From assembly GCF_001753675.2 (NCBI RefSeq), contig NZ_MJUW02000101.1:1-64000 (forward strand): a stretch of DNA of 64,000 nucleotides, in the 5' to 3' direction. This DNA is from Candidatus Brocadia sapporoensis (GTDB lineage Bacteria > Planctomycetota > Brocadiia > Brocadiales > Brocadiaceae). The position numbers and the translations under genes are program-made. This document shows positions 1 through 64,000 of the stretch, piece by piece (positions within the stretch are counted from its first letter, which is position 1; every line of letters starts with the position of its first letter). The notes beneath the pieces were generated by a model that worked only from the letters and a program-made list of their open reading frames with translations, ran no database searches and had not been told where the DNA came from.

Positions 1-57
1 CCTAACTATTCTGAGAAAATATTCTCTCTCACCATCCGTTTCGCTGAATAGTTACAA

Positions 58-110
58 TAAAAAAGCCTTACTGCAAAGATTTTTCAGAAAACATCTTCGG
101 CAGTAAGGCT
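58..110 (-). terminator. Expression-platform terminator of edge riboswitch
   Basis: On the minus strand AGCCTTACTGC (100-110) pairs with GCAGTAAGGCT (64-74) around a loop, followed by a run of U ending near 58. The 5' arm is also the conserved 3' strand of the riboswitch aptamer next to it, so terminator and aptamer are mutually exclusive folds. Ligand binding is therefore inferred to prevent termination. The controlled gene lies outside the left edge. Confidence 0.8.
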
Positions 111-215
111 ATCTTTTTCACTACAAGGATAAGAGATCGTCTTAAACCACATCCCTATGTGTTTAAAAGACCCTGTTACTTTGCGTCCCCAGATCACTCT
201 GGATTTGCCTTTATC
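93..215 (-). promoter_or_regulatory. c-di-GMP-I (GEMM-I) riboswitch, edge copy
   Basis: Read on the minus strand, the sequence has the GEMM-I landmarks in order: AAAGGCAAATCC, a hairpin CCAGA-GTGA-TCTGG closed by a GNRA tetraloop, GGGGACGCAAAG, GGGTCTT, a long second hairpin, and the 3' strand ATAGCCTTACTGCCGAAG. It is followed at once by a terminator. The base matching G20 of the Vc2 aptamer (numbering from memory) is G, which favours c-di-GMP over cyclic AMP-GMP. Its gene is off the window to the left. A second copy lies at 9910-9985. Two GGDEF proteins in the window could make the ligand. Confidence 0.85.
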
Positions 216-640
216 GTAATGTGTTTTTCATTGCACTAATGCGGGTAAAATACATTGATTTTTTCTTTGTGTCAAGCTGAAAATAAAAACTAACATTACT
301 CTTTTAAAAAGTTAACCTCATTAATAAAAATAGATATTGACAAAAACCACCTTAATTGTTTAGCATGCAATGATAACTTTTTTGCGTTCACTATATAATA
401 TGAGCGTCGAGAATCCCTTACAAATAAAGACAACAATACACCATGGTTGGGGAAACGCCATTGTAAATAAGAATTTGAAACAAGAGAGAGCCTTAAATCC
501 TATAAAATTGGTAGAATAAAGAACCGTGTGAAAAATTTTCAATTTAAACAAGAAAAGGTATTTTTAGCAAAATCCTTAATTCCAGTATAGTCTCTTTATA
601 CAGGGTACTTGGTTGCGGTTTTGCTGCTTTATGGGTTTTT
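216..640. other. Gene-free leader region
   Basis: AT-rich, with no convincing coding region. TTGACA at about 337 with a TAGCAT-like element about 18 bp downstream could be a promoter reading right toward the lipoprotein gene. The minus-strand promoter of the edge riboswitch must also lie here. Short reading frames at 360-551 and 544-750 lack ribosome binding sites and protein-like composition. Confidence 0.4.
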
Positions 641-1333
641 ATGAAATCATTTACCAGTAAATACATCTCTGTTTTTCTCTCCATTCTTGCCTTATCGGGA
701 TGTCTTAGCGGACAAAGACCACCAGTGTCGATTTCTCCAAAGTTGGACAAAAGGGTTTACCAGGAAACCCAATTACCCATAAATGTGGGCCTTTACATAG
801 AACCTCGTTTGCGGAGCTATGTTCAGGAAGCGCCGATAAAACAACATGAGGCCGGTGCACAGTTCTACACTTTTCCAAACTTTGTATTTCCTTTTGGGGA
901 ACCTCTTTCTTTAAAGATTGAAGAGATGTCAAAAATTATATTTAAAAAGATTGTAGTACTGGATAATTTGCAAAATAAGGCGTATGAAATGAGTGAGGCT
1001 TTGGATGGAATTTTGACGGTTGCCTTAAAGAATTCTGATATTGAACTTTATATTGAACAATCTGTATGGAGGGCAATAGGCCGACATAATCTTTCCATCA
1101 CCGCGACATTTTTAGATCCAAAACAAAACAAAATATGGGAATCCGATATTGCTGTGGAAGGAAAAGGTCTTGATTTTGTAACAAGCAGGGTTGAGCAGGA
1201 ATGGTGGATGACAACGGGCCCACGATTTGGACCAGCTGTAGATGATTCGATCCAGCAGATAACCTACGAGCTTGCCCAGAAGATTACCACATCGAAAGAA
1301 ATCCTCGCTTATATTCACAAAGAGAAAAGATAA
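641..1333 (+). CDS. Hypothetical lipoprotein
   Basis: The 230-residue product starts with a signal peptide ending in a lipobox, L18-S-G-C21, so it is probably lipidated at Cys21 and anchored to a membrane. The rest is soluble, with mixed beta/alpha composition and no motif I recognise. It ends four bases before the convergent end of the SurA-like gene, so it is a monocistronic gene. No strong Shine-Dalgarno is visible before the ATG, but no other start preserves the signal peptide. I cannot assign a function; an auxiliary lipoprotein of a transport or envelope complex is only a guess. Confidence 0.8.
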   Translation: MKSFTSKYISVFLSILALSGCLSGQRPPVSISPKLDKRVYQETQLPINVGLYIEPRLRSYVQEAPIKQHEAGAQFYTFPNFVFPFGEPLSLKIEEMSKIIFKKIVVLDNLQNKAYEMSEALDGILTVALKNSDIELYIEQSVWRAIGRHNLSITATFLDPKQNKIWESDIAVEGKGLDFVTSRVEQEWWMTTGPRFGPAVDDSIQQITYELAQKITTSKEILAYIHKEKR

Positions 1334-1337
1334 CAGA

Positions 1338-2267
1338 TCATTGATTCAGGGCTATTTTTGCCTCCCGACGAAGGTGTTCAAGTAATTTAAGTATCTCTGC
1401 ATCTAAAACCTCTAAACGCACTTTTTTTTTAGCATCATCAAATCGAATTTGTGCCCCTTCGTTTTTCTCGGTAACTTTTATCAGATGATAACCATATTCC
1501 GTCTGAACTGGTCCGCTTAACTGCCCTACCTTGAGTGAAAATGCCGTATCCAAAAAAGCCTTCGCAAAATTTCCCTTTTTCTGGATAAATCCTAAATCCC
1601 CGCCATTTTGTGCAGAGGGGCAGTCTGAATACTTTCTCGCAATCTCTTCAAAAGCCGCTCCATGTTCGATTTCTTTCTTGATGTCTTTCATACGTTCCAG
1701 TGCTTGCGCAAACGCCTTTTCCGTTTTCATATTTCTTGTGTCAATAAGAATATGGCTCACTTTTACGGTCTCACCGTTAAAGACGCATAGATTCTCCTCG
1801 AAGTATTTTTTCAAAGTTGCATCGTCAAGCTTTTTATCAAAATACTTTTCCAGTGCAATAGAATATTTTATGTTTCGTTTAAATTCGTCTATATCAGAGC
1901 CTATAAATGTGAGGACGCGCTCTAGCGATTGAATGTCATTGTTCTCATTGCCCGAGATCGTATTTTTGATCTGCCTGATTTCCTTTTCGATCTCCTCAGG
2001 GGTAACGATTAAACCCTGCTTGTCAATGAATTCCTCTAGCAGGATGTCAGTAATCATCTGATCGATAATTTCTTGTTTCATTGTCTTCAGGGTTTCCGTG
2101 TCCGTGTTTGCAACATTTTTCAGTCTTTTTAGTAACATCTCCTGTGTTATAGGTTTGCCGTTTACGGTTGCAACAATATTTTTGAGTTGCTCTTTTTCTG
2201 CAGAGAATGTACAGGGTTGCAAGGCGATTAAAAGCAAACATAAAAGAGATATTGTTCGTTTATTCAT
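1338..2267 (-). CDS. SurA-like parvulin peptidyl-prolyl isomerase
   Basis: The product (about 309 residues from the ATG at 2267) is an exported chaperone/isomerase. It has a cleavable signal peptide, a SurA-type N-terminal helical domain beginning with a VATVNGKPIT-like segment, and one parvulin domain with VSHILI, GGDLGF and YGYHLIKV signatures. I chose 2267 because a GAAAGGAAT Shine-Dalgarno precedes it and the signal peptide begins there; the longer in-frame extension lies inside the upstream gene. The start overlaps the end of the sigma-54 regulator by eight bases, implying translational coupling. SurA has two parvulin repeats; this has one, as in PrsA-type proteins. Confidence 0.9.
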   Translation of the reverse strand: MNKRTISLLCLLLIALQPCTFSAEKEQLKNIVATVNGKPITQEMLLKRLKNVANTDTETLKTMKQEIIDQMITDILLEEFIDKQGLIVTPEEIEKEIRQIKNTISGNENNDIQSLERVLTFIGSDIDEFKRNIKYSIALEKYFDKKLDDATLKKYFEENLCVFNGETVKVSHILIDTRNMKTEKAFAQALERMKDIKKEIEHGAAFEEIARKYSDCPSAQNGGDLGFIQKKGNFAKAFLDTAFSLKVGQLSGPVQTEYGYHLIKVTEKNEGAQIRFDDAKKKVRLEVLDAEILKLLEHLRREAKIALNQ

Positions 2268-3660
2268 GATAATTCCTTTCTTTCGTGATTCGGAGTTCGC
2301 GGATCTTTTGCTGGAGGTTTTGCCGATGCATATCGAGCGCTTCCGCTGTACGGCTAATATTTCCGTCACATTCTTCCAGTTTCTTTTTGATAAAATCGCG
2401 TTCAAAATTTTCTATTAAGATCTTTTTTGCATCCCGGAACGTAAGGTTGTAATCAATGCTTCCGGAGGGTAAGGTGTTGTCACTGGGATGTTTTATTTCC
2501 TCCGGCAGATCTGTTGTATCAAGAATTTCCCCATTGGAAAGCACTACGGCGCTCTCAAGGGCATTTTTCAGTTGACGAACGTTACCTGGCCAATCATACG
2601 ATATTAAATATTTCATCGCATCGTGGGAAATCGATGCCATTCGTTTCTGATGTTTTTCAGAAAAATGGTGCAAAAAGCGGTTTACGAGCAAGGGAATGTC
2701 TTCTTTCCTGTGCCTCAAAGGAGGGAGTTTTATGCTTACTACTTTTATCCGATAGTACAGGTCTTCACGAAATCTGTTTTCCTCGATTTCCTCTTCAAGG
2801 TCACAATGGGTTGCGCTGATAATACGAGTATCCACGGTGAGTGTTTCAATTCCGCCGAGACGTTCAAATTTTTGTTCCTGCAATATGCGGAGAAGTTTTG
2901 ACTGGGTGCTGGTGCTCATATCGCCGATTTCATCAAGAAATATCGTGCCTTTGTTTGCCAATTCGAATTTTCCTAATCGTCTCTCTGCTGCGCCAGTGAA
3001 TGCGCCTTTTTCATGTCCAAAGAGTTCGCTTTCAACCAATGTCTCAGGGACAGCGGCGCAGTTCATAATAATGAGAGGTTCATTCCTGCGTTTGCTGCGT
3101 CTGTGAATTTCCCTGGCTACAAGTTCCTTTCCGCTGCCACTTTCACCCTGGATAAGCACCGTAACGTCTGTAGTGCCGACCTTTTCAATCTTATCGAATA
3201 CCTCCTTCATAGCTTCACTTTGGCCGATGAGTTCGCCCATACCCTCCAGCCTGCCAATCTCTATCCGAAGTCTGGCGTTTTCTTCCTGTAACGCAAGCCG
3301 GTCAAAGGCATTTTTTGCAATAATTCGAAGTTCGTCTATTTCGTAGGGTTTTGCTATATAATCATACGCACCCTTTTTCATGGCATCTACAGCAATTTTT
3401 TCAGAGCCATAGGCGGTAACGATAACCACCAGGGGCGGATTAGGTATGGCGTTAATCATTTCAAGGGTTTTCATGCCATCAAGTTGAGGCATATTAATAT
3501 CTAAAAGAACCAGAGAAGGACGCAGGGTTTTTATCATATGGAGCGCCTCCGTGCTATCTTTTGCCTCATATACGCTATAGTTATCTTTCAGGAGTATTTT
3601 TTTCATCCCATAGCGTGCGGCCTTTTCGTCGTCAACTATTAATATTGATGGTTTGAACAT
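2260..3660 (-). CDS. NtrC-family sigma-54 response regulator
   Basis: This 466-residue transcription activator has a receiver domain (residues 1-120, phospho-acceptor Asp54 in DINMPQLDG), a sigma-54 AAA+ domain (about 145-375) with Walker A GESGSGKE at 172-179 and the sigma-54 contact loop GAFTGA at 219-224, and a C-terminal Fis-type helix-turn-helix. All hallmark residues are intact, so it should activate sigma-54 promoters when phosphorylated. Its partner is the histidine kinase encoded three bases upstream. The signal is unknown; linkage to a periplasmic chaperone gene suggests envelope stress, but that is inference. Confidence 0.95.
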   Translation of the reverse strand: MFKPSILIVDDEKAARYGMKKILLKDNYSVYEAKDSTEALHMIKTLRPSLVLLDINMPQLDGMKTLEMINAIPNPPLVVIVTAYGSEKIAVDAMKKGAYDYIAKPYEIDELRIIAKNAFDRLALQEENARLRIEIGRLEGMGELIGQSEAMKEVFDKIEKVGTTDVTVLIQGESGSGKELVAREIHRRSKRRNEPLIIMNCAAVPETLVESELFGHEKGAFTGAAERRLGKFELANKGTIFLDEIGDMSTSTQSKLLRILQEQKFERLGGIETLTVDTRIISATHCDLEEEIEENRFREDLYYRIKVVSIKLPPLRHRKEDIPLLVNRFLHHFSEKHQKRMASISHDAMKYLISYDWPGNVRQLKNALESAVVLSNGEILDTTDLPEEIKHPSDNTLPSGSIDYNLTFRDAKKILIENFERDFIKKKLEECDGNISRTAEALDMHRQNLQQKIRELRITKERNYHE

Positions 3661-3663
3661 ACC

Positions 3664-5778
3664 TTAGGTTTGCATGAATACCGGTTCGTGAAGAGGAAAG
3701 TTTATTACAAATGCCGCTCCCTGCCCATCACTTTCTACATCGATGGTAGCTTCTATATCTTCGAGTTTTTTCTTTACAATAGAAAGACCTAAACCCGTTC
3801 CCGTTTGTTTCGTGGTATAAAAGGGTTCGAATATTTTTCGGAATGACTCCTTGGGTATGCCGGGGCCCGTATCGGCAACTGTTACCTGGATTACATTTCT
3901 TTCAGGCGGACAGTGGGCATGAATACGTATCTTTCCACCGGATGGCATTGCCTGGATGGCATTATGGAACAGATTAAAAAAAATCTCCTTTAATGCCCCC
4001 TCATCCGCAGTAATTGCCGGAAGGTCATGGGAGATTTGGCAAAAGGTCGTAATCTTATTCTGCTTTGCTTCGTGATTGAGTACAATAAGGGTTGAACGGA
4101 TAACGTCTCCGAGCCTGACACTGGTTTTTGTGTCGCTGCTTGGTTTTGCAAATTGCAGTAATTGATTGACAACTTTTGTCAGGCGGTCTATTTCGTCTAC
4201 GATAATGGCGAGATCCTCCTGTAAGGGATCATTTTTTGTTATATCTTCCCGCATAACCTGTACAATTGCTTTTATTGAGCTCAGTGGGTTTTTTACCTCA
4301 TGAGCCACGCTGGTTGAGAGACGGCCGAGACTGGATAATTTTTCATTTTCATACATCTTTCTTTCCAGCGCAAGTTTTTCCTCGATGATTTTTGATTTTT
4401 CAACTGCAGAACCAATTTCATTGGCGATAATCATCAGTTGATCCAGATTATCAGAGGCAATCTGTATACCTCTTTTCGCCCTCCCGATGCTCAGAATGCC
4501 AGTAAGTTTTCGATTGACAAAGATCGGGAAAATGAAAATAGCATCAAGGAGCCTCATTTCGTTAATGACAGAAACATCTTTTATCTCATATCGGTTTAAT
4601 ACGATAAATTCCCCATTTGCAAAAAACTGGATAATATGGTTTATATCTCCCAGGGAAATGGGCACGTTTTGCTTGGCCCCGGTAATTTGAATCCGTTCGC
4701 TCTTAAAAAGAAGGAGATTTGTAGATTTTATAGCAGTGGCTTTTATTATCGATTCGACGACCTGTTTCAGAAGTTTTGTGAAGTGAATGAGCGGGTCAGT
4801 GCTAATAACGTGGCTCAGTTCGTTCAGGAGATACTCACTGTCCACGGTACGGTAAAACATCAGCTTTCGTAAAACTTTTTGTATACTTCCCTTGAGCGTT
4901 GGGAACCAGAATACCAGGTTGATGACAAAGACTGCCTCCAATATCTTGGCGTTTACCAGATAGTGATGCTCCAGAAATTTACTTAATTGCTTGATTCCGA
5001 AGTAATAGAGACAAATTAAGATAAGGGTGAGAAATGAATAAAAGGCGCTGCGCCGGAGGACAAACTCCATATAATTATACCGGTAAACATAATAGGCAAA
5101 AACGATACTGGGGAATATGGATGATAACATGGAAACCAGTATCAGGTAATCTCCAACATAGGGAATCTTATAGCCGTTAAGGAGCACGGTAAATCCGATA
5201 AAAACTGCAATAGTCGTCACCACCCAAAAGATAGCCAGATGAAATTTGCGTTCTTCCTTTTCATCTACCATTTTTAAAAGCCAACGGGAAATACCCGCGG
5301 CAATGAATAGCGAAAGGATCAGCCAAAACACAAAAGGTTTTACATAATTGGTTACAGGCGCTGGCAAAGAGAAATTTGTAAACTCGATGAAGGTTTTTAT
5401 AACTCTTGTAAAAAGAATAACAGGAAGATAAATACCCGTAACAATAAACCATTGGTAAGATTTTTTAATATGAGGGCTGTTCTCAAAAAGGAAGGAAACT
5501 ACCGTATGAAGGAGTAAGCTGGGCATGAAACCAATTCCTGCGTAGGAAATCGCTTCAGCAATACAATTTACCAGGAACAGATTTTTCCCAAACAAGAGAA
5601 AGCTAAAAAGGGAAATCGTATTCCCGAAGTGCCACATAGCCACACTGATAACAAGAAAGAGGAAGATAAGTTCACTTCGTGTCTTATGCTTTCGCTGCAC
5701 GATAAGAATGGAGAGAACTATGTGCAGGATGGTACCAAGGATGAAGCCGATAAGCGAAATGATTTCGTAGAGATGCAT
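3664..5778 (-). CDS. Membrane sensor histidine kinase (7TM-GAF-HisKA-HATPase)
   Basis: The 704-residue kinase has about seven hydrophobic segments in residues 1-300, a GAF-like domain (about 330-460), a dimerisation/phospho-acceptor helix with His493 in AHEVKNPL, and a HATPase domain with N-box near 602, DTGPGIP near 637 and GTGLGLSI near 660. The layout resembles the 7TM kinases such as PrsK that pair with sigma-54 regulators. It is the first gene of the kinase-regulator-isomerase operon on the minus strand. The ligand sensed by the membrane or GAF region cannot be deduced. Confidence 0.94.
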   Translation of the reverse strand: MHLYEIISLIGFILGTILHIVLSILIVQRKHKTRSELIFLFLVISVAMWHFGNTISLFSFLLFGKNLFLVNCIAEAISYAGIGFMPSLLLHTVVSFLFENSPHIKKSYQWFIVTGIYLPVILFTRVIKTFIEFTNFSLPAPVTNYVKPFVFWLILSLFIAAGISRWLLKMVDEKEERKFHLAIFWVVTTIAVFIGFTVLLNGYKIPYVGDYLILVSMLSSIFPSIVFAYYVYRYNYMEFVLRRSAFYSFLTLILICLYYFGIKQLSKFLEHHYLVNAKILEAVFVINLVFWFPTLKGSIQKVLRKLMFYRTVDSEYLLNELSHVISTDPLIHFTKLLKQVVESIIKATAIKSTNLLLFKSERIQITGAKQNVPISLGDINHIIQFFANGEFIVLNRYEIKDVSVINEMRLLDAIFIFPIFVNRKLTGILSIGRAKRGIQIASDNLDQLMIIANEIGSAVEKSKIIEEKLALERKMYENEKLSSLGRLSTSVAHEVKNPLSSIKAIVQVMREDITKNDPLQEDLAIIVDEIDRLTKVVNQLLQFAKPSSDTKTSVRLGDVIRSTLIVLNHEAKQNKITTFCQISHDLPAITADEGALKEIFFNLFHNAIQAMPSGGKIRIHAHCPPERNVIQVTVADTGPGIPKESFRKIFEPFYTTKQTGTGLGLSIVKKKLEDIEATIDVESDGQGAAFVINFPLHEPVFMQT

Positions 5779-5914
5779 AAAAAAATGGGTTTTTTAAATG
5801 CGAACAAGGTACATGCTGCCGATATACCTGAGAAATTATTAAGAAATTTTTGAAGAAACAGTGAAACTATTACATTTACGACTTCCACAAACTCAGCATA
5901 TCTTTGTTGTACCG

Positions 5915-6121
5915 TCATGAAGAAGTTCCTTCCTTGCGCAAAAATGTATCGAAGAAGGAGCCGGTTGTAACGGTACTCAATTGGAATTTTACTTGTAGTG
6001 AAATGATGTTTTTTATATTGCCTTGTAAAATGTCGCGGCAGGATGTTTCATGAGGTTCTTCCCTGAAATCTCTTACCCTGGGGCATGTCTGACAATTCAC
6101 TACAAACTTTTTTCTTTCTGC
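5915..6121 (-). pseudogene. Possible remnant of family 4/5 uracil-DNA glycosylase
   Basis: Immediately after the radical SAM gene, the minus strand encodes VVNCQTCPRVRDFREE, which resembles the N-terminal Cys-x2-Cys-Pro-Arg iron-sulfur segment of family 4/5 uracil-DNA glycosylases. The frame then continues for about 45 residues without any other glycosylase motif and stops at 5915. No normal start codon precedes the motif. I read it as the surviving 5' end of a decayed gene. The match is short, so chance similarity is possible. Confidence 0.3.
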
Positions 6122-6125
6122 AATG

Positions 6126-7358
6126 TTATTCCTTGTCTGCCCTGGCCATTTTCGGCTGATAGATACAATAGGGCTCTTCAGCCAAATAGTTGCCCGTATC
6201 ATAAAATGCCCGTGCCCTGCATCCCTCGCAAACCTTTTTGTATTCGCACTCGCCGCACTTGCCTTCCAGTAAATCGGGGTCGCGTAATTTCTGAAAGACC
6301 GGAGAATTATTCCAGATATCTGCAAATTTTTGTTTCTTTACGTGGCCTGCCTCAACCGGCAAGTAACCGCAGGGGAAGACTTCTCCTTTGTGTGATACGA
6401 AACACACGCCGGTGCCTGCCAGACATCCTTTCGTCATGGCTGCCATGCCGTGTGTCTTAGGTGAGATGGTGATTCCTTCCTCTTTTGCACGTTCACGCAT
6501 GATACGGAAATAGTGAGGGGCACAGGTAGCCTTGGTTTGAATCTTTGCTTCTTTTGATAGATCGTAGAAATGATTGAGCACCTCTTCATATTTCTTGGGA
6601 TGAAGCATCTGGTCATCGGCAATCTGAACCCCGCATCCCACCGGTACCAGCATAAAAATATGCAATGCATCAGCGCCCAGTTGCAAGGCAAGGTTGTAGA
6701 GGTCGTCGACCTGATGAACGTTATGTTTTGCAATGGTACAGTTGATTTGCATACTCATGCCCAGGCCTTTCAGTCGTTTGAATCCGGCAATAGATCGTTC
6801 AAACGAGCCGGGGATTTTTCTGAATTCATCGTGGGTCTTGGCATCTGCGCCATCAAAACTGATTGAAACCCTGGCAATACCTGCTTCAACAATTTTTTTT
6901 GCAGTTTCGTCATCTACGAGAGTTCCATTCGTTGCCAGGGCAACGCTCAAGCCTTTGCTGACCGCATATTTTGCAATCTCAAAAATATCAGGTCTGAAGA
7001 GTGGTTCACCCCCGCTGAGTACCAGAATGGGTCTGCCTGCCTCAACAATGGCATCTACAAAGGCCAAGGCTTCCTGTGTGGTCATATCGTCCTTGGCAAG
7101 AGTCGTACTCACATCGAGTCTTCGGCAGTGGATACATTCCAGATTGCATCCAACAGTAGTTTCCCAGAAAACCAGGCGAAGCTGATTTTTCATATTTTTC
7201 ATATATTCTATGGCAGATTTACCGGAAGTATCGTCTTTGATACGTGAATAGGTTTCTCTAATTGTTTCAGGATGACCGCCGTGTTCGTGTGATGCAAGGT
7301 GGCCACCATGCAGGTGTGACATTGGATGGCTATCCGGATGTTTACCGTGTTGTGACAT
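6126..7358 (-). CDS. Radical SAM/SPASM protein, AhbD/NirJ-like heme enzyme
   Basis: The 410-residue protein has the radical SAM cluster motif CX3CX2C (Cys71, Cys75, Cys78), GGEPLFR and a C-terminal SPASM region with several Cys (CGECEYKKVCEGC). The family includes AhbD (iron-coproporphyrin III decarboxylation to heme) and NirJ (heme d1). The residues around the cluster and the TNGTLVD and ISFDGA segments fit this branch. Residues 1-30 form an unusual His-rich tail with nine His. The start has an upstream GGAGGA. The gene stands alone between the kinase operon and citramalate synthase. Which porphyrin reaction it performs is not certain. Confidence 0.85.
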   Translation of the reverse strand: MSQHGKHPDSHPMSHLHGGHLASHEHGGHPETIRETYSRIKDDTSGKSAIEYMKNMKNQLRLVFWETTVGCNLECIHCRRLDVSTTLAKDDMTTQEALAFVDAIVEAGRPILVLSGGEPLFRPDIFEIAKYAVSKGLSVALATNGTLVDDETAKKIVEAGIARVSISFDGADAKTHDEFRKIPGSFERSIAGFKRLKGLGMSMQINCTIAKHNVHQVDDLYNLALQLGADALHIFMLVPVGCGVQIADDQMLHPKKYEEVLNHFYDLSKEAKIQTKATCAPHYFRIMRERAKEEGITISPKTHGMAAMTKGCLAGTGVCFVSHKGEVFPCGYLPVEAGHVKKQKFADIWNNSPVFQKLRDPDLLEGKCGECEYKKVCEGCRARAFYDTGNYLAEEPYCIYQPKMARADKE

Positions 7359-7802
7359 GTTCTCCTCCGATTTCCATTAATAAAGAAGTAGACCACAAGC
7401 AGTTCCTGTGAATAACCTGGGAATACTTTTGTGGTTTCTCTACTATAATCCTCTGTGGTAAAAATAGTTAAAATCTAATATTTTTATATTATAAATGAAT
7501 GTTCAGTGTTTGGTCAATTAATAAAACAATCTTTTCTGATAGTCTTTTTTGCAAAATGATATTGCTTCATGATGTCATCCTTTCTGCAGGATTCTTTAAG
7601 CTTGACAACGGATAATGCCATTGATAACATTACGAATTTGAATGACTTTTCCATGCGATTTATGTGCTGCTTTTTACCAAGCTTTTTACCCACCCGTTTT
7701 GTCCTCTCTTAATAGGGCAGGTTTAGTTGCGGCTTCGCTGGTTAGGGATTATCTGTCAAAATTTTTATGGATTGATTTGGATTACTTTTAAATTTTGTTG
7801 AA
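7359..7802. other. Divergent intergenic region with candidate cimA promoter
   Basis: This AT-rich 440-bp gap separates two divergent genes. TTGACA at 7602-7607 and TAACAT at 7625-7630 with a 17-bp spacer make a plausible sigma-70 promoter toward citramalate synthase, leaving a leader of about 165 nt. I see no T-box or leader-peptide structure. The minus-strand promoter for the radical SAM gene is not evident. Confidence 0.45.
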
Positions 7803-9377
7803 ATGAACAGGATATTTATTTACGACACGACATTGCGGGACGGTAGTCAGGGCGAGGGAATTTCATTTTCTTTGCAGGACAAACTTGCTATTACCTTGAA
7901 ATTAGATGATCTTGGAGTGGACTACATAGAAGGCGGTTACCCGATAGCGAATCCCAAGGATGAATCCTACTTTAAGGAAGTGAAATCCTTAAAGCTTCGG
8001 CACGCCAAAATTGCTGCTTTTGGAAGCACACGGAAGGCGGAGGTGCGGATCGAGGAAGATAAAAATGTAAAAGCGCTCTTACTGGCGGAGACACCCGTGG
8101 TGACTATTGTTGGAAAGAGCTGGGATTCTCAGGTAAAAAATGTGTTAAAAGTTTCACTTGATGAAAATCTGAAGATGATTTCCGATACTATTGCTTACCT
8201 TAAATCAAAAGGTAGGGAGGTCTTTTTTGATGCGGAACATTTTTTTGATGGATATAAGAAAAACAGGGAATATGCATTAAAGGTATTACAGGAAGCTCAG
8301 GCATCAGGCGCTGATGCCATGGTGCTTTGCGATACGAATGGGGGAAGTTTGCCTGTGGAGATAGCTGAGATTGTCGGAGCTATCAGGGAAAAGATAAAGG
8401 GTATGCTTGGTATTCACGTTCACAATGATGGTGACCTTGCCGTGGCAAATACCCTTGCATCTGTGAATCAGGGGGTAAGGCAAGTGCAGGGCACAATCAA
8501 TGGGATCGGTGAACGATGCGGGAACGCCGATCTCTGTTCTATTATTCCCAATCTTGTCTTGAAGATGGGATATCGCTGTTTAGAAGATAAGGGGTTGAGA
8601 AAGTTGACCGAGGTGTCCAGATATATTTATGAGACGGCCAATTTGCTTTTACGCTCCAATCAGCCCTTTGTGGGGGTCAGTGCCTTTGCTCACAAAGGTG
8701 GATTGCATATAAATGCCATTCAGAAAGATAAAGGTACCTATGAACATATTCCGCCAGAATCGGTGGGAAATGAAAGGAAGATTCTCATCTCCGAACTTTC
8801 TGGTAGTTCTACGATCCTTGCCAAGGTAGAAAAATTTCATCTGACACATGATCGTAAGTTCATGAAGGATATTCTTGAAGAGGTGCAAAATCTTGAAAAT
8901 GAAGGGTATCAGTTTGAATCGGCCGAAGCCTCGTTTGAATTACTGGTGAGAAAGAAGATCGGACGATATAAAACCTTTTTCGATCTGGAAGGGTTTCGGG
9001 TGATTGTAGAAAAAAGGGAAAATGGATTGCCGGTGACGGAGGCAACGGTTAAGGTCAAAGTGAACAATATCCAGGAACTTTCTGCAAGTGAAGGATCAGG
9101 TCCTGTAAATGCCCTTGATTCCGCTCTGCGCAAGGCACTGGAACGATTCTATCCTTCATTAAAAGATATGAAGCTTGTGGATTATAAAGTGCGCGTCATT
9201 AATCCCCGTTCGGGGACTGCGGCTAAGGTCAGGGTGATTATTGAGTCCCAGGATAAGGAAAATATCTGGAATACCGTTGGAGTTTCGGAAAATGTTATTG
9301 AAGCAAGCTGGTATGCCCTTGTGGACAGTATTGAGTATAAATTGCTAAAAGAGCAGGAAGTTGAGACGGAAGAATAA
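7803..9377 (+). CDS. cimA: (R)-citramalate synthase
   Basis: The 524-residue enzyme condenses pyruvate and acetyl-CoA to citramalate, the first step of the pyruvate route to isoleucine. It carries the HMGL-like TIM barrel with DTTLRDG at the N terminus, the metal-binding HVHNDGD segment (about residue 205), and a C-terminal LeuA-type allosteric domain. The early [10 protein letters not shown] and DYIEGGYP segments fit CimA rather than LeuA (isopropylmalate synthase). It is monocistronic and ends at a strong terminator. The ATG has only a weak Shine-Dalgarno. Confidence 0.93.
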
Positions 9378-9446
9378 AGACCTGTCATAAAGGGATAGGC
9401 CAGACAAAGATAAGAGAAACAAGCAGGTTTTTTTTAAGGAACAAAG

Positions 9447-9481
9447 AGGGTTGCATAATAACTCATTACGCAACCCTTTTT
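9447..9481. terminator. Intrinsic terminator between cimA and the zinc-ribbon gene
   Basis: AGGGTTGC (9447-9454) pairs with GCAACCCT (9470-9477), followed by TTTTT on the plus strand. It terminates cimA. The minus strand has a weaker A/U tract, so it may also serve the convergent zinc-ribbon gene. Confidence 0.85.
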
Positions 9482-9499
9482 ACAAAGATATGGTTATTT

Positions 9500-9769
9500 T
9501 TAATAAGGAATCTGTATAAAATCTCCCGCCGTGCCCCCGTCGTTGTTATACACTGTTGGCATATAAAATGTGTTTTCTGCAGCCTGATCAATCTTTTGGT
9601 TACACTTTGGACATCTTCTGTTGTGTGGTCCGCGACTAATAAATTTTTTCCCACACATGAGGCAACTCCTTTCCGCTTTATCAGCATAAATGTTTTTCAG
9701 GGAAAGGTTTTTTTCGCTGTATTTTTTTTGATTCTTACGTTTCGGCTTTACTTTTTGTTGAACATTCAT
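9500..9769 (-). CDS. Small zinc-ribbon protein under c-di-GMP riboswitch
   Basis: The 89-residue product has a very basic N-terminal third (Lys-rich) and a four-cysteine knuckle pair: CLMC (Cys36, Cys39) and CPKC (Cys53, Cys56), a probable zinc site. The basic tail suggests nucleic-acid binding. AGGAG stands before the ATG at 9769. The gene begins 108 nt downstream of the U-tract of a c-di-GMP-I riboswitch on the same strand and is the only gene that riboswitch can control before the terminator, which makes it a c-di-GMP effector candidate. I do not recognise a named family. Confidence 0.8.
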   Translation of the reverse strand: MNVQQKVKPKRKNQKKYSEKNLSLKNIYADKAERSCLMCGKKFISRGPHNRRCPKCNQKIDQAAENTFYMPTVYNNDGGTAGDFIQIPY

Positions 9770-9876
9770 AGTGAACTCCTGAATATGTTGACAAGTAATT
9801 TAACTGCCTTTAAAAAACAAAACCAGATCCATTATGGTTCCAAATATTCGAGTTTTTTTACATTCCGCCCTTAAAT

Positions 9877-9927
9877 AAAAAAACCTTACTGCAAAGATAT
9901 TTTCTTACATATCTTCGGCAGTAAGGC
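9877..9927 (-). terminator. Riboswitch expression-platform terminator
   Basis: On the minus strand CCTTACTGC (9918-9926) pairs with GCAGTAAGG (9884-9892), followed by seven U. The 5' arm overlaps the conserved 3' strand of the aptamer, as in the edge copy, so ligand binding should relieve termination (an ON switch, by inference). Confidence 0.83.
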
Positions 9928-9985
9928 TGTCTTTATTAAGACCCTTTACTTTGCGTCCCCTGGTTGCCCAGGGTTTGCCTTTGTC
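9910..9985 (-). promoter_or_regulatory. c-di-GMP-I (GEMM-I) riboswitch
   Basis: The minus strand reads AAAGGCAAACC, hairpin CCCTGG-GCAA-CCAGGG with a GNRA tetraloop, GGACGCAAAG, GGGTCTT, a very short second hairpin (GTCTT-AATA-AAGAC) and the 3' strand CAGCCTTACTGCCGAAG. These match the GEMM-I consensus. The position equivalent to Vc2 G20 is G, predicting c-di-GMP. The second hairpin is far shorter than in the copy at 93-215, while the first hairpin, junctions and terminator are conserved. Downstream is the zinc-ribbon gene. Confidence 0.88.
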
Positions 9986-10274
9986 TGAATATGAATTATT
10001 ATTTTAAGCTAATGTTAATTTTTTTGTTATTTTAATTTTATAAAATTTTCTGTCAAGGAAAAATTTTATAAAACATCGAACGGTACCAACCTCCATAAAA
10101 TACAGGGTTAGTTATTATTGTCTTTTTAAGTGTTTTAGTCGGATTTCATTATTTTTTAAATTATTGTACTACACCAGATATTTTGTTCACAGCAGATTGT
10201 TTTTACTTGTATTTGAATATTTGTGTCGTTATAATGATCCAAACTATTTTCCTGAAGAATGTTAAGTTTTATAA

Positions 10275-10352
<78 letters not shown>

Positions 10353-11501
10353 TTTCAATAGGCATTATCGCAATATTCCTTCTGAGTGACCTGTCTAATT
10401 ATAACGACGAAATCCTCTTTGAGTAAAATATGTAACTATAATAATCCGCAAGCGACCAGCAAAAAGTTGTAATGCCAGAAATATCCCGAGATATCTGGAA
10501 TACACCATTTGAATCTGCAGGTTATCGGAAGTACATTGAAATCCCATCGGTAGTGTAACGTGTCGTTTTGACATGCATTTGTATATGCAAAGTGGCGAAG
10601 GCATTTGTGTTTACCGCAATACTATGATGAACAATTTCGTCATGGACTAGAATTTCCATCGTATAACTCCACGTGCAATGCATACAGTCCTTGTATTTCT
10701 GAACTTTTCGGATGCATCAACGCTGAAATTATCAAAATTGCAAACAGTGGCGCCCATGGGGCATATACACCGGCAAAATGCCCTTTGTTCTATAAGATAG
10801 ATGGATAGGAAGGCGTCAACCAGACAAACAATATGATGACAAGGGGTTTTAGGGGATATCTGCCGTCATTACCTGCATGTTACCGAATAATAGGTGGAGC
10901 CGAGGATAAATGTAGATAAGCCAGAATTCATAGATGGCGGTTAGTTTTTTCAGCAGAAAGACATACTGGATATTGGTTACCTTTGACTTGACGATTTGCG
11001 GAGATGTTTCAAGTTTGTTGAGGATTTTTAAGGCTGTCTCCAGAAAGAAGGCAAAATGACACTCAACCGCAAATTAACTTTTCCAATATGGCGATTATCA
11101 ATACTCGACAACAATAAAAAAATTGCTGTGGAATTTAACAAATCTATTCCGAAAAGGCTAACGATACCATTCAAACTGAGCGCTCCTACTCTTTGACAGT
11201 CAAATTGACACCAGAGAATAACTATATGCCCCAATTGCAGTATTTACAAAAAGCAGTAGGTCGGCACTACAAGCCATTTTGAGAATTCACCCCTTTCATG
11301 TCAGGGGTTTCCCGGTGATACATGCCCAAAAACAACCGTTTTTATGTGCGAATTGCGAAAGTCGGGCTAAGAGTCTTCTCCTATTGATATTCATAACGCA
11401 GCAAAGTCACAGCCAATCCTCCTAAAAAAAGAGGGCCTTATTGTGAGCTTGGGAAGATAACGCAAATGGTTTTAGAGAGGAGAGGGAAGAAGAGAGAGAG
11501 G
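10353..11501. other. Gene-poor, apparently decayed region after tRNA-Pro
   Basis: Over 1.1 kb has no convincing gene. A frame at 11056-11196 (46 codons, GAAGG before ATG) reads smoothly but ends early and is unrecognised. Other frames (10395-10604 minus, 10605-10808 plus, 11028-11234 minus) have poor composition and no ribosome binding sites. The position just 3' of a tRNA gene and the broken frames suggest remnants of an inserted element, but I see no integrase or attachment-site duplication. Confidence 0.4.
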
Positions 11502-11987
11502 TTATTCCGTCAGCATTAGGGTTATCGTTGCACTATTTAGGTTCTTGATACCTATTTTGTAAGTATAAAATCCCATCCTGCCAAGCGTATCGTCAATATA
11601 TGCTAAAAAAGTACTTTTTCCCGGAATGGTAAATTCTGCATTTTCTTTTCCATTCCGGATACCGGAAAGTTCAAAGGTTACGGTAATATTCTTGTCTTTA
11701 TCACTCGGATTGACGATAACAACACCGACATAAAATTTGCTGAATGTTGAAAATTCATAAGTAAGAGGAATCGGCTCCGTTGTGGGTTCGTCTGTACTGG
11801 CAAAAGCTCCCATGATAATCACGGAGTTCGATTTCGATTTTTTTTGGGGAGCAATATTTTTCAGGGCGTATCCCTGAATATTCCAGCGGTTTACTTCTCC
11901 TGTTTCACAAAAGACATCTGGATGAAGTAAAAAGGAAAGTATAACTGAAGTTGACAAAAACCATAATTTGTATGTTATACGGTTCAT
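11502..11987 (-). CDS. Secreted hypothetical protein, beta-sandwich-like
   Basis: I take the ATG at 11987 (161 residues) because AGGGG precedes it and a signal peptide follows immediately; an in-frame extension upstream runs into tRNA-Glu and is not plausible. After the signal peptide the protein is rich in Thr, Ser and alternating hydrophobics (VGVVIVNPSDKDKNITVTF), typical of an immunoglobulin-like extracellular domain with the phrase ITVTFELSGIRNGKE. It may be a periplasmic or surface protein. No enzymatic motif is visible. Neighbours give no functional hint. Confidence 0.7.
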   Translation of the reverse strand: MNRITYKLWFLSTSVILSFLLHPDVFCETGEVNRWNIQGYALKNIAPQKKSKSNSVIIMGAFASTDEPTTEPIPLTYEFSTFSKFYVGVVIVNPSDKDKNITVTFELSGIRNGKENAEFTIPGKSTFLAYIDDTLGRMGFYTYKIGIKNLNSATITLMLTE

Positions 11988-12133
11988 TTTCAAAACCCCT
12001 GCATGTACCTCTATCTGTCTTGATTCACAAGAGATTTGTGTATGGAGATCTGATTGAAAATTGCTAAAAGCGTGATTAATCGTTTTTTGCAAAATGACTG
12101 GAGTGTCCCTTGCATTATCATCTGTTCCATAAG

Positions 12134-12206
12134 TACCCCCAAGGGGATTTGAACCCCTGTCTCCAGGCTGAGAACCTGGCATCCTGGGCCGCTAGACGAT
12201 GGGGGC
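12134..12206 (-). tRNA. tRNA-Glu (CTC anticodon)
   Basis: On the minus strand the acceptor arms are GCCCCCA and TGGGGGT, the D arm contains TCTAGCGGCCCAGGA, the anticodon stem CCAGG/CCTGG encloses TTCTCAG with anticodon CTC, and the T arm has GGTTCAAATCC. CCA is not encoded. Confidence 0.95.
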
Positions 12207-12525
12207 ATGATAAATGTGAAGGAAATATGTCTAGGATTAAATATTCAAAATTTCTCAATAGAAGATTTAAAACATACTATATTTATTTTGTGATGTCAAT
12301 AAAATTTAGTTTGGAAGTGCTAATTCTGTCCATCCGTTTTTGTTTGCTAATGAATAAAAATGATCTGAAACAAGGCTTGGCAAATGATCACTAAATTTTT
12401 CTTGAGAAAAGCGTTGCAATTCATCTGCTGATAAGTATAAATTAATACTATTATAAAACGTGTTATATGGGTTACCCTTTACTGTTTCGGAGTATCTTCT
12501 TAGTTTTTTAAACTAAGGAAAGTAT
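12207..12525. other. Intergenic region, tRNA-Glu to epimerase
   Basis: AT-rich spacer with no gene. It must hold the promoter of tRNA-Glu (minus) and probably of the epimerase (plus). AAGGAAAG just before 12526 is the epimerase Shine-Dalgarno. Nothing else stands out. Confidence 0.4.
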
Positions 12526-13428
12526 ATGATGAAAATTGCTATTACAGGTTTGACGGGTTTTTTAGGCCATTATTTGGCTAAAAAGCTTTTTAAAAGAAAT
12601 GTCACAATCCAGTCCCTTATACGGACTACCAGTAATATTTTGCTCTTCAAAGATTATGAAAAAAAGATAACCTTTATCAAAGGTGACATGACCGATAAAG
12701 AGACCTTGAAGAAATTTGTGCTGGGAGCCGATGTGGTCATCCACATGGCCTATGAAAGGAACGGTGCTTCTTTCCGTGAAGCAGCCAATAAAGACACCAA
12801 ACGGTTTGTAGAGGCAAATCTCTTAGGGAGCATAGAATTGTTAGATGCCTCAAAACAGGCGGGTGTCAAACAATTCATCTTTATCAGTTCCTGTGCAGTT
12901 TACGGATACATCTTTCCTCATATCCCATTGGATGAATTGCATCCCCTCATGCCAGATTCAAATTATGGCGCTTACAAGGCATCGGTAGAGGCGTTTTGTC
13001 ATTCGTACTTTTTGTCAAAGGTTTTTGATATCACCATCTTCCGTCCAGTGGGTATCTACGGTATAAATCCACATCTTGCCCATTCCGCCTGGTATAATAT
13101 AGTGAAGGACATCAAACACGGAGCAAATGTTGAAGTTTCAGGCGGTGGGAAGGTAGTGCATGTGGAAGACGTAGCGCAGGCCATAGATTTGGCGATTGGC
13201 AACAAAGAAGCATCAGGGAAGATTTGTAATCTCTCAGATTTTTATGTGGACAACCTAAGCGTGGCGCGGATAGCCAAGGATATCTGTTCCTCTAAATCCA
13301 ACATCAGTGGTACCCCCAAACAACCCATTCACACAATTGACAACGCCCGGTCTCAGACATTAGGTATACATTATGCGGGTATGCCGGGTTTAATGCAATA
13401 CGTTCGGGAACTGATTGATCGTGTTTAA
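12526..13428 (+). CDS. NAD-dependent epimerase/dehydratase (extended SDR)
   Basis: The 300-residue protein has the extended short-chain dehydrogenase fold: nucleotide-binding GLTGFLG at residues 8-14, the GDMTD acidic turn, FISSCAVYG with the catalytic Ser, and the YGAYK (YxxxK) catalytic pair near residue 147. Such enzymes act on nucleotide sugars or similar substrates; the substrate is unknown. Two adjacent ATGs follow an AAGGAAAG ribosome site. It ends three bases before the MidA-type gene and probably shares a transcript with it. Confidence 0.9.
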   Translation: MMKIAITGLTGFLGHYLAKKLFKRNVTIQSLIRTTSNILLFKDYEKKITFIKGDMTDKETLKKFVLGADVVIHMAYERNGASFREAANKDTKRFVEANLLGSIELLDASKQAGVKQFIFISSCAVYGYIFPHIPLDELHPLMPDSNYGAYKASVEAFCHSYFLSKVFDITIFRPVGIYGINPHLAHSAWYNIVKDIKHGANVEVSGGGKVVHVEDVAQAIDLAIGNKEASGKICNLSDFYVDNLSVARIAKDICSSKSNISGTPKQPIHTIDNARSQTLGIHYAGMPGLMQYVRELIDRV

Positions 13429-13431
13429 GAG

Positions 13432-14670
13432 ATGCTCTTTTTCTTCTCCTTCTGTCGTCGGAAGGGGGCTATCGTATCCATAAATCAGGAAGATTGTCAA
13501 AAGGGCAATTTAACAATAGTACAAGCATTATTTATGCAATCATTGAAACACTTGCTTATAGAAAGCATAAAGGAGAAAGGAAGGATTACCTTTGCAGAGT
13601 TTATGCAAACGGCACTCTATCATCCTGAATATGGTTATTATAACTCGAAACGGGAACAAGTTGGAAAACAGGGTGATTATTACACAGGCCCTACCGTCTA
13701 CAGGATCTTTGGAGAACTCCTCGCAAGACAATTGGAAGAGATGTGGAGGCTTATGGAGAAAGAGCCATTTGCCGTTGTGGAAATAGGTGCGAACAAAGGG
13801 TGGTTATGCTGCGACATCATTCAATATATTATGAATGCATACCCGGAATTTTATAACAAATTTCATTACATTATCGTTGAATCGAATCCTTATGCAAGGG
13901 AAAAACAGAGATTGCTTTTAGAATCTATTGAAGTAGCGGACGAGAAGGTGTCATGGCACACTTACACAGAAGATGGATTTTCGTTTGACAAGATCCACGG
14001 ATGTTTTTTGTCCAATGAATTTGTAGATGCCCTGCCGGTACATCGGTTAAAGCTAGAAAATAAGGTTTTAAAAGAGATCTATGTGGGTTATAATGGGAAG
14101 AAATTTTGCGAAATAGATGATGATGTATCGTTACCGGCGTTACACTGTTATCTCGAAACGAATAATATAAATCTCGATGAAGGCCAGGTATGTGAGATAA
14201 ATTTGGGCGCTGCAGATTGGCTAAAACATGTTTCGGAAAAATTGGACAAAGGATTTATGATAACGATTGATTACGGTGATACCCGGGACAGGCTATATCA
14301 TGAAAATATGCGTGAAGGAACACTGCGATGCTATCATAGCCATACGGTCAACCGTGATTACTATGAACGGCCGGGTGAACAAGACATTACTGCACATGTG
14401 GATTTTTCGAACCTGATAAACGCAGGAAGATCCGTACAGTTAGAAGAGACGGGTTTTATACAACAAGCCCATTTTCTGATTGCTTTGGGTATTCTAGAAA
14501 GATTCCAGGAGACAAAATATAATACTGATACAACACTGAAACTAAAAAACCTTCTTCATCCTGAGGCGATGGGAGAGATTTTCAAAGTGCTCATTCAGCA
14601 CAAGAATATCAAAAATCCCCAGCTAACCGGTTTAAGGCCGTTACAATCGGTAATCATGAGTACCCGTTAA
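13432..14670 (+). CDS. MidA/NDUFAF7-family SAM-dependent methyltransferase
   Basis: The 412-residue protein matches the DUF185 family, whose eukaryotic member NDUFAF7 methylates an arginine of respiratory complex I. Visible signatures are GRITFAEFMQTALYHPEYGYY, a Rossmann segment VVEIGANKGW in place of the usual GxGxG loop, and SNEFVDALPVHR. The start at 13432 is uncertain: ATG at 13534 also fits and aligns better with the family N terminus, neither having a good Shine-Dalgarno. It follows the epimerase directly. Its role in complex I maturation here is inferred from the family. Confidence 0.85.
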   Translation: MLFFFSFCRRKGAIVSINQEDCQKGNLTIVQALFMQSLKHLLIESIKEKGRITFAEFMQTALYHPEYGYYNSKREQVGKQGDYYTGPTVYRIFGELLARQLEEMWRLMEKEPFAVVEIGANKGWLCCDIIQYIMNAYPEFYNKFHYIIVESNPYAREKQRLLLESIEVADEKVSWHTYTEDGFSFDKIHGCFLSNEFVDALPVHRLKLENKVLKEIYVGYNGKKFCEIDDDVSLPALHCYLETNNINLDEGQVCEINLGAADWLKHVSEKLDKGFMITIDYGDTRDRLYHENMREGTLRCYHSHTVNRDYYERPGEQDITAHVDFSNLINAGRSVQLEETGFIQQAHFLIALGILERFQETKYNTDTTLKLKNLLHPEAMGEIFKVLIQHKNIKNPQLTGLRPLQSVIMSTR

Positions 14671-14782
14671 CCACGGAAAAATGCTTAATATCACGGTTAA
14701 ATGTAAAAGTAGGTTGGGATTTTCTATTTCCGGAGGTTCTCGTCAGGGATAGTATGTATTTTCATTCGGAAGGAGGGTTGAT

Positions 14783-15031
14783 ATGAAGATTGATCAAGCA
14801 TCAGAACCAGGCACCATCATAATGGATGTGCTCATTGAGGCAATCAAGCGGGAACAAGAATCATATGATTATTACTATCGGGCGGCATTGCAGGCGGCGA
14901 AGCCTGCCACGCGTAAAATGTTACTTACCCTTGCGGAATGGGAAAAGGGACATATCGCTGAGTTAACCAAACATGTTTTGGAACTTAAGTCCCAGAAAGA
15001 GATCGATCGGGCTATTACCGGAGGTTTGTAA
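14783..15031 (+). CDS. Short ferritin-like (rubrerythrin-type) protein
   Basis: The 82-residue product has two helices resembling half of a rubrerythrin four-helix bundle: IKREQESYDYYYRAA and LAEWEKGHIAELTKHV, carrying an ExxxY and an ExxH-type iron ligand set. Full rubrerythrins have four helices and about 140 residues, so this one would need to dimerise to form a di-iron site. A strong GGAAGGAGGG precedes the ATG, so it is a genuine short gene rather than a fragment. It may protect against oxygen or peroxide. Confidence 0.8.
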   Translation: MKIDQASEPGTIIMDVLIEAIKREQESYDYYYRAALQAAKPATRKMLLTLAEWEKGHIAELTKHVLELKSQKEIDRAITGGL

Positions 15032-15106
15032 GTATCCTATTCCTGAGAAGCATGCCGTGTCTCGATAAAGAATACAGGTGAAACAAGAGATGAGATTGCT
15101 CAAGCT

Positions 15107-15141
15107 GTTTAAGCCGATTCAACTGTTTGTACCGCTTAAAC
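15107..15141. promoter_or_regulatory. Hairpin in leader of the dehydrogenase operon
   Basis: GTTTAAGC (15107-15114) and GCTTAAAC (15134-15141) are perfect 8-bp arms about 40 bp before the E1-alpha start, with further partial pairing of AGCCG and CGGCT in the same segment. No U-tract follows. It could be an operator or an mRNA leader structure; function unknown. Confidence 0.4.
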
Positions 15142-15181
15142 GGCTGAATTCCATGTTTTCTTTTGAATTAAAGTCGGAAAA

Positions 15182-16159
15182 ATGATGGATATTAAACGGG
15201 AAGATTTATTACAACTATATTATTACCTTAAATTGACTCGAAGATTAGAAGACCGTGCTACATCACTCTATCATCAGGGTAAGATATTGGGAGGTGTCTG
15301 GACGAGCAACGGTACAGAGGCCGTTTCCGTCGGGTACGGCTACGCCCTTGAAAAAAATGATATTGCGGCACCATACTTTCGGGATATGGGGGTTTTCTTA
15401 ATTCGGGGTATTACGGCAAAACGGATTATGGCACAGTATCTCGGCAAAAAAACAGGCGTTACCGGTGGTAAGGAAGGAAATGTCCACGTGGGTGATTTAC
15501 ATTTTGGTGTATTTGGTTTTCCCAGCCATCTGACGGATAATTATCCTGTAGGAGCAGGCGCCGCTCTTGCCTTTAAAATGCGCGGTGAAAAAAGGGTTGT
15601 TGCTGCATGTACTGGGGATGGGGGAACGAGTCGCGGTGATTTCCATGAAGGAATGAATATCGCAGCGGTAAGAAAATTGCCCATTGTATTTATTTGCAAC
15701 AATAATCAATACGCCTATTCTACCCCGCTAAAACTCCAGATGGCTATCAAAAATGTTGCTGAACGTGCCCTGGCTTACGGCATGCCCAGCAAGATCGTAG
15801 ACGGAAATAATGTGGTGGAAGTATACGCGGCGGCAAAAGAAGCATACGAGGTGGCGAGAAACGGGGGTGGACCTACCTTTATCGAATGTAAGACCATGAG
15901 GATGCATGGTCATTCAGAACACGATAGCGCCAAATACGTTCCCCGCGAACTCCTGGAAGAATGGAAGAAAAAGGATCCTATCTTGTACATGGAGACATAT
16001 TTGGTGGGAAATCAGATCGCTAAAAAGGAGGAACTGGATAGTATCGATTTACGGGTGAAAAAAGAGATTGAAGAGGCGGAGGTGTTTGCTGAGGAAAGCC
16101 CGTATTCTGAACCAGAAGATGTTTTGAAGGGTCTTTATGCAACACCAGTAGAGGAGTAG
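15182..16159 (+). CDS. pdhA: Pyruvate (2-oxoacid) dehydrogenase E1 alpha
   Basis: The 325-residue thiamine diphosphate subunit decarboxylates a 2-oxoacid and reductively acetylates the E2 lipoyl group with E1 beta. It contains the TPP-binding motif GDGGTS...NNNQYAYS at 145-180, TGGKEGNVH, and the phospho-loop region MRMHGHSEHD. The family also includes acetoin dehydrogenase AcoA; the following lipB and lipA genes favour a pyruvate dehydrogenase complex. It is the first gene of an operon with E1 beta five bases downstream. No E3 (dihydrolipoamide dehydrogenase) is encoded in this cluster. Confidence 0.92.
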   Translation: MMDIKREDLLQLYYYLKLTRRLEDRATSLYHQGKILGGVWTSNGTEAVSVGYGYALEKNDIAAPYFRDMGVFLIRGITAKRIMAQYLGKKTGVTGGKEGNVHVGDLHFGVFGFPSHLTDNYPVGAGAALAFKMRGEKRVVAACTGDGGTSRGDFHEGMNIAAVRKLPIVFICNNNQYAYSTPLKLQMAIKNVAERALAYGMPSKIVDGNNVVEVYAAAKEAYEVARNGGGPTFIECKTMRMHGHSEHDSAKYVPRELLEEWKKKDPILYMETYLVGNQIAKKEELDSIDLRVKKEIEEAEVFAEESPYSEPEDVLKGLYATPVEE

Positions 16160-16164
16160 ATGTC

Positions 16165-17139
16165 ATGAAAGAAACGACCTATCTTGAGGCGATCAAAGAG
16201 GCATTGGATGAAGAAATGGCACGAGATCCAGACGTATTTATTTTGGGTGAAGACGTAGGGGTATATGGTGGTGCATTTCGTGTTACGGAAGGCCTTTCAG
16301 AGAAGTATGGTGAATGGCGTGTCTTTGATACCCCGTTATCGGAATCCGGTTTTACCGGTGCTGCCATTGGTGCAGCACTTGTGGGAATGCGGCCTGTCGT
16401 CGAGATGCAGTTTGCCGATTTTGTCTCCTGTGCCTTTGATCAATTGGTAAATGTGGCAGCAAAGAATCATTACCGATGGGGTGCTGCTACTCCCCTTGTT
16501 GTGCGGGCGCCGTATGGAGGAAATGTGCATGGCGGGGCATTTCATTCACAATGTATCGAAGGGTTCTTTTTTAATGTGCCCGGACTTAAAATCGTTGCCC
16601 CTTCAACGGCATATGATGCCAAAGGTCTGTTAAAGGCTGCTATTCGCGATAACGACCCTGTTATTTATTGCGAACATAAATATCTCTACAGGCGCATTAA
16701 AGATCACATTCCTGAAGAAGATTATGCCGTGCCAATAGGAAAGGCACGAATTGCTATTGAGGGAAATGACGTATCAATTATTACCTACGGGGCAATGGTT
16801 CATACTGCAATTGAGGCTGCACAAACGCTTAAAGAAAGTGGTGTTTCCTGCGAAATTATTGATTTAAGGACAATCTTACCATTGGACAGAAAATCAATTC
16901 TTACTACGGTAAAGAAGACGAACAAGGTCGTTGTATTGCATGAACAAACGAAAACGGGCGGTGTTGGTGCCGAGATCTCTGCCTTAATCAGCGAATCCTG
17001 TTTTGATTATTTAGATGGACCAATTATTCGCATAGCTGCTCCGGATACCCCGGTGCCCTATAGTGCTCAGATGGAAGAGGCCTTTATACCCCAGCCAAAG
17101 GATCTTATCACGGCAGTAGAGAAATTAATGCGTTATTAA
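16165..17139 (+). CDS. pdhB: Pyruvate (2-oxoacid) dehydrogenase E1 beta
   Basis: The 324-residue subunit pairs with E1 alpha. It has the transketolase central region with FILGEDVGVYGGAF, RVFDTPLSESGFTGAAIG, the MQFADFVSCAFDQ segment and a C-terminal transketolase domain (IIDLRTILPLD, VVLHEQTKTGGVGAEI). Length and motifs are complete. It lies between E1 alpha and E2 with short gaps, so it is cotranscribed. Confidence 0.94.
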   Translation: MKETTYLEAIKEALDEEMARDPDVFILGEDVGVYGGAFRVTEGLSEKYGEWRVFDTPLSESGFTGAAIGAALVGMRPVVEMQFADFVSCAFDQLVNVAAKNHYRWGAATPLVVRAPYGGNVHGGAFHSQCIEGFFFNVPGLKIVAPSTAYDAKGLLKAAIRDNDPVIYCEHKYLYRRIKDHIPEEDYAVPIGKARIAIEGNDVSIITYGAMVHTAIEAAQTLKESGVSCEIIDLRTILPLDRKSILTTVKKTNKVVVLHEQTKTGGVGAEISALISESCFDYLDGPIIRIAAPDTPVPYSAQMEEAFIPQPKDLITAVEKLMRY

Positions 17140-17155
17140 TAAAGAGGTTTTTCGT

Positions 17156-18421
17156 ATGTTTGTGAATGTAATCATGCCGCAGATGGGTGAAAGTGTTGCA
17201 GAAGGGACCATTATTCGATGGTTGGTACATGAAGGAGATAGGGTTGAAAAAGAACAACCCCTTGTTGAAATCAGTACAGACAAGATTGATACCGAGGTAC
17301 CTTCTCCAGCAAGTGGCATTGTAAAAAAAATATTTTATCCCGGGGGAAAGACGCTTCCTGTTCAGGAAGTGATTGCTCAAATTGAGTCCATTGAAGCAAA
17401 AGAAGGCGTGGTCAATGCTGGAGGAGCGAGTGGTTATTCGCCCCTGCTTGAAACCACAAAGAAGATTGAAACAGTTGAGGCGACAAAAGAAATTGAAGGA
17501 GCAGAAGAGAGAGAAAAACGATACTCGCCCCTGGTAAAAAAATTGGCTCAGGAATACGAGGTTAATTTAGAAGAGATACAGGGTACGGGTGAAGGTGGTC
17601 GGGTGACCAAAAAAAACATTATGGACTATGTCGCAGCAAAATCGGGCGCTATTGCACCCCCGCCGGTAACTGAAGAAAAGGTTTTTGAGAAGGATGTGCT
17701 TATTCCATTAAGCCCGAAACGAAAAATTACCGCGGACAAGATGATCCAGAGCAAACGGACAGCTGCTCATGTGACAACGGTATTTGAGGTCGATATGACA
17801 AAGATTATAAAGTGTCGGGAGATGAACAAGGACGGTATGAAACGTGAGGACATTCATCTTACGTATCTTCCTTTTATAACTATAGCTACGGCGCGCACCC
17901 TCAAGGAACACCCTATCATGAATGCCTCGTGGACGGAAGAAGGTATTGTCCAGAAGAACAATATCAATATTGGAATTGCGGTATCTCTTGAAGACGGATT
18001 AATCGTTCCGGTAATAAAAGATGCTGACAAGAAAGATCTGTTGCAATTGGCAAAAGATATTCAAGGCATTGCCCGGCGTGCACGTGCTAAAAAGTTAAAA
18101 CCAGAAGATGTCCAGGAAGGGACGTTTACTATTACGAACTATGGTATTAATGGAAGCCTGTTTGGGACACCAGTTATCTTACTTCCGCAGGTCGCAATCC
18201 TGGGTGTCGGTACAGTCGTCAAAAGGCCAGTCGTCGTAGATGATGCGATTGCGATTCGACCGATGATGTATCTCGCTCTTTCGTTTGATCATCGGGTCAT
18301 GGATGGTGCCAACGCCGATGCATTTCTTCGTGCAATAAAAGAGAGGTTAGAAAAATGGGAGGTTTTAGCTTATGATACGAAGCGGTCTTCTTCTTCAACT
18401 GGATACGGTGGAGTATGGTGA
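17156..18421 (+). CDS. pdhC: Dihydrolipoamide acyltransferase E2
   Basis: The 421-residue core subunit has one N-terminal lipoyl domain with the modified lysine in STDKIDTEVPS (Lys43), a peripheral-subunit-binding domain around 115-155 (SPLVKKLAQEYEVNLEEIQGTG region), and a catalytic acyltransferase domain ending in DHRVMDG with His379. AAAGAGG precedes the ATG. The last 50 bases overlap lipB, whose product makes its lipoyl cofactor. The C-terminal tail after the catalytic domain (SSSSTGYGGVW) is probably disordered and exists because of the overlap. Confidence 0.94.
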   Translation: MFVNVIMPQMGESVAEGTIIRWLVHEGDRVEKEQPLVEISTDKIDTEVPSPASGIVKKIFYPGGKTLPVQEVIAQIESIEAKEGVVNAGGASGYSPLLETTKKIETVEATKEIEGAEEREKRYSPLVKKLAQEYEVNLEEIQGTGEGGRVTKKNIMDYVAAKSGAIAPPPVTEEKVFEKDVLIPLSPKRKITADKMIQSKRTAAHVTTVFEVDMTKIIKCREMNKDGMKREDIHLTYLPFITIATARTLKEHPIMNASWTEEGIVQKNNINIGIAVSLEDGLIVPVIKDADKKDLLQLAKDIQGIARRARAKKLKPEDVQEGTFTITNYGINGSLFGTPVILLPQVAILGVGTVVKRPVVVDDAIAIRPMMYLALSFDHRVMDGANADAFLRAIKERLEKWEVLAYDTKRSSSSTGYGGVW

Positions 18422-19079
18422 GGCCTGGGAATTACAAAAGGCGCTGCTTGAGGCAAGAATTTCTGATACGACAGGAGATTGTCTTATTTTGCTTCAACAT
18501 CCGCCCACCTTTACCTACGGACGTAGATACAAAGAAGACGACTTAATAGCAAACCGTGAATATTACGAGAATAATGGTTTCTCTATTTATAAAACTGATC
18601 GGGGTGGGTTAGCAACTTATCACGGTCCTGGTCAGGCAGTTGGTTATTCCATCATGAAAATGTCCACATACACAAATGATTACTATCAATATCTACGGAT
18701 GTTGGAAGATGTGATTATAAGAACATTGTCATGCTTTGGTATTGTTGCAGAACGGAATGAAGGATATACAGGAGTTTGGGTAAATAAGGCAAAGATTGGG
18801 TTTGTTGGTGTTCGGGTCGCATTGGGTTACACCATGCATGGATTTTCTCTTAACGTAAACAATGATTTAACGCCTTTCAATTTCATCACTCCCTGCGGAA
18901 TTCAAGGGGTGAGAATTACTTCTATCCAGGAATTGCTAAACGAAAGTATCAGCGTAAAAGAGGTTTATGATAAACTCGCAAATCTTTATTCAGATGTGTT
19001 TCAGGTACGATTGATACCTGTTGAGATGAAGACATTAATGCAAGGTATTGGCCTTGCAGGAAATTATGTGAGGGTATAA
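18372..19079 (+). CDS. lipB: Octanoyl-ACP:protein octanoyltransferase
   Basis: The 235-residue LipB moves octanoate from acyl carrier protein to the lipoyl lysine of E2. It shows RGGLATYHGPGQ, the conserved lysine in NKAKIGFVGVRV, the HGFSLNV segment and the catalytic cysteine in ITPCGI. The GGGAGGTTTTAGCTTATG context at 18355-18374 supplies a ribosome site inside the E2 gene, so the start at 18372 creates a 50-base out-of-frame overlap. It acts with LipA encoded two genes downstream. Confidence 0.93.
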   Translation: MIRSGLLLQLDTVEYGEAWELQKALLEARISDTTGDCLILLQHPPTFTYGRRYKEDDLIANREYYENNGFSIYKTDRGGLATYHGPGQAVGYSIMKMSTYTNDYYQYLRMLEDVIIRTLSCFGIVAERNEGYTGVWVNKAKIGFVGVRVALGYTMHGFSLNVNNDLTPFNFITPCGIQGVRITSIQELLNESISVKEVYDKLANLYSDVFQVRLIPVEMKTLMQGIGLAGNYVRV

Positions 19080-19091
19080 ATATCATTATTT

Positions 19092-19934
19092 ATGGATAAA
19101 CAGGAAATTACAAATAAAAAAAATGATAGTGATAGCATTCGTGAGGAAGGGATAAAAGCAGGAATCTTTGGCAGTATAAAAGACAGGGGGGAAGTCGATC
19201 AGGTAGTCCGTGATCGATTGATGGGAGGACCGCGCGGTCCTGAAAAGATAATATTTAAAGACGGAAGCGCTGTAATATTTAAGTGTGATGTCAGACGTTA
19301 CTGGAAGGCGCAAAATCCTGATACCCCGATTCGGGAAGCGATTGTTTATCAAATCGATAAAATTGTGGGGCTTGGAGCAGTGCCCAAGACGATGGTAATT
19401 GATGACATGATCGATAACGTACGATATGACGGTTCGGTCCAGGAGTGGATTAAAGGCGCTAAAGATGGCTACCAGATAGAAAGATTTACGTACGAAGAAA
19501 AAAAAATTTTTGAACAACTAAAGATTTTTGATTTCGTTATTGGAAATAGCGACAGGCACCTGGGAAATGTCTTGTTTACCGGTGACGATAAGTTACATGC
19601 TATAGATAATGGTGCATGCCTTATTATTGAAAAAGACGAGGATATTTTGTCATTTTCAGATTCAATAATACATTTCTTTAGCAGGCACGTTGTTCATGAT
19701 ATGCCTCATATTGTAGAATTTATAGAAAAGTTTTATTACAGTAAAGATATGATATTAAATTTGATAGATAAATACATACACGATAATACAGAACTGGCTA
19801 AGCTTATGGTGGAGTCAAGAATTAATTATCTGCATAATATGCTAAAGAGGGATAGACCGTTTTCCAGGAAATATAGGGAATGGAGAAAAGGGTTGCAAGA
19901 AGAAATACAAGATATACTCAAAAAAAGAAAGTAA
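19092..19934 (+). CDS. PI3/PI4-kinase-like (HipA-fold) protein in lipoate operon
   Basis: The 280-residue protein carries a reduced kinase core: KDGSAVIFKCDVRRYW with a probable ATP-binding lysine, the GSVQEW segment, the catalytic loop FVIGNSDRHLGNVL (D..H..N), and the metal-binding IDNG. This resembles the bacterial PI3/4-kinase-like family related to HipA and Fam20. It sits between lipB and lipA with gaps of 12 and 52 bases, so it is probably cotranscribed. Substrate and link to lipoylation are unknown. Residues 200-280 are helical and have no recognised domain. Confidence 0.75.
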   Translation: MDKQEITNKKNDSDSIREEGIKAGIFGSIKDRGEVDQVVRDRLMGGPRGPEKIIFKDGSAVIFKCDVRRYWKAQNPDTPIREAIVYQIDKIVGLGAVPKTMVIDDMIDNVRYDGSVQEWIKGAKDGYQIERFTYEEKKIFEQLKIFDFVIGNSDRHLGNVLFTGDDKLHAIDNGACLIIEKDEDILSFSDSIIHFFSRHVVHDMPHIVEFIEKFYYSKDMILNLIDKYIHDNTELAKLMVESRINYLHNMLKRDRPFSRKYREWRKGLQEEIQDILKKRK

Positions 19935-19986
19935 ATATCCGGCGCTTGTTATTTGATATTTATCATAATTTAGTATTAAAAGACAT

Positions 19987-20841
19987 ATGCGCCCAAACTG
20001 GTTAAGAATAAAGTTACCCAGTGGTAAAAATTTCAATGAGATACGAGGTATTTTACAGGAAAATCGGCTTCATACCGTTTGCGTGGAGGCAATGTGTCCG
20101 AATATCGGTGAATGCTTTGAACGACGAACCGTAACATTTTTGATGCTCGGCAATACCTGTACAAGATCGTGTGGATTTTGTGCTGTAAAGAAGGGAAGCC
20201 CTTCTGGAGTAGACAAGGAAGAGCCGCGTCGGATTGCGGAAGCTATACAGAAAATAGGGCTGGAATATGTAGTACTTACTTCAGTAACGAGAGACGACCT
20301 CCCCGATGGTGGTGCATCCATTTATGCCGAGGCAATCACTCTCATTCGGGAGTACATTAAAAACTGTAGAATCGAAGTATTAATACCTGATTTTTGCAAC
20401 TCACCAGACGCATTAGATATGGTAATTCATGCCAGACCCGACATCGTTAATCATAACATAGAAACGGTGCCCCGCCTTTATTCCCTCGTAAGGCCAATGG
20501 CCAACTATGGGTATTCATTAAAATTGTTGAAAGATATACGCAAGAAAAATCCCTCGTTAATAACAAAATCAGGATTTATGGTAGGGCTGGGTGAGACCTG
20601 GGACGAAATAATTGACGTCATGGGTGATATAAAGAATGCACAATGTGATATGCTTACGATTGGACAATATCTGAGCCCCCACAAAAATGCCCTGACGGTA
20701 CATCGTTATTATAAACCAGAAGAATTCGAAAGACTCCGGTTGGAAGGGGAAAGGATGGGATTCCATTCTATTGAATCAGGGCCGCTTGTACGGAGTTCCT
20801 ATCATGCGCACATGCAATCCTGCAAGATTTTGACCTCATAG
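19987..20841 (+). CDS. lipA: Lipoyl synthase
   Basis: LipA inserts two sulfurs into octanoyl-E2 using two 4Fe-4S clusters. All ligands are present: the auxiliary-cluster motif Cys32-x4-Cys37-x5-Cys43 and the radical SAM motif Cys58-x3-Cys62-x2-Cys65. The C-terminal RSSYHA holds the serine that also ligates the auxiliary cluster. The 284-residue length is typical. It is the last gene of the dehydrogenase-lipoate operon. Confidence 0.96.
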   Translation: MRPNWLRIKLPSGKNFNEIRGILQENRLHTVCVEAMCPNIGECFERRTVTFLMLGNTCTRSCGFCAVKKGSPSGVDKEEPRRIAEAIQKIGLEYVVLTSVTRDDLPDGGASIYAEAITLIREYIKNCRIEVLIPDFCNSPDALDMVIHARPDIVNHNIETVPRLYSLVRPMANYGYSLKLLKDIRKKNPSLITKSGFMVGLGETWDEIIDVMGDIKNAQCDMLTIGQYLSPHKNALTVHRYYKPEEFERLRLEGERMGFHSIESGPLVRSSYHAHMQSCKILTS

Positions 20842-20951
20842 ACAAATCGACATTTTAGATGTTTTTCGTCTTTAGTATTTTTATGGTTGGCCGATAATAC
20901 AAAAATATTATAACGTTTTTTAATCGGTGTCGGGGTTTTTAAATCAGGGAA

Positions 20952-21857
20952 ATGGCAGTGATGGCAGACGCAGATATACATAAAAGCTTATTGGATAGCT
21001 TGTCTGGGGGAATTTGTGCTATTGACAGGGACAGGGTAATCACTTACTGGAATAAAACTACGGAAACTCTTACCGGACACAAGAATTCTGATACCATGGG
21101 AAAGTGTTGCAGAGATGATATTTTGATGTATGTAGATGAGCAGGGGAGGGGTGTTTGTGAAAACGAATGTATGGCAACGGGAACAATGAATGACGGTAGC
21201 CCGCGGAGTATGGAAGTATATGCTCATCATAAAAAGGGTTATCGTGTGCCGGTCTTGGTTCGCATATTACCTCTGAAAAATATAGATGGGCAGATTATCG
21301 GTGCTATTGAGGAACTTCATGACAATTCTTCAAAGCTCGAGTATGTCCGCAAGATTGAAGAACTCGAGAAATGCGCCTTGCTTGACTCTCTCACCGGATT
21401 AGTGAAAAGACGCGGGTTGGAAATGAACTTGCGAACCATGTTTGATATTATGCATAGGTACGGCTGGTCATACGGGGTTTTTTTAGTTGATATCGATGGA
21501 TTAAAAAGGGTGAATGATTTGTATGGTTCTGAAATTGGGGATGCAGTAATAAAAATGGTGTCAAAGACGATTTTACATAGCGTAAGGGCGTCGGATATGG
21601 TAGGTCGGTGGGGGGGGGAAGAATTTATGGTAATCGCCATGAATGTTGCCGAGAATCATCTGTACACCATTGCAAATAAAATTCGTGTTCTTAATGAACA
21701 GTCAGGCTTTTTTGTGGGGTCTGATGCTATTCGCGTGACGGTATCCGTGTCGGCCACGGTTGCACAATCAAAAGATACAGTCGATTCTTTATTAAAAAGA
21801 ATAAACCACTTGATGCATCAGGCGAAGTCCTCCGGCAAGAATTGTGTGTCGGTATAA
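20952..21857 (+). CDS. PAS-GGDEF diguanylate cyclase
   Basis: The 301-residue soluble protein has a PAS domain (residues 10-125, SGGICAIDRDRVITYWN) and a GGDEF domain (140-300). The active-site motif is GGEEF at 221-225, compatible with c-di-GMP synthesis, and an RASD sequence at 212-215 five residues before it is a canonical product-inhibition I-site (RxxD). Cysteines in the PAS domain (Cys52, 53, 69, 73) could bind a cofactor. It likely feeds the c-di-GMP pool read by the two riboswitches in this window. Starts at 20952 or 20961 are both possible. Confidence 0.92.
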   Translation: MAVMADADIHKSLLDSLSGGICAIDRDRVITYWNKTTETLTGHKNSDTMGKCCRDDILMYVDEQGRGVCENECMATGTMNDGSPRSMEVYAHHKKGYRVPVLVRILPLKNIDGQIIGAIEELHDNSSKLEYVRKIEELEKCALLDSLTGLVKRRGLEMNLRTMFDIMHRYGWSYGVFLVDIDGLKRVNDLYGSEIGDAVIKMVSKTILHSVRASDMVGRWGGEEFMVIAMNVAENHLYTIANKIRVLNEQSGFFVGSDAIRVTVSVSATVAQSKDTVDSLLKRINHLMHQAKSSGKNCVSV

Positions 21858-21902
21858 AGATCGGCGCAATGTAAATCATAAGGCATGATAAATAATTACG
21901 TC

Positions 21903-22577
21903 TTACGGTAATATTTCTCTCGGGATGCTGATATCCGTTACAATAATTTCTCCTGTGTGTGTTGGCCCACTTTCCAGATAAAATCCTCTCTTATTTACCG
22001 CAAAGGTTACTGTTTTATATGCTTTTATTGCACTACCTAATATCTTGCCATCGTTGCAGTCAAGTCCCGAGGGTATATCCACCGATATAATGAGTTTGTT
22101 GAGCTTGTTAACACCATGAATAAGAGTTTTAAACGGTTCTCGCACCTCGCCGGAAAGTCCCGTTCCAAACAGTGCATCGATGATGATATCGCAATTATTC
22201 AATTCCTTCAAGACGCCGTTTACCGCGGTGGTATCAAGGGCTTCTCTGACAGGGATTCTCATATGAAGGAGTATTTGCAGGTTTGTGCCTGTATCTCCGT
22301 ACTTTAAAATATCGGAAATCTTTGCAACGAGAAAAACAGTTACAGGAATATTGTTATTGTAAAGATGCCGTGCTACAACAAACCCATCTCCACCGTTATT
22401 CCCTTTCCCACACAGGATTGCTACTCTCGTTTGCCGATGGGTATTTATCATTTTTAAGACCTCTTCGGCTACATTCCTTCCAGCGTTTTCCATAAGAATG
22501 ACGCCTGGAATTTTATATTCTTCAATAGCCTTCTTATCCAATTCCCGCATCTCTTCACGGGTTAAAGCTTTTTTCAT
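21903..22577 (-). CDS. nnrE: NAD(P)H-hydrate epimerase
   Basis: The 224-residue YjeF N-terminal domain protein interconverts the two epimers of damaged NAD(P)H-hydrate. Signatures are LMENAGRNVAEEV, GKGNNGGDGFVVARHL, DALFGTGLSGEVREP and SVDIPSGLDCNDG. The ADP-dependent dehydratase domain found fused in many bacteria is absent, so NnrD must be encoded elsewhere. It lies 49 bases after pyruvate kinase in the moeB-rhodanese-pyk-nnrE series on the minus strand. Confidence 0.92.
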   Translation of the reverse strand: MKKALTREEMRELDKKAIEEYKIPGVILMENAGRNVAEEVLKMINTHRQTRVAILCGKGNNGGDGFVVARHLYNNNIPVTVFLVAKISDILKYGDTGTNLQILLHMRIPVREALDTTAVNGVLKELNNCDIIIDALFGTGLSGEVREPFKTLIHGVNKLNKLIISVDIPSGLDCNDGKILGSAIKAYKTVTFAVNKRGFYLESGPTHTGEIIVTDISIPREILP

Positions 22578-22626
22578 AATAAAGGGGTGCTTCGGATTTG
22601 AGTTGAAAAGGATTTTTGGATTTGAT

Positions 22627-24045
22627 TTAGTAGACCCTCAGGAGGTTTGTGGAGCCCGGCTCCCAGACAGGGATCCCACCGGTAATAACGACCTTTTCTC
22701 CTTCATGAATGTAACCGGCCTCCTTCGCGGCTTCAATGCTCTTCTTCATCATGTCGTCGGTATTTTGTGTGAGTTCCGTAAGAATGGGGATAACTCCCCA
22801 TACCAAGGCAAGTCTTCTGTAAGTATGTAACGAGGGGGTAACGGCAAGAATAAGCTGTTTGGAACGATGCCTGGAAATAAAACGTGCCGTACTTCCTGTT
22901 CGTGTGGATGTTATAATGGCATTTATATTAAGGTTGTCAGCTACCTGGCAAGTCGCAATGCTTATAGCATTAGGTACCGCTGTTGGATCTTCTGGGGAAT
23001 GTACGGATTCAAAGTCTTTTTCTCGGATCAAATTTGGTTCGACTTCTCTGGCAATTTTCGATAGCATACGAATGGCCTGTACGGGGTAACGGCCTTTGGC
23101 AGTCTCTTCTGACAACATGACGGCGTCACTACCGTCAAAAATGGCATTGGCTACATCGGTAGTTTCTGCACGGGTAGGTCTGTAGTTGTTGACCATAGAT
23201 TCCAGCATTTGAGTGGCAGTAATAACAGGCTTACAATATCTGTTGGCGAGGTGTATGATCCGCTTTTGAACGAGGGGAATTTGCTCCAAAGGTATTTCTA
23301 CTCCTAAATCACCTCTGGCAACCATAATGGCATCTGCAGTTTTTATGATATCTTCAAGCCGACTGAGTGCTTCATGCTTTTCAATCTTGGCGATAACCGG
23401 TATGTCTTTATTTTTTTGCTGCAAAAGTTCCTTAAGCTGCAAGACGTCATCTGCATTTTTCACAAAAGACAGCGCTACGTAATCTACGTCATGCTCAATT
23501 CCAAAGTCGAGGTCTCCCTTGTCCTTTTCTGTAAGAGAAGGTATTGGCAGACTTCTTGTAGGTATGTTGATGCCCTTGTGGGCAGACAGCTCACCACCGA
23601 CAATGACCTGGCAGACAATATCCGTGTTGTCTTTATGAAGCACATTTAATTCAATCTCCCCATCACAAAGTAATATGGGATCACCTGCAAATACATAATC
23701 GGGTAAAAGTGGATAAGTAACGGACGCGATCTTTTCATTTCCTTTTATGACCTTGCTCGTTAAGGTAAATTGGTCACCAGCTTTTAAGATGACGGATTCT
23801 TTATAGAAGGTTTTTATTCTAATTTTCGGACCGGATAAATCCTGAATAATGGCAACAGGTTTTTTTAACCGTGTCGAAATAAGACGTATGTTTTTGATAT
23901 TTTGTTCATGGTCCAATAGGGTGCCGTGAGAAAAGTTCAAGCGGGCTACATTCATCCCTGCTGTTATCATCTCTTCTATCACATTGGGGGAATTGCAGGC
24001 AGGACCAATGGTACAAACGATCTTCGTCTTGGAAAGATTATTCAT
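22627..24045 (-). CDS. pyk: Pyruvate kinase
   Basis: The 472-residue glycolytic enzyme makes pyruvate and ATP from phosphoenolpyruvate. It has KIVCTIGPAC at the N terminus, the signature IAKIEKHEAL (catalytic Lys), MVARGDLGVEIP, TATQMLESM, SDAVMLSEETAKG and a C-terminal regulatory domain ending in GSTNLLRVY. Length is normal. It could supply pyruvate to the dehydrogenase complex encoded 4 kb away. Confidence 0.96.
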   Translation of the reverse strand: MNNLSKTKIVCTIGPACNSPNVIEEMITAGMNVARLNFSHGTLLDHEQNIKNIRLISTRLKKPVAIIQDLSGPKIRIKTFYKESVILKAGDQFTLTSKVIKGNEKIASVTYPLLPDYVFAGDPILLCDGEIELNVLHKDNTDIVCQVIVGGELSAHKGINIPTRSLPIPSLTEKDKGDLDFGIEHDVDYVALSFVKNADDVLQLKELLQQKNKDIPVIAKIEKHEALSRLEDIIKTADAIMVARGDLGVEIPLEQIPLVQKRIIHLANRYCKPVITATQMLESMVNNYRPTRAETTDVANAIFDGSDAVMLSEETAKGRYPVQAIRMLSKIAREVEPNLIREKDFESVHSPEDPTAVPNAISIATCQVADNLNINAIITSTRTGSTARFISRHRSKQLILAVTPSLHTYRRLALVWGVIPILTELTQNTDDMMKKSIEAAKEAGYIHEGEKVVITGGIPVWEPGSTNLLRVY

Positions 24046-24128
24046 GAATTAAATTTTGAGAAAGAGAGAACAGCACATCAGGTCTTCCATTTCTATCCAG
24101 CGATAATGTCCACAAACCGTTTATAAAA

Positions 24129-24587
24129 TTAGTAGGGTTTTTCAACAGGAAATCCTTCGGCTTTCCACTGATTAATGCCCCCCTCCATGTTATACAATTC
24201 TTTTAGCCCCTTGTCTTCCAGCATCCCGCATGCCTTAGCACTTCGCTTTCCCTTTGCACAATGAACAATCACGGTTTTATCTTTGGGTATCTTATTGACG
24301 TTTTGTTCGAGATCCTGGATTGGAATCAGATTCGCTCCCTTAATATGACATTCATTGTATTCCTCTTTTGTTCTCACATCAAGGATGAATACGTCATTTG
24401 ATATACCCATAATCTCCCTGGCCCGTTTTGCAGATATGTTCTTTACTGCAGCTCGTGTTTGCGCACATCCTTCCGCTGCATAGAGTTTTCCGGAGTTGTA
24501 GGTACCTGTTGCAGTATGTAAAAAGAAAATTATACCAGCAAACCATGTCAAAATGAGAATATCTGATGAATTTTGCGGTATACTCAT
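24129..24587 (-). CDS. Membrane-anchored or exported rhodanese
   Basis: The 152-residue protein has a hydrophobic N-terminal segment (residues 10-28), a signal anchor or signal peptide, and one rhodanese domain with FILDVRTKEEY and the active-site cysteine in VHCAKGKRS. Single-domain rhodaneses carry persulfide sulfur. Lying 60 bases after a MoeB/ThiF-type gene, it could belong to a sulfur-carrier pathway, but its exported location would then be unusual, so the link is uncertain. Confidence 0.85.
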   Translation of the reverse strand: MSIPQNSSDILILTWFAGIIFFLHTATGTYNSGKLYAAEGCAQTRAAVKNISAKRAREIMGISNDVFILDVRTKEEYNECHIKGANLIPIQDLEQNVNKIPKDKTVIVHCAKGKRSAKACGMLEDKGLKELYNMEGGINQWKAEGFPVEKPY

Positions 24588-24647
24588 CCCACCATCCCTT
24601 TCATTTTTTACTTAAAAATTGAGTTATTACGAAAATTCCGTTGTAAT

Positions 24648-25460
24648 CTATGAATTGCGAACCTGACAAAATTCCTCATAATCAATAAGTTCTCTGATCG
24701 TAGCCTTTTCGCTGCATACCGGGCAGGTAGGATTTTTGTGTATTTTGACCTTTTTAAAGTCCATTGCTAAGGAATCGTACATAAGCAACTTTCCTTTTAA
24801 AATCTCTCCCTTGCCCAAAATAAGTTTCACTGCCTCCGTTGCCTGAAGAGAGCCAACCACGCCGGGTAATACACCCAGGACTCCTGCTTCCTGGCACGAA
24901 GGTACCAGGCCAGGCGGGGGAGGGGTTTCATAAAGACATCGGTAACAGGGACCTTCAAATGGTATAATGGTTGTGACTTGCCCTTCAAACCTGAAGATAG
25001 AACCGTGTGACAGTGGTTTCTTGAGGAAGACACAGGCATCGTTCACAAGATATCTCGTAGGAAAATTATCTGCCCCATCAAGGATTACGTCATAGTCCTT
25101 GATAATTTGCAAAATATTCTCTGAATTTAAGCGTTCCGTATAAGGAATTACCTCCACGTCCGGATTTAATGCCTCCAGGGTCTCCTTGGCAGAGATCGCC
25201 TTGGAACGACCGACATCTTTGGTAGAGTGCAAGATTTGCCGTTGCAGATTAGAATGGTCAACACAATCACTGTCGGCAATACCAATCTTTCCTATGCCTG
25301 CTGCGGCAAGGTAAAATGCCGCAGGAGATCCCAGGCCTCCGGCACCCACCAAGAACACCTTTGCGTTGAGAAGCTTTTGCTGTCCCTTTCCACCTATCTC
25401 TGGAAGGATAATATGCCGTGAGTACCGTTTTATCTGTTCTTCTGTAAATGGTGATGACAT
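24648..25460 (-). CDS. moeB: MoeB/ThiF-family E1-like adenylyltransferase
   Basis: The 270-residue enzyme adenylates the C-terminal glycine of a ubiquitin-like sulfur carrier (MoaD or ThiS). It has VGAGGLGSPAAFYLAAAG (nucleotide binding), SNLQRQILH with the arginine finger, DGADNFPTRYLVND, and two zinc-binding CxxC pairs (CYRC and CPVC). Full length suggests activity. A diverged paralogue is at 37281-38306. The downstream rhodanese could be its sulfur donor. MoaD versus ThiS specificity cannot be read from sequence alone. Confidence 0.9.
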   Translation of the reverse strand: MSSPFTEEQIKRYSRHIILPEIGGKGQQKLLNAKVFLVGAGGLGSPAAFYLAAAGIGKIGIADSDCVDHSNLQRQILHSTKDVGRSKAISAKETLEALNPDVEVIPYTERLNSENILQIIKDYDVILDGADNFPTRYLVNDACVFLKKPLSHGSIFRFEGQVTTIIPFEGPCYRCLYETPPPPGLVPSCQEAGVLGVLPGVVGSLQATEAVKLILGKGEILKGKLLMYDSLAMDFKKVKIHKNPTCPVCSEKATIRELIDYEEFCQVRNS

Positions 25461-25578
25461 CGTATTTCCTTAGTAAGTTTGTATGTATTATACTTTTATA
25501 TCTGTATCAAATTTATTTTTGATGGTTCTTCTATGGCCAAACCCGGTAGCGGCAGTGGAGATATATTTAGGTCTCCGA

Positions 25579-25908
25579 TTAACAGTTCAATTTTATACCG
25601 ACAATATCATGTAGCTTAAAAAGAGACTGCCATGCCTTTTCCTTTGAGGTGGTGTTAGTCAATTGCATGAGATCTTTATGAAGTAAATATGCAACCGGTA
25701 TCTCTTTTACCACGCCCATTGCTTCAAACAAATTGTCATTATGTGCAATGATTACCGTGGAAGGGTCAAATGTGAGATTATCTCCTCCCCGGCTGATCGG
25801 AAGGGAATAATTTATGCGATGCTTTCCAACGAAAGTCGAAGTGCAAACGCCACTTCCTGTGGACAGTGCTTTTTTAAAAAATAGTCTTCGATCCTTGTTT
25901 ATCTTCAT
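25579..25908 (-). pseudogene. Truncated DUF362-like protein with twin-arginine-type leader
   Basis: The frame starts MKINKDRRLFFKKAL, a twin-arginine-like export signal, continues through STVIIAHNDNLFEAMG, and stops right after KLHDIVGIKLNC. In DUF362 family proteins (exported, often with Fe-S clusters) this segment, IVGIKVN, lies near the start of a domain of 250 or more residues. The rest is missing, and downstream bases in other frames give no continuation I can recognise. I interpret it as a 5' gene fragment. An alternative start lies at 25944. Confidence 0.5.
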
Positions 25909-26118
25909 AAAACTTATGATAAAAATAAACTGTGAAATTGTCAATCAAGTTATTTGTTTTGGAAACGTTGATTGTCAGGAAAAAACTTGGGTAATTTAAA
26001 ATACGCACTTGCAATAATATATATCTTTTGCTTTAATTGGCTGATGAGTATATAGAGAGGATTATAAAATACACGTTATCTCTGGATAAGCATGGTTTTT
26101 TGTAAATTGTTTTAAATA

Positions 26119-27759
26119 GTGATGAAGAGAACCTCCTTTCCCCGTCTGTTAATTTCCCTCTTGCCTGCCGCGTTTCTTGGGTGTACCACCGTAAAGTATT
26201 ATCCTGGTAATTTTGTTGAATCACTCCAGCATCCTACAAAATTCCCTGAAGTCTTTTCGGCTAACGTACAAAACATTGAAGAAGTTGCGAGTAAGAACCC
26301 TCTTGGTAAAGATGAAGATGTAAAGATCACAAATGTGGGCGAAAACAAAAATTCAAGCATGCATCTCATTCAGGTTCGTGAAAATGGAGAATTCCAACCT
26401 CATTACCACAAGCGGCATGATGAGGTTATCTATGTGAAAAAAGGAAGCGGAATTGCCACACTTGATGGAACGAGATATCTGATAAAATCTGGTTCCATCT
26501 TGCAAATTCCTAGCAGAACGGTACATAAATTTATTAATACGGGTGGTGAACCATTTATGGCGGTTTCCATCTTTTCTCCGCCGTTTGACGGAAGAGATGA
26601 AAAATTTATCAAGGAAAAGAGGGTGGTGGCTCGTGGCGGGAAAGAGGAAAAAAGGCTCGCGATAAAAAAATCGGAAAAGCCCTCTGAACAAAATCAGGCA
26701 TCATCAGGAGAAACAGTTGCTGAAGAAGAAACCCAAAGTGCGGTAGCCAAATCGCAGAAAGTTGCAGAGAACTTACAAGAAGAATCTCTTTCTGAAGAAA
26801 TGAATTCCCCGATGGAAAAACCTCCCGAACTTCCTAAAAAAATCTCATCTTCAGAAAGGAAAAAGAAACAAAAGGGGACAATAATTTCTGAGACGTCTTC
26901 GGTAAATATTAACGACTTGCATGAAAAACTAACCAAATTATTGCAACTTAAAGAAGAAGGAACAATCTCCGCTGATGAATATGAGGAAAAAAAAGATGCC
27001 CTTATACGAGGTGGTGAGATTGGTGCGCTTCCAGAAACAAAAGGCTATACAAAAAAGAAAATTTCATTCGAAGACGCAGATGTTTTACAAGAGTCTGAGA
27101 AGCCCAGGATTACGGGTAAAGAGTTCTCTGATAAGGCGGCAAACAGAATGTCCGGTTTGTTTGATGAAAAGGAAGCAGATGTACATAAATATTCCGCTCA
27201 AGAACTACCATCAGAAGACAATCTCAAGTTTTTGGAAGAAGCGAAGCAAGAGAGTTTAGTTGCTGGAGAGGATTTTGGAAACAAGGTAAAAGAGCTGGCC
27301 GATGCCATGAAAACGAAATCAGCGCCAGTGACGTCTAAAAGTATCTCCGTAGATGAACGGGTAGCAGAACTAAAAGAGCTATATGATCAGGAACTTATAA
27401 CAAAAGAAGATTATCAGCATAAACTGAAAGAAATTACTTCTTTGCAAACGGGGGATAGTTCATTAACGATTCCTTCGCATGAGAAGGGATCTGATTTGTC
27501 ATTATCTGATACGGTAACAGAAAGCGAAAAAGTAAAAGATCTTAAAGAACTGTATGACCAGGGGCTTATTACAGAAGACGATTATAATTTCAAACTCAAA
27601 GAACTTATCGGTGATGAAAAGAAGATCCAGTCATCAGATATTTCCTCTGAAAAAGAAACCGAAAACGACAAACTTGCGGAATTAAAGGAACTGAAGAAAG
27701 AAGGAGTTATTTCAGAGGAAGACTATGAGTTTAAAAAGTCGCAATTAATGGGTAAATAG
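26119..27759 (+). CDS. Lipoprotein with cupin domain and repeated SHOCT motifs
   Basis: The 546-residue protein begins with a lipoprotein signal (LPAAFLGC, Cys at about residue 22), then a cupin domain (about 60-150; PHYHKRHDEVIYV metal ligands and RTVHKF). A long charged, low-complexity linker follows, with four copies of a SHOCT-type short helical motif at about 265-296, 412-441, 469-498 and 516-546 (pattern LKELYDQGLIT-EDYxxKLKEL). SHOCT motifs usually occur singly. Start is GTG at 26119 or ATG at 26122. The protein is probably exported and oligomeric or protein-binding. Function unknown. Confidence 0.8.
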   Translation: MMKRTSFPRLLISLLPAAFLGCTTVKYYPGNFVESLQHPTKFPEVFSANVQNIEEVASKNPLGKDEDVKITNVGENKNSSMHLIQVRENGEFQPHYHKRHDEVIYVKKGSGIATLDGTRYLIKSGSILQIPSRTVHKFINTGGEPFMAVSIFSPPFDGRDEKFIKEKRVVARGGKEEKRLAIKKSEKPSEQNQASSGETVAEEETQSAVAKSQKVAENLQEESLSEEMNSPMEKPPELPKKISSSERKKKQKGTIISETSSVNINDLHEKLTKLLQLKEEGTISADEYEEKKDALIRGGEIGALPETKGYTKKKISFEDADVLQESEKPRITGKEFSDKAANRMSGLFDEKEADVHKYSAQELPSEDNLKFLEEAKQESLVAGEDFGNKVKELADAMKTKSAPVTSKSISVDERVAELKELYDQELITKEDYQHKLKEITSLQTGDSSLTIPSHEKGSDLSLSDTVTESEKVKDLKELYDQGLITEDDYNFKLKELIGDEKKIQSSDISSEKETENDKLAELKELKKEGVISEEDYEFKKSQLMGK

Positions 27760-28227
27760 GTACGCGTCCTCCCAAGCATTTTATCAAGCAATAATTCTCA
27801 ATCTCTTCAGACATTCTCCTGTCGATTCCGAATCACCTTCGTGTTGTTCTCATCAAAATTGATTCTGGCATGTATTTCGCTCCTGTTTTCTATAGAAGTA
27901 TTTATTATTTTCAGGTACGAGCACAAACAGAGCCTTTTTCGCTTGATATTTTTAGCCGAACAAGCTATAGATTTCCCAGAAATATCAATACAAAGCAGTG
28001 GTTTGAGGCGTATAAAACTACAGTATCTTTTGGATTCATGATGGTTATGTAGATAAAATTGCTCTTCGGATAGCTAAGAAAGAAGTGAAAAAAATCTTGC
28101 TAAATGGCTGAAACCATGCACCTGTCGAAATTACAAAGCAATCTGTTATTTTTTTATTCTGCGCATTGTGAAATACCATGTATTAATTTCATGCAGTATT
28201 AATTATAAGGAGAAGGAGGGTGACCAG
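27760..28227. other. Intergenic region before the Rh channel
   Basis: No gene is supported. Two overlapping short frames (27841-28041 and 27870-28052) lack ribosome binding sites. A strong AAGGAGAAGGAGGG at 28207-28220 is the ribosome site of the Rh-type channel. Expected nitrogen-control promoter elements were not recognised. Confidence 0.4.
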
Positions 28228-29616
28228 ATGACAGTAAAAAAGTTTTTGAATTTGTCCGTCGTAGTATGTATTAGTCTTTTAAGCATTTCTTTGTGCGGGG
28301 TAATGCGACACAGCTATGGTGCAGAAGTCTTAAAGAATCAATTATTGGATCACGCGGAGTTTGCGATTCATGACGACTTGGATGATTCATATGCATGGTC
28401 ATCCATAGAGCGGAGTTCTGAGGTAAATGCAGAAAATCATAGAATTCTCCTTGCCAGCAATAACGTAGAAACTCAGACGACAATCAAGACTGCGCTACCG
28501 TCTGCTCAAGGTGAATCTCAGGGAATAGTTATGAATGATTTTCTTGAATTACTCAAATATGGCAAAGCCATTCATGTCTTGGCCATGTTGATGATCGGTT
28601 TTGGTTTTTTAATGGTTTTTGTAAAAAGATACGGTTACGGTGCTGTTACTGCAACGTATATTGCGGTAAGCATAGCCATTCCCTATTATATGTTTTTCAA
28701 GGAGATGCATATCTTCGGAGAGCCTGCTGAATTAACCATGGATCAGTTCATTCTTGCTGAGTTTTGTGCGGTAAGTGTACTGATTGCCACTGGGGCATTC
28801 TTAGGCAGATTAAAGATGGCTCAATATATCATCATGACGCTGATATTCGTTCCATCTTATATGCTGAACGAATGGATTATGTTAGATAATGGTATGGGCC
28901 TCATCCCAAAAGGACAATTGATTGATACGGGCGGTTCCATTGTTATTCATCAATTTGGTGCCTACTTTGGATTGGGTGTTATTGTGAGAATGACAACAAG
29001 TGAGGATTTTAATAAAAAAATCGAATCCGATAAGATCAGTAATCAATTCTCCATGTTAGGGAGTATGGTTCTGTGGGTCTTCTGGCCGTCCTTCTGCTCC
29101 GCGCCAGCAGAAATATCAAAAATGCCTCTGGCAGCAGTAAACACAGTTCTTGCGCTCTGTGGCGCAACCGTGTCGACCTATATTGCAAGCACGATGATTC
29201 GGAAAAAAATCGCTATTGAAGATATGGCTAATGCTACCCTTGCTGGCGCTGTAGCAATTGGTTCTTCATGTGCTCACACAACACCGAAGGCTTCACTCAT
29301 CGTGGGCTTTGTCGCCGGCATTTTGAGTGTTATCGGTTTCACTATCATTCAGCCACGTGTTCAAAGGGCATTAAAGGGGATTGATACCTGTGGTGTCCAC
29401 AATCTCCATGGAATGCCTGGCATTTTTGGAGGCCTGGTAGCTATCGCTGTGGCGCAAAATGTTGTGCCGGGGTTACAAATCAAGGGAGTATTCATCACCC
29501 TTATTATTGCATGGATTACCGGCCTTGCTACGGGAACAATTGTTTCACTGTTCGGTTACAGAAAACAGTCTTATGAGGATGCCGTGGAATTTATTGTCGA
29601 AGAAGAGCATCACTAA
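28228..29616 (+). CDS. Rh-type ammonium/ammonia channel
   Basis: The 462-residue membrane protein has an N-terminal signal sequence, an unusual extension of about 100 residues, then eleven or so transmembrane helices. HQFGAYFGLGVIV, FSMLGSMVLWVFWPSF, ANATLAGAVAIG and DTCGVHNLHGMPGIFGG match Rhesus-type (Rh50) rather than classical AmtB proteins. HQFGAYFG and NLHGMPG would contribute the twin histidines of the pore. The ATG at 28228 follows an excellent Shine-Dalgarno. Conducting ammonium or ammonia fits an ammonium-oxidising organism. No GlnK gene is adjacent. Confidence 0.9.
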   Translation: MTVKKFLNLSVVVCISLLSISLCGVMRHSYGAEVLKNQLLDHAEFAIHDDLDDSYAWSSIERSSEVNAENHRILLASNNVETQTTIKTALPSAQGESQGIVMNDFLELLKYGKAIHVLAMLMIGFGFLMVFVKRYGYGAVTATYIAVSIAIPYYMFFKEMHIFGEPAELTMDQFILAEFCAVSVLIATGAFLGRLKMAQYIIMTLIFVPSYMLNEWIMLDNGMGLIPKGQLIDTGGSIVIHQFGAYFGLGVIVRMTTSEDFNKKIESDKISNQFSMLGSMVLWVFWPSFCSAPAEISKMPLAAVNTVLALCGATVSTYIASTMIRKKIAIEDMANATLAGAVAIGSSCAHTTPKASLIVGFVAGILSVIGFTIIQPRVQRALKGIDTCGVHNLHGMPGIFGGLVAIAVAQNVVPGLQIKGVFITLIIAWITGLATGTIVSLFGYRKQSYEDAVEFIVEEEHH

Positions 29617-29754
29617 GATTATTCTTTAAAAGGTTGACCTCCTTAGCCTAGTTAAGTCGAAGCTTGAAAGCGCTCTCTCACTTTTTGCAAAGGGGAATAT
29701 AAGAGTGCACTGAAAGACTCGCTGGAAAAACGTTGTCATAAGGTAAATACAATA

Positions 29755-29793
29755 AAACCTCCTGTATATTTAAAATACGGGAGGTTTTTTATT
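29755..29793. terminator. Bidirectional terminator after Rh channel
   Basis: AAAACCTCCTGTAT and ATACGGGAGGTTTT form a long stem around a short AT loop, flanked by A and T runs on both sides, so it can terminate on either strand. It lies 140 bases past the channel stop codon. Confidence 0.85.
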
Positions 29794-29964
29794 TTCAATA
29801 TAATAAAGAACCTCAAACTGATAGAAAAAGTGTCGGTTGAACAAAAAAGCAGACGAATGCCATGAAAGAATTACTTGATTGAGCGTTGACTCTATGGTCA
29901 TATTCTGATATATCTTTGTTTTCAGAATTGAATTGCAATAATTTGTTACAGGAGTTACGGCATT

Positions 29965-30237
29965 ATGGATTGGAAGATCGTCATAAGCACCTTCATTACT
30001 ATTTTTTTGGCAGAACTTGGTGACAAGACACAACTCGCCTCCATACTTATGACCAGCAAGACAAATAAACCTACACTGGTTTTCCTGGGTACTATGCTTG
30101 CGTTTGCTGTCGTTACGGTTATTGGAGTAGCAGTGGGTGCGGTTATAACCAGATATTTACCCATCAATTTCATCAAGGTGGGAGCGGCTATTGCATTTAT
30201 TATTGTTGGTATTCTTATTTTACTTGGTAAAATTTAA
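29965..30237 (+). CDS. Half-size GDT1/UPF0016 cation transporter
   Basis: The 90-residue membrane protein has three hydrophobic helices and the family signature ELGDKTQ (Glu17). UPF0016 proteins (eukaryotic TMEM165/Gdt1, cyanobacterial Mnx) transport manganese or calcium and usually contain two such repeats. Half-size bacterial members work as dimers. A second half gene is not visible next door, so a homodimer is likely. The next gene starts two bases after its stop. Confidence 0.85.
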   Translation: MDWKIVISTFITIFLAELGDKTQLASILMTSKTNKPTLVFLGTMLAFAVVTVIGVAVGAVITRYLPINFIKVGAAIAFIIVGILILLGKI

Positions 30238-30238
30238 G

Positions 30239-30631
30239 ATGAATGGAAAACAACCGATAAATCATGCACAACGTGTAGGAAAGGTGGCCAATCTGACCAT
30301 TTTTCTTGGTATCTTGGGAATCATCCTCAGCTTTCTTGCGCTTACGATAAGTAAAGGGCTTGCTCAACGAGGCTATGGATTCAGCTATCTTACGATAGGA
30401 TTATGCATGATGGCTTTGGGATATGGTATTCGCTACCGCTCTAAATATTGTTTATATGCGACCATGGTCCTGTTTGTGACGCTTTCATGCAACTTTTTTT
30501 TTCAAATTCTTTATCCAGCATACGATGTATCTTATCTTCCGATTCGCTTTATGCTGTTGGATGTCCTTTCGTCTCATTCATGCTCTTCCTTCAATGCAAA
30601 TACTCATTGCCACAAATGTCTTTCCCGATAA
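30239..30631 (+). CDS. Small integral membrane protein
   Basis: The 130-residue product has about three transmembrane segments (LTIFLGILGIILSFLALTI; FSYLTIGLCMMALGYGI; YATMVLFVTLSCNFFFQIL) and a Cys/His-rich tail (HSCSSF, HCHKC). I chose ATG 30239 because the earlier in-frame start lies inside the GDT1 gene. It is likely cotranslated with that gene. No family recognised. Confidence 0.6.
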   Translation: MNGKQPINHAQRVGKVANLTIFLGILGIILSFLALTISKGLAQRGYGFSYLTIGLCMMALGYGIRYRSKYCLYATMVLFVTLSCNFFFQILYPAYDVSYLPIRFMLLDVLSSHSCSSFNANTHCHKCLSR

Positions 30632-30667
30632 GAACAACCGTTTTATGAAACTTATATTGAAACAGAA

Positions 30668-31456
30668 GTGACTATGACTATTTTGGACACTATTTATCAG
30701 CATAAATTATCTGAAGTTGCAAAAAATAAAAAACGTATTCCTCTCAGAATATTAGAGAAGGATATTCAAAAAAGGCAGGGAACGAAATCTTTTTGCATGG
30801 CGCTGAAATCTGATACGAACATCAGTGTCATTGCAGAAATCAAGAAGGCATCGCCTTCTGTGGGAATCATCAGAAAAGATTTTGATCCTATGAAGATTGC
30901 CCTTCTCTATAAAGAAGGGGGGGCCTCGGCCATTTCAGTCCTAACCGATGAAAAATATTTTCAGGGGAAATTATCGTACATGACCGATGTCAGGGCAATC
31001 GTAGATTTGCCCGTGCTGAGAAAGGACTTTATAATTGACCCGTATCAAATTTATGAGGCCAGGTCTGCCGGAGCAGATGCCATACTGCTCATTGCCGCAC
31101 TTCTTTCAGAAGATGAGATTCAGCGTTTTTTAGATCTGACAAAAGAATTAGAAATGGATTGTTTGGTCGAAGTGCATACGGAATCAGAGTTACGAAAAGT
31201 TTTACAAACAAGCGCCTGCATCATTGGTATAAACAATCGTGATCTCGCAACGTTTACGATTGATTTGGAAACCACGTTGCGGCTTAGGCCCATGATTCCT
31301 GACGGAAAAATTATTGTCAGCGAGAGCGGTATAAAATCGCGTACGGAAATACTCCGGTTGTTCAATAAAGGAATCAACGCTATTTTGATTGGTGAAACCT
31401 TAATGAAAAGCAACAATATACCAGCCACGCTCCACGAACTTCTGGGAAAGGCGTAA
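30668..31456 (+). CDS. trpC: Indole-3-glycerol-phosphate synthase
   Basis: The 262-residue TIM-barrel enzyme forms the indole ring in tryptophan synthesis. It has IAEIKKASPSVGIIR, VLRKDFIIDPYQIYEARSAGADAILLI, LVEVHTESEL, IGINNRDLATF and VSESGIKSRTEI, all catalytic segments of TrpC. The start is GTG 30668 or ATG 30674. No other trp gene is adjacent. It converges with thioredoxin with no spacer. Confidence 0.95.
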   Translation: MTMTILDTIYQHKLSEVAKNKKRIPLRILEKDIQKRQGTKSFCMALKSDTNISVIAEIKKASPSVGIIRKDFDPMKIALLYKEGGASAISVLTDEKYFQGKLSYMTDVRAIVDLPVLRKDFIIDPYQIYEARSAGADAILLIAALLSEDEIQRFLDLTKELEMDCLVEVHTESELRKVLQTSACIIGINNRDLATFTIDLETTLRLRPMIPDGKIIVSESGIKSRTEILRLFNKGINAILIGETLMKSNNIPATLHELLGKA

Positions 31457-31792
31457 TCATTTTAATTGACCATCCAGTGCGGCTTTTAAGTCCTTCTTTG
31501 ATTTAACGCCAATCATCTTATTCACAGCCTGCCCATTTTTAAATAAAATAATTGTGGGTATCGCAGTAATCCCAAACTTTGCTGGCGTATCATTATTTTC
31601 CTCCGTATCAAGTTTTCCCACCTTTGCTTTACCCTTATATTCTGTTGCCAGTTCGTCTATTATTGGGGCAAGTTGCCGGCAAGGACCGCACCAGGAAGCC
31701 CAAAAGTCAACTAATACCGGAATACTCGATTTCAATACCTCTCCATCAAAATTTGCATCGGTTATAACGATAACATCTCCGGACATAATCAT
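31457..31792 (-). CDS. trxA: Thioredoxin
   Basis: The 111-residue protein has the canonical active site WCGPC (Cys35, Cys38), VDFWASWCG, and the cis-proline loop AIPTIILF. It reduces protein disulfides. Its start overlaps the stop of the ferredoxin-thioredoxin reductase gene (ATGA), so both are made together and the thioredoxin is probably reduced by ferredoxin rather than NADPH. Confidence 0.97.
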   Translation of the reverse strand: MIMSGDVIVITDANFDGEVLKSSIPVLVDFWASWCGPCRQLAPIIDELATEYKGKAKVGKLDTEENNDTPAKFGITAIPTIILFKNGQAVNKMIGVKSKKDLKAALDGQLK

Positions 31793-32109
31793 TCTCCTTT
31801 TTCATTTTTTGTTTGATAGTTGGCACCGACAAAAAGATTGCAGTGACATTCTCCGTCACGCGCAATTTCATCAATATGATAAACACACGGGCAAATAATT
31901 TTCCTGTCTTTTTCCGTGTCTCCCGTAACAAAACGACAGGGGCAATATGCGTAACCGAATTTAATCTTGCGCATTGTCAAACCCTTGACTACTCTTTCAA
32001 CAATTTTCTCATCCGGATTGAGCCTGCAAGGGCTATGTGTTGCATACTCATTAAGTATTTTCCAGATATTTGTCTCCTCTTGTCTCTGGTTATCATTCAT
32101 GGCATTCAA
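31789..32109 (-). CDS. ftrB: Ferredoxin-thioredoxin reductase catalytic subunit
   Basis: The 106-residue protein has the three cysteine pairs of the FTR catalytic chain: CPC (56, 58), CPC (73, 75) and CHC (88, 90), with His78 beside the second pair. These bind a 4Fe-4S cluster next to a redox disulfide, letting one-electron ferredoxin reduce thioredoxin. The variable subunit of plant enzymes is absent, as in many anaerobes. It forms an overlapping pair with trxA. Confidence 0.93.
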   Translation of the reverse strand: MNAMNDNQRQEETNIWKILNEYATHSPCRLNPDEKIVERVVKGLTMRKIKFGYAYCPCRFVTGDTEKDRKIICPCVYHIDEIARDGECHCNLFVGANYQTKNEKGE

Positions 32110-32357
32110 TTGCAGAACGGCTTTTGGTGTTTTTACATATAAGACACTGTTAACTGAATAATTTAAAATAATTGTTTGTGTATGTCAAATTTAATTTATT
32201 TTCCTGGTTATACATTTTAAAAAATTATTGTGTTTGAATGGAAATTTGAAAAGCAGGGTAAAATAAATTCTTGTTGCCAGAGGATATGAGATATGCCATT
32301 TAAACCATTAAATGTTATACAACGATATAACTGTATATACCTGTTATATGGACGATC

Positions 32358-33374
32358 ATGAAGACTGTCGAAGAGAACAAAAAGAAATATGTGAAGAGTA
32401 ATATGTCACAAATCACCAAGAAACCACCACCTGTTTGGGATAGTCTTTTTCAAGCCTTTGAGCCGATAACTCCAGGATTAAGCAGATCGTATGACAAACT
32501 CCTGCAATTATTCACGATGCTTAATAAACAAAAGGATTTATTCAATACCATCCTTTCAAACATGAAAGATATGATTTTTATCATGGATAAAGAAAACAAG
32601 ATTATGTACATGAACAAAGCTGCGTCAGACGAGTATGGAGAATCACTGGGGAAAAATTGTTACCGTGTAATATGTAATCAGGAAATGCTATGTCAGCAAA
32701 ATGGTATGGAAAATGTTTTCAAAGGACAAGCGGTACAACTGGAAAGAACCATAAAAGGGAAGGTATATGATTCATTGGTCGCACCTTTTGTATATGGTGA
32801 CAAGGATCTTTATAAGATGGAAGTTTTAAGAGATATTACGGGGAGGAAGCAGCTTCAGAATGAACTTGAAAAATTGTCTATTACTGACAAACTTACCGGC
32901 ATGTACAACCGAAGGTATTTTGATGATGTTTTAGAAAAAGAGGTAGTGAGGACAAGGCGACTTCGTCACGATTTAAGCCTCCTCTTTATTGATATAGATA
33001 AATTCAAGCACTTCAATGATATCTATGGGCACGCTATGGGTGATAAGGTATTGCAATACCTGGCTAACTTAATTCAAACACACATACGAAAGGGGATTGA
33101 TGTGCCGTGCCGTTATGGCGGTGAGGAATTTACCATAATATTGCCGGAGACCTCAAACGGCAGAGCCCTTATTGTGGCCAATCGCATACTTAAGGGTTTC
33201 AGAAATATGAAACTCCGTATTCCACGAAAAAATGAAGCAATAAAAAAAACAATCAGCATTGGTATTGCCGGAATTAGCCAACAGAGTAACCTAAGTATAA
33301 AGTCATTGCTGGTTCATGCGGACAAGGCGATGTATAAAGCTAAAAAATTAGGTGGCAATAGAATCTGCGGATAA
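32358..33374 (+). CDS. PAS-GGDEF diguanylate cyclase, degenerate I-site
   Basis: The 338-residue protein has an N-terminal helical part (1-60), a PAS domain (60-165, DMIFIMDKENKIMYMN) and a GGDEF domain (170-338) with active-site GGEEF at 254-258. The inhibitory I-site position reads KGID (245-248), with arginine one residue too early, so product inhibition may be lost. No transmembrane segment is seen. Cysteines in the PAS domain (101, 106, 112) may hold a cofactor. It is monocistronic. Confidence 0.9.
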   Translation: MKTVEENKKKYVKSNMSQITKKPPPVWDSLFQAFEPITPGLSRSYDKLLQLFTMLNKQKDLFNTILSNMKDMIFIMDKENKIMYMNKAASDEYGESLGKNCYRVICNQEMLCQQNGMENVFKGQAVQLERTIKGKVYDSLVAPFVYGDKDLYKMEVLRDITGRKQLQNELEKLSITDKLTGMYNRRYFDDVLEKEVVRTRRLRHDLSLLFIDIDKFKHFNDIYGHAMGDKVLQYLANLIQTHIRKGIDVPCRYGGEEFTIILPETSNGRALIVANRILKGFRNMKLRIPRKNEAIKKTISIGIAGISQQSNLSIKSLLVHADKAMYKAKKLGGNRICG

Positions 33375-33414
33375 AAAGTTACAGAGGAAGGGAGTGCCTA
33401 TTCGTCAGGAAATG

Positions 33415-34695
33415 TTAGGAATGATCCGTGTGATGAAATATACCAAATAATTTTCTGATTATTTCAACATACCGATACCCACCACCGTTCTTTGCTTCCT
33501 GTTTGGCAACTTTTGCAGGGTGGTGGAGCAGTTTGTTTATGGTACGTTCCACCGTGTAGATTACTTGCTCCCAGTCACCAGTATCAATATTTTTAAGCTT
33601 TGTTTTTAAACGGGCAAGCTCTTCTTTCCCAATGGCATGAAAATGGTTGCGGAGGAGAGTTATTGCGGGTTCTATCTTCATTTCTTCAAGTCTTGCCATG
33701 AAGTGTTCAACCTCTTCTTCAACAATGGAGCGGCATTTTTCCACCTCTCTGGTTCTTTCGTCAATATTCTGGCTTACAACGGACTGCAGGTCATCGATAT
33801 TGTAGAGATAAACATTGTCAATATTGGCAATTTCAGGTTCGATATCACGAGGAACAGCAATATCGATCAGGAACATGGGATTGCCTCTTCGATGCCGGAT
33901 AGCATCTTTTACCTGATCTGTATGAATTACATAATGAGGGGCAGAGGTTGAACTAATAATAATATCGGCCTTTGCAAGATACTCACCCAGTAGTTCATAT
34001 TTAATAGCCTGTCCCTGAAAAGCGTTGGCAATCTCCTGTGCCCGTTCAAAAGTACGATTTGCAACTACAATTGTGCGTGCGCCTTCTTCATAGAGATGTT
34101 TCAGCAAAAGCTCACACATCTCCCCGGCGCCCACCACGAGGACGGTCTTACCGGTAAACTCCTGAAATATCTTTTCGGCAAATTCTACCGCGACAGAGCT
34201 TATAGAAACCTTTCTTTTCCCAATGTTTGTTCTCGTATGGATGATTTTTGCGACATTGAGCGCCTGCTGAAATAACTGGTTCATAACCTTTCCCGTTGCC
34301 TCATCCATGGATGCCATCGTGTAAGCTTCCTTCACCTGCGAAAGGATTTGCGATTCACCCAGTACCATGGAATCGAGACTGGCTGTGACAAAGAAAAGAT
34401 GATTCACGGCACGGTCATCAGCATAGTGATACATATAAGGAGAAAATTCGTTTAAAGCAATCTTATGAAAATCAGCAAAGAATGAAAGGATGTCTTCCGT
34501 TTTTACGGCGCCGTCCAGAGACGATACATACATTTCTACGCGATTGCAGGTTGATAAAATAACGGTCTCTGCCGATTGATATCTGTGGAGAAATAAAGAT
34601 AACGCCGTGGAAATATTGCTAGCGTTAAAGGCTAATTTTTCTCTAACCTCTACCGGGGCCGATTTGTGATTGAGTCCAACAACCAGAATACTCAT
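33415..34695 (-). CDS. hemA: Glutamyl-tRNA reductase
   Basis: HemA (426 residues) makes glutamate-1-semialdehyde, the first step of tetrapyrrole synthesis. It has VVGLNHKSAPVEVRE, the catalytic cysteine in STCNRVEMY, GESQILSQVKEAY, the NADPH-binding VLVVGAGEMCELLLKHL and a C-terminal dimerisation helix. It feeds heme, siroheme and the cobalamin route encoded downstream. It follows the HemX-like gene by 45 bases. Confidence 0.97.
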   Translation of the reverse strand: MSILVVGLNHKSAPVEVREKLAFNASNISTALSLFLHRYQSAETVILSTCNRVEMYVSSLDGAVKTEDILSFFADFHKIALNEFSPYMYHYADDRAVNHLFFVTASLDSMVLGESQILSQVKEAYTMASMDEATGKVMNQLFQQALNVAKIIHTRTNIGKRKVSISSVAVEFAEKIFQEFTGKTVLVVGAGEMCELLLKHLYEEGARTIVVANRTFERAQEIANAFQGQAIKYELLGEYLAKADIIISSTSAPHYVIHTDQVKDAIRHRRGNPMFLIDIAVPRDIEPEIANIDNVYLYNIDDLQSVVSQNIDERTREVEKCRSIVEEEVEHFMARLEEMKIEPAITLLRNHFHAIGKEELARLKTKLKNIDTGDWEQVIYTVERTINKLLHHPAKVAKQEAKNGGGYRYVEIIRKLFGIFHHTDHS

Positions 34696-34740
34696 GACGA
34701 ATCCTTACATAATGGAGATATATTCTTGTTTACCGTACAT

Positions 34741-35604
34741 TCAAAACTCTTCGTGTATTTGTGTGCTCATCTTTTGAAAGGCATGTTTGGAACCCATAAA
34801 GAAGGTTCCTATGAAAGTGAAAAGCACGAGACAAAAACCTGCTATCGTCAAACATGCGATCTTTGTGCCATGAAATGATGAAACTAGCCGCATGTGCAGG
34901 AGTGCCGCATAAATAAGCCATGTGGCGAGGCCCAAGACAACCTTGTAGTCCAGATACCACTGTTCACCTAAAATGTTTTGCGTCTTAACCCAAAATGTTC
35001 CAAAAACCAAACCAAGGGTGAGGAGAGGGAAACCAAAGGAAATTGTTTTCCACATGAGTCTGTCTATCTCCGCCAGAGATGGTAATTTTGTAAAAAGTGG
35101 CCCAAACAATTTAAGTTTTAGTTGCCTCTGCTGAGTTAAATACATGATACTCAGGCTAAAAGATATCGTAAAAGCAGCGTAGCCAATAAATATAGGAATG
35201 ATGTGAGCTATGAGCCAGAAATTCTGAAGACTTACGGTAATCAACAAGTTTCCACCGTCAAACGTAAGCGCCCAGATGGAGAGTGCTGTAACAATGGGAA
35301 CTAAAAAAGTATCTAGCAATGGTAATCTATAAAGATAGTCCAGATTGATATAAACAAACAAAATGCACCAAATTAATAATACGAAAGATTCATAAACATT
35401 CGTTATAGGGATATTACCGGATTCAAGACCCAAAAATATTAAAAACCCGCTGTGAATGAGAAAGCCCATCATCATTGACCACTTACCCACGGTCTTGTTG
35501 AAAAAGACAGGTTTTATAATGTGGCCAATTGACCACACGGAGGAAGTAAAATATAAGAGTATCGCAATGATAAATGGGATATGAGAGAAAATAATCATAG
35601 GCAA
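34741..35604 (-). CDS. HemX-like, cytochrome c assembly (CcsA-family) membrane protein
   Basis: The 287-residue protein has about eight transmembrane helices and belongs to the CcsA/HemX family (PF01578-type), with NVYESFVLLIW and WLIAHIIPIFIGYAAF. HemX proteins sit beside hemA and influence its level; CcsA handles heme for cytochrome c maturation. The location directly upstream of hemA and the size favour HemX. A clear WWD heme motif is not visible, so a direct role in heme ligation is doubtful. Confidence 0.85.
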   Translation of the reverse strand: MPMIIFSHIPFIIAILLYFTSSVWSIGHIIKPVFFNKTVGKWSMMMGFLIHSGFLIFLGLESGNIPITNVYESFVLLIWCILFVYINLDYLYRLPLLDTFLVPIVTALSIWALTFDGGNLLITVSLQNFWLIAHIIPIFIGYAAFTISFSLSIMYLTQQRQLKLKLFGPLFTKLPSLAEIDRLMWKTISFGFPLLTLGLVFGTFWVKTQNILGEQWYLDYKVVLGLATWLIYAALLHMRLVSSFHGTKIACLTIAGFCLVLFTFIGTFFMGSKHAFQKMSTQIHEEF

Positions 35605-36001
35605 GTAAGTGTAAAAAATAACTATTGATTAATCAATGAAATTTTTAGCGGTAATTTTCGCTTTTTAGATACGGTGATCGTATTTTTTTAATTGACAAAA
35701 ACCCCATTGCTCGATAACCTAAAAAGGATAGGTGAAATCTTTGTACAGCTAAGCCGAAACCGAACCTCCTCTACTCATGGAAAGAGAAAAGGCTGTACCA
35801 AATTTGCAATTTTATATCAATACTATAGTGAACGCAATGACACTGGCATGTATGTTTATTTATTGCATTTTCTATAGATAAGTTTTGATCTTTATCTATT
35901 AATTTTAAAAATTTATTGCGTTATTTTTTGACATGAAAGAAAAGGGTAGTTAAGTCTGACGACTTTTAACCCCAAGATTTTTTTGTGAGGAATCTAAACG
36001 T
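35605..36001. other. Divergent intergenic region with hairpin
   Basis: No gene is supported. TTGACA at 35692-35697 is followed by a weak -10. GTACAGC (35743-35749) and GCTGTAC (35792-35798) form a 7-bp helix enclosing a 42-base, A/C-rich loop with a smaller inner stem CTCT/AGAG. It could be a small structured RNA or, on the minus strand, a leader of hemX-hemA. It does not match a riboswitch class that I know. Confidence 0.35.
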
Positions 36002-36232
36002 ATGACAGAAGATATAAAAAAAATTAAAAAAAAAACGAGCATAGGAGAGGTAATTAAGCAGTATCCTGAAACAGAGGCTGTCGTAAAAAAATATTTTGGG
36101 GCCGGTTGTTTTACCTGTCCAGGTTCAAAAACGGAAGACATTGCATTCGGAGCCACCATGCATAATATCGATCCGGAAGTGATTATTAAAGAGTTGAACG
36201 ACGTTATTGAAAAGAAAAAAACTAACCCTTAA
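36002..36232 (+). CDS. DUF1858 domain protein
   Basis: The 76-residue protein matches DUF1858, a small disulfide/Fe-S-associated domain: IGEVIKQYPETEAVVKKYF then CFTCPGSKTEDIAFGA. The two cysteines are conserved. Relatives occur in ScdA/RIC iron-sulfur repair proteins and hydrogenase-like clusters. It lies 15 bases before a NifU C-terminal domain gene, suggesting Fe-S assembly or repair. Confidence 0.88.
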   Translation: MTEDIKKIKKKTSIGEVIKQYPETEAVVKKYFGAGCFTCPGSKTEDIAFGATMHNIDPEVIIKELNDVIEKKKTNP

Positions 36233-36247
36233 ATCAGGAGGACTTTT

Positions 36248-36466
36248 ATGAAAGAGAAAATAGAAGAGGCGTTGAAAAATATCAGACCCGCACTACAGGC
36301 GGATGGCGGTGACATAGAATTGGTAGATTTCGAAGACGGTGTTGTAAAGGTACGTTTAAGGGGCGCATGTGGTTCGTGCCCAAGTGCGCTCATGACGCTG
36401 AAATATGGCGTTGAAGAACGTCTCAAAGAAGAGATTCCGGAAGTAAAGTCCGTAGAACTTGCATAA
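36248..36466 (+). CDS. NifU C-terminal domain (Nfu-type) protein
   Basis: The 72-residue protein is a stand-alone Nfu domain: IRPALQADGGDIELV and the cluster-binding CGSC. Such proteins carry and transfer 4Fe-4S clusters. A strong AGGAGG precedes the ATG. It would serve the many Fe-S enzymes in this window (LipA, the heme radical SAM protein, FTR). Confidence 0.94.
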   Translation: MKEKIEEALKNIRPALQADGGDIELVDFEDGVVKVRLRGACGSCPSALMTLKYGVEERLKEEIPEVKSVELA

Positions 36467-36601
36467 CGATTATTCTAAGTGCGGATGAATCTTTCACAGA
36501 AAAAAAGAACATATTCTATTTTGTGTGATGGAGTGTCTGTTGTCTTGGTGATAGGTAAGCAGGTATAATTTTATTTATATTTCACACTGAGGAGTTTTTG
36601 G

Positions 36602-37279
36602 ATGAGTTTAGTATTAGGGCCAATCCATCATTGGATGTACGGTAAAATTCAAACTTCAGGGGCGCGGGAATCTGCCATTGTTTCCGCATTTAAATCAAAC
36701 TATGGTTCAGAGGCAGACAAGATTCTTGATCAGGTATATAAAAAATACCCAAAATCGGATGCACACAAATCTCTTGAAGAATTATTAGCCAACAAACCCA
36801 TTCATCAAGGCATTCAAAGCCTCATTGTCGGAGTGGAAACACGAGAAGCGGCGACGATTGCCGCATTCTGTGCGAAATATAAAGACGCCGCAAAGATAGC
36901 GGCTGAAGCAGCTCATAACCATGGTGTGAATTGCGGAAAAGAAGCAATCAAAAAAAATGGATTAACACCAGCAGATTGTAATAATACGGCAAAGGCTTTC
37001 GAGGTAATGGGAGAATATCTTTGTGATGGAATGCCATGCGACCGGGGTGCACAGGTCGTGGCGGAATCTGAAAAAAGTACATCGTGGGATCACGAAAGCT
37101 GTGTACACGAGCCCTATTGGAAAGATGCAGGGGCGGATTTCTTAACAATGTGTGACGTCGTTAATGAATGGATTGCAGGTTTTGGTGAGGGAATAAATCC
37201 CTGTATCGAATACAAGCGTGAAAAAGCCCTTGCTACGGGAGACCCCTCCTGTCTGAGTGTTTTCAAAATAAAAAGTTAG
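36602..37279 (+). CDS. Cys-rich protein, ATC-hydrolase/V4R-like
   Basis: The 225-residue protein has an N-terminal helical domain (1-150) with Cys at about 89, 117 and 126, and a C-terminal part (165-225) with ESCVHEPYWK, MCDVVNEWIAGFGEG, and EKALATGDPSC. The latter resembles the end of L-2-amino-thiazoline-4-carboxylate hydrolase and 4-vinyl-reductase-type domains, where a terminal GDPxC is typical. Nothing catalytic is certain. It ends one base before the ThiF-like gene, indicating a shared transcript and perhaps sulfur chemistry. Confidence 0.65.
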   Translation: MSLVLGPIHHWMYGKIQTSGARESAIVSAFKSNYGSEADKILDQVYKKYPKSDAHKSLEELLANKPIHQGIQSLIVGVETREAATIAAFCAKYKDAAKIAAEAAHNHGVNCGKEAIKKNGLTPADCNNTAKAFEVMGEYLCDGMPCDRGAQVVAESEKSTSWDHESCVHEPYWKDAGADFLTMCDVVNEWIAGFGEGINPCIEYKREKALATGDPSCLSVFKIKS

Positions 37280-37280
37280 C

Positions 37281-38306
37281 ATGTCTGAACGCTATGCACG
37301 GCAGGAACTGTTTTACGGCATAGGTAAAGAAGGTCAAAAAATACTTATGGAGAAGACTGCCGTGCTGGTAGGCTGCGGTGCATTAGGATGCACTTCAGCA
37401 AATCTTCTCGTTCGTAGTGGAATAAAGCATTTAAGGATTATCGACCGAGATTATCTTGAAGAAAGCAATCTCCAGCGCCAATCCTTATTTGACGAAGAAG
37501 ATATAAAACAAAACTTCCCAAAGGCTGTTGCTGCACAAAAAAAACTTCAAAAAATCAATTCCCTCATTCAAATCGAATCTCTTGTTGCAGACCTGAATCC
37601 ATCGAATATCGATACCCTCCTGCGCCAGGTACATCTTGTCGTCGACGGGACCGACAATTTTGAGACGCGGTTCCTCATCAACGATTATTGTGTGAAAAAT
37701 GGGATACCATGGATCTATGGTGCTTGTATAGGAAGTACAGGTTTAACGATGAATATTATTCCGTCAAAGACCCCGTGTTTCCGCTGCATACTTGGAACTA
37801 TTCCGTTATTTGGTACTTACGGAACATGTGATACAGAAGGAATTATTGCACCCATCGCCAGTATGATTGCCTCTATTCAGGCGGCAGAAGCACTGAAAAT
37901 TCTCACGAATAATCATGATGCCCTGAGCAAGGGACTCCTAAGAATCGACCTTTGGCGTAACGAAATAAAAAGGATGCACACAGAGGAAATCAAGGGAGAG
38001 ACCGATTGCATAACTTGTAATCAAAACTACTATGAATTCCTGTCGAAGGATAGATACTCAATGACCACAACCCTGTGTGGCAGAAATGCCGTACAGATTC
38101 TCCATCCGGACGGGTCAAGCTTAGATCTGCCGAAACTTGCCGAACGGTTGGCAAAGGCAGGAGAAGTGTCCTATAACAGTTTTTTATTACGATTGAAGAC
38201 AGAGAAGTATGAAATGACCGTATTTCCTGATGGACGTTCGGTTATTTCAGGCACAAATGATATTGCGACCGCAAAAGGGCTTTATGCAAAATATATTGGT
38301 ATGTGA
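37281..38306 (+). CDS. ThiF/MoeB-family protein with C-terminal extension
   Basis: The 341-residue protein has an E1-like domain: VGCGALGCTSANLL in the nucleotide loop (with Cys and Ala in place of the usual GAGGLGS), ESNLQRQSLF, DGTDNFETRFLIND, and zinc-type CxxC pairs (CFRC, CITC). Residues 255-341 add a ubiquitin-like beta-grasp-type segment (LCGRNAVQILHPDGSSLDL, FPDGRSVISGTNDIATAKGLY) seen in some bacterial ThiF relatives. It differs from MoeB at 24648-25460. Its sulfur carrier partner is not in the window. Confidence 0.88.
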   Translation: MSERYARQELFYGIGKEGQKILMEKTAVLVGCGALGCTSANLLVRSGIKHLRIIDRDYLEESNLQRQSLFDEEDIKQNFPKAVAAQKKLQKINSLIQIESLVADLNPSNIDTLLRQVHLVVDGTDNFETRFLINDYCVKNGIPWIYGACIGSTGLTMNIIPSKTPCFRCILGTIPLFGTYGTCDTEGIIAPIASMIASIQAAEALKILTNNHDALSKGLLRIDLWRNEIKRMHTEEIKGETDCITCNQNYYEFLSKDRYSMTTTLCGRNAVQILHPDGSSLDLPKLAERLAKAGEVSYNSFLLRLKTEKYEMTVFPDGRSVISGTNDIATAKGLYAKYIGM

Positions 38307-38369
38307 GAGAGTTTCATCTGGTACAATTTTTTTCACGTAAGGATTTCTACAACACAGCATAACCGCAAC

Positions 38370-38483
38370 TAAATCCCCTCCCATAAAAAAACCTGCCATG
38401 TCGGTCAGACATGGGGAAAAAGGGGATTGTAAAGGCATTTTTCATTGTCTTGTGCTCATGCCGGTTCGGTCTTGCAGATCGAA
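38370..38483. repeat. Two hairpins between convergent operons
   Basis: AATCCCCT (38371-38378) pairs with AGGGGATT (38421-38428) and encloses an inner hairpin CCATGTC/GACATGG. A second hairpin, GGTTCGGTCT-TGC-AGATCGAACC (38461-38483), follows. The second has T-rich bases after it on the plus strand. They sit where the ThiF-like gene and the convergent cbi operon end, so they may act as terminators; the first could be a small palindromic repeat. Confidence 0.5.
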
Positions 38484-38532
38484 CCAGGAATTTTGATTTT
38501 TTCAAAAAACTAAATTGTTGTGAAGCCTTTCG

Positions 38533-39243
38533 CTAAGGCATCTTCCGTTTTACAATCAGCACGGACATGTAGCCTCGTCCGCTTCCCTTCAGTGATACAA
38601 GATCATACGTGAGATACGCATTCTTTTGTCCGATATAAGAGGCGAATAAGGCATGTTCTGTGAGGTTTATTTCTTCGAGCAGTTGAATCACCTCATCCAG
38701 CTTTTTGGCTACCTTCATCAAAACCACGGTATCAAAGGTTTCCAGGATGGGACGCAATTCCGTTATATCCTTTGGCATGGGGATCACGGCCATTCGTTCA
38801 TCACCTGTCAATAAAGGATAGTTGGCCATACATGCAGCCGCATTATACGAGGTGATACCGGGAACGGTATGGATGGCGTGCTCTGGCAGCATCGTAAGCA
38901 GATAACGCAATAAATATATATAGGTGCTGAATGTCATGGGATCACCTAAGGTTAGATAAGCGACATCGTATCCGTTTCTGATTTCTGTGCAAACTTCTTC
39001 CGCAGCCTTACGCCATGCAGTATTGAGCAGGGATTTGTCCTTTGTCATCGGATAAATCTGTTCAATTATTTTCTTTTCTTCCACGTAATCCTTAACGATC
39101 TCCAATGCCATGCTCTCTTCTTTGGTATCAGACTTTGGGACAAAGATGCGGTCAGCTCCTTGAATGACGTGAATCGCTTTTAAGGTGAGAAGCTCAGGAT
39201 CACCTGGACCTAAACCAATTCCATGGAAGTTACCGGGTTTCAT
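38533..39243 (-). CDS. cbiL: Precorrin-2/cobalt-factor II C20-methyltransferase
   Basis: The 236-residue SAM-dependent tetrapyrrole methylase (CobI/CbiL) has GIGLGPGDPELLTLKAI, the YLTLGDPMTFSTY region and TVPGITSYNAAACMANYPL. It methylates C20 of cobalt-sirohydrochlorin in the anaerobic cobalamin route. It overlaps cbiE by 14 bases and is the last gene of the series. Confidence 0.92.
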   Translation of the reverse strand: MKPGNFHGIGLGPGDPELLTLKAIHVIQGADRIFVPKSDTKEESMALEIVKDYVEEKKIIEQIYPMTKDKSLLNTAWRKAAEEVCTEIRNGYDVAYLTLGDPMTFSTYIYLLRYLLTMLPEHAIHTVPGITSYNAAACMANYPLLTGDERMAVIPMPKDITELRPILETFDTVVLMKVAKKLDEVIQLLEEINLTEHALFASYIGQKNAYLTYDLVSLKGSGRGYMSVLIVKRKMP

Positions 39244-39889
39244 GGTTCGTATTCTTTATAATAACTACTGTTGTGCCGCTGGTTGGTACCTGTGTCGCTG
39301 AAGCTAAATCTGTCTCATGAATAGATTCTTCAGGAAGGGAAAGGTTTTTACAGATAAACATCTGTCTCTTTTGTATTCCATTTTTTAGTAACTGATGTGC
39401 AATAACGGCAGGTGTATTTTTATGATCTGTCAGGATGCCGACCTTGTGATGTTCGCGAACCTTTTTAATGAGATGCTCATATTTATCATTTCTTCCATGT
39501 AAACTTATGAAACAGGCATCGTCCCAGCTTTCCCCTGCGGCTGCAAAGGCAAGCTGTATACTGCTAATGCCCGGAATAATGGTACAACGTTCGCGCCCCA
39601 TCTCCCTGACTACCATTTGTGTATAACTGAAGAAACACGGATCACCGCTCACGAGAATTACAACCTGTCTTAAGCAGCTCCATTCGGCAATCTTTTGTGT
39701 CATAATACGGTAATTCTTCTCCAGAACAATCTTTTCTGCATCAACACCAGGAAAAAGTTTTAATAAGCGCCTGCTTCCTACCAGGATATCAGCCTTTTTT
39801 ATGTTATAGAGGGCCTTTGGAGATATATACGCTTTTAGCCCTGGCCCACAACCTACAATAATGACTTTGTTTTTGTTTGATTCAACCAT
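39230..39889 (-). CDS. cbiE: Cobalt-precorrin-7 C5-methyltransferase
   Basis: The 219-residue protein is a tetrapyrrole methylase of the CbiE type: IIVGCGPGLKAYISPKALYNIKKADILVGSRRLL, VILVSGDPCFFSY and IIPGISSIQLAFAAAGESWDD. CbiT, the decarboxylating partner (fused in CobL), is not present here. Its start lies 37 bases inside the cbiD end. Confidence 0.92.
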   Translation of the reverse strand: MVESNKNKVIIVGCGPGLKAYISPKALYNIKKADILVGSRRLLKLFPGVDAEKIVLEKNYRIMTQKIAEWSCLRQVVILVSGDPCFFSYTQMVVREMGRERCTIIPGISSIQLAFAAAGESWDDACFISLHGRNDKYEHLIKKVREHHKVGILTDHKNTPAVIAHQLLKNGIQKRQMFICKNLSLPEESIHETDLASATQVPTSGTTVVIIKNTNHETR

Positions 39890-40692
39890 GATTGTGCGCT
39901 ATCTGAAATACCTGCGATCACACCCTTCATATTAAATAATATTACACCAACCTCTGGGGGAGAGAACTGCTGTCCATCCTTATAAAATGCACATACCTTA
40001 GCCTCAATCATCTCTGCAATTTTATCCATTATAGACAAATTCCCGTGTTCTTGCAACAATTCTAGCATTCCCTCTATGGTAGTAACCTCTTTTAAACTAT
40101 TAAACATAGCGTCTGATAGGGGGAGACTTTTGTCATTGGTATGACCATCGAAAGTATTCCTGTTTTCATCATGTTTATTTATAGGATCCGGTGATTGGAT
40201 TTCAACAGGCAGATTTTTGGTTTCAGGCTTCTGGCATCTGATCCCTGACATCTGATCCCTGCTTTGCGCATGTTGTTTGATAATATCTATCAGGATATCG
40301 TTTGCAGGCCTGGAGACTGCGCTATGGGTGTGAAAATCACCACGCAACAATTTTGCTAATTTACCCGGATGTCCAGCAAGTATGATCTTTTTAAAGCGTC
40401 TTTCTCCGGCGGTATTCAGCATAAAGCCCACAAAATTGCTGGTCTGAATAATCTGATCTTTGGGAATGTCAGCTAAATTCAATATGGAGCGCTCACCCAA
40501 ACTGCCCGGCACGAGTACTACGGTTTCGTATCCAATTCCCTTAGCGATATCGAGTCCGCACAAAAGCGAGGTCTTAAAGGCATCTTCTGACATTGGCCTG
40601 ACAATCCCTGTGGTACCAATTATGGATATGCCTCCCAGGATGCCGAGTTTTGGGTTGAATGTTTTTTCACCTAAAACCCTTCCATTAGGCAC
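39853..40692 (-). CDS. cbiD: CbiD C-terminal part (after frameshift)
   Basis: This 279-codon frame begins like the middle of CbiD (LGEKTFNPKLGILGGISIIGTTGIVRPMS) and has the LAGHPGKLAKLLRGDFHTHSA motif. It is the continuation of the upstream frame at 40685-41110 shifted by one base at the A9 run (40715-40723); the upstream residues GKKNGAKVVISV would be read if one A were skipped. A linker at about 40221-40285 carries two tandem 13-bp repeats not typical of CbiD. CbiD methylates C1 of cobalt-precorrin-5. Confidence 0.85.
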   Translation of the reverse strand: MPNGRVLGEKTFNPKLGILGGISIIGTTGIVRPMSEDAFKTSLLCGLDIAKGIGYETVVLVPGSLGERSILNLADIPKDQIIQTSNFVGFMLNTAGERRFKKIILAGHPGKLAKLLRGDFHTHSAVSRPANDILIDIIKQHAQSRDQMSGIRCQKPETKNLPVEIQSPDPINKHDENRNTFDGHTNDKSLPLSDAMFNSLKEVTTIEGMLELLQEHGNLSIMDKIAEMIEAKVCAFYKDGQQFSPPEVGVILFNMKGVIAGISDSAQSWLNQTKTKSLL

Positions 40693-41110
40693 AGAAATTA
40701 CAACCTTTGCTCCGTTTTTTTTTGCCGATAACTGCTCTCACCGCATGCTCAATCATGCGTCTCGGTACGGGGTTAATTGCTGCATGGCCGATGGGCACTT
40801 GTAGCCCTGGTTTTGTTACTCGACCTACGCCTTCACCGCCATCAATCTCAATGGCTTCACCAAAAATTCGTTCAATCCGGGCATGTACTTTACAGCCATG
40901 GGTTACATCAGGATCGTCGCCGGCATCCTTTTGAACAGCGCAACCCGCAGAGCTGTCGGATAATTGTTTGTCGGTTATTTTAAGTCTGAGCGTAATGCCT
41001 GCGGGCGTATTAATTTCTATCTCGTCAGGAATTACACCCTGTAACAATCCGATTGCCGCCGCCTTGGCAGCGGCAGTTGCACAACTTCCCGTTGTATAGC
41101 CAAATTTCAT
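40685..41110 (-). CDS. cbiD: CbiD N-terminal part (before frameshift)
   Basis: This frame begins MKFGYTTGSCATAAAKAAAIGLL, a diagnostic CbiD start, and contains KDAGDDPDVTHG and VPIGHAAINPVPRRMI. It runs off normal sequence at GKKK, where nine A lie (minus strand, 40715-40723), reading RSKGCNFCA before a stop. Removing one A restores CbiD to about 415 residues. Either polymerase slippage at the A9 run produces some full-length enzyme, or this is a sequencing or true null frameshift. Confidence 0.88.
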   Translation of the reverse strand: MKFGYTTGSCATAAAKAAAIGLLQGVIPDEIEINTPAGITLRLKITDKQLSDSSAGCAVQKDAGDDPDVTHGCKVHARIERIFGEAIEIDGGEGVGRVTKPGLQVPIGHAAINPVPRRMIEHAVRAVIGKKKRSKGCNFCA

Positions 41111-41229
41111 ATGCTATCTAAAAAATCAAGTTAAACACGGACAAACGGTCACTGTTCAAGACATACAGGGATACGGTTTGTCCGTGTTGCCCCAAAATCA
41201 GTATACATACAATGAAAATTCCTGCACCA

Positions 41230-41440
41230 TCAGGCTGCTATAGTATTGGGAGAGCTCTGAGATCCTAATACATTTTTAGAAGCAAAACGGGTATATATCA
41301 TGGTGGTTTGAAGATTCAAGTTGCCGAACAACTCCTGAATTGTCCTGGTGTCACGTTCATTCTACAAAAGAGGAATGGCAAAGCTGTACCCTAAAGCATG
41401 CACGGGATGCCTGTTTTGTAGTACCAGGTTTTGTCACAGA
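41230..41440 (-). pseudogene. Decayed tyrosine recombinase (integrase) C terminus
   Basis: On the minus strand a frame reads HALGYSFAIPLL, a stop codon, then NERDTRTIQELFGN, NLQTTMIYTRFA and ends at 41230. This matches the C-terminal catalytic region of XerC/IntI-type tyrosine recombinases (HTLRHSFATHLL, DIRTIQELLGH, TTMIYTH). The box-II HxxR arginine is Gly, there is an in-frame stop, and just upstream a frameshift joins TKQASRA. The gene is clearly dead. It lies between cbiXC and cbiD. Confidence 0.7.
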
Positions 41441-41647
41441 TTCCTTAAACACCCTCTGTAGTAAGGTACATACTTATCTTTAATCAGTGCTTTTTGGGTA
41501 AAGGTAATCTTTGAAAGCGGAGAGCATAATAAAACTAAATACTCATTAAGTTTCCGCACATAACCTAAATTTTGTACGTAAGACATCTAACAGTACGTTT
41601 TGTTTATTTCAGGGGTATCGTACTCAAAATTGCGTCTTATCCATTAC

Positions 41648-42661
41648 TTATTGTCCTTCTTTTGCTAATTTTATTATAGCATTAACGATAGAAACGGCAA
41701 CGGCACTGCCGCCCTTTCTGTTGGTATTGGTTATATAGGGCATGGTTGTATTCTTCAGAGCGGATTTTGCCTCTACCGCGCCAACAAAGCCTACAGGGAT
41801 ACCGATTACCAGGGCAGGCTGTGCTAGTCCCTTTTTTATCAGGTCAATGAGTTCAAACAGAGCGGTGGGTGCATTGCCAATTGCGACAATCCCATCTTGC
41901 ATCTCGTGTATGGACTGTTGCATGGCTGCAATCGCACGGGTCTTTCCTAATCTATTTGCCTCGTCGACAACAGATTTATCCGATATTTTACAAATGATCT
42001 TTCCTCCGAATTTTTCAACAGGGCCATTCGTGATCCCCGCCTTTACCATATTCACATCGGTAATAATGTTCTTGCCACTTTTTATTGCACGGATGCCTGT
42101 TTCAACGGCAAGTGGATGAAAGACCAGATTATACGCATATTCTGTATCTCCGGTGGCATGAATTGCACGCTGGATAATTGGCCGGTGCAATTCAGGCACG
42201 GAGTCTAAATTGACCAATTTGTCGATAATTTCAAAACTCTCGTTAACGATCGCCTGAGGTTGTTCAATACGTTCTCTGTTTCCATGCTGTTTTTCTACCA
42301 ATACCTCATGAATACGGTCGGCTGCAATGAGGGCAATCCGCTCATCAGCGCCGATGTTGTTAGAATAGACAAACTCGACCTGAGGGTAGTTTCTTTTTTC
42401 TTCTTCAATCATTTCGGGAATGTCTCTATAAACATGATTTCCCTTAAACAATAGTAATGGCATGATAACAAGCCGGTTTGCACCGCTCGATACAGTTTTT
42501 TTTACAACTTCGGAAAATTCTGGTTCTGCCAGTTGCAAAAAGGCCGCTTCCACCATATCCCATCGGTTCATCGAGCGGAGCATATCTGCCACCTGAAATA
42601 ATCCATCGTTACCGCTGCTCAATTTACTGCCATGAGAAATTAAGATGACGCCAGTCTTCAT
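41648..42661 (-). CDS. cbiXC: CbiX-CbiC fusion: cobaltochelatase and precorrin-8X methylmutase
   Basis: The 337-residue protein joins two activities of the anaerobic cobalamin route. Residues 1-125 (GVILISHGSK, RLVIMPLLLFKGNHVYRDIPEM) form a sirohydrochlorin cobaltochelatase CbiX domain with its metal-binding histidines. Residues 140-337 (RAIHATGDTEYAYNLVF, ITDVNMVKAGI, PALVIGIPVGFVGAVEAK, NRKGGSAVAVSIVNA) form a precorrin-8X methylmutase CbiC domain. Both look complete. It is the first gene of the cbi run on the minus strand; a 537-bp gap holding the integrase remnant separates it from cbiD. Confidence 0.9.
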   Translation of the reverse strand: MKTGVILISHGSKLSSGNDGLFQVADMLRSMNRWDMVEAAFLQLAEPEFSEVVKKTVSSGANRLVIMPLLLFKGNHVYRDIPEMIEEEKRNYPQVEFVYSNNIGADERIALIAADRIHEVLVEKQHGNRERIEQPQAIVNESFEIIDKLVNLDSVPELHRPIIQRAIHATGDTEYAYNLVFHPLAVETGIRAIKSGKNIITDVNMVKAGITNGPVEKFGGKIICKISDKSVVDEANRLGKTRAIAAMQQSIHEMQDGIVAIGNAPTALFELIDLIKKGLAQPALVIGIPVGFVGAVEAKSALKNTTMPYITNTNRKGGSAVAVSIVNAIIKLAKEGQ

Positions 42662-42977
42662 TATTAGTTCCTTTTGTAGAGAACGCTGTTTTTTGCTGAT
42701 AAATGCGGATGATCATACATAATGGATGACAAAAAAAGTTACTACAGGGGCGACAGTCCGAAGCAATCTCTGCTGCAGAGGTTGTTTCGCTCTGCTCACA
42801 GGGATATTTACGAGTGTACTTATGTAAAACACCCATGATAGCGCCTAAACAGCAAAAGTAAATCTTGATCACCCGTCCTCATCTTTTGACTAACTCAGGA
42901 TGAACGTGATAAACAGATACCTCCCTAAAACGTATGAACAGGTAAAAAAAATCCGGAATGTTACACTGAACTTTATA
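42662..42977. other. Intergenic region upstream of cbiXC
   Basis: A minus-strand frame (42624-42872, 82 codons) with several Cys overlaps the cbiXC start and is not recognised; I do not call it. I looked here for a cobalamin riboswitch box (GCCACTG) on the minus strand and did not find one. A palindrome CTCTGCTGCAGAG is near 42765. Confidence 0.35.
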
Positions 42978-43946
42978 TCACGCAGCTACGTGTTTTTTTA
43001 TACGGCTATAATGAGAGGTAATAAGATCAATAATCTCTTCGGGACTATCGCAGGTTACAAGGCGCGGTCGTAGTTCTGAGGCGTTAGGCATACCCATAAT
43101 GTATTTTGTTGCATGTTTACGGAAAAGGATAATGCCAATATCCTGACCATAGTATTCCAGCATAAGCGATAAATGCCTTTGAATAAGTTCTATTTTGTCA
43201 GTGATCGTTATCTGATCCCTGTCCTTGCGCTGGAAGATCCATGGATGGCCTATGGCCGCACGCCCAATCATTACCCCATCGCAACCCGTATCTTTTTTGA
43301 TACGCGCAATATCAGCTACACATCTGACATCGCCGTTTCCGATAACGGGAATCTTCACAGCCTGCTTGACCTCAGCAATTGCATTCCAGTCAGCCCTGCC
43401 ATAAAAAAATTGCGATCTCGTTCTGCCGTGAACGGCAATGAGGGAAGCGCCATTGTCTTCGAGTATGCGTGCAACCTCCAGATAATTCCGTGATTTTTCA
43501 TCCCATCCCAGCCGAATCTTGCCTGTTACCGGAACCCGCAAGGTTTTGGTAAGTTTATGAAAAATACGACTGATCTTTGCTGGATTTTTCAGAAGACCGG
43601 CGCCGGCTCCTTTGCCGGCAATATCTGATACCGAACAACCCATATTAACATCTATGATGTCTGGACCTAAAGGCTCTATCATACGGCATGCCTCAACAAT
43701 TTTATCCTCATCATTACCGAGTATCTGGAAGATGACAGGTCTTTCTTTTTGCCTGAACTCAAGGAGCTTGCAGGTTTTTTTGTTTTTCCACAGCACCCCA
43801 TCCATCGAAATTACCTCGGTGTAGCTCATTGCCATGCCATATTCCTTGCAGATAAGCCGAAACGGAATATCTGAAAATCCTGCCATAGGGGACAGGATTA
43901 ATTCGCCGTGTATAGGAATATCTCGCACAAAGAAACTGGGATTCAT
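42978..43946 (-). CDS. dusB: tRNA-dihydrouridine synthase
   Basis: The 322-residue flavin enzyme reduces uridine in tRNA. It has LSPMAGFSDIPFR (FMN binding), the catalytic cysteine in DINMGCSV with GKGAGAGLLKNP, VTGKIRLGWD, VHGRTRSQFFYG, IGNGDV and MIGRAAIGHPWIF. Length and motifs fit DusB. Monocistronic. Confidence 0.94.
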   Translation of the reverse strand: MNPSFFVRDIPIHGELILSPMAGFSDIPFRLICKEYGMAMSYTEVISMDGVLWKNKKTCKLLEFRQKERPVIFQILGNDEDKIVEACRMIEPLGPDIIDVNMGCSVSDIAGKGAGAGLLKNPAKISRIFHKLTKTLRVPVTGKIRLGWDEKSRNYLEVARILEDNGASLIAVHGRTRSQFFYGRADWNAIAEVKQAVKIPVIGNGDVRCVADIARIKKDTGCDGVMIGRAAIGHPWIFQRKDRDQITITDKIELIQRHLSLMLEYYGQDIGIILFRKHATKYIMGMPNASELRPRLVTCDSPEEIIDLITSHYSRIKKHVAA

Positions 43947-44137
43947 CCGAGCGCCTTATATTTTCATTCTAAAAGGAAAAGTTTGTTGATTTACTCAAAA
44001 GGTTTTGTTGCATAATTATAACATAGAGATGATAAATATCATTTGTTTTTTTCCTTACGAAACGGTATTTTAATAGTGTTTTGCTTTTCTATGGTATTAT
44101 GGCTTCTGGATGTGCACATTTTTTATGGTTTTTTGGT

Positions 44138-44872
44138 ATGCTTACACAAAGTGACTTGCTAACGAAAAAAGGCGTATATATTCAGCAAATGTTTGGATCG
44201 ATTGCAAAGGTATACGATCTCTTAAATACTATTTTAAGCTTTAACTTTGACAAGAGCTGGCGCAAGTTTGCCGTAAAGGTAAGCAATGTCGCTCCGGATG
44301 CAAGGGTGCTGGACGTTTGCACCGGCACGGGCGACCTGGCAATTGCTTATTCCAGGGTTTTAAACAGTAGCGGAAGGGTTATTGGAAGTGATTTTTGTCA
44401 CGAGATGTTGCGACTAGCAGATTTCAAATTAAAAAAAAGGATGCTTTCGGATAAAATAAGAGTAATCGAGGCTGATACGTTACATTTGCCCTTTCAGAAT
44501 AATTATTTTCAGATTTCTGCCGTGGCATTTGGGATCAGGAATGTAGCTGACCTCCGGGCTGGCATTGCTGAAATGGTGAGAATAACCGCCCCGGGTGGAT
44601 GTGTGGTAATCTTAGAATTTTCACAACCCGTAAATTCCTTATTTAAAGCGGTCTATTATTTTTATTTTAAAAAGATGCTTCCCCTTATCGGAAAACTCAT
44701 CTCTCGCAGTAAGTACCATGCATACTCCTATCTGCCATCATCGGTATTAAACTTTCCCGACCGGTATGGACTCCGGGCACAGATGGAATCCTGTGGTCTT
44801 GAAGATGTGAAGATATACGCAAAGACACTGGGTATCGTTACCGTTCATGTTGGTCGAAAACCTCGTAATTAA
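44138..44872 (+). CDS. menG: Demethylmenaquinone methyltransferase
   Basis: The protein (UbiE/MenG family) carries out the last methylation in menaquinone synthesis. It shows MFGSIAKVYDLLNTILSFNFDKSWR, the SAM motif VLDVCTGTGDLAI, SAVAFGIRNVADLRAGIAEM and PGGCVVILEFSQP. I prefer ATG 44138; an in-frame ATG at 44081 would add a hydrophobic leader atypical for the family. Neither start has a strong Shine-Dalgarno. Menaquinone is the expected quinone of this organism type. Confidence 0.88.
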   Translation: MLTQSDLLTKKGVYIQQMFGSIAKVYDLLNTILSFNFDKSWRKFAVKVSNVAPDARVLDVCTGTGDLAIAYSRVLNSSGRVIGSDFCHEMLRLADFKLKKRMLSDKIRVIEADTLHLPFQNNYFQISAVAFGIRNVADLRAGIAEMVRITAPGGCVVILEFSQPVNSLFKAVYYFYFKKMLPLIGKLISRSKYHAYSYLPSSVLNFPDRYGLRAQMESCGLEDVKIYAKTLGIVTVHVGRKPRN

Positions 44873-45144
44873 ATAAACATCAATAGGCTTGACTCGACCA
44901 AGAAGATTTTGTATTATGCTGTACTGTATCTGTTGGAGGCTGACAAATGCAGATTTCATCGTGAGCGTTTCGTCGGATGATTACTCAGATTTAAGGGAGA
45001 CAGGGTTAGCAGGATAGGCAGGATTTGAGAATGCAGTTGCCCATAGAATCGGAGTCTTTAACAAATTATCAAAATTTCTCTTTTCATGCCAAAGAGCGGC
45101 ATCATACAATGACGAATGACTGGATGATGCGTCATTTCAAATAT

Positions 45145-45218
45145 TGGGGAATAGTGTAACGGTAGCACAAATGACTCTGGATCATTTAGTCTAGGTTCGA
45201 ATCCTAGTTCCCCAGCCA
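45145..45218 (+). tRNA. tRNA-Gln (CTG anticodon)
   Basis: Acceptor TGGGGAA pairs with TTCCCCA, the anticodon loop CTCTGGA holds CTG, the T arm contains GGTTCGAATCC, and CCA is encoded at 45216-45218. The gene lies directly before the M6 protease gene. Confidence 0.95.
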
Positions 45219-45293
45219 ATAAAAACAAGGGTTTCAGGTAATGCATACGTTCGTACGGCGCAAGAAAGGTTCCATACGATGGAAGGAGTGCTC

Positions 45294-47315
45294 ATGGACA
45301 AAAAATATACAGGTCTGTTTTGGTGCGGCTTACTGTTGTTTGCAATGATCATGTTGATTTTGCCCTTCGGGGTATTTGCCATGCCGGCGTTTGATGGTAC
45401 CTTCGGGCTGAAGCAATCTTCGGGTTATTCGTTTTCTGCCAGACAATTCGGAGATGAATGGCATAACTGGATTGAGACAACCGATGGCTATGGGATTTAC
45501 CAGCATGCACAGACGGGTGATTGGCAATACTATGGGCCAGAAGAAGTTTCCGATAGTAATGATACCGAAACCAAAAGAAATCTACCTCTCGCTGGCAGGA
45601 AGGCGGGCGCCGTTGTGGGTGAGGTTGATCCCTTCTTGCTTGGTATTCCGAAGGGTTTGCATCCATCAAGGGTTCGCCAGCCGGGACGTCATCAGACTGC
45701 TTTTCTCACGGAATACAGGTTAGCCAGGACAACTGCAAAAAACGCCGACAGTCACCTCCTGGTTATCGGCGTAGATTATGCCACGACAACTGCCAAGTAT
45801 ACAGATGCAGAAATACAGCCGCAGCTTTTTGGAGCAAGCAACAGCGTTGCGGATTATTATGACAGGACGTCCTATTCCGCTGTAAAAATCCTTCCTGCGT
45901 CAGAATCCTACGGAACATCCAATGACGGCTTTATCGGATGGCTGCGGTTGAGCGGAAGTCATCCAAATACAGGTTCATCCACCAATACGAAAAATCAACA
46001 AATTGCAAAGGATGCAATCATAGCCGCGGATCCTTATATTAACTATGCTGACTATGATACAAATGCGAATGGTGTCATTGAGCCGACAGAGCTTTCCATT
46101 ATAATCATAGTGGCTGGAAATGAGGCATCATATTGGGCCAAAACGCCATCTGTGTGGGCTCATCAGTGGAATATGAATGCTGTTGGTTTTCCGGTGGTCG
46201 ATGACAAAACTATAAAATTTTATGCGCAGTTTGGAGAAACACATTACAATCCTGACGATAATTACCATATGGCCACCTTTGGTGTCATGGCCCATGAATT
46301 GGGGCATTTGTTGTTCTCGTTGCCGGATTTATATGATACCGACAAAAGCAACGGCGATTCTGAAGGTGTGGGATATCTTGATTTAATGGGGAGTGGGGGC
46401 TGGGGTGCGGCGTCAGGTGCAAACGCCGGATCATCCCCAACCCAGTTATCTGCATGGAACAAGGAATATCTTTCTTGGGGGGATGTAGCCACCATTTCAT
46501 CAGACCAAAATCTTTCCATTCCGAAGACAGACGGCAATAGCAATTCCATCTTTCGTATAAACACCAAAGACTTGAACCAATACTTCCTTATAGAAAACAG
46601 GCAATTTACCGGATACGACAAAGGTTTTCAACAGAAGACGGGTGAGTCGGGTCACGGTGGTCTGGCTATTTACCATATTGATACATTAAAAACAAATATG
46701 TGGCCAAACTACAATATGGTAAATGCTGACGTGGACAATAAGGGTGTAGATGTGGAAGAGGCCAATGAGGGAAGTTTCGGGAGCAGTATGCTAGATAATA
46801 AGATTGCCAGGGCGCATACCAATATGTTTTTTTTTAAGGGAAACAACGACCGTTTTACCGACACCACTACGCCGGGATCAAGACTCAAGGATGGCACTTC
46901 TACCGATATTCATATAAACAATATTTCTGCATATAGTGATACAATGACAGCCAGCATCTTTCTTGACCCAGTCGTTGCTGTCGAATTAGTTGCCTTCACC
47001 GTCTCAGCGGATAAGAGAGGCAAAGTTTTTCTCTCCTGGGAAACGGCGACAGAGACGAAAAATGCCGGCTTCAATCTTTATCGCTCCAGACACAGGGATG
47101 GCGAATACAAAAAGATCAACGATAGCCTCATACTTGCGAAAGGCGATGCTGTGTCAGGGGCTGATTACAGCTATATAGATACGATACCAGCAAGGGGGAC
47201 GTATTATTATAAACTGGAGGATATAGATTACAACGGCTTAAGTATCATGCATGGACCTGAGAAGGTAAGAGTAAGGACGATGGGTAGCGTGAAAAATCGT
47301 TCAGACGCTTTCTAG
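45294..47315 (+). CDS. Secreted M6-family metalloprotease
   Basis: The 673-residue protein starts at ATG 45294 behind GGAAGGAG, has a signal peptide (LLLFAMIMLILPFGVFAMP), an M6-type (immune-inhibitor A-like) zinc protease domain with HELGH (His334-Glu-Leu-Gly-His338) followed by the Met-turn-like LDLMGSGGWGAASG, and a C-terminal beta-sandwich domain (about 570-665; FLSWETATETKNAGFNLYRS, TYYYKLEDIDYNG) of the fibronectin-like type often ending surface proteins of planctomycetes. It is probably secreted or surface-attached and digests proteins. Confidence 0.9.
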   Translation: MDKKYTGLFWCGLLLFAMIMLILPFGVFAMPAFDGTFGLKQSSGYSFSARQFGDEWHNWIETTDGYGIYQHAQTGDWQYYGPEEVSDSNDTETKRNLPLAGRKAGAVVGEVDPFLLGIPKGLHPSRVRQPGRHQTAFLTEYRLARTTAKNADSHLLVIGVDYATTTAKYTDAEIQPQLFGASNSVADYYDRTSYSAVKILPASESYGTSNDGFIGWLRLSGSHPNTGSSTNTKNQQIAKDAIIAADPYINYADYDTNANGVIEPTELSIIIIVAGNEASYWAKTPSVWAHQWNMNAVGFPVVDDKTIKFYAQFGETHYNPDDNYHMATFGVMAHELGHLLFSLPDLYDTDKSNGDSEGVGYLDLMGSGGWGAASGANAGSSPTQLSAWNKEYLSWGDVATISSDQNLSIPKTDGNSNSIFRINTKDLNQYFLIENRQFTGYDKGFQQKTGESGHGGLAIYHIDTLKTNMWPNYNMVNADVDNKGVDVEEANEGSFGSSMLDNKIARAHTNMFFFKGNNDRFTDTTTPGSRLKDGTSTDIHINNISAYSDTMTASIFLDPVVAVELVAFTVSADKRGKVFLSWETATETKNAGFNLYRSRHRDGEYKKINDSLILAKGDAVSGADYSYIDTIPARGTYYYKLEDIDYNGLSIMHGPEKVRVRTMGSVKNRSDAF

Positions 47316-47489
47316 AGGGCTTTTCTTTACTCAGGTCTCTCTTTTCCCACTCTATTGCCATTTGTATTGTATCGACAAGCCGATGCCTTGCTTTTGCATC
47401 TCATTTTGTGCTACATTCTTTAAAGAAAAGGTAAACCTACTTTTCGGTGTTTTTGATCTCAAAATATCTTGATTGTATAGGAATTTTCA

Positions 47490-47654
47490 ACATTGTCCGG
47501 TTAGAAATTTGCGGGTACGGTTTTGTCATACTCGAACGCTTTTATCGGGTATCTAGTGAACCCTGAACTTCCTGGATTCCCGCTAAAAACATGCGGGAAT
47601 GACATCTCGAAAGCAATAAAACAAGACGCGTAAATTTCTAACCGGACAACACTG
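47490..47654. mobile_element. MITE with 11-bp target duplication
   Basis: A 165-bp non-coding insert is flanked by direct repeats AGGAATTTTCA at 47479-47489 and 47655-47665. Its ends are inverted repeats of TTGTCCGGTTAGAAATTT (47494-47511 and about 47631-47648). It contains an internal hairpin GGATTCCCGC/GCGGGAATGAC. It interrupts the left flank of the 148-bp repeat; the uninterrupted counterpart at 52009 shows the empty site. The 11-bp duplication suggests mobilisation by an IS4/IS231-type transposase (inference). Confidence 0.8.
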
Positions 47655-47802
47655 AGGAATTTTCATTTTATTTAAGCGGATTACAGGGTGGCATGGACAA
47701 ACTTGTTTGTCCATGTTGTTTGAATATACACACGGATTTAGAATATATCACGCTGACAAACAAAGTTTGTCAGTGCCACCTTGTAACCGAAGACATAACT
47801 TG
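47655..47802. repeat. 148-bp palindromic repeat, copy 1 (core in A orientation)
   Basis: The unit has a left flank (AGGAATTTTCATTTTATTTAAG), a near-inverted repeat pair CGGATTACAGGGTGGCA (47677-47693) and TGCCACCTTGTAACCG (47774-47789), an 80-bp core (47694-47773) with two different end hairpins TGGACAAAC-TT-GTTTGTCCA and CTGACAAAC...GTTTGTCAG, and a right flank AAGACATAACTTG. The copy at 52009-52156 has the same flanks in the same direction but the core reversed. Confidence 0.85.
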
Positions 47803-48000
47803 AAATCCTCAGGAGATTCTACCATTTCTGGCTTGGTCCTGTAACAAGACACGCCTTGATTACAGGAGTTATGCTTGAGATTTAAATTTATCAGAACAAT
47901 GTTTCTGAAGATTGAAACCCACAGATTTCACGGGCACTGTAATAAATCAGATATGAAGTATTGAATACTCATTGTCAGGAAATGGAGGAAGGGGAGAACC

Positions 48001-48753
48001 TTGAAAATCGCTGGTATTTTTAACAGAACGAAACGTACTCGCAATGCAGACAAACTAAAATTAGACAAATTGCATTTAATTGATCTTGTCTGCCAAAACT
48101 ACCATGTTAAATCGTTAGCTGATTTGGGTGGGATTTGGGGTGTAAACGGAGGATATACCTTCTATGCATTGAAAAAGCATGGGATTAAACGGGCGTTTCT
48201 GGTTGATACGGACGTCACCGAAGAAGTGCGTCTGAAAGCAAAAAGGTTTCCTGTCCTGACTATTATCAATGAAAACTTTGGCATGAAAGACATTGCCAGG
48301 AGAATTGGCAAAGTAGATGCCATAATCTTGTTCGACGTGCTGCTCCACCAGGTGGATCCTGATTGGGATACTGTTCTGGAAATGTACGCCCCTTTCACCG
48401 ACATCTTTATCATTTACAACCAGCAGTTTATAGGATCGGACAAGACGGTCAGACTGTTCGACCTGGGATACGAGGGATTTTTTCAAAATGTTCCCCGTGC
48501 CAAGGATGATCCGCTTTATAAAGAAGTATTTGAAAAAATGTATGAAATGCATCCGCAGCATAACCGTATCTGGCGGGACATTCATAATATCTGGCAGTGG
48601 GGTATTGTCGATGATTGTCTTTTCGCAAAAATGAAGGAACTTGGATTCCGCTTGGAATACTACAGAAATTTCGGACAGTTTTATCACTTACATAATTTTG
48701 AAAATCATGCCTTTGTTTTCAAGAAAACAGAGGGGCATTATAGAGAATTATGA
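48001..48753 (+). CDS. SAM-dependent methyltransferase-like protein
   Basis: The 250-residue protein begins with TTG behind GGAGGAAGGGGAG. SLADLGGIWGVNGGYTFYAL resembles a SAM-binding first motif, followed by AFLVDTDVTEE and a DVLLHQVDPDWD segment in the place of the substrate-side loop. I see no further family signature. It could modify a small molecule or cell-surface sugar. It lies just inside the left inverted-core repeat. Confidence 0.75.
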   Translation: MKIAGIFNRTKRTRNADKLKLDKLHLIDLVCQNYHVKSLADLGGIWGVNGGYTFYALKKHGIKRAFLVDTDVTEEVRLKAKRFPVLTIINENFGMKDIARRIGKVDAIILFDVLLHQVDPDWDTVLEMYAPFTDIFIIYNQQFIGSDKTVRLFDLGYEGFFQNVPRAKDDPLYKEVFEKMYEMHPQHNRIWRDIHNIWQWGIVDDCLFAKMKELGFRLEYYRNFGQFYHLHNFENHAFVFKKTEGHYREL

Positions 48754-48772
48754 TATAAAAATAATACTTTAT

Positions 48773-48805
48773 GCTGCTGGTAAATACATGGTTATTTCCA
48801 GCAGC
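48773..48805. terminator. Hairpin after methyltransferase gene
   Basis: GCTGCTGG (48773-48780) and CCAGCAGC (48798-48805) form a strong stem extended by AAATA/TATTT. There is no U-tract, so it may be a Rho-independent-like pause or a processing structure. It starts 20 bases after the stop codon. Confidence 0.45.
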
Positions 48806-48948
48806 CATAACATGACAACCGATACGCGAATCGGCCTTGCCTCCAAAACGCACACTTCCGCCAAGCATCTATTTTGTTCAATACCAGTCATGCCCTGCAG
48901 GGCTAAATCCCTTTGTCCGTATCGTAATTAAAAATATAAATATTTTTA

Positions 48949-49006
48949 TTGACATTACATAAATTATTTCTTAAAGTATTAACCAATTGAGAATTGGTCT
49001 CAATTG
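48949..49006 (+). promoter_or_regulatory. Promoter with Fur-like palindromic operator
   Basis: TTGACA (48949-48954) and TAAAGT (48972-48977) with a 17-bp spacer form a promoter. CAATTGAGA (48984-48992) and TCTCAATTG (48998-49006) are perfect 9-bp inverted arms with a 5-bp spacer at the expected start site. TGAGAAT...TCTCA is close to a Fur-box core. Metal-dependent repression of the DUF2325 gene is inferred. Confidence 0.6.
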
Positions 49007-49034
49007 CAATATAAATTTTTGCAGGAGGATGAAC

Positions 49035-49352
49035 ATGTCGGTGCTTATTGTAGGAGGTGATCATTTAGGAAGTATCCCCAGGGAACTTGATAAAATCGGG
49101 GTTACAGAAATTCGTCACATAACGGGGAGGAGTGGGCAAAAGATTCGTGACGGAATTCCGGAGACCATGGATTTTATTATCGTACTCTATGACTTTGTGA
49201 ATCATAATCTCGCTAGCAAGATAAAGAATTTTGGTGAGAAAAGAAAAATCCCCATTGTATACGCAAAAAGGTCATGGTCCTCCATTTATCAGAAAATGAG
49301 AGAATGCCGGAAACAATTGGCAAAAGTAGGATTACAAGTTCTTTTGCATTAA
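49035..49352 (+). CDS. DUF2325 family protein
   Basis: The 105-residue protein has SVLIVGGDHLGSIPRELDKIG and the DFVNHNLASKIKN segment of DUF2325 proteins, small Rossmann-like proteins of unknown role often near metal-uptake or diheme genes. The start at 49035 is the second of two close ATGs after AGGAGG; translation from 49029 is also possible. It is preceded by the Fur-like operator. Confidence 0.85.
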   Translation: MSVLIVGGDHLGSIPRELDKIGVTEIRHITGRSGQKIRDGIPETMDFIIVLYDFVNHNLASKIKNFGEKRKIPIVYAKRSWSSIYQKMRECRKQLAKVGLQVLLH

Positions 49353-49542
49353 TGCCACAATAAACCATTTTTATGTTAATATGCAAGACATGTGTTTTAC
49401 CTTATCGTCTTAAAGTCAGAACAGACGTACTTAAGATGCTCGAAAAATGTGAATTCTATAAAGGGTGACGCGGACAATTCCAGCTTGTTCATGCCGCTCT
49501 TGTTGAATGATCGATCCGTATCACTTTAATAAATCATAAACT

Positions 49543-51843
49543 ATGAACTATTTTTTCAGAATATGCACTATCATTTCCTTGGTTGCGATAGTATTCTCCA
49601 GTTTGGGAGCAACTTTTGCCGGAGTGTCCTATACCCTTAGCAGGAATCCGGACTATTCGACCGATGACCGAGCCCTTATTCCTGCAGATACTCTGTACAT
49701 TAAGGTATCACAGAATATTCTCGACTACCGGGAAATAAAGAGACCCTTCTTTACCTTAAGGTCTCACATAACAAAAAGCAAAACAAAATATCCGTTATAT
49801 TGGAACAGCGATCTGATTGCGTTTACCGGAATTGCCCTCCTCGAAAACTACCCGGTTGGCGATAAGATCACCATCAAGATGACCTTGCGGGGAAAGAAGG
49901 CGAAGAATGAAATTACGAGGATTGACCAGTTTGTTGTTGGTAGCGCTGGAAAATGGTCATTGAAGGGCATCATCTCCGGAAAAGGAGATATGGGTACAAC
50001 ATTACTTGCAAATGCGCGTGTGCGGGTTCAGGGGGTGGCAGATATTAACACCGAAGACACCAGTTACCATCCCAAAGATGACGACAAATTTACCCTTTCA
50101 GATGGTCAGGGAAAATTTTCTATGTATTATGAAGGTATCTCCGGTCATGTTGTTACGGTTACCGCAGGCAAGGAAGGCTTTAAAAACGCAGGGAAGAAAA
50201 TCATCCTGGGTCAGGAAAAAGATGTTAGCATCACCCTCATCTCAGTTCCTGCGGAAGACCATCAGGACTATGAATACCGGTCACCTGGGTCGTGTAAAAA
50301 ATGTCACAACAATTTTTACAACGAATGGGAAGAAAGTGATATGGCCCACGCTGCCATTAATCCAGTCAACCAGCTTGTCTTTTTCCTTTATACATCATGG
50401 TACGTTACCGGTGACCGGAGCAATTTTATGGACAGTTCCATTTTTGACAATCCAAATCCGCCTTTTGTAGGAGACAAGGGAAAGATATTCGAGGACGCAA
50501 CGGGCAGGTACAAGATTCTGGGCGATGCAGGACATATCCATGATTGTGCCGATTGCCATTCCCCATCACACGCCTCAAAAACTCAGGCAGATGGTGTTAC
50601 ACCTCAGTGGGATATGAGGGCAGGCATACTGACAAAAGACGATAGGCTTTCCGTCATAGACAAGCAGGGAGTTCACTGTGATTTCTGCCATAAAATATGT
50701 CAGGTTCGCGACGAAGAGGAATACTGGACGGAACCGGGTGTGAATTACAAGGTACATCTCTTACGACCCGATCTATTGCGGGGATCGTCTCCTGAAGGAA
50801 AAGTTATGTTCGGACCCTTCGACGACGTTATCTATCAAGGAATGCAGGCATCCGTTGTTCCTCAATTTACAAAAAGTGAAATATGTTCACCTTGCCATCA
50901 GGATGCAAGAAAGCTCTATCTGCAACCGGTAGATGAAAATGGACAGCAAAACGGTGATGTGGTTGAGCGTATTTTATGGAGCGAGGACACCTATCGTGAG
51001 TGGCGTTTTAGTGGGTATAGCGGACTTGAGCCTGCGTATCCGGTCGCTAACTATGCCGGAAAGGTATTGCAATGTCAGGATTGTCACATGAAAGACCCGC
51101 CGTCTGATCCATCCACCGGCAAATCGATAGCAGATTATTCAGAAATAATGGACCCATTTTTTCTTATTTCCAAAGAGAAAAGTAAGTATGCCACCAAACG
51201 TGATCCCAGGACCGTTTATCCCCATCGTTTTGAGGGAACTAATCAGAATCTGCCGCCGGGAAAAAGAAAACGGTATTTAGATTGGGCAGTTGACCTGAAG
51301 ATTACCAATGAGAGCGAGGAAGGCGGCATCTTAAGCTTCGATGTGAACGTAACAAACTCCCATACAGGACACTCATTTCCTTCCGGAGTGACCCAGAGAA
51401 ACGTCGTCCTTCTCGTGGAGGCCATACAATCCGGAACAATCCTTACACAGAAAAATGGTCAGACCATAGACACGCCCGGTGGAAATTTCCCTAATGGCTA
51501 CTACAAGGGTGAGGGAGATTATGCTGGAAGACCAGGCAAAATCTTTATGAAACACAACAGGATGCTCGTGGATAACGAGGAACTGGCTCCTTTCTTTTAT
51601 GATATTCTGTATGCCCAGGCAGTTGAAGAGCTGTATGACACGAGGATTAAGGCCAACCAAACGGATATAACTCACTATGAATTTCAAACGCTGAACAACG
51701 ATGCTATTACTGTTACGGCCAGGCTTATCTACCGGTTTCTCCCCAAAGGCACCTTGGAATTTGCTGCTCAAAATGGATTTGTCATCCCTCTGGAAGAAAA
51801 TGACTATGAATCACATAAAGTGGAGCTATCGTTCGTGCCATGA
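49543..51843 (+). CDS. Secreted pentaheme cytochrome c with carboxypeptidase-regulatory-like domain
   Basis: The 766-residue protein has a signal peptide, an N-terminal beta domain with an MG2-like fold, a carboxypeptidase-regulatory-like segment (about 155-235) and five CxxCH heme motifs with first cysteines at 251, 335, 379, 448 and 511. The C-terminal 200 residues have a NSHTGHSFPSG segment that could supply a distal ligand; such domains occur in cytochrome c554-like and decaheme relatives. It should sit in the periplasm or an anammoxosome-like compartment. Its redox partner is unknown. It ends the cassette before the second repeat. Confidence 0.9.
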   Translation: MNYFFRICTIISLVAIVFSSLGATFAGVSYTLSRNPDYSTDDRALIPADTLYIKVSQNILDYREIKRPFFTLRSHITKSKTKYPLYWNSDLIAFTGIALLENYPVGDKITIKMTLRGKKAKNEITRIDQFVVGSAGKWSLKGIISGKGDMGTTLLANARVRVQGVADINTEDTSYHPKDDDKFTLSDGQGKFSMYYEGISGHVVTVTAGKEGFKNAGKKIILGQEKDVSITLISVPAEDHQDYEYRSPGSCKKCHNNFYNEWEESDMAHAAINPVNQLVFFLYTSWYVTGDRSNFMDSSIFDNPNPPFVGDKGKIFEDATGRYKILGDAGHIHDCADCHSPSHASKTQADGVTPQWDMRAGILTKDDRLSVIDKQGVHCDFCHKICQVRDEEEYWTEPGVNYKVHLLRPDLLRGSSPEGKVMFGPFDDVIYQGMQASVVPQFTKSEICSPCHQDARKLYLQPVDENGQQNGDVVERILWSEDTYREWRFSGYSGLEPAYPVANYAGKVLQCQDCHMKDPPSDPSTGKSIADYSEIMDPFFLISKEKSKYATKRDPRTVYPHRFEGTNQNLPPGKRKRYLDWAVDLKITNESEEGGILSFDVNVTNSHTGHSFPSGVTQRNVVLLVEAIQSGTILTQKNGQTIDTPGGNFPNGYYKGEGDYAGRPGKIFMKHNRMLVDNEELAPFFYDILYAQAVEELYDTRIKANQTDITHYEFQTLNNDAITVTARLIYRFLPKGTLEFAAQNGFVIPLEENDYESHKVELSFVP

Positions 51844-52008
51844 ATAAAAAGACGAATCTGGCACAAGAAATCTTTGGCTTGAAGATGATAAGCATCTTCT
51901 AAAGATAATTCCGGCATCGTTAACAATAATGATGAATGGAATTGACCCTGACGGGGTTGGTATACGAATTTCGCGCTTCTGATTCAGTTTTTTCTAACTC
52001 AATGGTAT

Positions 52009-52156
52009 AGGAATTTTTATTTTATTTAAGCGGGTTATAGGGTGGTACTGACAAACTTTGTTTGTCAGTATGATATATTCCACATCCATGTATATATTCA
52101 AATAACATAGACAAATAAGTTTGTCCATGCCACCCGGCAACCGAAGACATTACTTG
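52009..52156. repeat. 148-bp palindromic repeat, copy 2 (core inverted)
   Basis: Left flank AGGAATTTTTATTTTATTTAAG and right flank AAGACATTACTTG match copy 1 (47655-47802) in the same orientation, and the element has the same length. The 80-bp core (52048-52127) matches the reverse complement of copy 1's core at roughly four of five positions. The near-inverted pair CGGGTTATAGGGTGGTA / TGCCACCCGGCAACCG bounds it. This copy has no MITE in its left flank. Confidence 0.85.
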
Positions 52157-52720
52157 TTTGAGTCAGGACAAATCAAATTTTTTAAAAAATATTCATTTCC
52201 AAGCCTTCTCATCTGTTTTAAAGATTTTTTTTCTCGTTTTTTGCCAAAAACATCTTCATTAACGTCAATTCTGTAAACACTTTCATTTAATAGAATGATT
52301 GTGTGTGCAATCGTTACAAATTCGTTGCGTCACAAAAAGTAACTCCTTCGTTTTAGTTATTATTACAAGTAATTGCGTATCATTTAACCATAATCTACTC
52401 AGAAAATGTTACTATTAGTTATGCAAATTTTTTGTAAGTCTCATGTCATCATATTTTTTAGATTGTTCATAACATTAATTGTTACATAATGTTATAACTC
52501 ATAAATAAAATAGTATGCTTATTAATGGTTCGTGGCATAGCATCTGCTCTTTATCTCGACACAATAATAAATCATTATTGCATATTATCTTATTTTATTT
52601 ATCTGCAGATCACTTTTTCTCATATTTTTTTTGATGATCTGCATATTGAGAGAAGTCAGGGGCATATACCTTCCTGATGTTTCTCTTGAATTGATAAAGA
52701 CACAGGAGGGAAATAGAAGA
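52157..52720. other. AT-rich regulatory region upstream of sigma factor
   Basis: Over 500 bp of very AT-rich DNA without a gene. ATAACATTA (52469-52477) and TAATGTTAT (52487-52495) are perfect 9-bp arms with a 9-bp spacer. GTTAC-type words recur (52314, 52407, 52481). It likely holds the promoter and operators of the sigma factor gene. Confidence 0.45.
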
Positions 52721-53569
52721 ATGGAATTTGCGCTTCAGCTTTATCTAAAAGATCTGAAAAAAATATCTCCGCTTACTATGGAAGAAGAACGAGTGTTATT
52801 TGAAAAGATTATCTGTGGCGATTTAAGAGCGAGGGAGTCCGTTGTTACGGCACATCTTCCTTTGGTTATAAAGATTGCCAGTAGGTTTATCTATTATGGC
52901 ACTTCACTTTTGGATGTAATTAGTGAAGGGAATATCGGGCTTATCCGTGCTATGGAAAGATTTGACCACACGCTAGGCCAGCGATTTAGCAAGTATGCTT
53001 CGTGGTGGATTAAATGGACTATTCAGCGCGCTTTAATTAACAATTCAAAGACCATACATATTCCCATTTATATGGCAGGGCGAGTTTCAAAATGGAAAAA
53101 AACATCATCAAGTTTGACAAACAACCTTCGTAGGCCACCGGATCGAAATGAAATTGCTCAAGCATTGAATCTTAATGAGAAACAAGCCCGATGGGTCGAA
53201 AGGGCAGTAATGCACGCTCATATTCAGGCAGAGTCGAATTTAGCAAAAGACGACTCTGCGGAACTAAGTGAGCATATTCCTGACGTAAATGTAAAAATGC
53301 CTGATGAGGAGTTAATAGAATCTTATGACAAAAAAAAATTAGTAAAATTGCTTGAAACAATTGATCAACAAGAATCAAAGGTGTTAAAAATGCGTTACGG
53401 GTTTGATAATGCTGAACCCATGACCCTTCGGGAAATAAGTAAGAAGCTCAACATTAGTCGTGAGTGGGTGAGAAAGATTGAAAAAAATGCCTTGTTAAGA
53501 TTAAGCCAGCTTATGAGTTGTCATGAACAACGTATCAATAATAAAGGCATGCTCAAAAGTGCATGTTGA
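52721..53569 (+). CDS. RNA polymerase sigma factor, group 2-like sigma-70
   Basis: The 282-residue protein (start 52721 behind AGGAGG) has region 1.2 (LYLKDLKKISPLTMEEE), region 2 (VTAHLPLVIKIASRF, LLDVISEGNIGLIRAMERFD, FSKYASWWIKWTIQRAL), region 3 and region 4 (MRYGFDNAEPMTLREISKKLNISREWVRKIEK). The size and lack of region 1.1 fit RpoS/RpoH-like alternative sigmas. A longer in-frame start at 52631 is less likely. A small CxxC protein gene follows 65 bases on. Confidence 0.9.
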   Translation: MEFALQLYLKDLKKISPLTMEEERVLFEKIICGDLRARESVVTAHLPLVIKIASRFIYYGTSLLDVISEGNIGLIRAMERFDHTLGQRFSKYASWWIKWTIQRALINNSKTIHIPIYMAGRVSKWKKTSSSLTNNLRRPPDRNEIAQALNLNEKQARWVERAVMHAHIQAESNLAKDDSAELSEHIPDVNVKMPDEELIESYDKKKLVKLLETIDQQESKVLKMRYGFDNAEPMTLREISKKLNISREWVRKIEKNALLRLSQLMSCHEQRINNKGMLKSAC

Positions 53570-53634
53570 GGAACCGGTCAGACTAAGAGTGTTCTCTGCC
53601 GCGCAACATGGTCTTTTAGATAGAAGGAGATAAA

Positions 53635-53817
53635 TTGTCGAAAGGATTTTGTTACAGTTTTGCAGTAATGAGTACGTTAATGTTTGGTGCCGGTGTTGCA
53701 AATACCGTTTTTGTTGGTTCCACCATGGCAGAAAAAAGAATTTGTGATCATTGCGGACACATAGCATCAAAAGCAGAAAATGGTTGCAAGTGTGAGCGTC
53801 ACAGAGCAAAGCGCTAA
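53635..53817 (+). CDS. Small exported CxxC protein
   Basis: The 60-residue protein starts with TTG behind AGAAGGAGA, has a signal peptide-like N terminus (CYSFAVMSTLMFGAGVANTVFVG) and a short C-terminal knuckle CDHCGHIASKAENGCKCERH that may bind metal or form a disulfide. It is too short for most automated callers but the ribosome site and cysteines support it. It is a possible co-product of the sigma factor. Confidence 0.6.
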   Translation: MSKGFCYSFAVMSTLMFGAGVANTVFVGSTMAEKRICDHCGHIASKAENGCKCERHRAKR

Positions 53818-54399
53818 TAAGACACGAGGGTTACAATGTAAGCATGCTTGTCAACCGTATTATTATGCATTAAGCCGTTTAGAAATTTAACTTATACCCA
53901 ACTTTTATATCCAATCGGCTCCCAATTCCGTTGTCGTTAAGCGGTGTTAGCATACTATCATAAAAGCATTACAGTCGCATGGCTACCTTTTGCTGGGATG
54001 TCATCATTATTATAACGACATCCCAGCAAGAAGGAAGGATAGGAGGAGAGGTAATTCGGTATCCGCGTTTTGATTATTAACTACCGATTTACCGTAAGAT
54101 ATAATTAGCATTGAATGTGCCAATTGCAAAATATTTTGATTTCATAAAAAAAATTATCAACTAATCCTTTGTTAGAATAATGTATTTATGTAACATCATA
54201 CATAAATAATTATAATACAATAGGTTGTGATTGTTGTTGATCATTTTTGCTTAAATTTACAAAGTTTTGTTTTCAGGAAGGCGGTGTTTGTAAGGTTCAT
54301 TGTTAAAGTTCTACTCGCAATTAGTGACATTATGTGTTTAATATTTGTACACACGTGTATATATATTTGACAACGATGTTGCAAAAATAGTCGTTAAGA
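53818..54399. other. Intergenic region between convergent units
   Basis: Contains a perfect 13-bp hairpin TTGCTGGGATGTC (53990-54002) / GACATCCCAGCAA (54017-54029), which could terminate either side although no U-tract follows. TTGACA occurs near 54368. Otherwise AT-rich with no gene. Confidence 0.5.
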
Positions 54400-56532
54400 T
54401 TATTTTCTTGAAACGAAAGACTCGACAAAAAGGATGCAAAAAGTAAGAAATAATAAATATCCCCAAAATGTTTTTTTTGTTTCTCCTAAGAGCACATCGG
54501 ATTCTTTACTCACACGAACGGCTGTCATGCTAAGTTTTGTACCGCCCATAAATGCCGTAATCTCCTTTTGGTCTATTTTCTCAAGGTTCGACTCTGCAGT
54601 ATCTATATTTACAGGGAAATACGCTGGGAATTGTGGATGCAATCTCCCATTAGCAGTAACGGCATAAATTCCTGGTGTATCTGTTTCTTTGTATTCAAAA
54701 TATTTTTCATTATCATCAAATTGCGGTTGAACGATAGTTTGTGTCCCTTCAGAATTTGTTATTTCTATGGTGTTTATGTCGTATGGGCAGGGATATCGCC
54801 AGACCTGTTTAACGAGAATTTCCTGAGAGATTTCCTCTGATATACTTCCTGTTACATATCTGCATAATTGTTGCATAATCGGCAGGAAAAAAGATTTTAC
54901 GGGAAAATCCGTCCAATCCCGATCAATTGATGCAGTAAAGAGTACTGACTTTCCTCTCCCGACTTGTCGTTCAATAAGTGCAGGGGTATCATTAGAAAAT
55001 GAGAATATCGTCTTACAACTTCCCAAGGGGTTTGGGTCGATATAAAATATCCGATAAAACTTTACCGTGGACAAAGTATTTATCTGGGTCTCTGAAAGAA
55101 TGCGTACAACAGGATGTACACGTTCAGTGGCCTTTAAATGGAGAGGCTGTTCTTCCGATAGGGAGCTGTTACTAGAAAAAGTCCTTATCGAGTGGAGCCG
55201 ATGCGGAAGGAGAGAACTCAATGCATTATTGTAGTAATCGGCATTCACCTTGTTGCCAAGGGTAAAAACAACCGATCCTCCCTCTTGCACAAACTTTTCA
55301 AGCTCATGGATTTTTTCTGGTGGTAAAGTTTCCACATTACATAAAAAAATAATATTGAAATTGGCAAAGGTAATATTATTAATTTCGTGGACAGAACAGA
55401 TGGATGGCTTTATAGAAGATATGTGTTCACGGCCGGGGTTTAATGCCTTCTCCAAATAAAAGGTCTCGCTTTCATAAATATTTGTCTTGGGGTCTCCATC
55501 AATCAGAAGGGCATCAATGGTTTGTGGTGCATTGATCGTGAAGTATCGTTTGTTGTCAACAAACAAATTATCTTCTGGGATTTCGACCCAACCGTAATAA
55601 TCTTTCCCTTTTTCAACAGTAATGAAAAATTCCTTTGTTTCTGACGCATTGGCTTCGATGTTGAAAAATCCCTGACTTAATTTTTTCCCATTAATAAAAA
55701 TGCTTGCAGGGAGATCCTTCACCGGTACCGAAGAAAAATTAGAAATGGTTACCTTGATAAGAGCTTCCAGATTTTTTTCGGATAAGGTAATCTGGGGTTT
55801 AACGTATGTAACAGCTATATTTTTTAGTGTCTTACCTTCTGATATATCCAGGATGTGCATTCTGGATACATGTCTCCGTAGTTTTTCATATCCGCTCTTG
55901 AACCAATGAGGATCCCATCCATTTCGTGTCATATCGGTAAGCAAAAATATCCGTTTAACAGATGTCCTGGCAGTCGCTAAAATTTCCACTGCTGTATCTA
56001 ATGCATGAGCAATGTGGGTTGTCATAAAACTGGGTTGAGATCGATCGATAACGTTTAAAAGATGTTTTTTGTCATTTTCGAGTTCCTGGGGAATTTGAAA
56101 TTCCTGGCTGGAACAGGTAATAACTGCAGCTTCATCATCTTTTTTTAAGGCGTCAACGATCTGTTTTGCAGCTGTTTTAGCGGATAAAAAAAATGACTCA
56201 TGACGATCGGAATATCGCATACTGAACGAATCATCAATAATAATGACGTTGCTCGTAGGAATGTTTTTTTCTTCAGCGCTTCCACCAGAATTTTTTATAA
56301 AAGGCTTAGCAAGAGACAGGGCAAGAAACAGGAGCAAGCAAGCCCTCAGGATTAAAAGAATACGTTGACGAATTTTGTATTTTATTAAAATACGCTTATT
56401 CGTTTCTAATAAAAAGTCAATAGCCGCAAACTTATGAGATACTGCCTTTTTTTTATTTATGAGATGGATGATGATGGGGATGCTTATACCAAGGATACCC
56501 AACAACAAAATAGGGTTAAGGAAGGATAACAT
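54400..56532 (-). CDS. BatA/VWA-domain membrane protein
   Basis: The 710-residue protein starts with the BatA-type double membrane segment (FLNPILLLGILGISIPIIIHLINKKK, RILLILRACLLLFLALSLAKPFI), then a von Willebrand A domain with metal-site-like DDSFSMR (residues about 103-109), a Ig-like middle region, a GATase-like segment (DALLIDGDPKTNIY) and a C-terminal membrane helix. It forms the last part of a MoxR-DUF58-BatA set, common in planctomycetes and others, thought to assist maturation of metalloenzymes or cell-envelope complexes. Confidence 0.87.
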   Translation of the reverse strand: MLSFLNPILLLGILGISIPIIIHLINKKKAVSHKFAAIDFLLETNKRILIKYKIRQRILLILRACLLLFLALSLAKPFIKNSGGSAEEKNIPTSNVIIIDDSFSMRYSDRHESFFLSAKTAAKQIVDALKKDDEAAVITCSSQEFQIPQELENDKKHLLNVIDRSQPSFMTTHIAHALDTAVEILATARTSVKRIFLLTDMTRNGWDPHWFKSGYEKLRRHVSRMHILDISEGKTLKNIAVTYVKPQITLSEKNLEALIKVTISNFSSVPVKDLPASIFINGKKLSQGFFNIEANASETKEFFITVEKGKDYYGWVEIPEDNLFVDNKRYFTINAPQTIDALLIDGDPKTNIYESETFYLEKALNPGREHISSIKPSICSVHEINNITFANFNIIFLCNVETLPPEKIHELEKFVQEGGSVVFTLGNKVNADYYNNALSSLLPHRLHSIRTFSSNSSLSEEQPLHLKATERVHPVVRILSETQINTLSTVKFYRIFYIDPNPLGSCKTIFSFSNDTPALIERQVGRGKSVLFTASIDRDWTDFPVKSFFLPIMQQLCRYVTGSISEEISQEILVKQVWRYPCPYDINTIEITNSEGTQTIVQPQFDDNEKYFEYKETDTPGIYAVTANGRLHPQFPAYFPVNIDTAESNLEKIDQKEITAFMGGTKLSMTAVRVSKESDVLLGETKKTFWGYLLFLTFCILFVESFVSRK

Positions 56533-56643
56533 GCCTTATTTGCTGAAGTCAAAAATTAAAAAGGAAAAAACAAAAATATCTGAGAAAGCTGCTCTTGTCC
56601 TTTAAAGCGCCTGCAGGAATAGCAACTATAACAACTGATCGTA

Positions 56644-57558
56644 TCAAGCCTTATTGACCAGTCGTCGGGAACTTTCTCTTCTGACGAGAAACTTGATTAA
56701 TACCTGATCCATCGGTGCTGACGAATCAACAAGCCAGTAATCAATTTTATTTTCAAAGCAGGATTGTTTGAATTGTTCAAGAAAGGAATTCATCTCAGAG
56801 AGATAGTGTCTCTTAATAGATTTTGGGTCTGCTAGAATATGTCTTTCGTCTTCCATTGATTCAAAAAAAGTTACCGACTCGAAAGGAAACGTCAGTTCAT
56901 ACGGGTCGAGGATGTGGAATAAAATAATCTCATTTTTTTTAAATTGAAAATGTTGTAGCCGATGGATTATTTTTTCTACCTTATCGAAAAAATCAGAAAA
57001 GATAATAATTAAAGAACGATGGCCAATCTTTTCGATAAAATTGTTCAATACGGTACTGGTATCTGATTTTCCTGCAGTTTTTAATTCTGCTAAGACTTTG
57101 AGCAAAGTGTGGAGGTGCGTAATGCGGGATCTGGGTGGTGTGTAATGCAACACCCTGTCGCTGAAACTGACTAGCCCAACAAGGTCGGATTGTTTTAAGA
57201 ATAAATAGGACAATGATGCAGCCAGAGTAGCGGCATATTCAAACTTGCTGATGCCTGTTGATTTGTAACCCATCGACCCACTGGCATCAAGAAAGAGATA
57301 ACATCTTAGATTTGTTTCTTCTTCAAATTGTTTGACATAATACTTGTCGGTCTTCGCCAGTACTTTCCAATCGATATGTTTTATCTCATTACCGGGAGAA
57401 TATTCTTTGTGTTCCAGAAATTCGATACTAGAACCGTCGTATGGACTTTTGTGTATACCAGACAAAACGCCGTCGACAATATATCTTGCGCGTAACTCCA
57501 TATTGGAGATTTTAGATAGCGTTATGGGATCAAAAGGGTTAGCCTTCATGCAACTCAC
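56644..57558 (-). CDS. DUF58 protein (VWA-like)
   Basis: The 304-residue protein has the DUF58 signature SPYDGSSIEFLEHKEYSPGNEIKHIDWKVLAKTDKYYVKQFEEET and a MIDAS-like DASGSMGY. Starts GTG 57558 or ATG 57549 are possible. DUF58 proteins are cytosolic partners of MoxR ATPases. The gene lies 13 bases after moxR and 111 bases before the BatA gene. Confidence 0.92.
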   Translation of the reverse strand: MSCMKANPFDPITLSKISNMELRARYIVDGVLSGIHKSPYDGSSIEFLEHKEYSPGNEIKHIDWKVLAKTDKYYVKQFEEETNLRCYLFLDASGSMGYKSTGISKFEYAATLAASLSYLFLKQSDLVGLVSFSDRVLHYTPPRSRITHLHTLLKVLAELKTAGKSDTSTVLNNFIEKIGHRSLIIIFSDFFDKVEKIIHRLQHFQFKKNEIILFHILDPYELTFPFESVTFFESMEDERHILADPKSIKRHYLSEMNSFLEQFKQSCFENKIDYWLVDSSAPMDQVLIKFLVRRESSRRLVNKA

Positions 57559-57571
57559 TGGTCCTGTGTTT

Positions 57572-58585
57572 TTATTTCGAATGCTCTTTGATAGTGGCGA
57601 GTAATTGGTCTATAACATGCGATGACGTCTTTCCTTCAGCTTCGGCATTGAAATTTGTTATAATACGATGCTGCAGAATCGGTCTGGCAATTGCGCGCAC
57701 GTCGTCACAAGAAGCTGCAAATCTTCCGTCGAGTAATGCACGCGCCTTGCTTCCGAGAACAAGGAACTGAGATGCGCGGGGCCCTGCCCCCCAACTGACC
57801 CATTTTTTTATAAAATCTGGTGCATTGGAGCCTGTTGGTCTTGACGCACGGACCAGTCTGATAGCATATTCAAGCACATAATCAGCAACCGGTACTCTGG
57901 TAACTAAATCCTGCAGTTCGATAATTTCCGGGGGACTAAATACTTTGTCGACTGTTGGTTTAAAAGCGGATGTTGTGGTTCTTACAATTTCAAGCTCTTC
58001 TTCTTCCGAAGGATATCGGACATCAATTTGAAACATAAAACGGTCAAGTTGTGCCTCTGGCAAGGGATACGTTCCCTCCTGCTCAATGGGATTTTGAGTA
58101 GCAAAGACGATAAAGGGAAGATCAAGAACATACGTGGTTCCACTTGCGGTTACTTTATACTCTTGCATCGACTGAAGTAATGCCGCTTGTGTTTTTGGTG
58201 GTGTGCGGTTGATTTCATCGGCAAGGAGGATGTTAGAAAAAATCGGACCCTTGATAAACTTAAAAAATCTTTTCCCCGTTGCATGATCCTGCTCTAAAAT
58301 ATCCGTTCCGGTAATGTCTGCCGGCATAAGGTCGGGAGTGAACTGAATACGATTAAACTTCAGATTCAAGACGTCTGCAAGGGTACCGACCAGCAATGTC
58401 TTGGCAAGTCCTGGCACTCCTACAAAGAGACAATGTCCCTTACAAAAGAGGGCAATAAGGAGATGGTCGATCACTTCTTCCTGCCCAATGATGACCTTAG
58501 CAATTTCCCTTTTTATCTTACGACGTCCATTAACTACTTTTTCTATAGTTTGATGATCTGTCGTATTGGATTCAAAGTGGTTCAT
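57572..58585 (-). CDS. moxR: MoxR-type AAA+ ATPase
   Basis: The 337-residue ATPase has VIIGQEEVIDHLLIALF, Walker A GVPGLAKT, Walker B ILLADEINRTPPKTQAALLQSMQE, FATQNPIEQEGTYPLPEAQLDRF (sensor and finger) and a C-terminal lid. MoxR ATPases act with DUF58 and VWA proteins as chaperones. The start at 58585 lacks an obvious Shine-Dalgarno and stands 9 bases after a terminator-like U-run, an odd arrangement described separately. Confidence 0.94.
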   Translation of the reverse strand: MNHFESNTTDHQTIEKVVNGRRKIKREIAKVIIGQEEVIDHLLIALFCKGHCLFVGVPGLAKTLLVGTLADVLNLKFNRIQFTPDLMPADITGTDILEQDHATGKRFFKFIKGPIFSNILLADEINRTPPKTQAALLQSMQEYKVTASGTTYVLDLPFIVFATQNPIEQEGTYPLPEAQLDRFMFQIDVRYPSEEEELEIVRTTTSAFKPTVDKVFSPPEIIELQDLVTRVPVADYVLEYAIRLVRASRPTGSNAPDFIKKWVSWGAGPRASQFLVLGSKARALLDGRFAASCDDVRAIARPILQHRIITNFNAEAEGKTSSHVIDQLLATIKEHSK

Positions 58586-58594
58586 AATGATAAT

Positions 58595-58675
58595 AAAAAA
58601 AACGTCGGTGTTGAAGCTGCTCAGATAAGCCCAAAACTGAGCTAATTACTACCAAGGCTTTTCCCCAACACCGAC
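58595..58675 (-). promoter_or_regulatory. Terminator-like structured leader of moxR
   Basis: On the minus strand GTCGGTGTTG (58666-58675) pairs perfectly with CAACACCGAC (58604-58613), enclosing an inner hairpin GCTCAG/CTGAGC, followed by a run of eight U (58595-58602) and then the moxR ATG 9 bases on. A possible -10 (TATAGA) lies just upstream. The structure looks like an intrinsic terminator inside the 5' leader and may be an attenuator or RNA switch. No known class was recognised. Confidence 0.6.
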
Positions 58676-59257
58676 AATCTATAGTTTTTACCAAAAATCA
58701 GACTATTTGTGAATGAAATTTTTTAAAAAAATGAAACTATTTAGTTATGGGAATTAATAGGCATAAAAATATTCTTTAATGGTTAAAATAAGTCAATCGG
58801 TAAATAACTTGAAAAAGTGTCATAACCTCGGCATTTAAATGTTTATGGAAAACAATGAGTAAAAAACGAAGAACCGTGCATAATACCAATATTTTTTGAT
58901 TGTTGCTTCTATGCCACGGTTGTGTTGATTATAAACAAAATATACCTAATTGATTATGAAAAACACATAATTATACAGTATATTTATGAATGGTTTGAAA
59001 AAGTTACTAACGCAGCGATGCTGCAACCGAAGCTTTATAACTATCCTCTAATAGTGTATACTAATTTAATGGCCGATGATCTGAAAAACAACTCTTCGGC
59101 AGGCAGGCTGCTTCTTGTATTCCTCCCCCTCGTTTAGTATTTTTGAAATTAACTAAATTACCATGATTAATATGATACAATAATATACACCATTATATCT
59201 GATAGTGATGAAATTTTATAATCTTTTGTTTTACAGCAGGCATGATCTGTTTCACCA
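58676..59257. other. Divergent intergenic region
   Basis: No gene is supported; a frame at 58922-59137 has no ribosome site. A moxR promoter (minus) and an exonuclease III promoter (plus) are expected. AT-rich with no other structure I can support. Confidence 0.4.
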
Positions 59258-60028
59258 ATGAAATTTGCAAGTTTCAATGTCAATTCGATTAGGGCCAGAT
59301 TGCCAATAGTGGTTGACTGGATACAGAAAGAATCACCAGATGTCCTGTGTCTTCAAGAGACAAAAGTGATAGATACTGAATTTCCAAAAAAGGCTTTTGA
59401 AGATCTAAAATATGATGTAGTATTTTGTGGTGAAAAGTCCTACAATGGAGTGGCCATCCTCAGTAAAACTCCCCTAAAAAATGTCTATGTGGGTTTCGAT
59501 GAATACAAATCCGAGGGAACACGCCTAATCGCAGCAACAGTGCATCAAATTTCATTTGTCAACACCTATGTCCCTCAGGGTGTTCATCCGCTCTTGAAGC
59601 AATTTCAATATAAATTGGATTGGTTTAGAAGGTTGTACGAGCATTTTGATAAATACTATCAGTCGGATCAGGCATTATTATGGTTAGGAGATTTTAATGT
59701 AGCCCCAGAACCGCGAGACGTTTACGATCCAAATCGTCTGCTTGGGAGCATAGGCTACCACCCCGATGAGCACACTGCCATTCAGAGGTTTAAAGCATGG
59801 GGGTTTGTTGACGTTTTTCGGCTGCATCAACAAGATCCTGAGCAATACACCTTTTGGGATTATCGGGTAAAGAATGCAATAGCCAGGAAACGAGGCTGGA
59901 GGATTGATCATATATGGGCAACCCGACCTTTGGCAGATAAATCGACAAATGCATGGATTGATATCGCACCACGGCTTTTACAAAAACCATCGGACCATAC
60001 CCTTATTATAGCCGAATTTGATATATGA
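59258..60028 (+). CDS. xthA: Exodeoxyribonuclease III
   Basis: The 256-residue enzyme excises abasic sites and degrades 3' ends. Motifs present: FNVNSIRARL, LCLQETK (metal Glu), NTYVPQG, WLGDFNVAPEPRDVYDP, RIDHIWATRPL and SDHTLIIAEF (catalytic His). It is a single gene and matches the XthA length. Confidence 0.95.
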   Translation: MKFASFNVNSIRARLPIVVDWIQKESPDVLCLQETKVIDTEFPKKAFEDLKYDVVFCGEKSYNGVAILSKTPLKNVYVGFDEYKSEGTRLIAATVHQISFVNTYVPQGVHPLLKQFQYKLDWFRRLYEHFDKYYQSDQALLWLGDFNVAPEPRDVYDPNRLLGSIGYHPDEHTAIQRFKAWGFVDVFRLHQQDPEQYTFWDYRVKNAIARKRGWRIDHIWATRPLADKSTNAWIDIAPRLLQKPSDHTLIIAEFDI

Positions 60029-60690
60029 TCCTTTAATTATGGAAGATTCTTTAGTAAGGAAATCAATGCCCATTATTGTTACACTGGAATGCAGGAAGCA
60101 TTATTGATGTTCGTGTGAAGAGATAAAAAAGGCCGATCTGCAATTGTCACGTACCCTTAAACAACCGTTTTTTGATGGTTTACACGTTAACGGGCTGACT
60201 GGGAATAGAGCAATAAATTGGAATAAAAGATAAAGAAGATCATGCATAAATGAAATGTGATCTATAATTAGGAAAAAGTTAAAATTTTTTCATCTAAATT
60301 ATAGTTTTGTATTTCTATATGAAAAGTACATGAAACTACTCCGGGTAAGTTTGTTTTTCTTGTACTATCTTATACCCTTCTGGGTCTTGTTTCTAGCTTC
60401 AACGTCTTTTTGAAATTCCAATCGATACACATCAGCTTAAACTCTACTCGTATTTTCTCCAAACCCCGTAAAAGAAAGTTTCAATACTCACAGTAAATTG
60501 TAAATACCTCGAAAATAGGTATTACCGCATAAAATGATTTTACTCTTCTTTCTTCAGATACCAGCTTTTTTCTCATCTTCTATAAAAGGGGTTCTTGAAT
60601 ATCTATTTAATATTCCCTCACCTTTACGAAAGACTACTTCTGACATGCCCTACATTCCCGGATAGCCTATAAAGATTTGTCAAAAGGCTT
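60029..60690. other. Gene-free gap before helicase unit
   Basis: No coding region is supported. A hairpin AATACCT/AGGTATT is present at about 60505-60525. The gap may contain the 3' end signals of xthA and of the helicase operon (minus strand). Nothing else is apparent. Confidence 0.4.
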
Positions 60691-63519
60691 CTAATCGGAA
60701 GACGCTTCTCTTACGGACAGATTAAACATTAATTCCTCAGCGGCTTCTTCGGGAAACGGAATCCGTGAGGCAAGTTTTTCCGTCGTTTTTGCATCCAATT
60801 TGTATTTCTCCCCCATGACGACTTTAAACCAGCGTTCACGGTCCATAACCACACGATACATCTTTTCGTCCTGGGTTTCTGAAATAAAGGGTAAATATAC
60901 GTGTATTGGTTTGCCACACTTCTCCACCTTGGCGCCGATCCGATCAACGCGGCCGGTTCTTTGCTCTAACGTGCTTGGATTCCAGCAGAGATCGTGGTGA
61001 ATAACGTAACGGCAATTGAGGTGCAGATCGACTCCCTCCGCCATAACACTGCTTGTGACCAAAACATCCGGGTAAAAAGGCGTATTAAAAGTGAGCATAA
61101 TTTTCTGACGAGTTTCCTGTTTCGTGGTTCCATTTATCAATCTCACATTGGGCAGAAGCCGCTCACTTTTCTCTCCCTGTAATTCATCTTCAGTGTAGGC
61201 TTTTGCTATATCCACACTCATAAAACTTCCAGTTTGTATGGACAGCAAGGCATCTACAAAACTCCTCCTTTCGGCTTCTCCACAATGATTCTGTAAAAAG
61301 TCAAAGAAATGTGTAAGTAATTCCTGAAGCGAAAAACCGCTATTGTCTTTTACATGAAAAATGGCTTCATAATCGAGTTCATCTAATTTTGTTTTTTCGA
61401 GCGGAAAATACCGAACAAGGAATGTAGGCGTGCGTAAATACCTCCGTACAATATCCAAAATTTCTCTTTCATACGTTTGTAGTACATGATATGTCTGAAT
61501 CATACTTACAACTTTCTTATTTGTTGCCAAACGTAGTCTCGAATCCTGGTCAAAAAATCTCGTTCCAATGGTTTCCAATCTTTCCATAATCTCGCCAGGT
61601 TCACACCCAATTTTTATGGCGCCTAGCTCGCGAATCTTGTTGCGCATGGCTTCTGAGATGTATTGCCGTAACACCTTGCCTGTTGCAACATAGTGACAAA
61701 AAACCAAGACCTTCTCACCCTGAAGCCATAAATCAATTACTTTGTCGACAGTGGCTTTCACTTTCGGATGTTGCACATAGTATGAGGAATCATTTGGAGG
61801 CAATGATTTATCTAATTGGTGGAGATACCATTCAACGGTGGGATCATCCTCTGGGTTAAAAAAAGCGCCATCGTCATCGTCGCTATCCGTAGGTCTTATG
61901 TTTTGCCGATGTTTTCTCGTATTTCGGAAGGCTTCATAGCTGGATGCCAATCCCTCTGAGAAAAAGGGTCTGGTCTCTGGATTAAGTGCGACTAACCTGG
62001 CTGATAGGAGAAATGGCAAAAGTGACGTTCCCGTAATTTTAAGTCCCTCTGTAAGGCATTCGTCATTTTCACTTATCATGGATTTTCCCGCAAAGCACTT
62101 GCGTCGTTCAATCAAATCTCCATTGAACGGTACAGATTTTGGACGTATATGCCGTATAACCCATTTTTTCAATAATGTCTCAGCATTTTTCATTTGTTGT
62201 TTCGTTTGTTCGTAAGATTTAATCACCAACGAGGATGCCGGTGTCAATCCAACCTGTTTGGTTCGAACAATAGGCCACCATTCATGAACCGATGTCAACT
62301 TTTGTCCATTCATCACTAAATCATCCTCATTCAAGCGTTCCCAATCATGATCGAGTCTAACAGCAGTCCTCTGAGCCTGATCGAGGTTAGTCTTCAGGTC
62401 GGCTAACTCGGTCTGGAACCGGGCTAACCCACCAGCGGGAGCTGTCGAATTCTCCCACGATATTCCCTGAAATCGCTCAAGGACGGAACATAATTCATAA
62501 TGTCCTAACTGGAACGGCGTTGCGGTAAGAAAAATCATGCGCTCAAACATGCCATTGAGAGGTCCTTTTAGTTCTTCCGCATCTTCTTCGGCTTCCTTCG
62601 ATTGAAACAGTGATGCAAGTTTTGTATCAGGATTTTTGAGATGATGCGCTTCATCCAGAATCAATAAAGGCAATTGAACATGTAAACTGGCTAGACATTT
62701 TACCCAAACTTCCCGGATTTCCTTGTTCAAGACACCGCGTGTCTCACGAATTCTCTCACCAAGGTTTTTTGACTCCCTCTGAGGTATTTTCTGTATCTCA
62801 GTATAAAGGGATTGAACATTTATTTCTCTAAGCGCGTCCATTACACCCTTTGGCACAGGATCATCTTTTTCCCCAATACCAAACCGGTTCAGGATACGGA
62901 GCCATTTTCCGGTGTCCGAATCCAGTAATTTTTTCCAAAATATTTCGCCAGGACGATCAAATTTCGTAACCCTCAAAAGTCTGCCAAGCACACGATACAG
63001 AGCCTTTTTAAGGCGATCTGTATCCCAACGGCGGTAAAGGGCACGCTGGATCAGCGCTAACTTGATCCAAACACCAGAGTCATCCGTTAATCCCCGGCTC
63101 ATCGCGCCGTGCGTCAAAAAGACAATAGATTTCCGATTCTCTTCCTCATCATCAAGGAGTTTCAGAAAAGCAACACCTGTTTCAGCGCGACCATAATGTA
63201 TAGATGAGGACAGAGCTTCCGGCAAACATTTTTCTCTGAACACTTCAAAATCTCGAGACCACTTTTCTTTCAGCGTTGAGGGAACCATGATAACGACCGG
63301 TCTCTTCACTTTGTCGCTCGTGGCAACCGACAGGGCAACGGCAAGGGCTACAAACGTCTTACCCATACCGACCTCATCGGCAAGGATTAATCCCGGTTGA
63401 TTCTCCAATTGGCGTAATATTTTTTTAGCAGTGCGCTTCTGTCTTTCGGCGTCGTTTTCCGATATACGACCCTTAACGAAAAGATTGATTGCGTCGTTGT
63501 AAGGGTAGATATAACTCAT
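60691..63519 (-). CDS. SNF2/HepA-type superfamily 2 helicase
   Basis: The 942-residue protein has Walker A LADEVGMGKT (46-55), DEAH box LLILDEAHHLKN, FLTATPF, and a C-terminal helicase domain with QRTGRVDRIG. A large insertion (about 150-280) separates motif I from motif II. Its start overlaps the upstream gene stop (ATGA). Such large SNF2-like ATPases occur in RapA-type transcription factors and in phage-defence systems. Pairing with an unknown gene at the window edge favours a defence or accessory role, but that is inference. Confidence 0.88.
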   Translation of the reverse strand: MSYIYPYNDAINLFVKGRISENDAERQKRTAKKILRQLENQPGLILADEVGMGKTFVALAVALSVATSDKVKRPVVIMVPSTLKEKWSRDFEVFREKCLPEALSSSIHYGRAETGVAFLKLLDDEEENRKSIVFLTHGAMSRGLTDDSGVWIKLALIQRALYRRWDTDRLKKALYRVLGRLLRVTKFDRPGEIFWKKLLDSDTGKWLRILNRFGIGEKDDPVPKGVMDALREINVQSLYTEIQKIPQRESKNLGERIRETRGVLNKEIREVWVKCLASLHVQLPLLILDEAHHLKNPDTKLASLFQSKEAEEDAEELKGPLNGMFERMIFLTATPFQLGHYELCSVLERFQGISWENSTAPAGGLARFQTELADLKTNLDQAQRTAVRLDHDWERLNEDDLVMNGQKLTSVHEWWPIVRTKQVGLTPASSLVIKSYEQTKQQMKNAETLLKKWVIRHIRPKSVPFNGDLIERRKCFAGKSMISENDECLTEGLKITGTSLLPFLLSARLVALNPETRPFFSEGLASSYEAFRNTRKHRQNIRPTDSDDDDGAFFNPEDDPTVEWYLHQLDKSLPPNDSSYYVQHPKVKATVDKVIDLWLQGEKVLVFCHYVATGKVLRQYISEAMRNKIRELGAIKIGCEPGEIMERLETIGTRFFDQDSRLRLATNKKVVSMIQTYHVLQTYEREILDIVRRYLRTPTFLVRYFPLEKTKLDELDYEAIFHVKDNSGFSLQELLTHFFDFLQNHCGEAERRSFVDALLSIQTGSFMSVDIAKAYTEDELQGEKSERLLPNVRLINGTTKQETRQKIMLTFNTPFYPDVLVTSSVMAEGVDLHLNCRYVIHHDLCWNPSTLEQRTGRVDRIGAKVEKCGKPIHVYLPFISETQDEKMYRVVMDRERWFKVVMGEKYKLDAKTTEKLASRIPFPEEAAEELMFNLSVREASSD

Positions 63520-64000
63520 TTCAAAGACTCCCGGAATGCCTTCGATAAGTACGTATTAATGAGATCATCCGATATTTGAATATGTGGTAAAATCGTCTCT
63601 CTTATTTCACGGATGATTTTATGGAGTTCCTCTATAACCTCCTCACGTTTCAAGCTCTTGGGGGCATCCTCTTTAGGATTAATTCGCCCTAGTTCAAGGA
63701 CAATTTCGGCAACTAGGAACGCCTTCTCACCTTCCGACTTGCCTTCCCTGAGGATGGTTTGGATTAGGGCAAGAACACCAATAGGACCGCGAAGCCTCCA
63801 TTGTAACGATTCTACCGTGTAGAAAGGCCTTTCTAACCTCTCCTTCAACGATCGAAGAACCCATGATATCTGACGAGTACGCTGGAACAAAAACTTTGTC
63901 GTATCTACCTTTTTGCGAGGATCTGTTACAACATCAGGTTTATTAAATTGTTGTTTTTTCTTTAGCCATACGCCTATAACCTGGTGCAGAGGACGGGCGG
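63516..64000 (-). CDS. Partial gene upstream of helicase (unidentified)
   Basis: The frame stays open to the window edge, so the start is missing; at least 160 codons are present. The visible C-terminal part contains HQVIGVWLKKKQQFNKP, RTRQISWVLRSLKERLERPFY, WRLRGPIGVLALIQTILREG and a terminal alpha-helical region. It is basic and helix-rich. I do not recognise a family. It overlaps the helicase start by four bases, so they are cotranslated. Confidence 0.65.
   Translation of the reverse strand, partial: ARPLHQVIGVWLKKKQQFNKPDVVTDPRKKVDTTKFLFQRTRQISWVLRSLKERLERPFYTVESLQWRLRGPIGVLALIQTILREGKSEGEKAFLVAEIVLELGRINPKEDAPKSLKREEVIEELHKIIREIRETILPHIQISDDLINTYLSKAFRESLK

Follow-up and report, generated by a model that had tools for sequence, protein, structure and literature searches.

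A candidate PI4K type II-like kinase gene beside the lipoylation genes in most genera of Brocadiaceae

Introduction

Eukaryotic pyruvate dehydrogenase (PDH) kinase, PDK, is a GHKL-fold kinase. Members of the PI3/PI4-kinase-like superfamily are expected to carry an ATP-binding lysine, a catalytic loop and metal-binding residues; PI4K itself phosphorylates a lipid, and its type II form (PI4KII) has a cysteine-rich palmitoylation motif. Aminoglycoside- and choline-kinase relatives phosphorylate small molecules, whilst CtkA and FAM20C are protein kinases. A plant type II PI4K-like protein is reported to act as a protein kinase, with lipid kinase activity not detectable (PMC6792133), and HipT is described as a protein kinase (PMC9325769).

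Anammox bacteria grow slowly and lend themselves poorly to genetic manipulation, and the regulation of their central carbon metabolism is little understood. Here, we describe a kinase-like gene, hereafter KIN, that is found throughout the family Brocadiaceae and in most genera lies beside PDH and lipoylation genes, which makes it a specific candidate for a regulator, open to in vitro assay. No publication on this gene turned up in literature searches.

The kinase gene and its cluster

The window, a stretch of 64,000 nucleotides from Candidatus Brocadia sapporoensis, carries on its forward strand the gene order E1alpha-E1beta-E2-lipB-KIN-lipA. The cluster encodes E1 alpha of a PDH-type 2-oxoacid dehydrogenase (15182..16159; PF00676, E 7e-79), E1 beta (16165..17139; PF02779/PF02780) and an E2 with a single lipoyl domain (17156..18421; PF00198, PF00364, PF02817), the 3' end of which overlaps lipB by 50 bp. 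The octanoyltransferase gene lipB (18372..19079; PF21948, E 5e-45) lies 12 bp upstream of KIN (19092..19934), an ORF of 280 aa with an ATG start, and a further 52 bp separates KIN from the lipoyl synthase gene lipA (19987..20841; PF04055 and PF16881). The initial annotation, which had placed a PI3/4-kinase-like gene between lipB and lipA with short gaps, is borne out in both respects, the ORF scoring above the Pfam gathering score for PI3_PI4_kinase. KIN is the sole PF00454 match in its genome, and an antisense ORF at 19086-19517 looks like a chance frame. A promoter and terminator scan, which was uninformative, found no terminator-like site between the genes.

Further genes flank the cluster. 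Upstream of E1 alpha, a Methyltransf_28 gene (13432-14670), which we take to belong to the NDUFAF7/MidA-like family, and a small rubrerythrin/DUF2383-like gene (14783-15031) are present in nearly all relatives. In the window's genus, lipA is followed by a PAS-GGDEF (diguanylate cyclase-like) gene (20952-21857), which was not seen at this position in other genera.

Kinase domain and predicted fold

The Pfam PI3_PI4_kinase profile (PF00454) matched the window protein at E 5.2e-7 (30.3 bits; gathering score 27.1) and likewise 25 of the 25 relatives scanned at E <= 0.1 (best E 4e-12). Conservation and the structural model together mark an N-lobe segment at residues 44-65 (19221..19286, forward strand, as are the other motifs of the protein), comprising a GGPRGPEKI segment that is nearly invariant in 25 Brocadiaceae members and strands (residues 51-55 and 60-64) running up to K64. 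This lysine, within the motif FKCD, is invariant in the family and in the phage kinases described below, and is the candidate ATP lysine. E82 (19335..19337), which aligns with E or D in relatives and falls within a model helix (78-92), is a candidate helix-C glutamate. The catalytic loop IGNSDRHLGN (residues 150-159; 19539..19568) has D154 as the predicted catalytic and N159 as a predicted metal-binding residue, and the pattern IGN-DRH--N holds without exception in the family and in four aligned phage relatives. AIDN (residues 170-173; 19599..19610) contains the invariant D172, the DFG-equivalent metal-binding aspartate. Altogether, K64, D154, R155, H156, N159 and D172 are invariant across the family alignment and the four phage homologues, so that the active site is apparently intact and ATP binding is predicted from these conserved residues. 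A functional kinase had been proposed from the DRHLGN-type loop; the invariant catalytic residues agree with this as a prediction of activity, and the loss of ATP binding that would speak against it is not what the sequence predicts.

A first model, for which the alignment held just close relatives, was of low quality (pLDDT 64), whereas an AlphaFold model with the four phage homologues added was a two-lobed kinase with pLDDT 81 and pTM 0.84. In a Foldseek search of the PDB, its best match was PI4KIIalpha (prob 1.00, E 7e-8, TM 0.54); PI4K type II alpha and beta ranked first, followed by PI3KC3, Helicobacter pylori CtkA (length-matched, TM 0.51/0.51) and a bacterial HipA_C-domain kinase (7vkb). 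With TM-scores of about 0.5 to any solved kinase, the model suggests a relation at the level of fold only. Profile searches of PDB sequences retrieved FAM20 kinases, PI4KII (PI4KIIbeta), SMG1, PI3K and HipT, whilst a phmmer search with the window protein alone gave only a marginal aminoglycoside-kinase match. Profile score, the DRH--N, metal-binding Asp and N-lobe Lys residues, and overall fold all place KIN in the PF00454 superfamily.

Comparison with described kinases brings out both likeness and distance. KIN has the same catalytic-loop and metal-site layout and the same order of N-lobe motifs (E...VPKT) as PI4KIIalpha/beta, but identity is only about 16-22%, TM is about 0.5 and the cysteine-rich palmitoylation motif is missing from its sequence. 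CtkA (PDB 3akl) and the HipT-type kinases (PDB 7vkb, 8ezr) are, like KIN, bacterial, of similar length and of the same fold class; however, KIN has no adjoining toxin-antitoxin partners, and sequence likeness is confined to the catalytic-loop region. The best NCBIfam match, to the SCO1664 family (TIGR03843), covers the catalytic loop at E 5e-10, but at 39.0 bits against a cut-off of 172.4 KIN is not a member of that family. PDK shares with KIN only the proposed role, PDH regulation by phosphorylation, and since the one has a GHKL fold and the other is PI3/4K-like, they are not homologous.

Distribution and selection

Across 33 Brocadiaceae genomes from 11 genera, including Brocadia, Jettenia, Loosdrechtia and Kuenenia, KIN orthologues occurred in 28, among them those of Kuenenia, with 63-79% identity to the window copy. 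Of the five genomes in which KIN was absent, four (G019, G023, G024 and G031) also lacked lipB; lipA starts at a contig edge in G024 and lies close to a contig end in G031, and the fifth assembly (G032), at 58% completeness, shows a run of N behind lipB. Given these contig ends, the low completeness and the missing lipB, most of the absences look more like assembly gaps than real loss. One Brocadia genome (G008) has an interrupted copy, with lipA close to a contig end. Pairwise dN/dS (Nei-Gojobori) for KIN was about 0.09-0.21, similar to that of lipB and lipA, indicating from sequence comparison that the gene is under purifying selection.

Beyond the family, profile searches covering the class (75 genomes) and the phylum (392 genomes) gave no KIN match at E <= 0.001 outside Brocadiaceae, and nothing was found by a single-sequence scan of genome contigs or by a plasmid search for KIN relatives. 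KIN is not common to all anammox bacteria, because families f2, f4 and f5 encode the hydrazine synthase alpha domain and lack KIN. As a side observation, this domain (PF18582) was present in 11 and 16 copies, within large proteins, in G064 and G065, which represent families f7 and f8 of the same class, outside Brocadiales, so that carrying the domain does not by itself prove anammox.

Gene neighbourhood and possible functions

A survey of gene neighbourhoods in relatives, the check proposed for the original observation, showed the position beside lipB to be conserved: lipB directly precedes KIN in 22 of 28 genomes, representing 8 of the 11 genera, a linkage that is widespread rather than obligatory. 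Nineteen genomes have the order lipB-KIN-lipA. In the three Jettenia genomes, lipB-KIN is not directly followed by lipA, which lies 10-20 kb from KIN and points the other way; MPP2-grpE-dnaK comes after KIN instead. As Brocadia keeps this block as a conserved unit in its own right, the Jettenia contact is a rearrangement junction. KIN lies away from the lipoate genes, with the PDH-lipB genes retained, in Kuenenia (three genomes), its sister genus g9, genus g3 and the Brocadia genome G008, whilst g9 and the outgroup G048 have lipB and lipA as direct neighbours, without KIN. In the kinase tree, the Kuenenia and g9 copies stand apart from the lip-located copies with weak support, and deep branches of both the kinase and PDH/lipB trees are weakly supported. 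Gaps from KIN to lipB and to lipA vary among genomes, up to several hundred bp, and general translational coupling is therefore not indicated. Two Brocadia genomes (G004 and G010) carry divergent KIN paralogues as second copies (L058 9253-10125; L059 8988-9860) in a phosphate-uptake (pst) operon, downstream of a chromate-transporter gene and overlapping pstC by 4 bp.

With moderate confidence, we read KIN as an atypical kinase, catalytically active and belonging to the PI3K/PI4K type II-like branch of the protein-kinase-like superfamily; it most likely acts on proteins (Ser/Thr) rather than lipids, and its target is probably not exclusive to PDH or lipoylation. KIN would already have been present in the Brocadiaceae ancestor and at some point been placed between an older lipB and lipA. 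Co-transcription with the PDH and lipoylation genes is probable in most genera, and through it the operon would bring KIN expression into line with central carbon and lipoate metabolism. Because KIN persists outside the operon in other genera and has a paralogue in the pst operon, we infer that its target is probably of a more general kind. If so, KIN would add to the evidence for PI3/4K-like folds as bacterial protein kinases.

A more specific role, that of a new regulator of E1/E2 or of lipoylation, had been suggested in the initial annotation. KIN would then phosphorylate E1alpha, E2, LipB or LipA and tune PDH flux or lipoylation, analogous to PDH kinase. The broad co-location with lipB has stood up, as have the single strand and short gaps free of any terminator-like site found, and the Jettenia copies remain with lipB although lipA has moved away. 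A dedicated role fits less well with the unlinked KIN and PDH-lipB genes of Kuenenia, g9 and g3, the kinase-free lipB-lipA pairs of g9 and the outgroup, the pst-operon paralogue and the variable gaps, and we regard it as rather unlikely. Long retention beside lipB in 8 genera could nevertheless reflect a genuine functional link with lipoylation, since lost or relocated in the other genera.

It is likewise doubtful, and to us slightly less credible, that the substrate of KIN is a lipid or small molecule, possibly a metabolite connected with lipoate or the membrane. Its best solved matches do include the lipid kinases PI4KII and PI3KC3, but CtkA, HipT and FAM20C, matched similarly by fold or profile, are protein kinases, and the plant type II PI4K-like protein, itself without detectable lipid kinase activity (PMC6792133), makes a protein substrate for KIN reasonable.

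That KIN forms the kinase half of a kinase/phosphoesterase pair, opposing the calcineurin-like metallophosphoesterase MPP1, appears improbable. MPP1 precedes KIN by 5 bp in all three Kuenenia genomes (L053 9040-10577; L054 8533-10136; L055 8743-10301) despite different flanks in G020, and lies 2.7 kb from KIN in g9; in Brocadia and Jettenia, however, MPP1 occupies another site, where its neighbours are a ParB-like gene and a conserved gene for a membrane protein. A similar kinase-phosphatase idea drawn from the KIN-MPP2 contact of Jettenia was dropped, as rearrangement had joined the lipB-KIN end to the conserved MPP2-grpE-dnaK block.

Least credible of all is that KIN is a HipA-like toxin or a functionless pseudokinase passenger, since the HipA_2 and HipA_C matches are weak (best E 0.0034 and 0.0064, confined to some family members, and none for the window protein) and the interrupted G008 copy stands against a gene that is near-universal and usually single-copy in the family, with low dN/dS, invariant catalytic residues and no HipB- or HipS-like partner found beside it, the profile-annotated neighbours, in all genomes but G012 and G008, being lipB/lipA, MPP1, MPP2 or pst genes.

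Origin

The family-wide occurrence of KIN implies its presence in the common ancestor of Brocadiaceae. The lipB-lipA pairs without KIN in g9 and G048, together with the kinase and PDH/lipB trees, indicate that it was probably inserted into an older lipB-lipA pair and was not obligatorily tied to the lipoate operon.

With cellular relatives sampled by pattern-based scans and within Planctomycetota, the best-scoring relatives outside the family were kinase domains encoded among tailed-phage structural genes, on IMG/VR contigs and in haloarchaeal tailed viruses (for example Halorubrum virus HRTV-2 gp16; IMG/VR loci L155-L167), one of those in the viruses being annotated as a phosphatidylinositol kinase. 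Four of these phage kinases were aligned and share K64, DRH--N and D172 with KIN, and that of L155 also shares a C-terminal FP+--EW motif. They are, however, only 23-25% identical to KIN and are mostly larger proteins with other regions, encoded in structural gene clusters. That the best-scoring relatives are of this kind suggests a phage source, and KIN possibly adds to the evidence for domestication of phage kinase domains. The fuller proposition, that Brocadiaceae domesticated a phage-derived PI4K-II-like kinase as a dedicated switch on PDH or lipoylation, seems to us a long shot; if true, KIN would be a bacterial counterpart of PDH kinase drawn from an unrelated kinase lineage. Among the phage loci, L155, L157, L162 and L168 are tailed-phage structural clusters that encode PI4K-like kinase domains, mostly within larger proteins.
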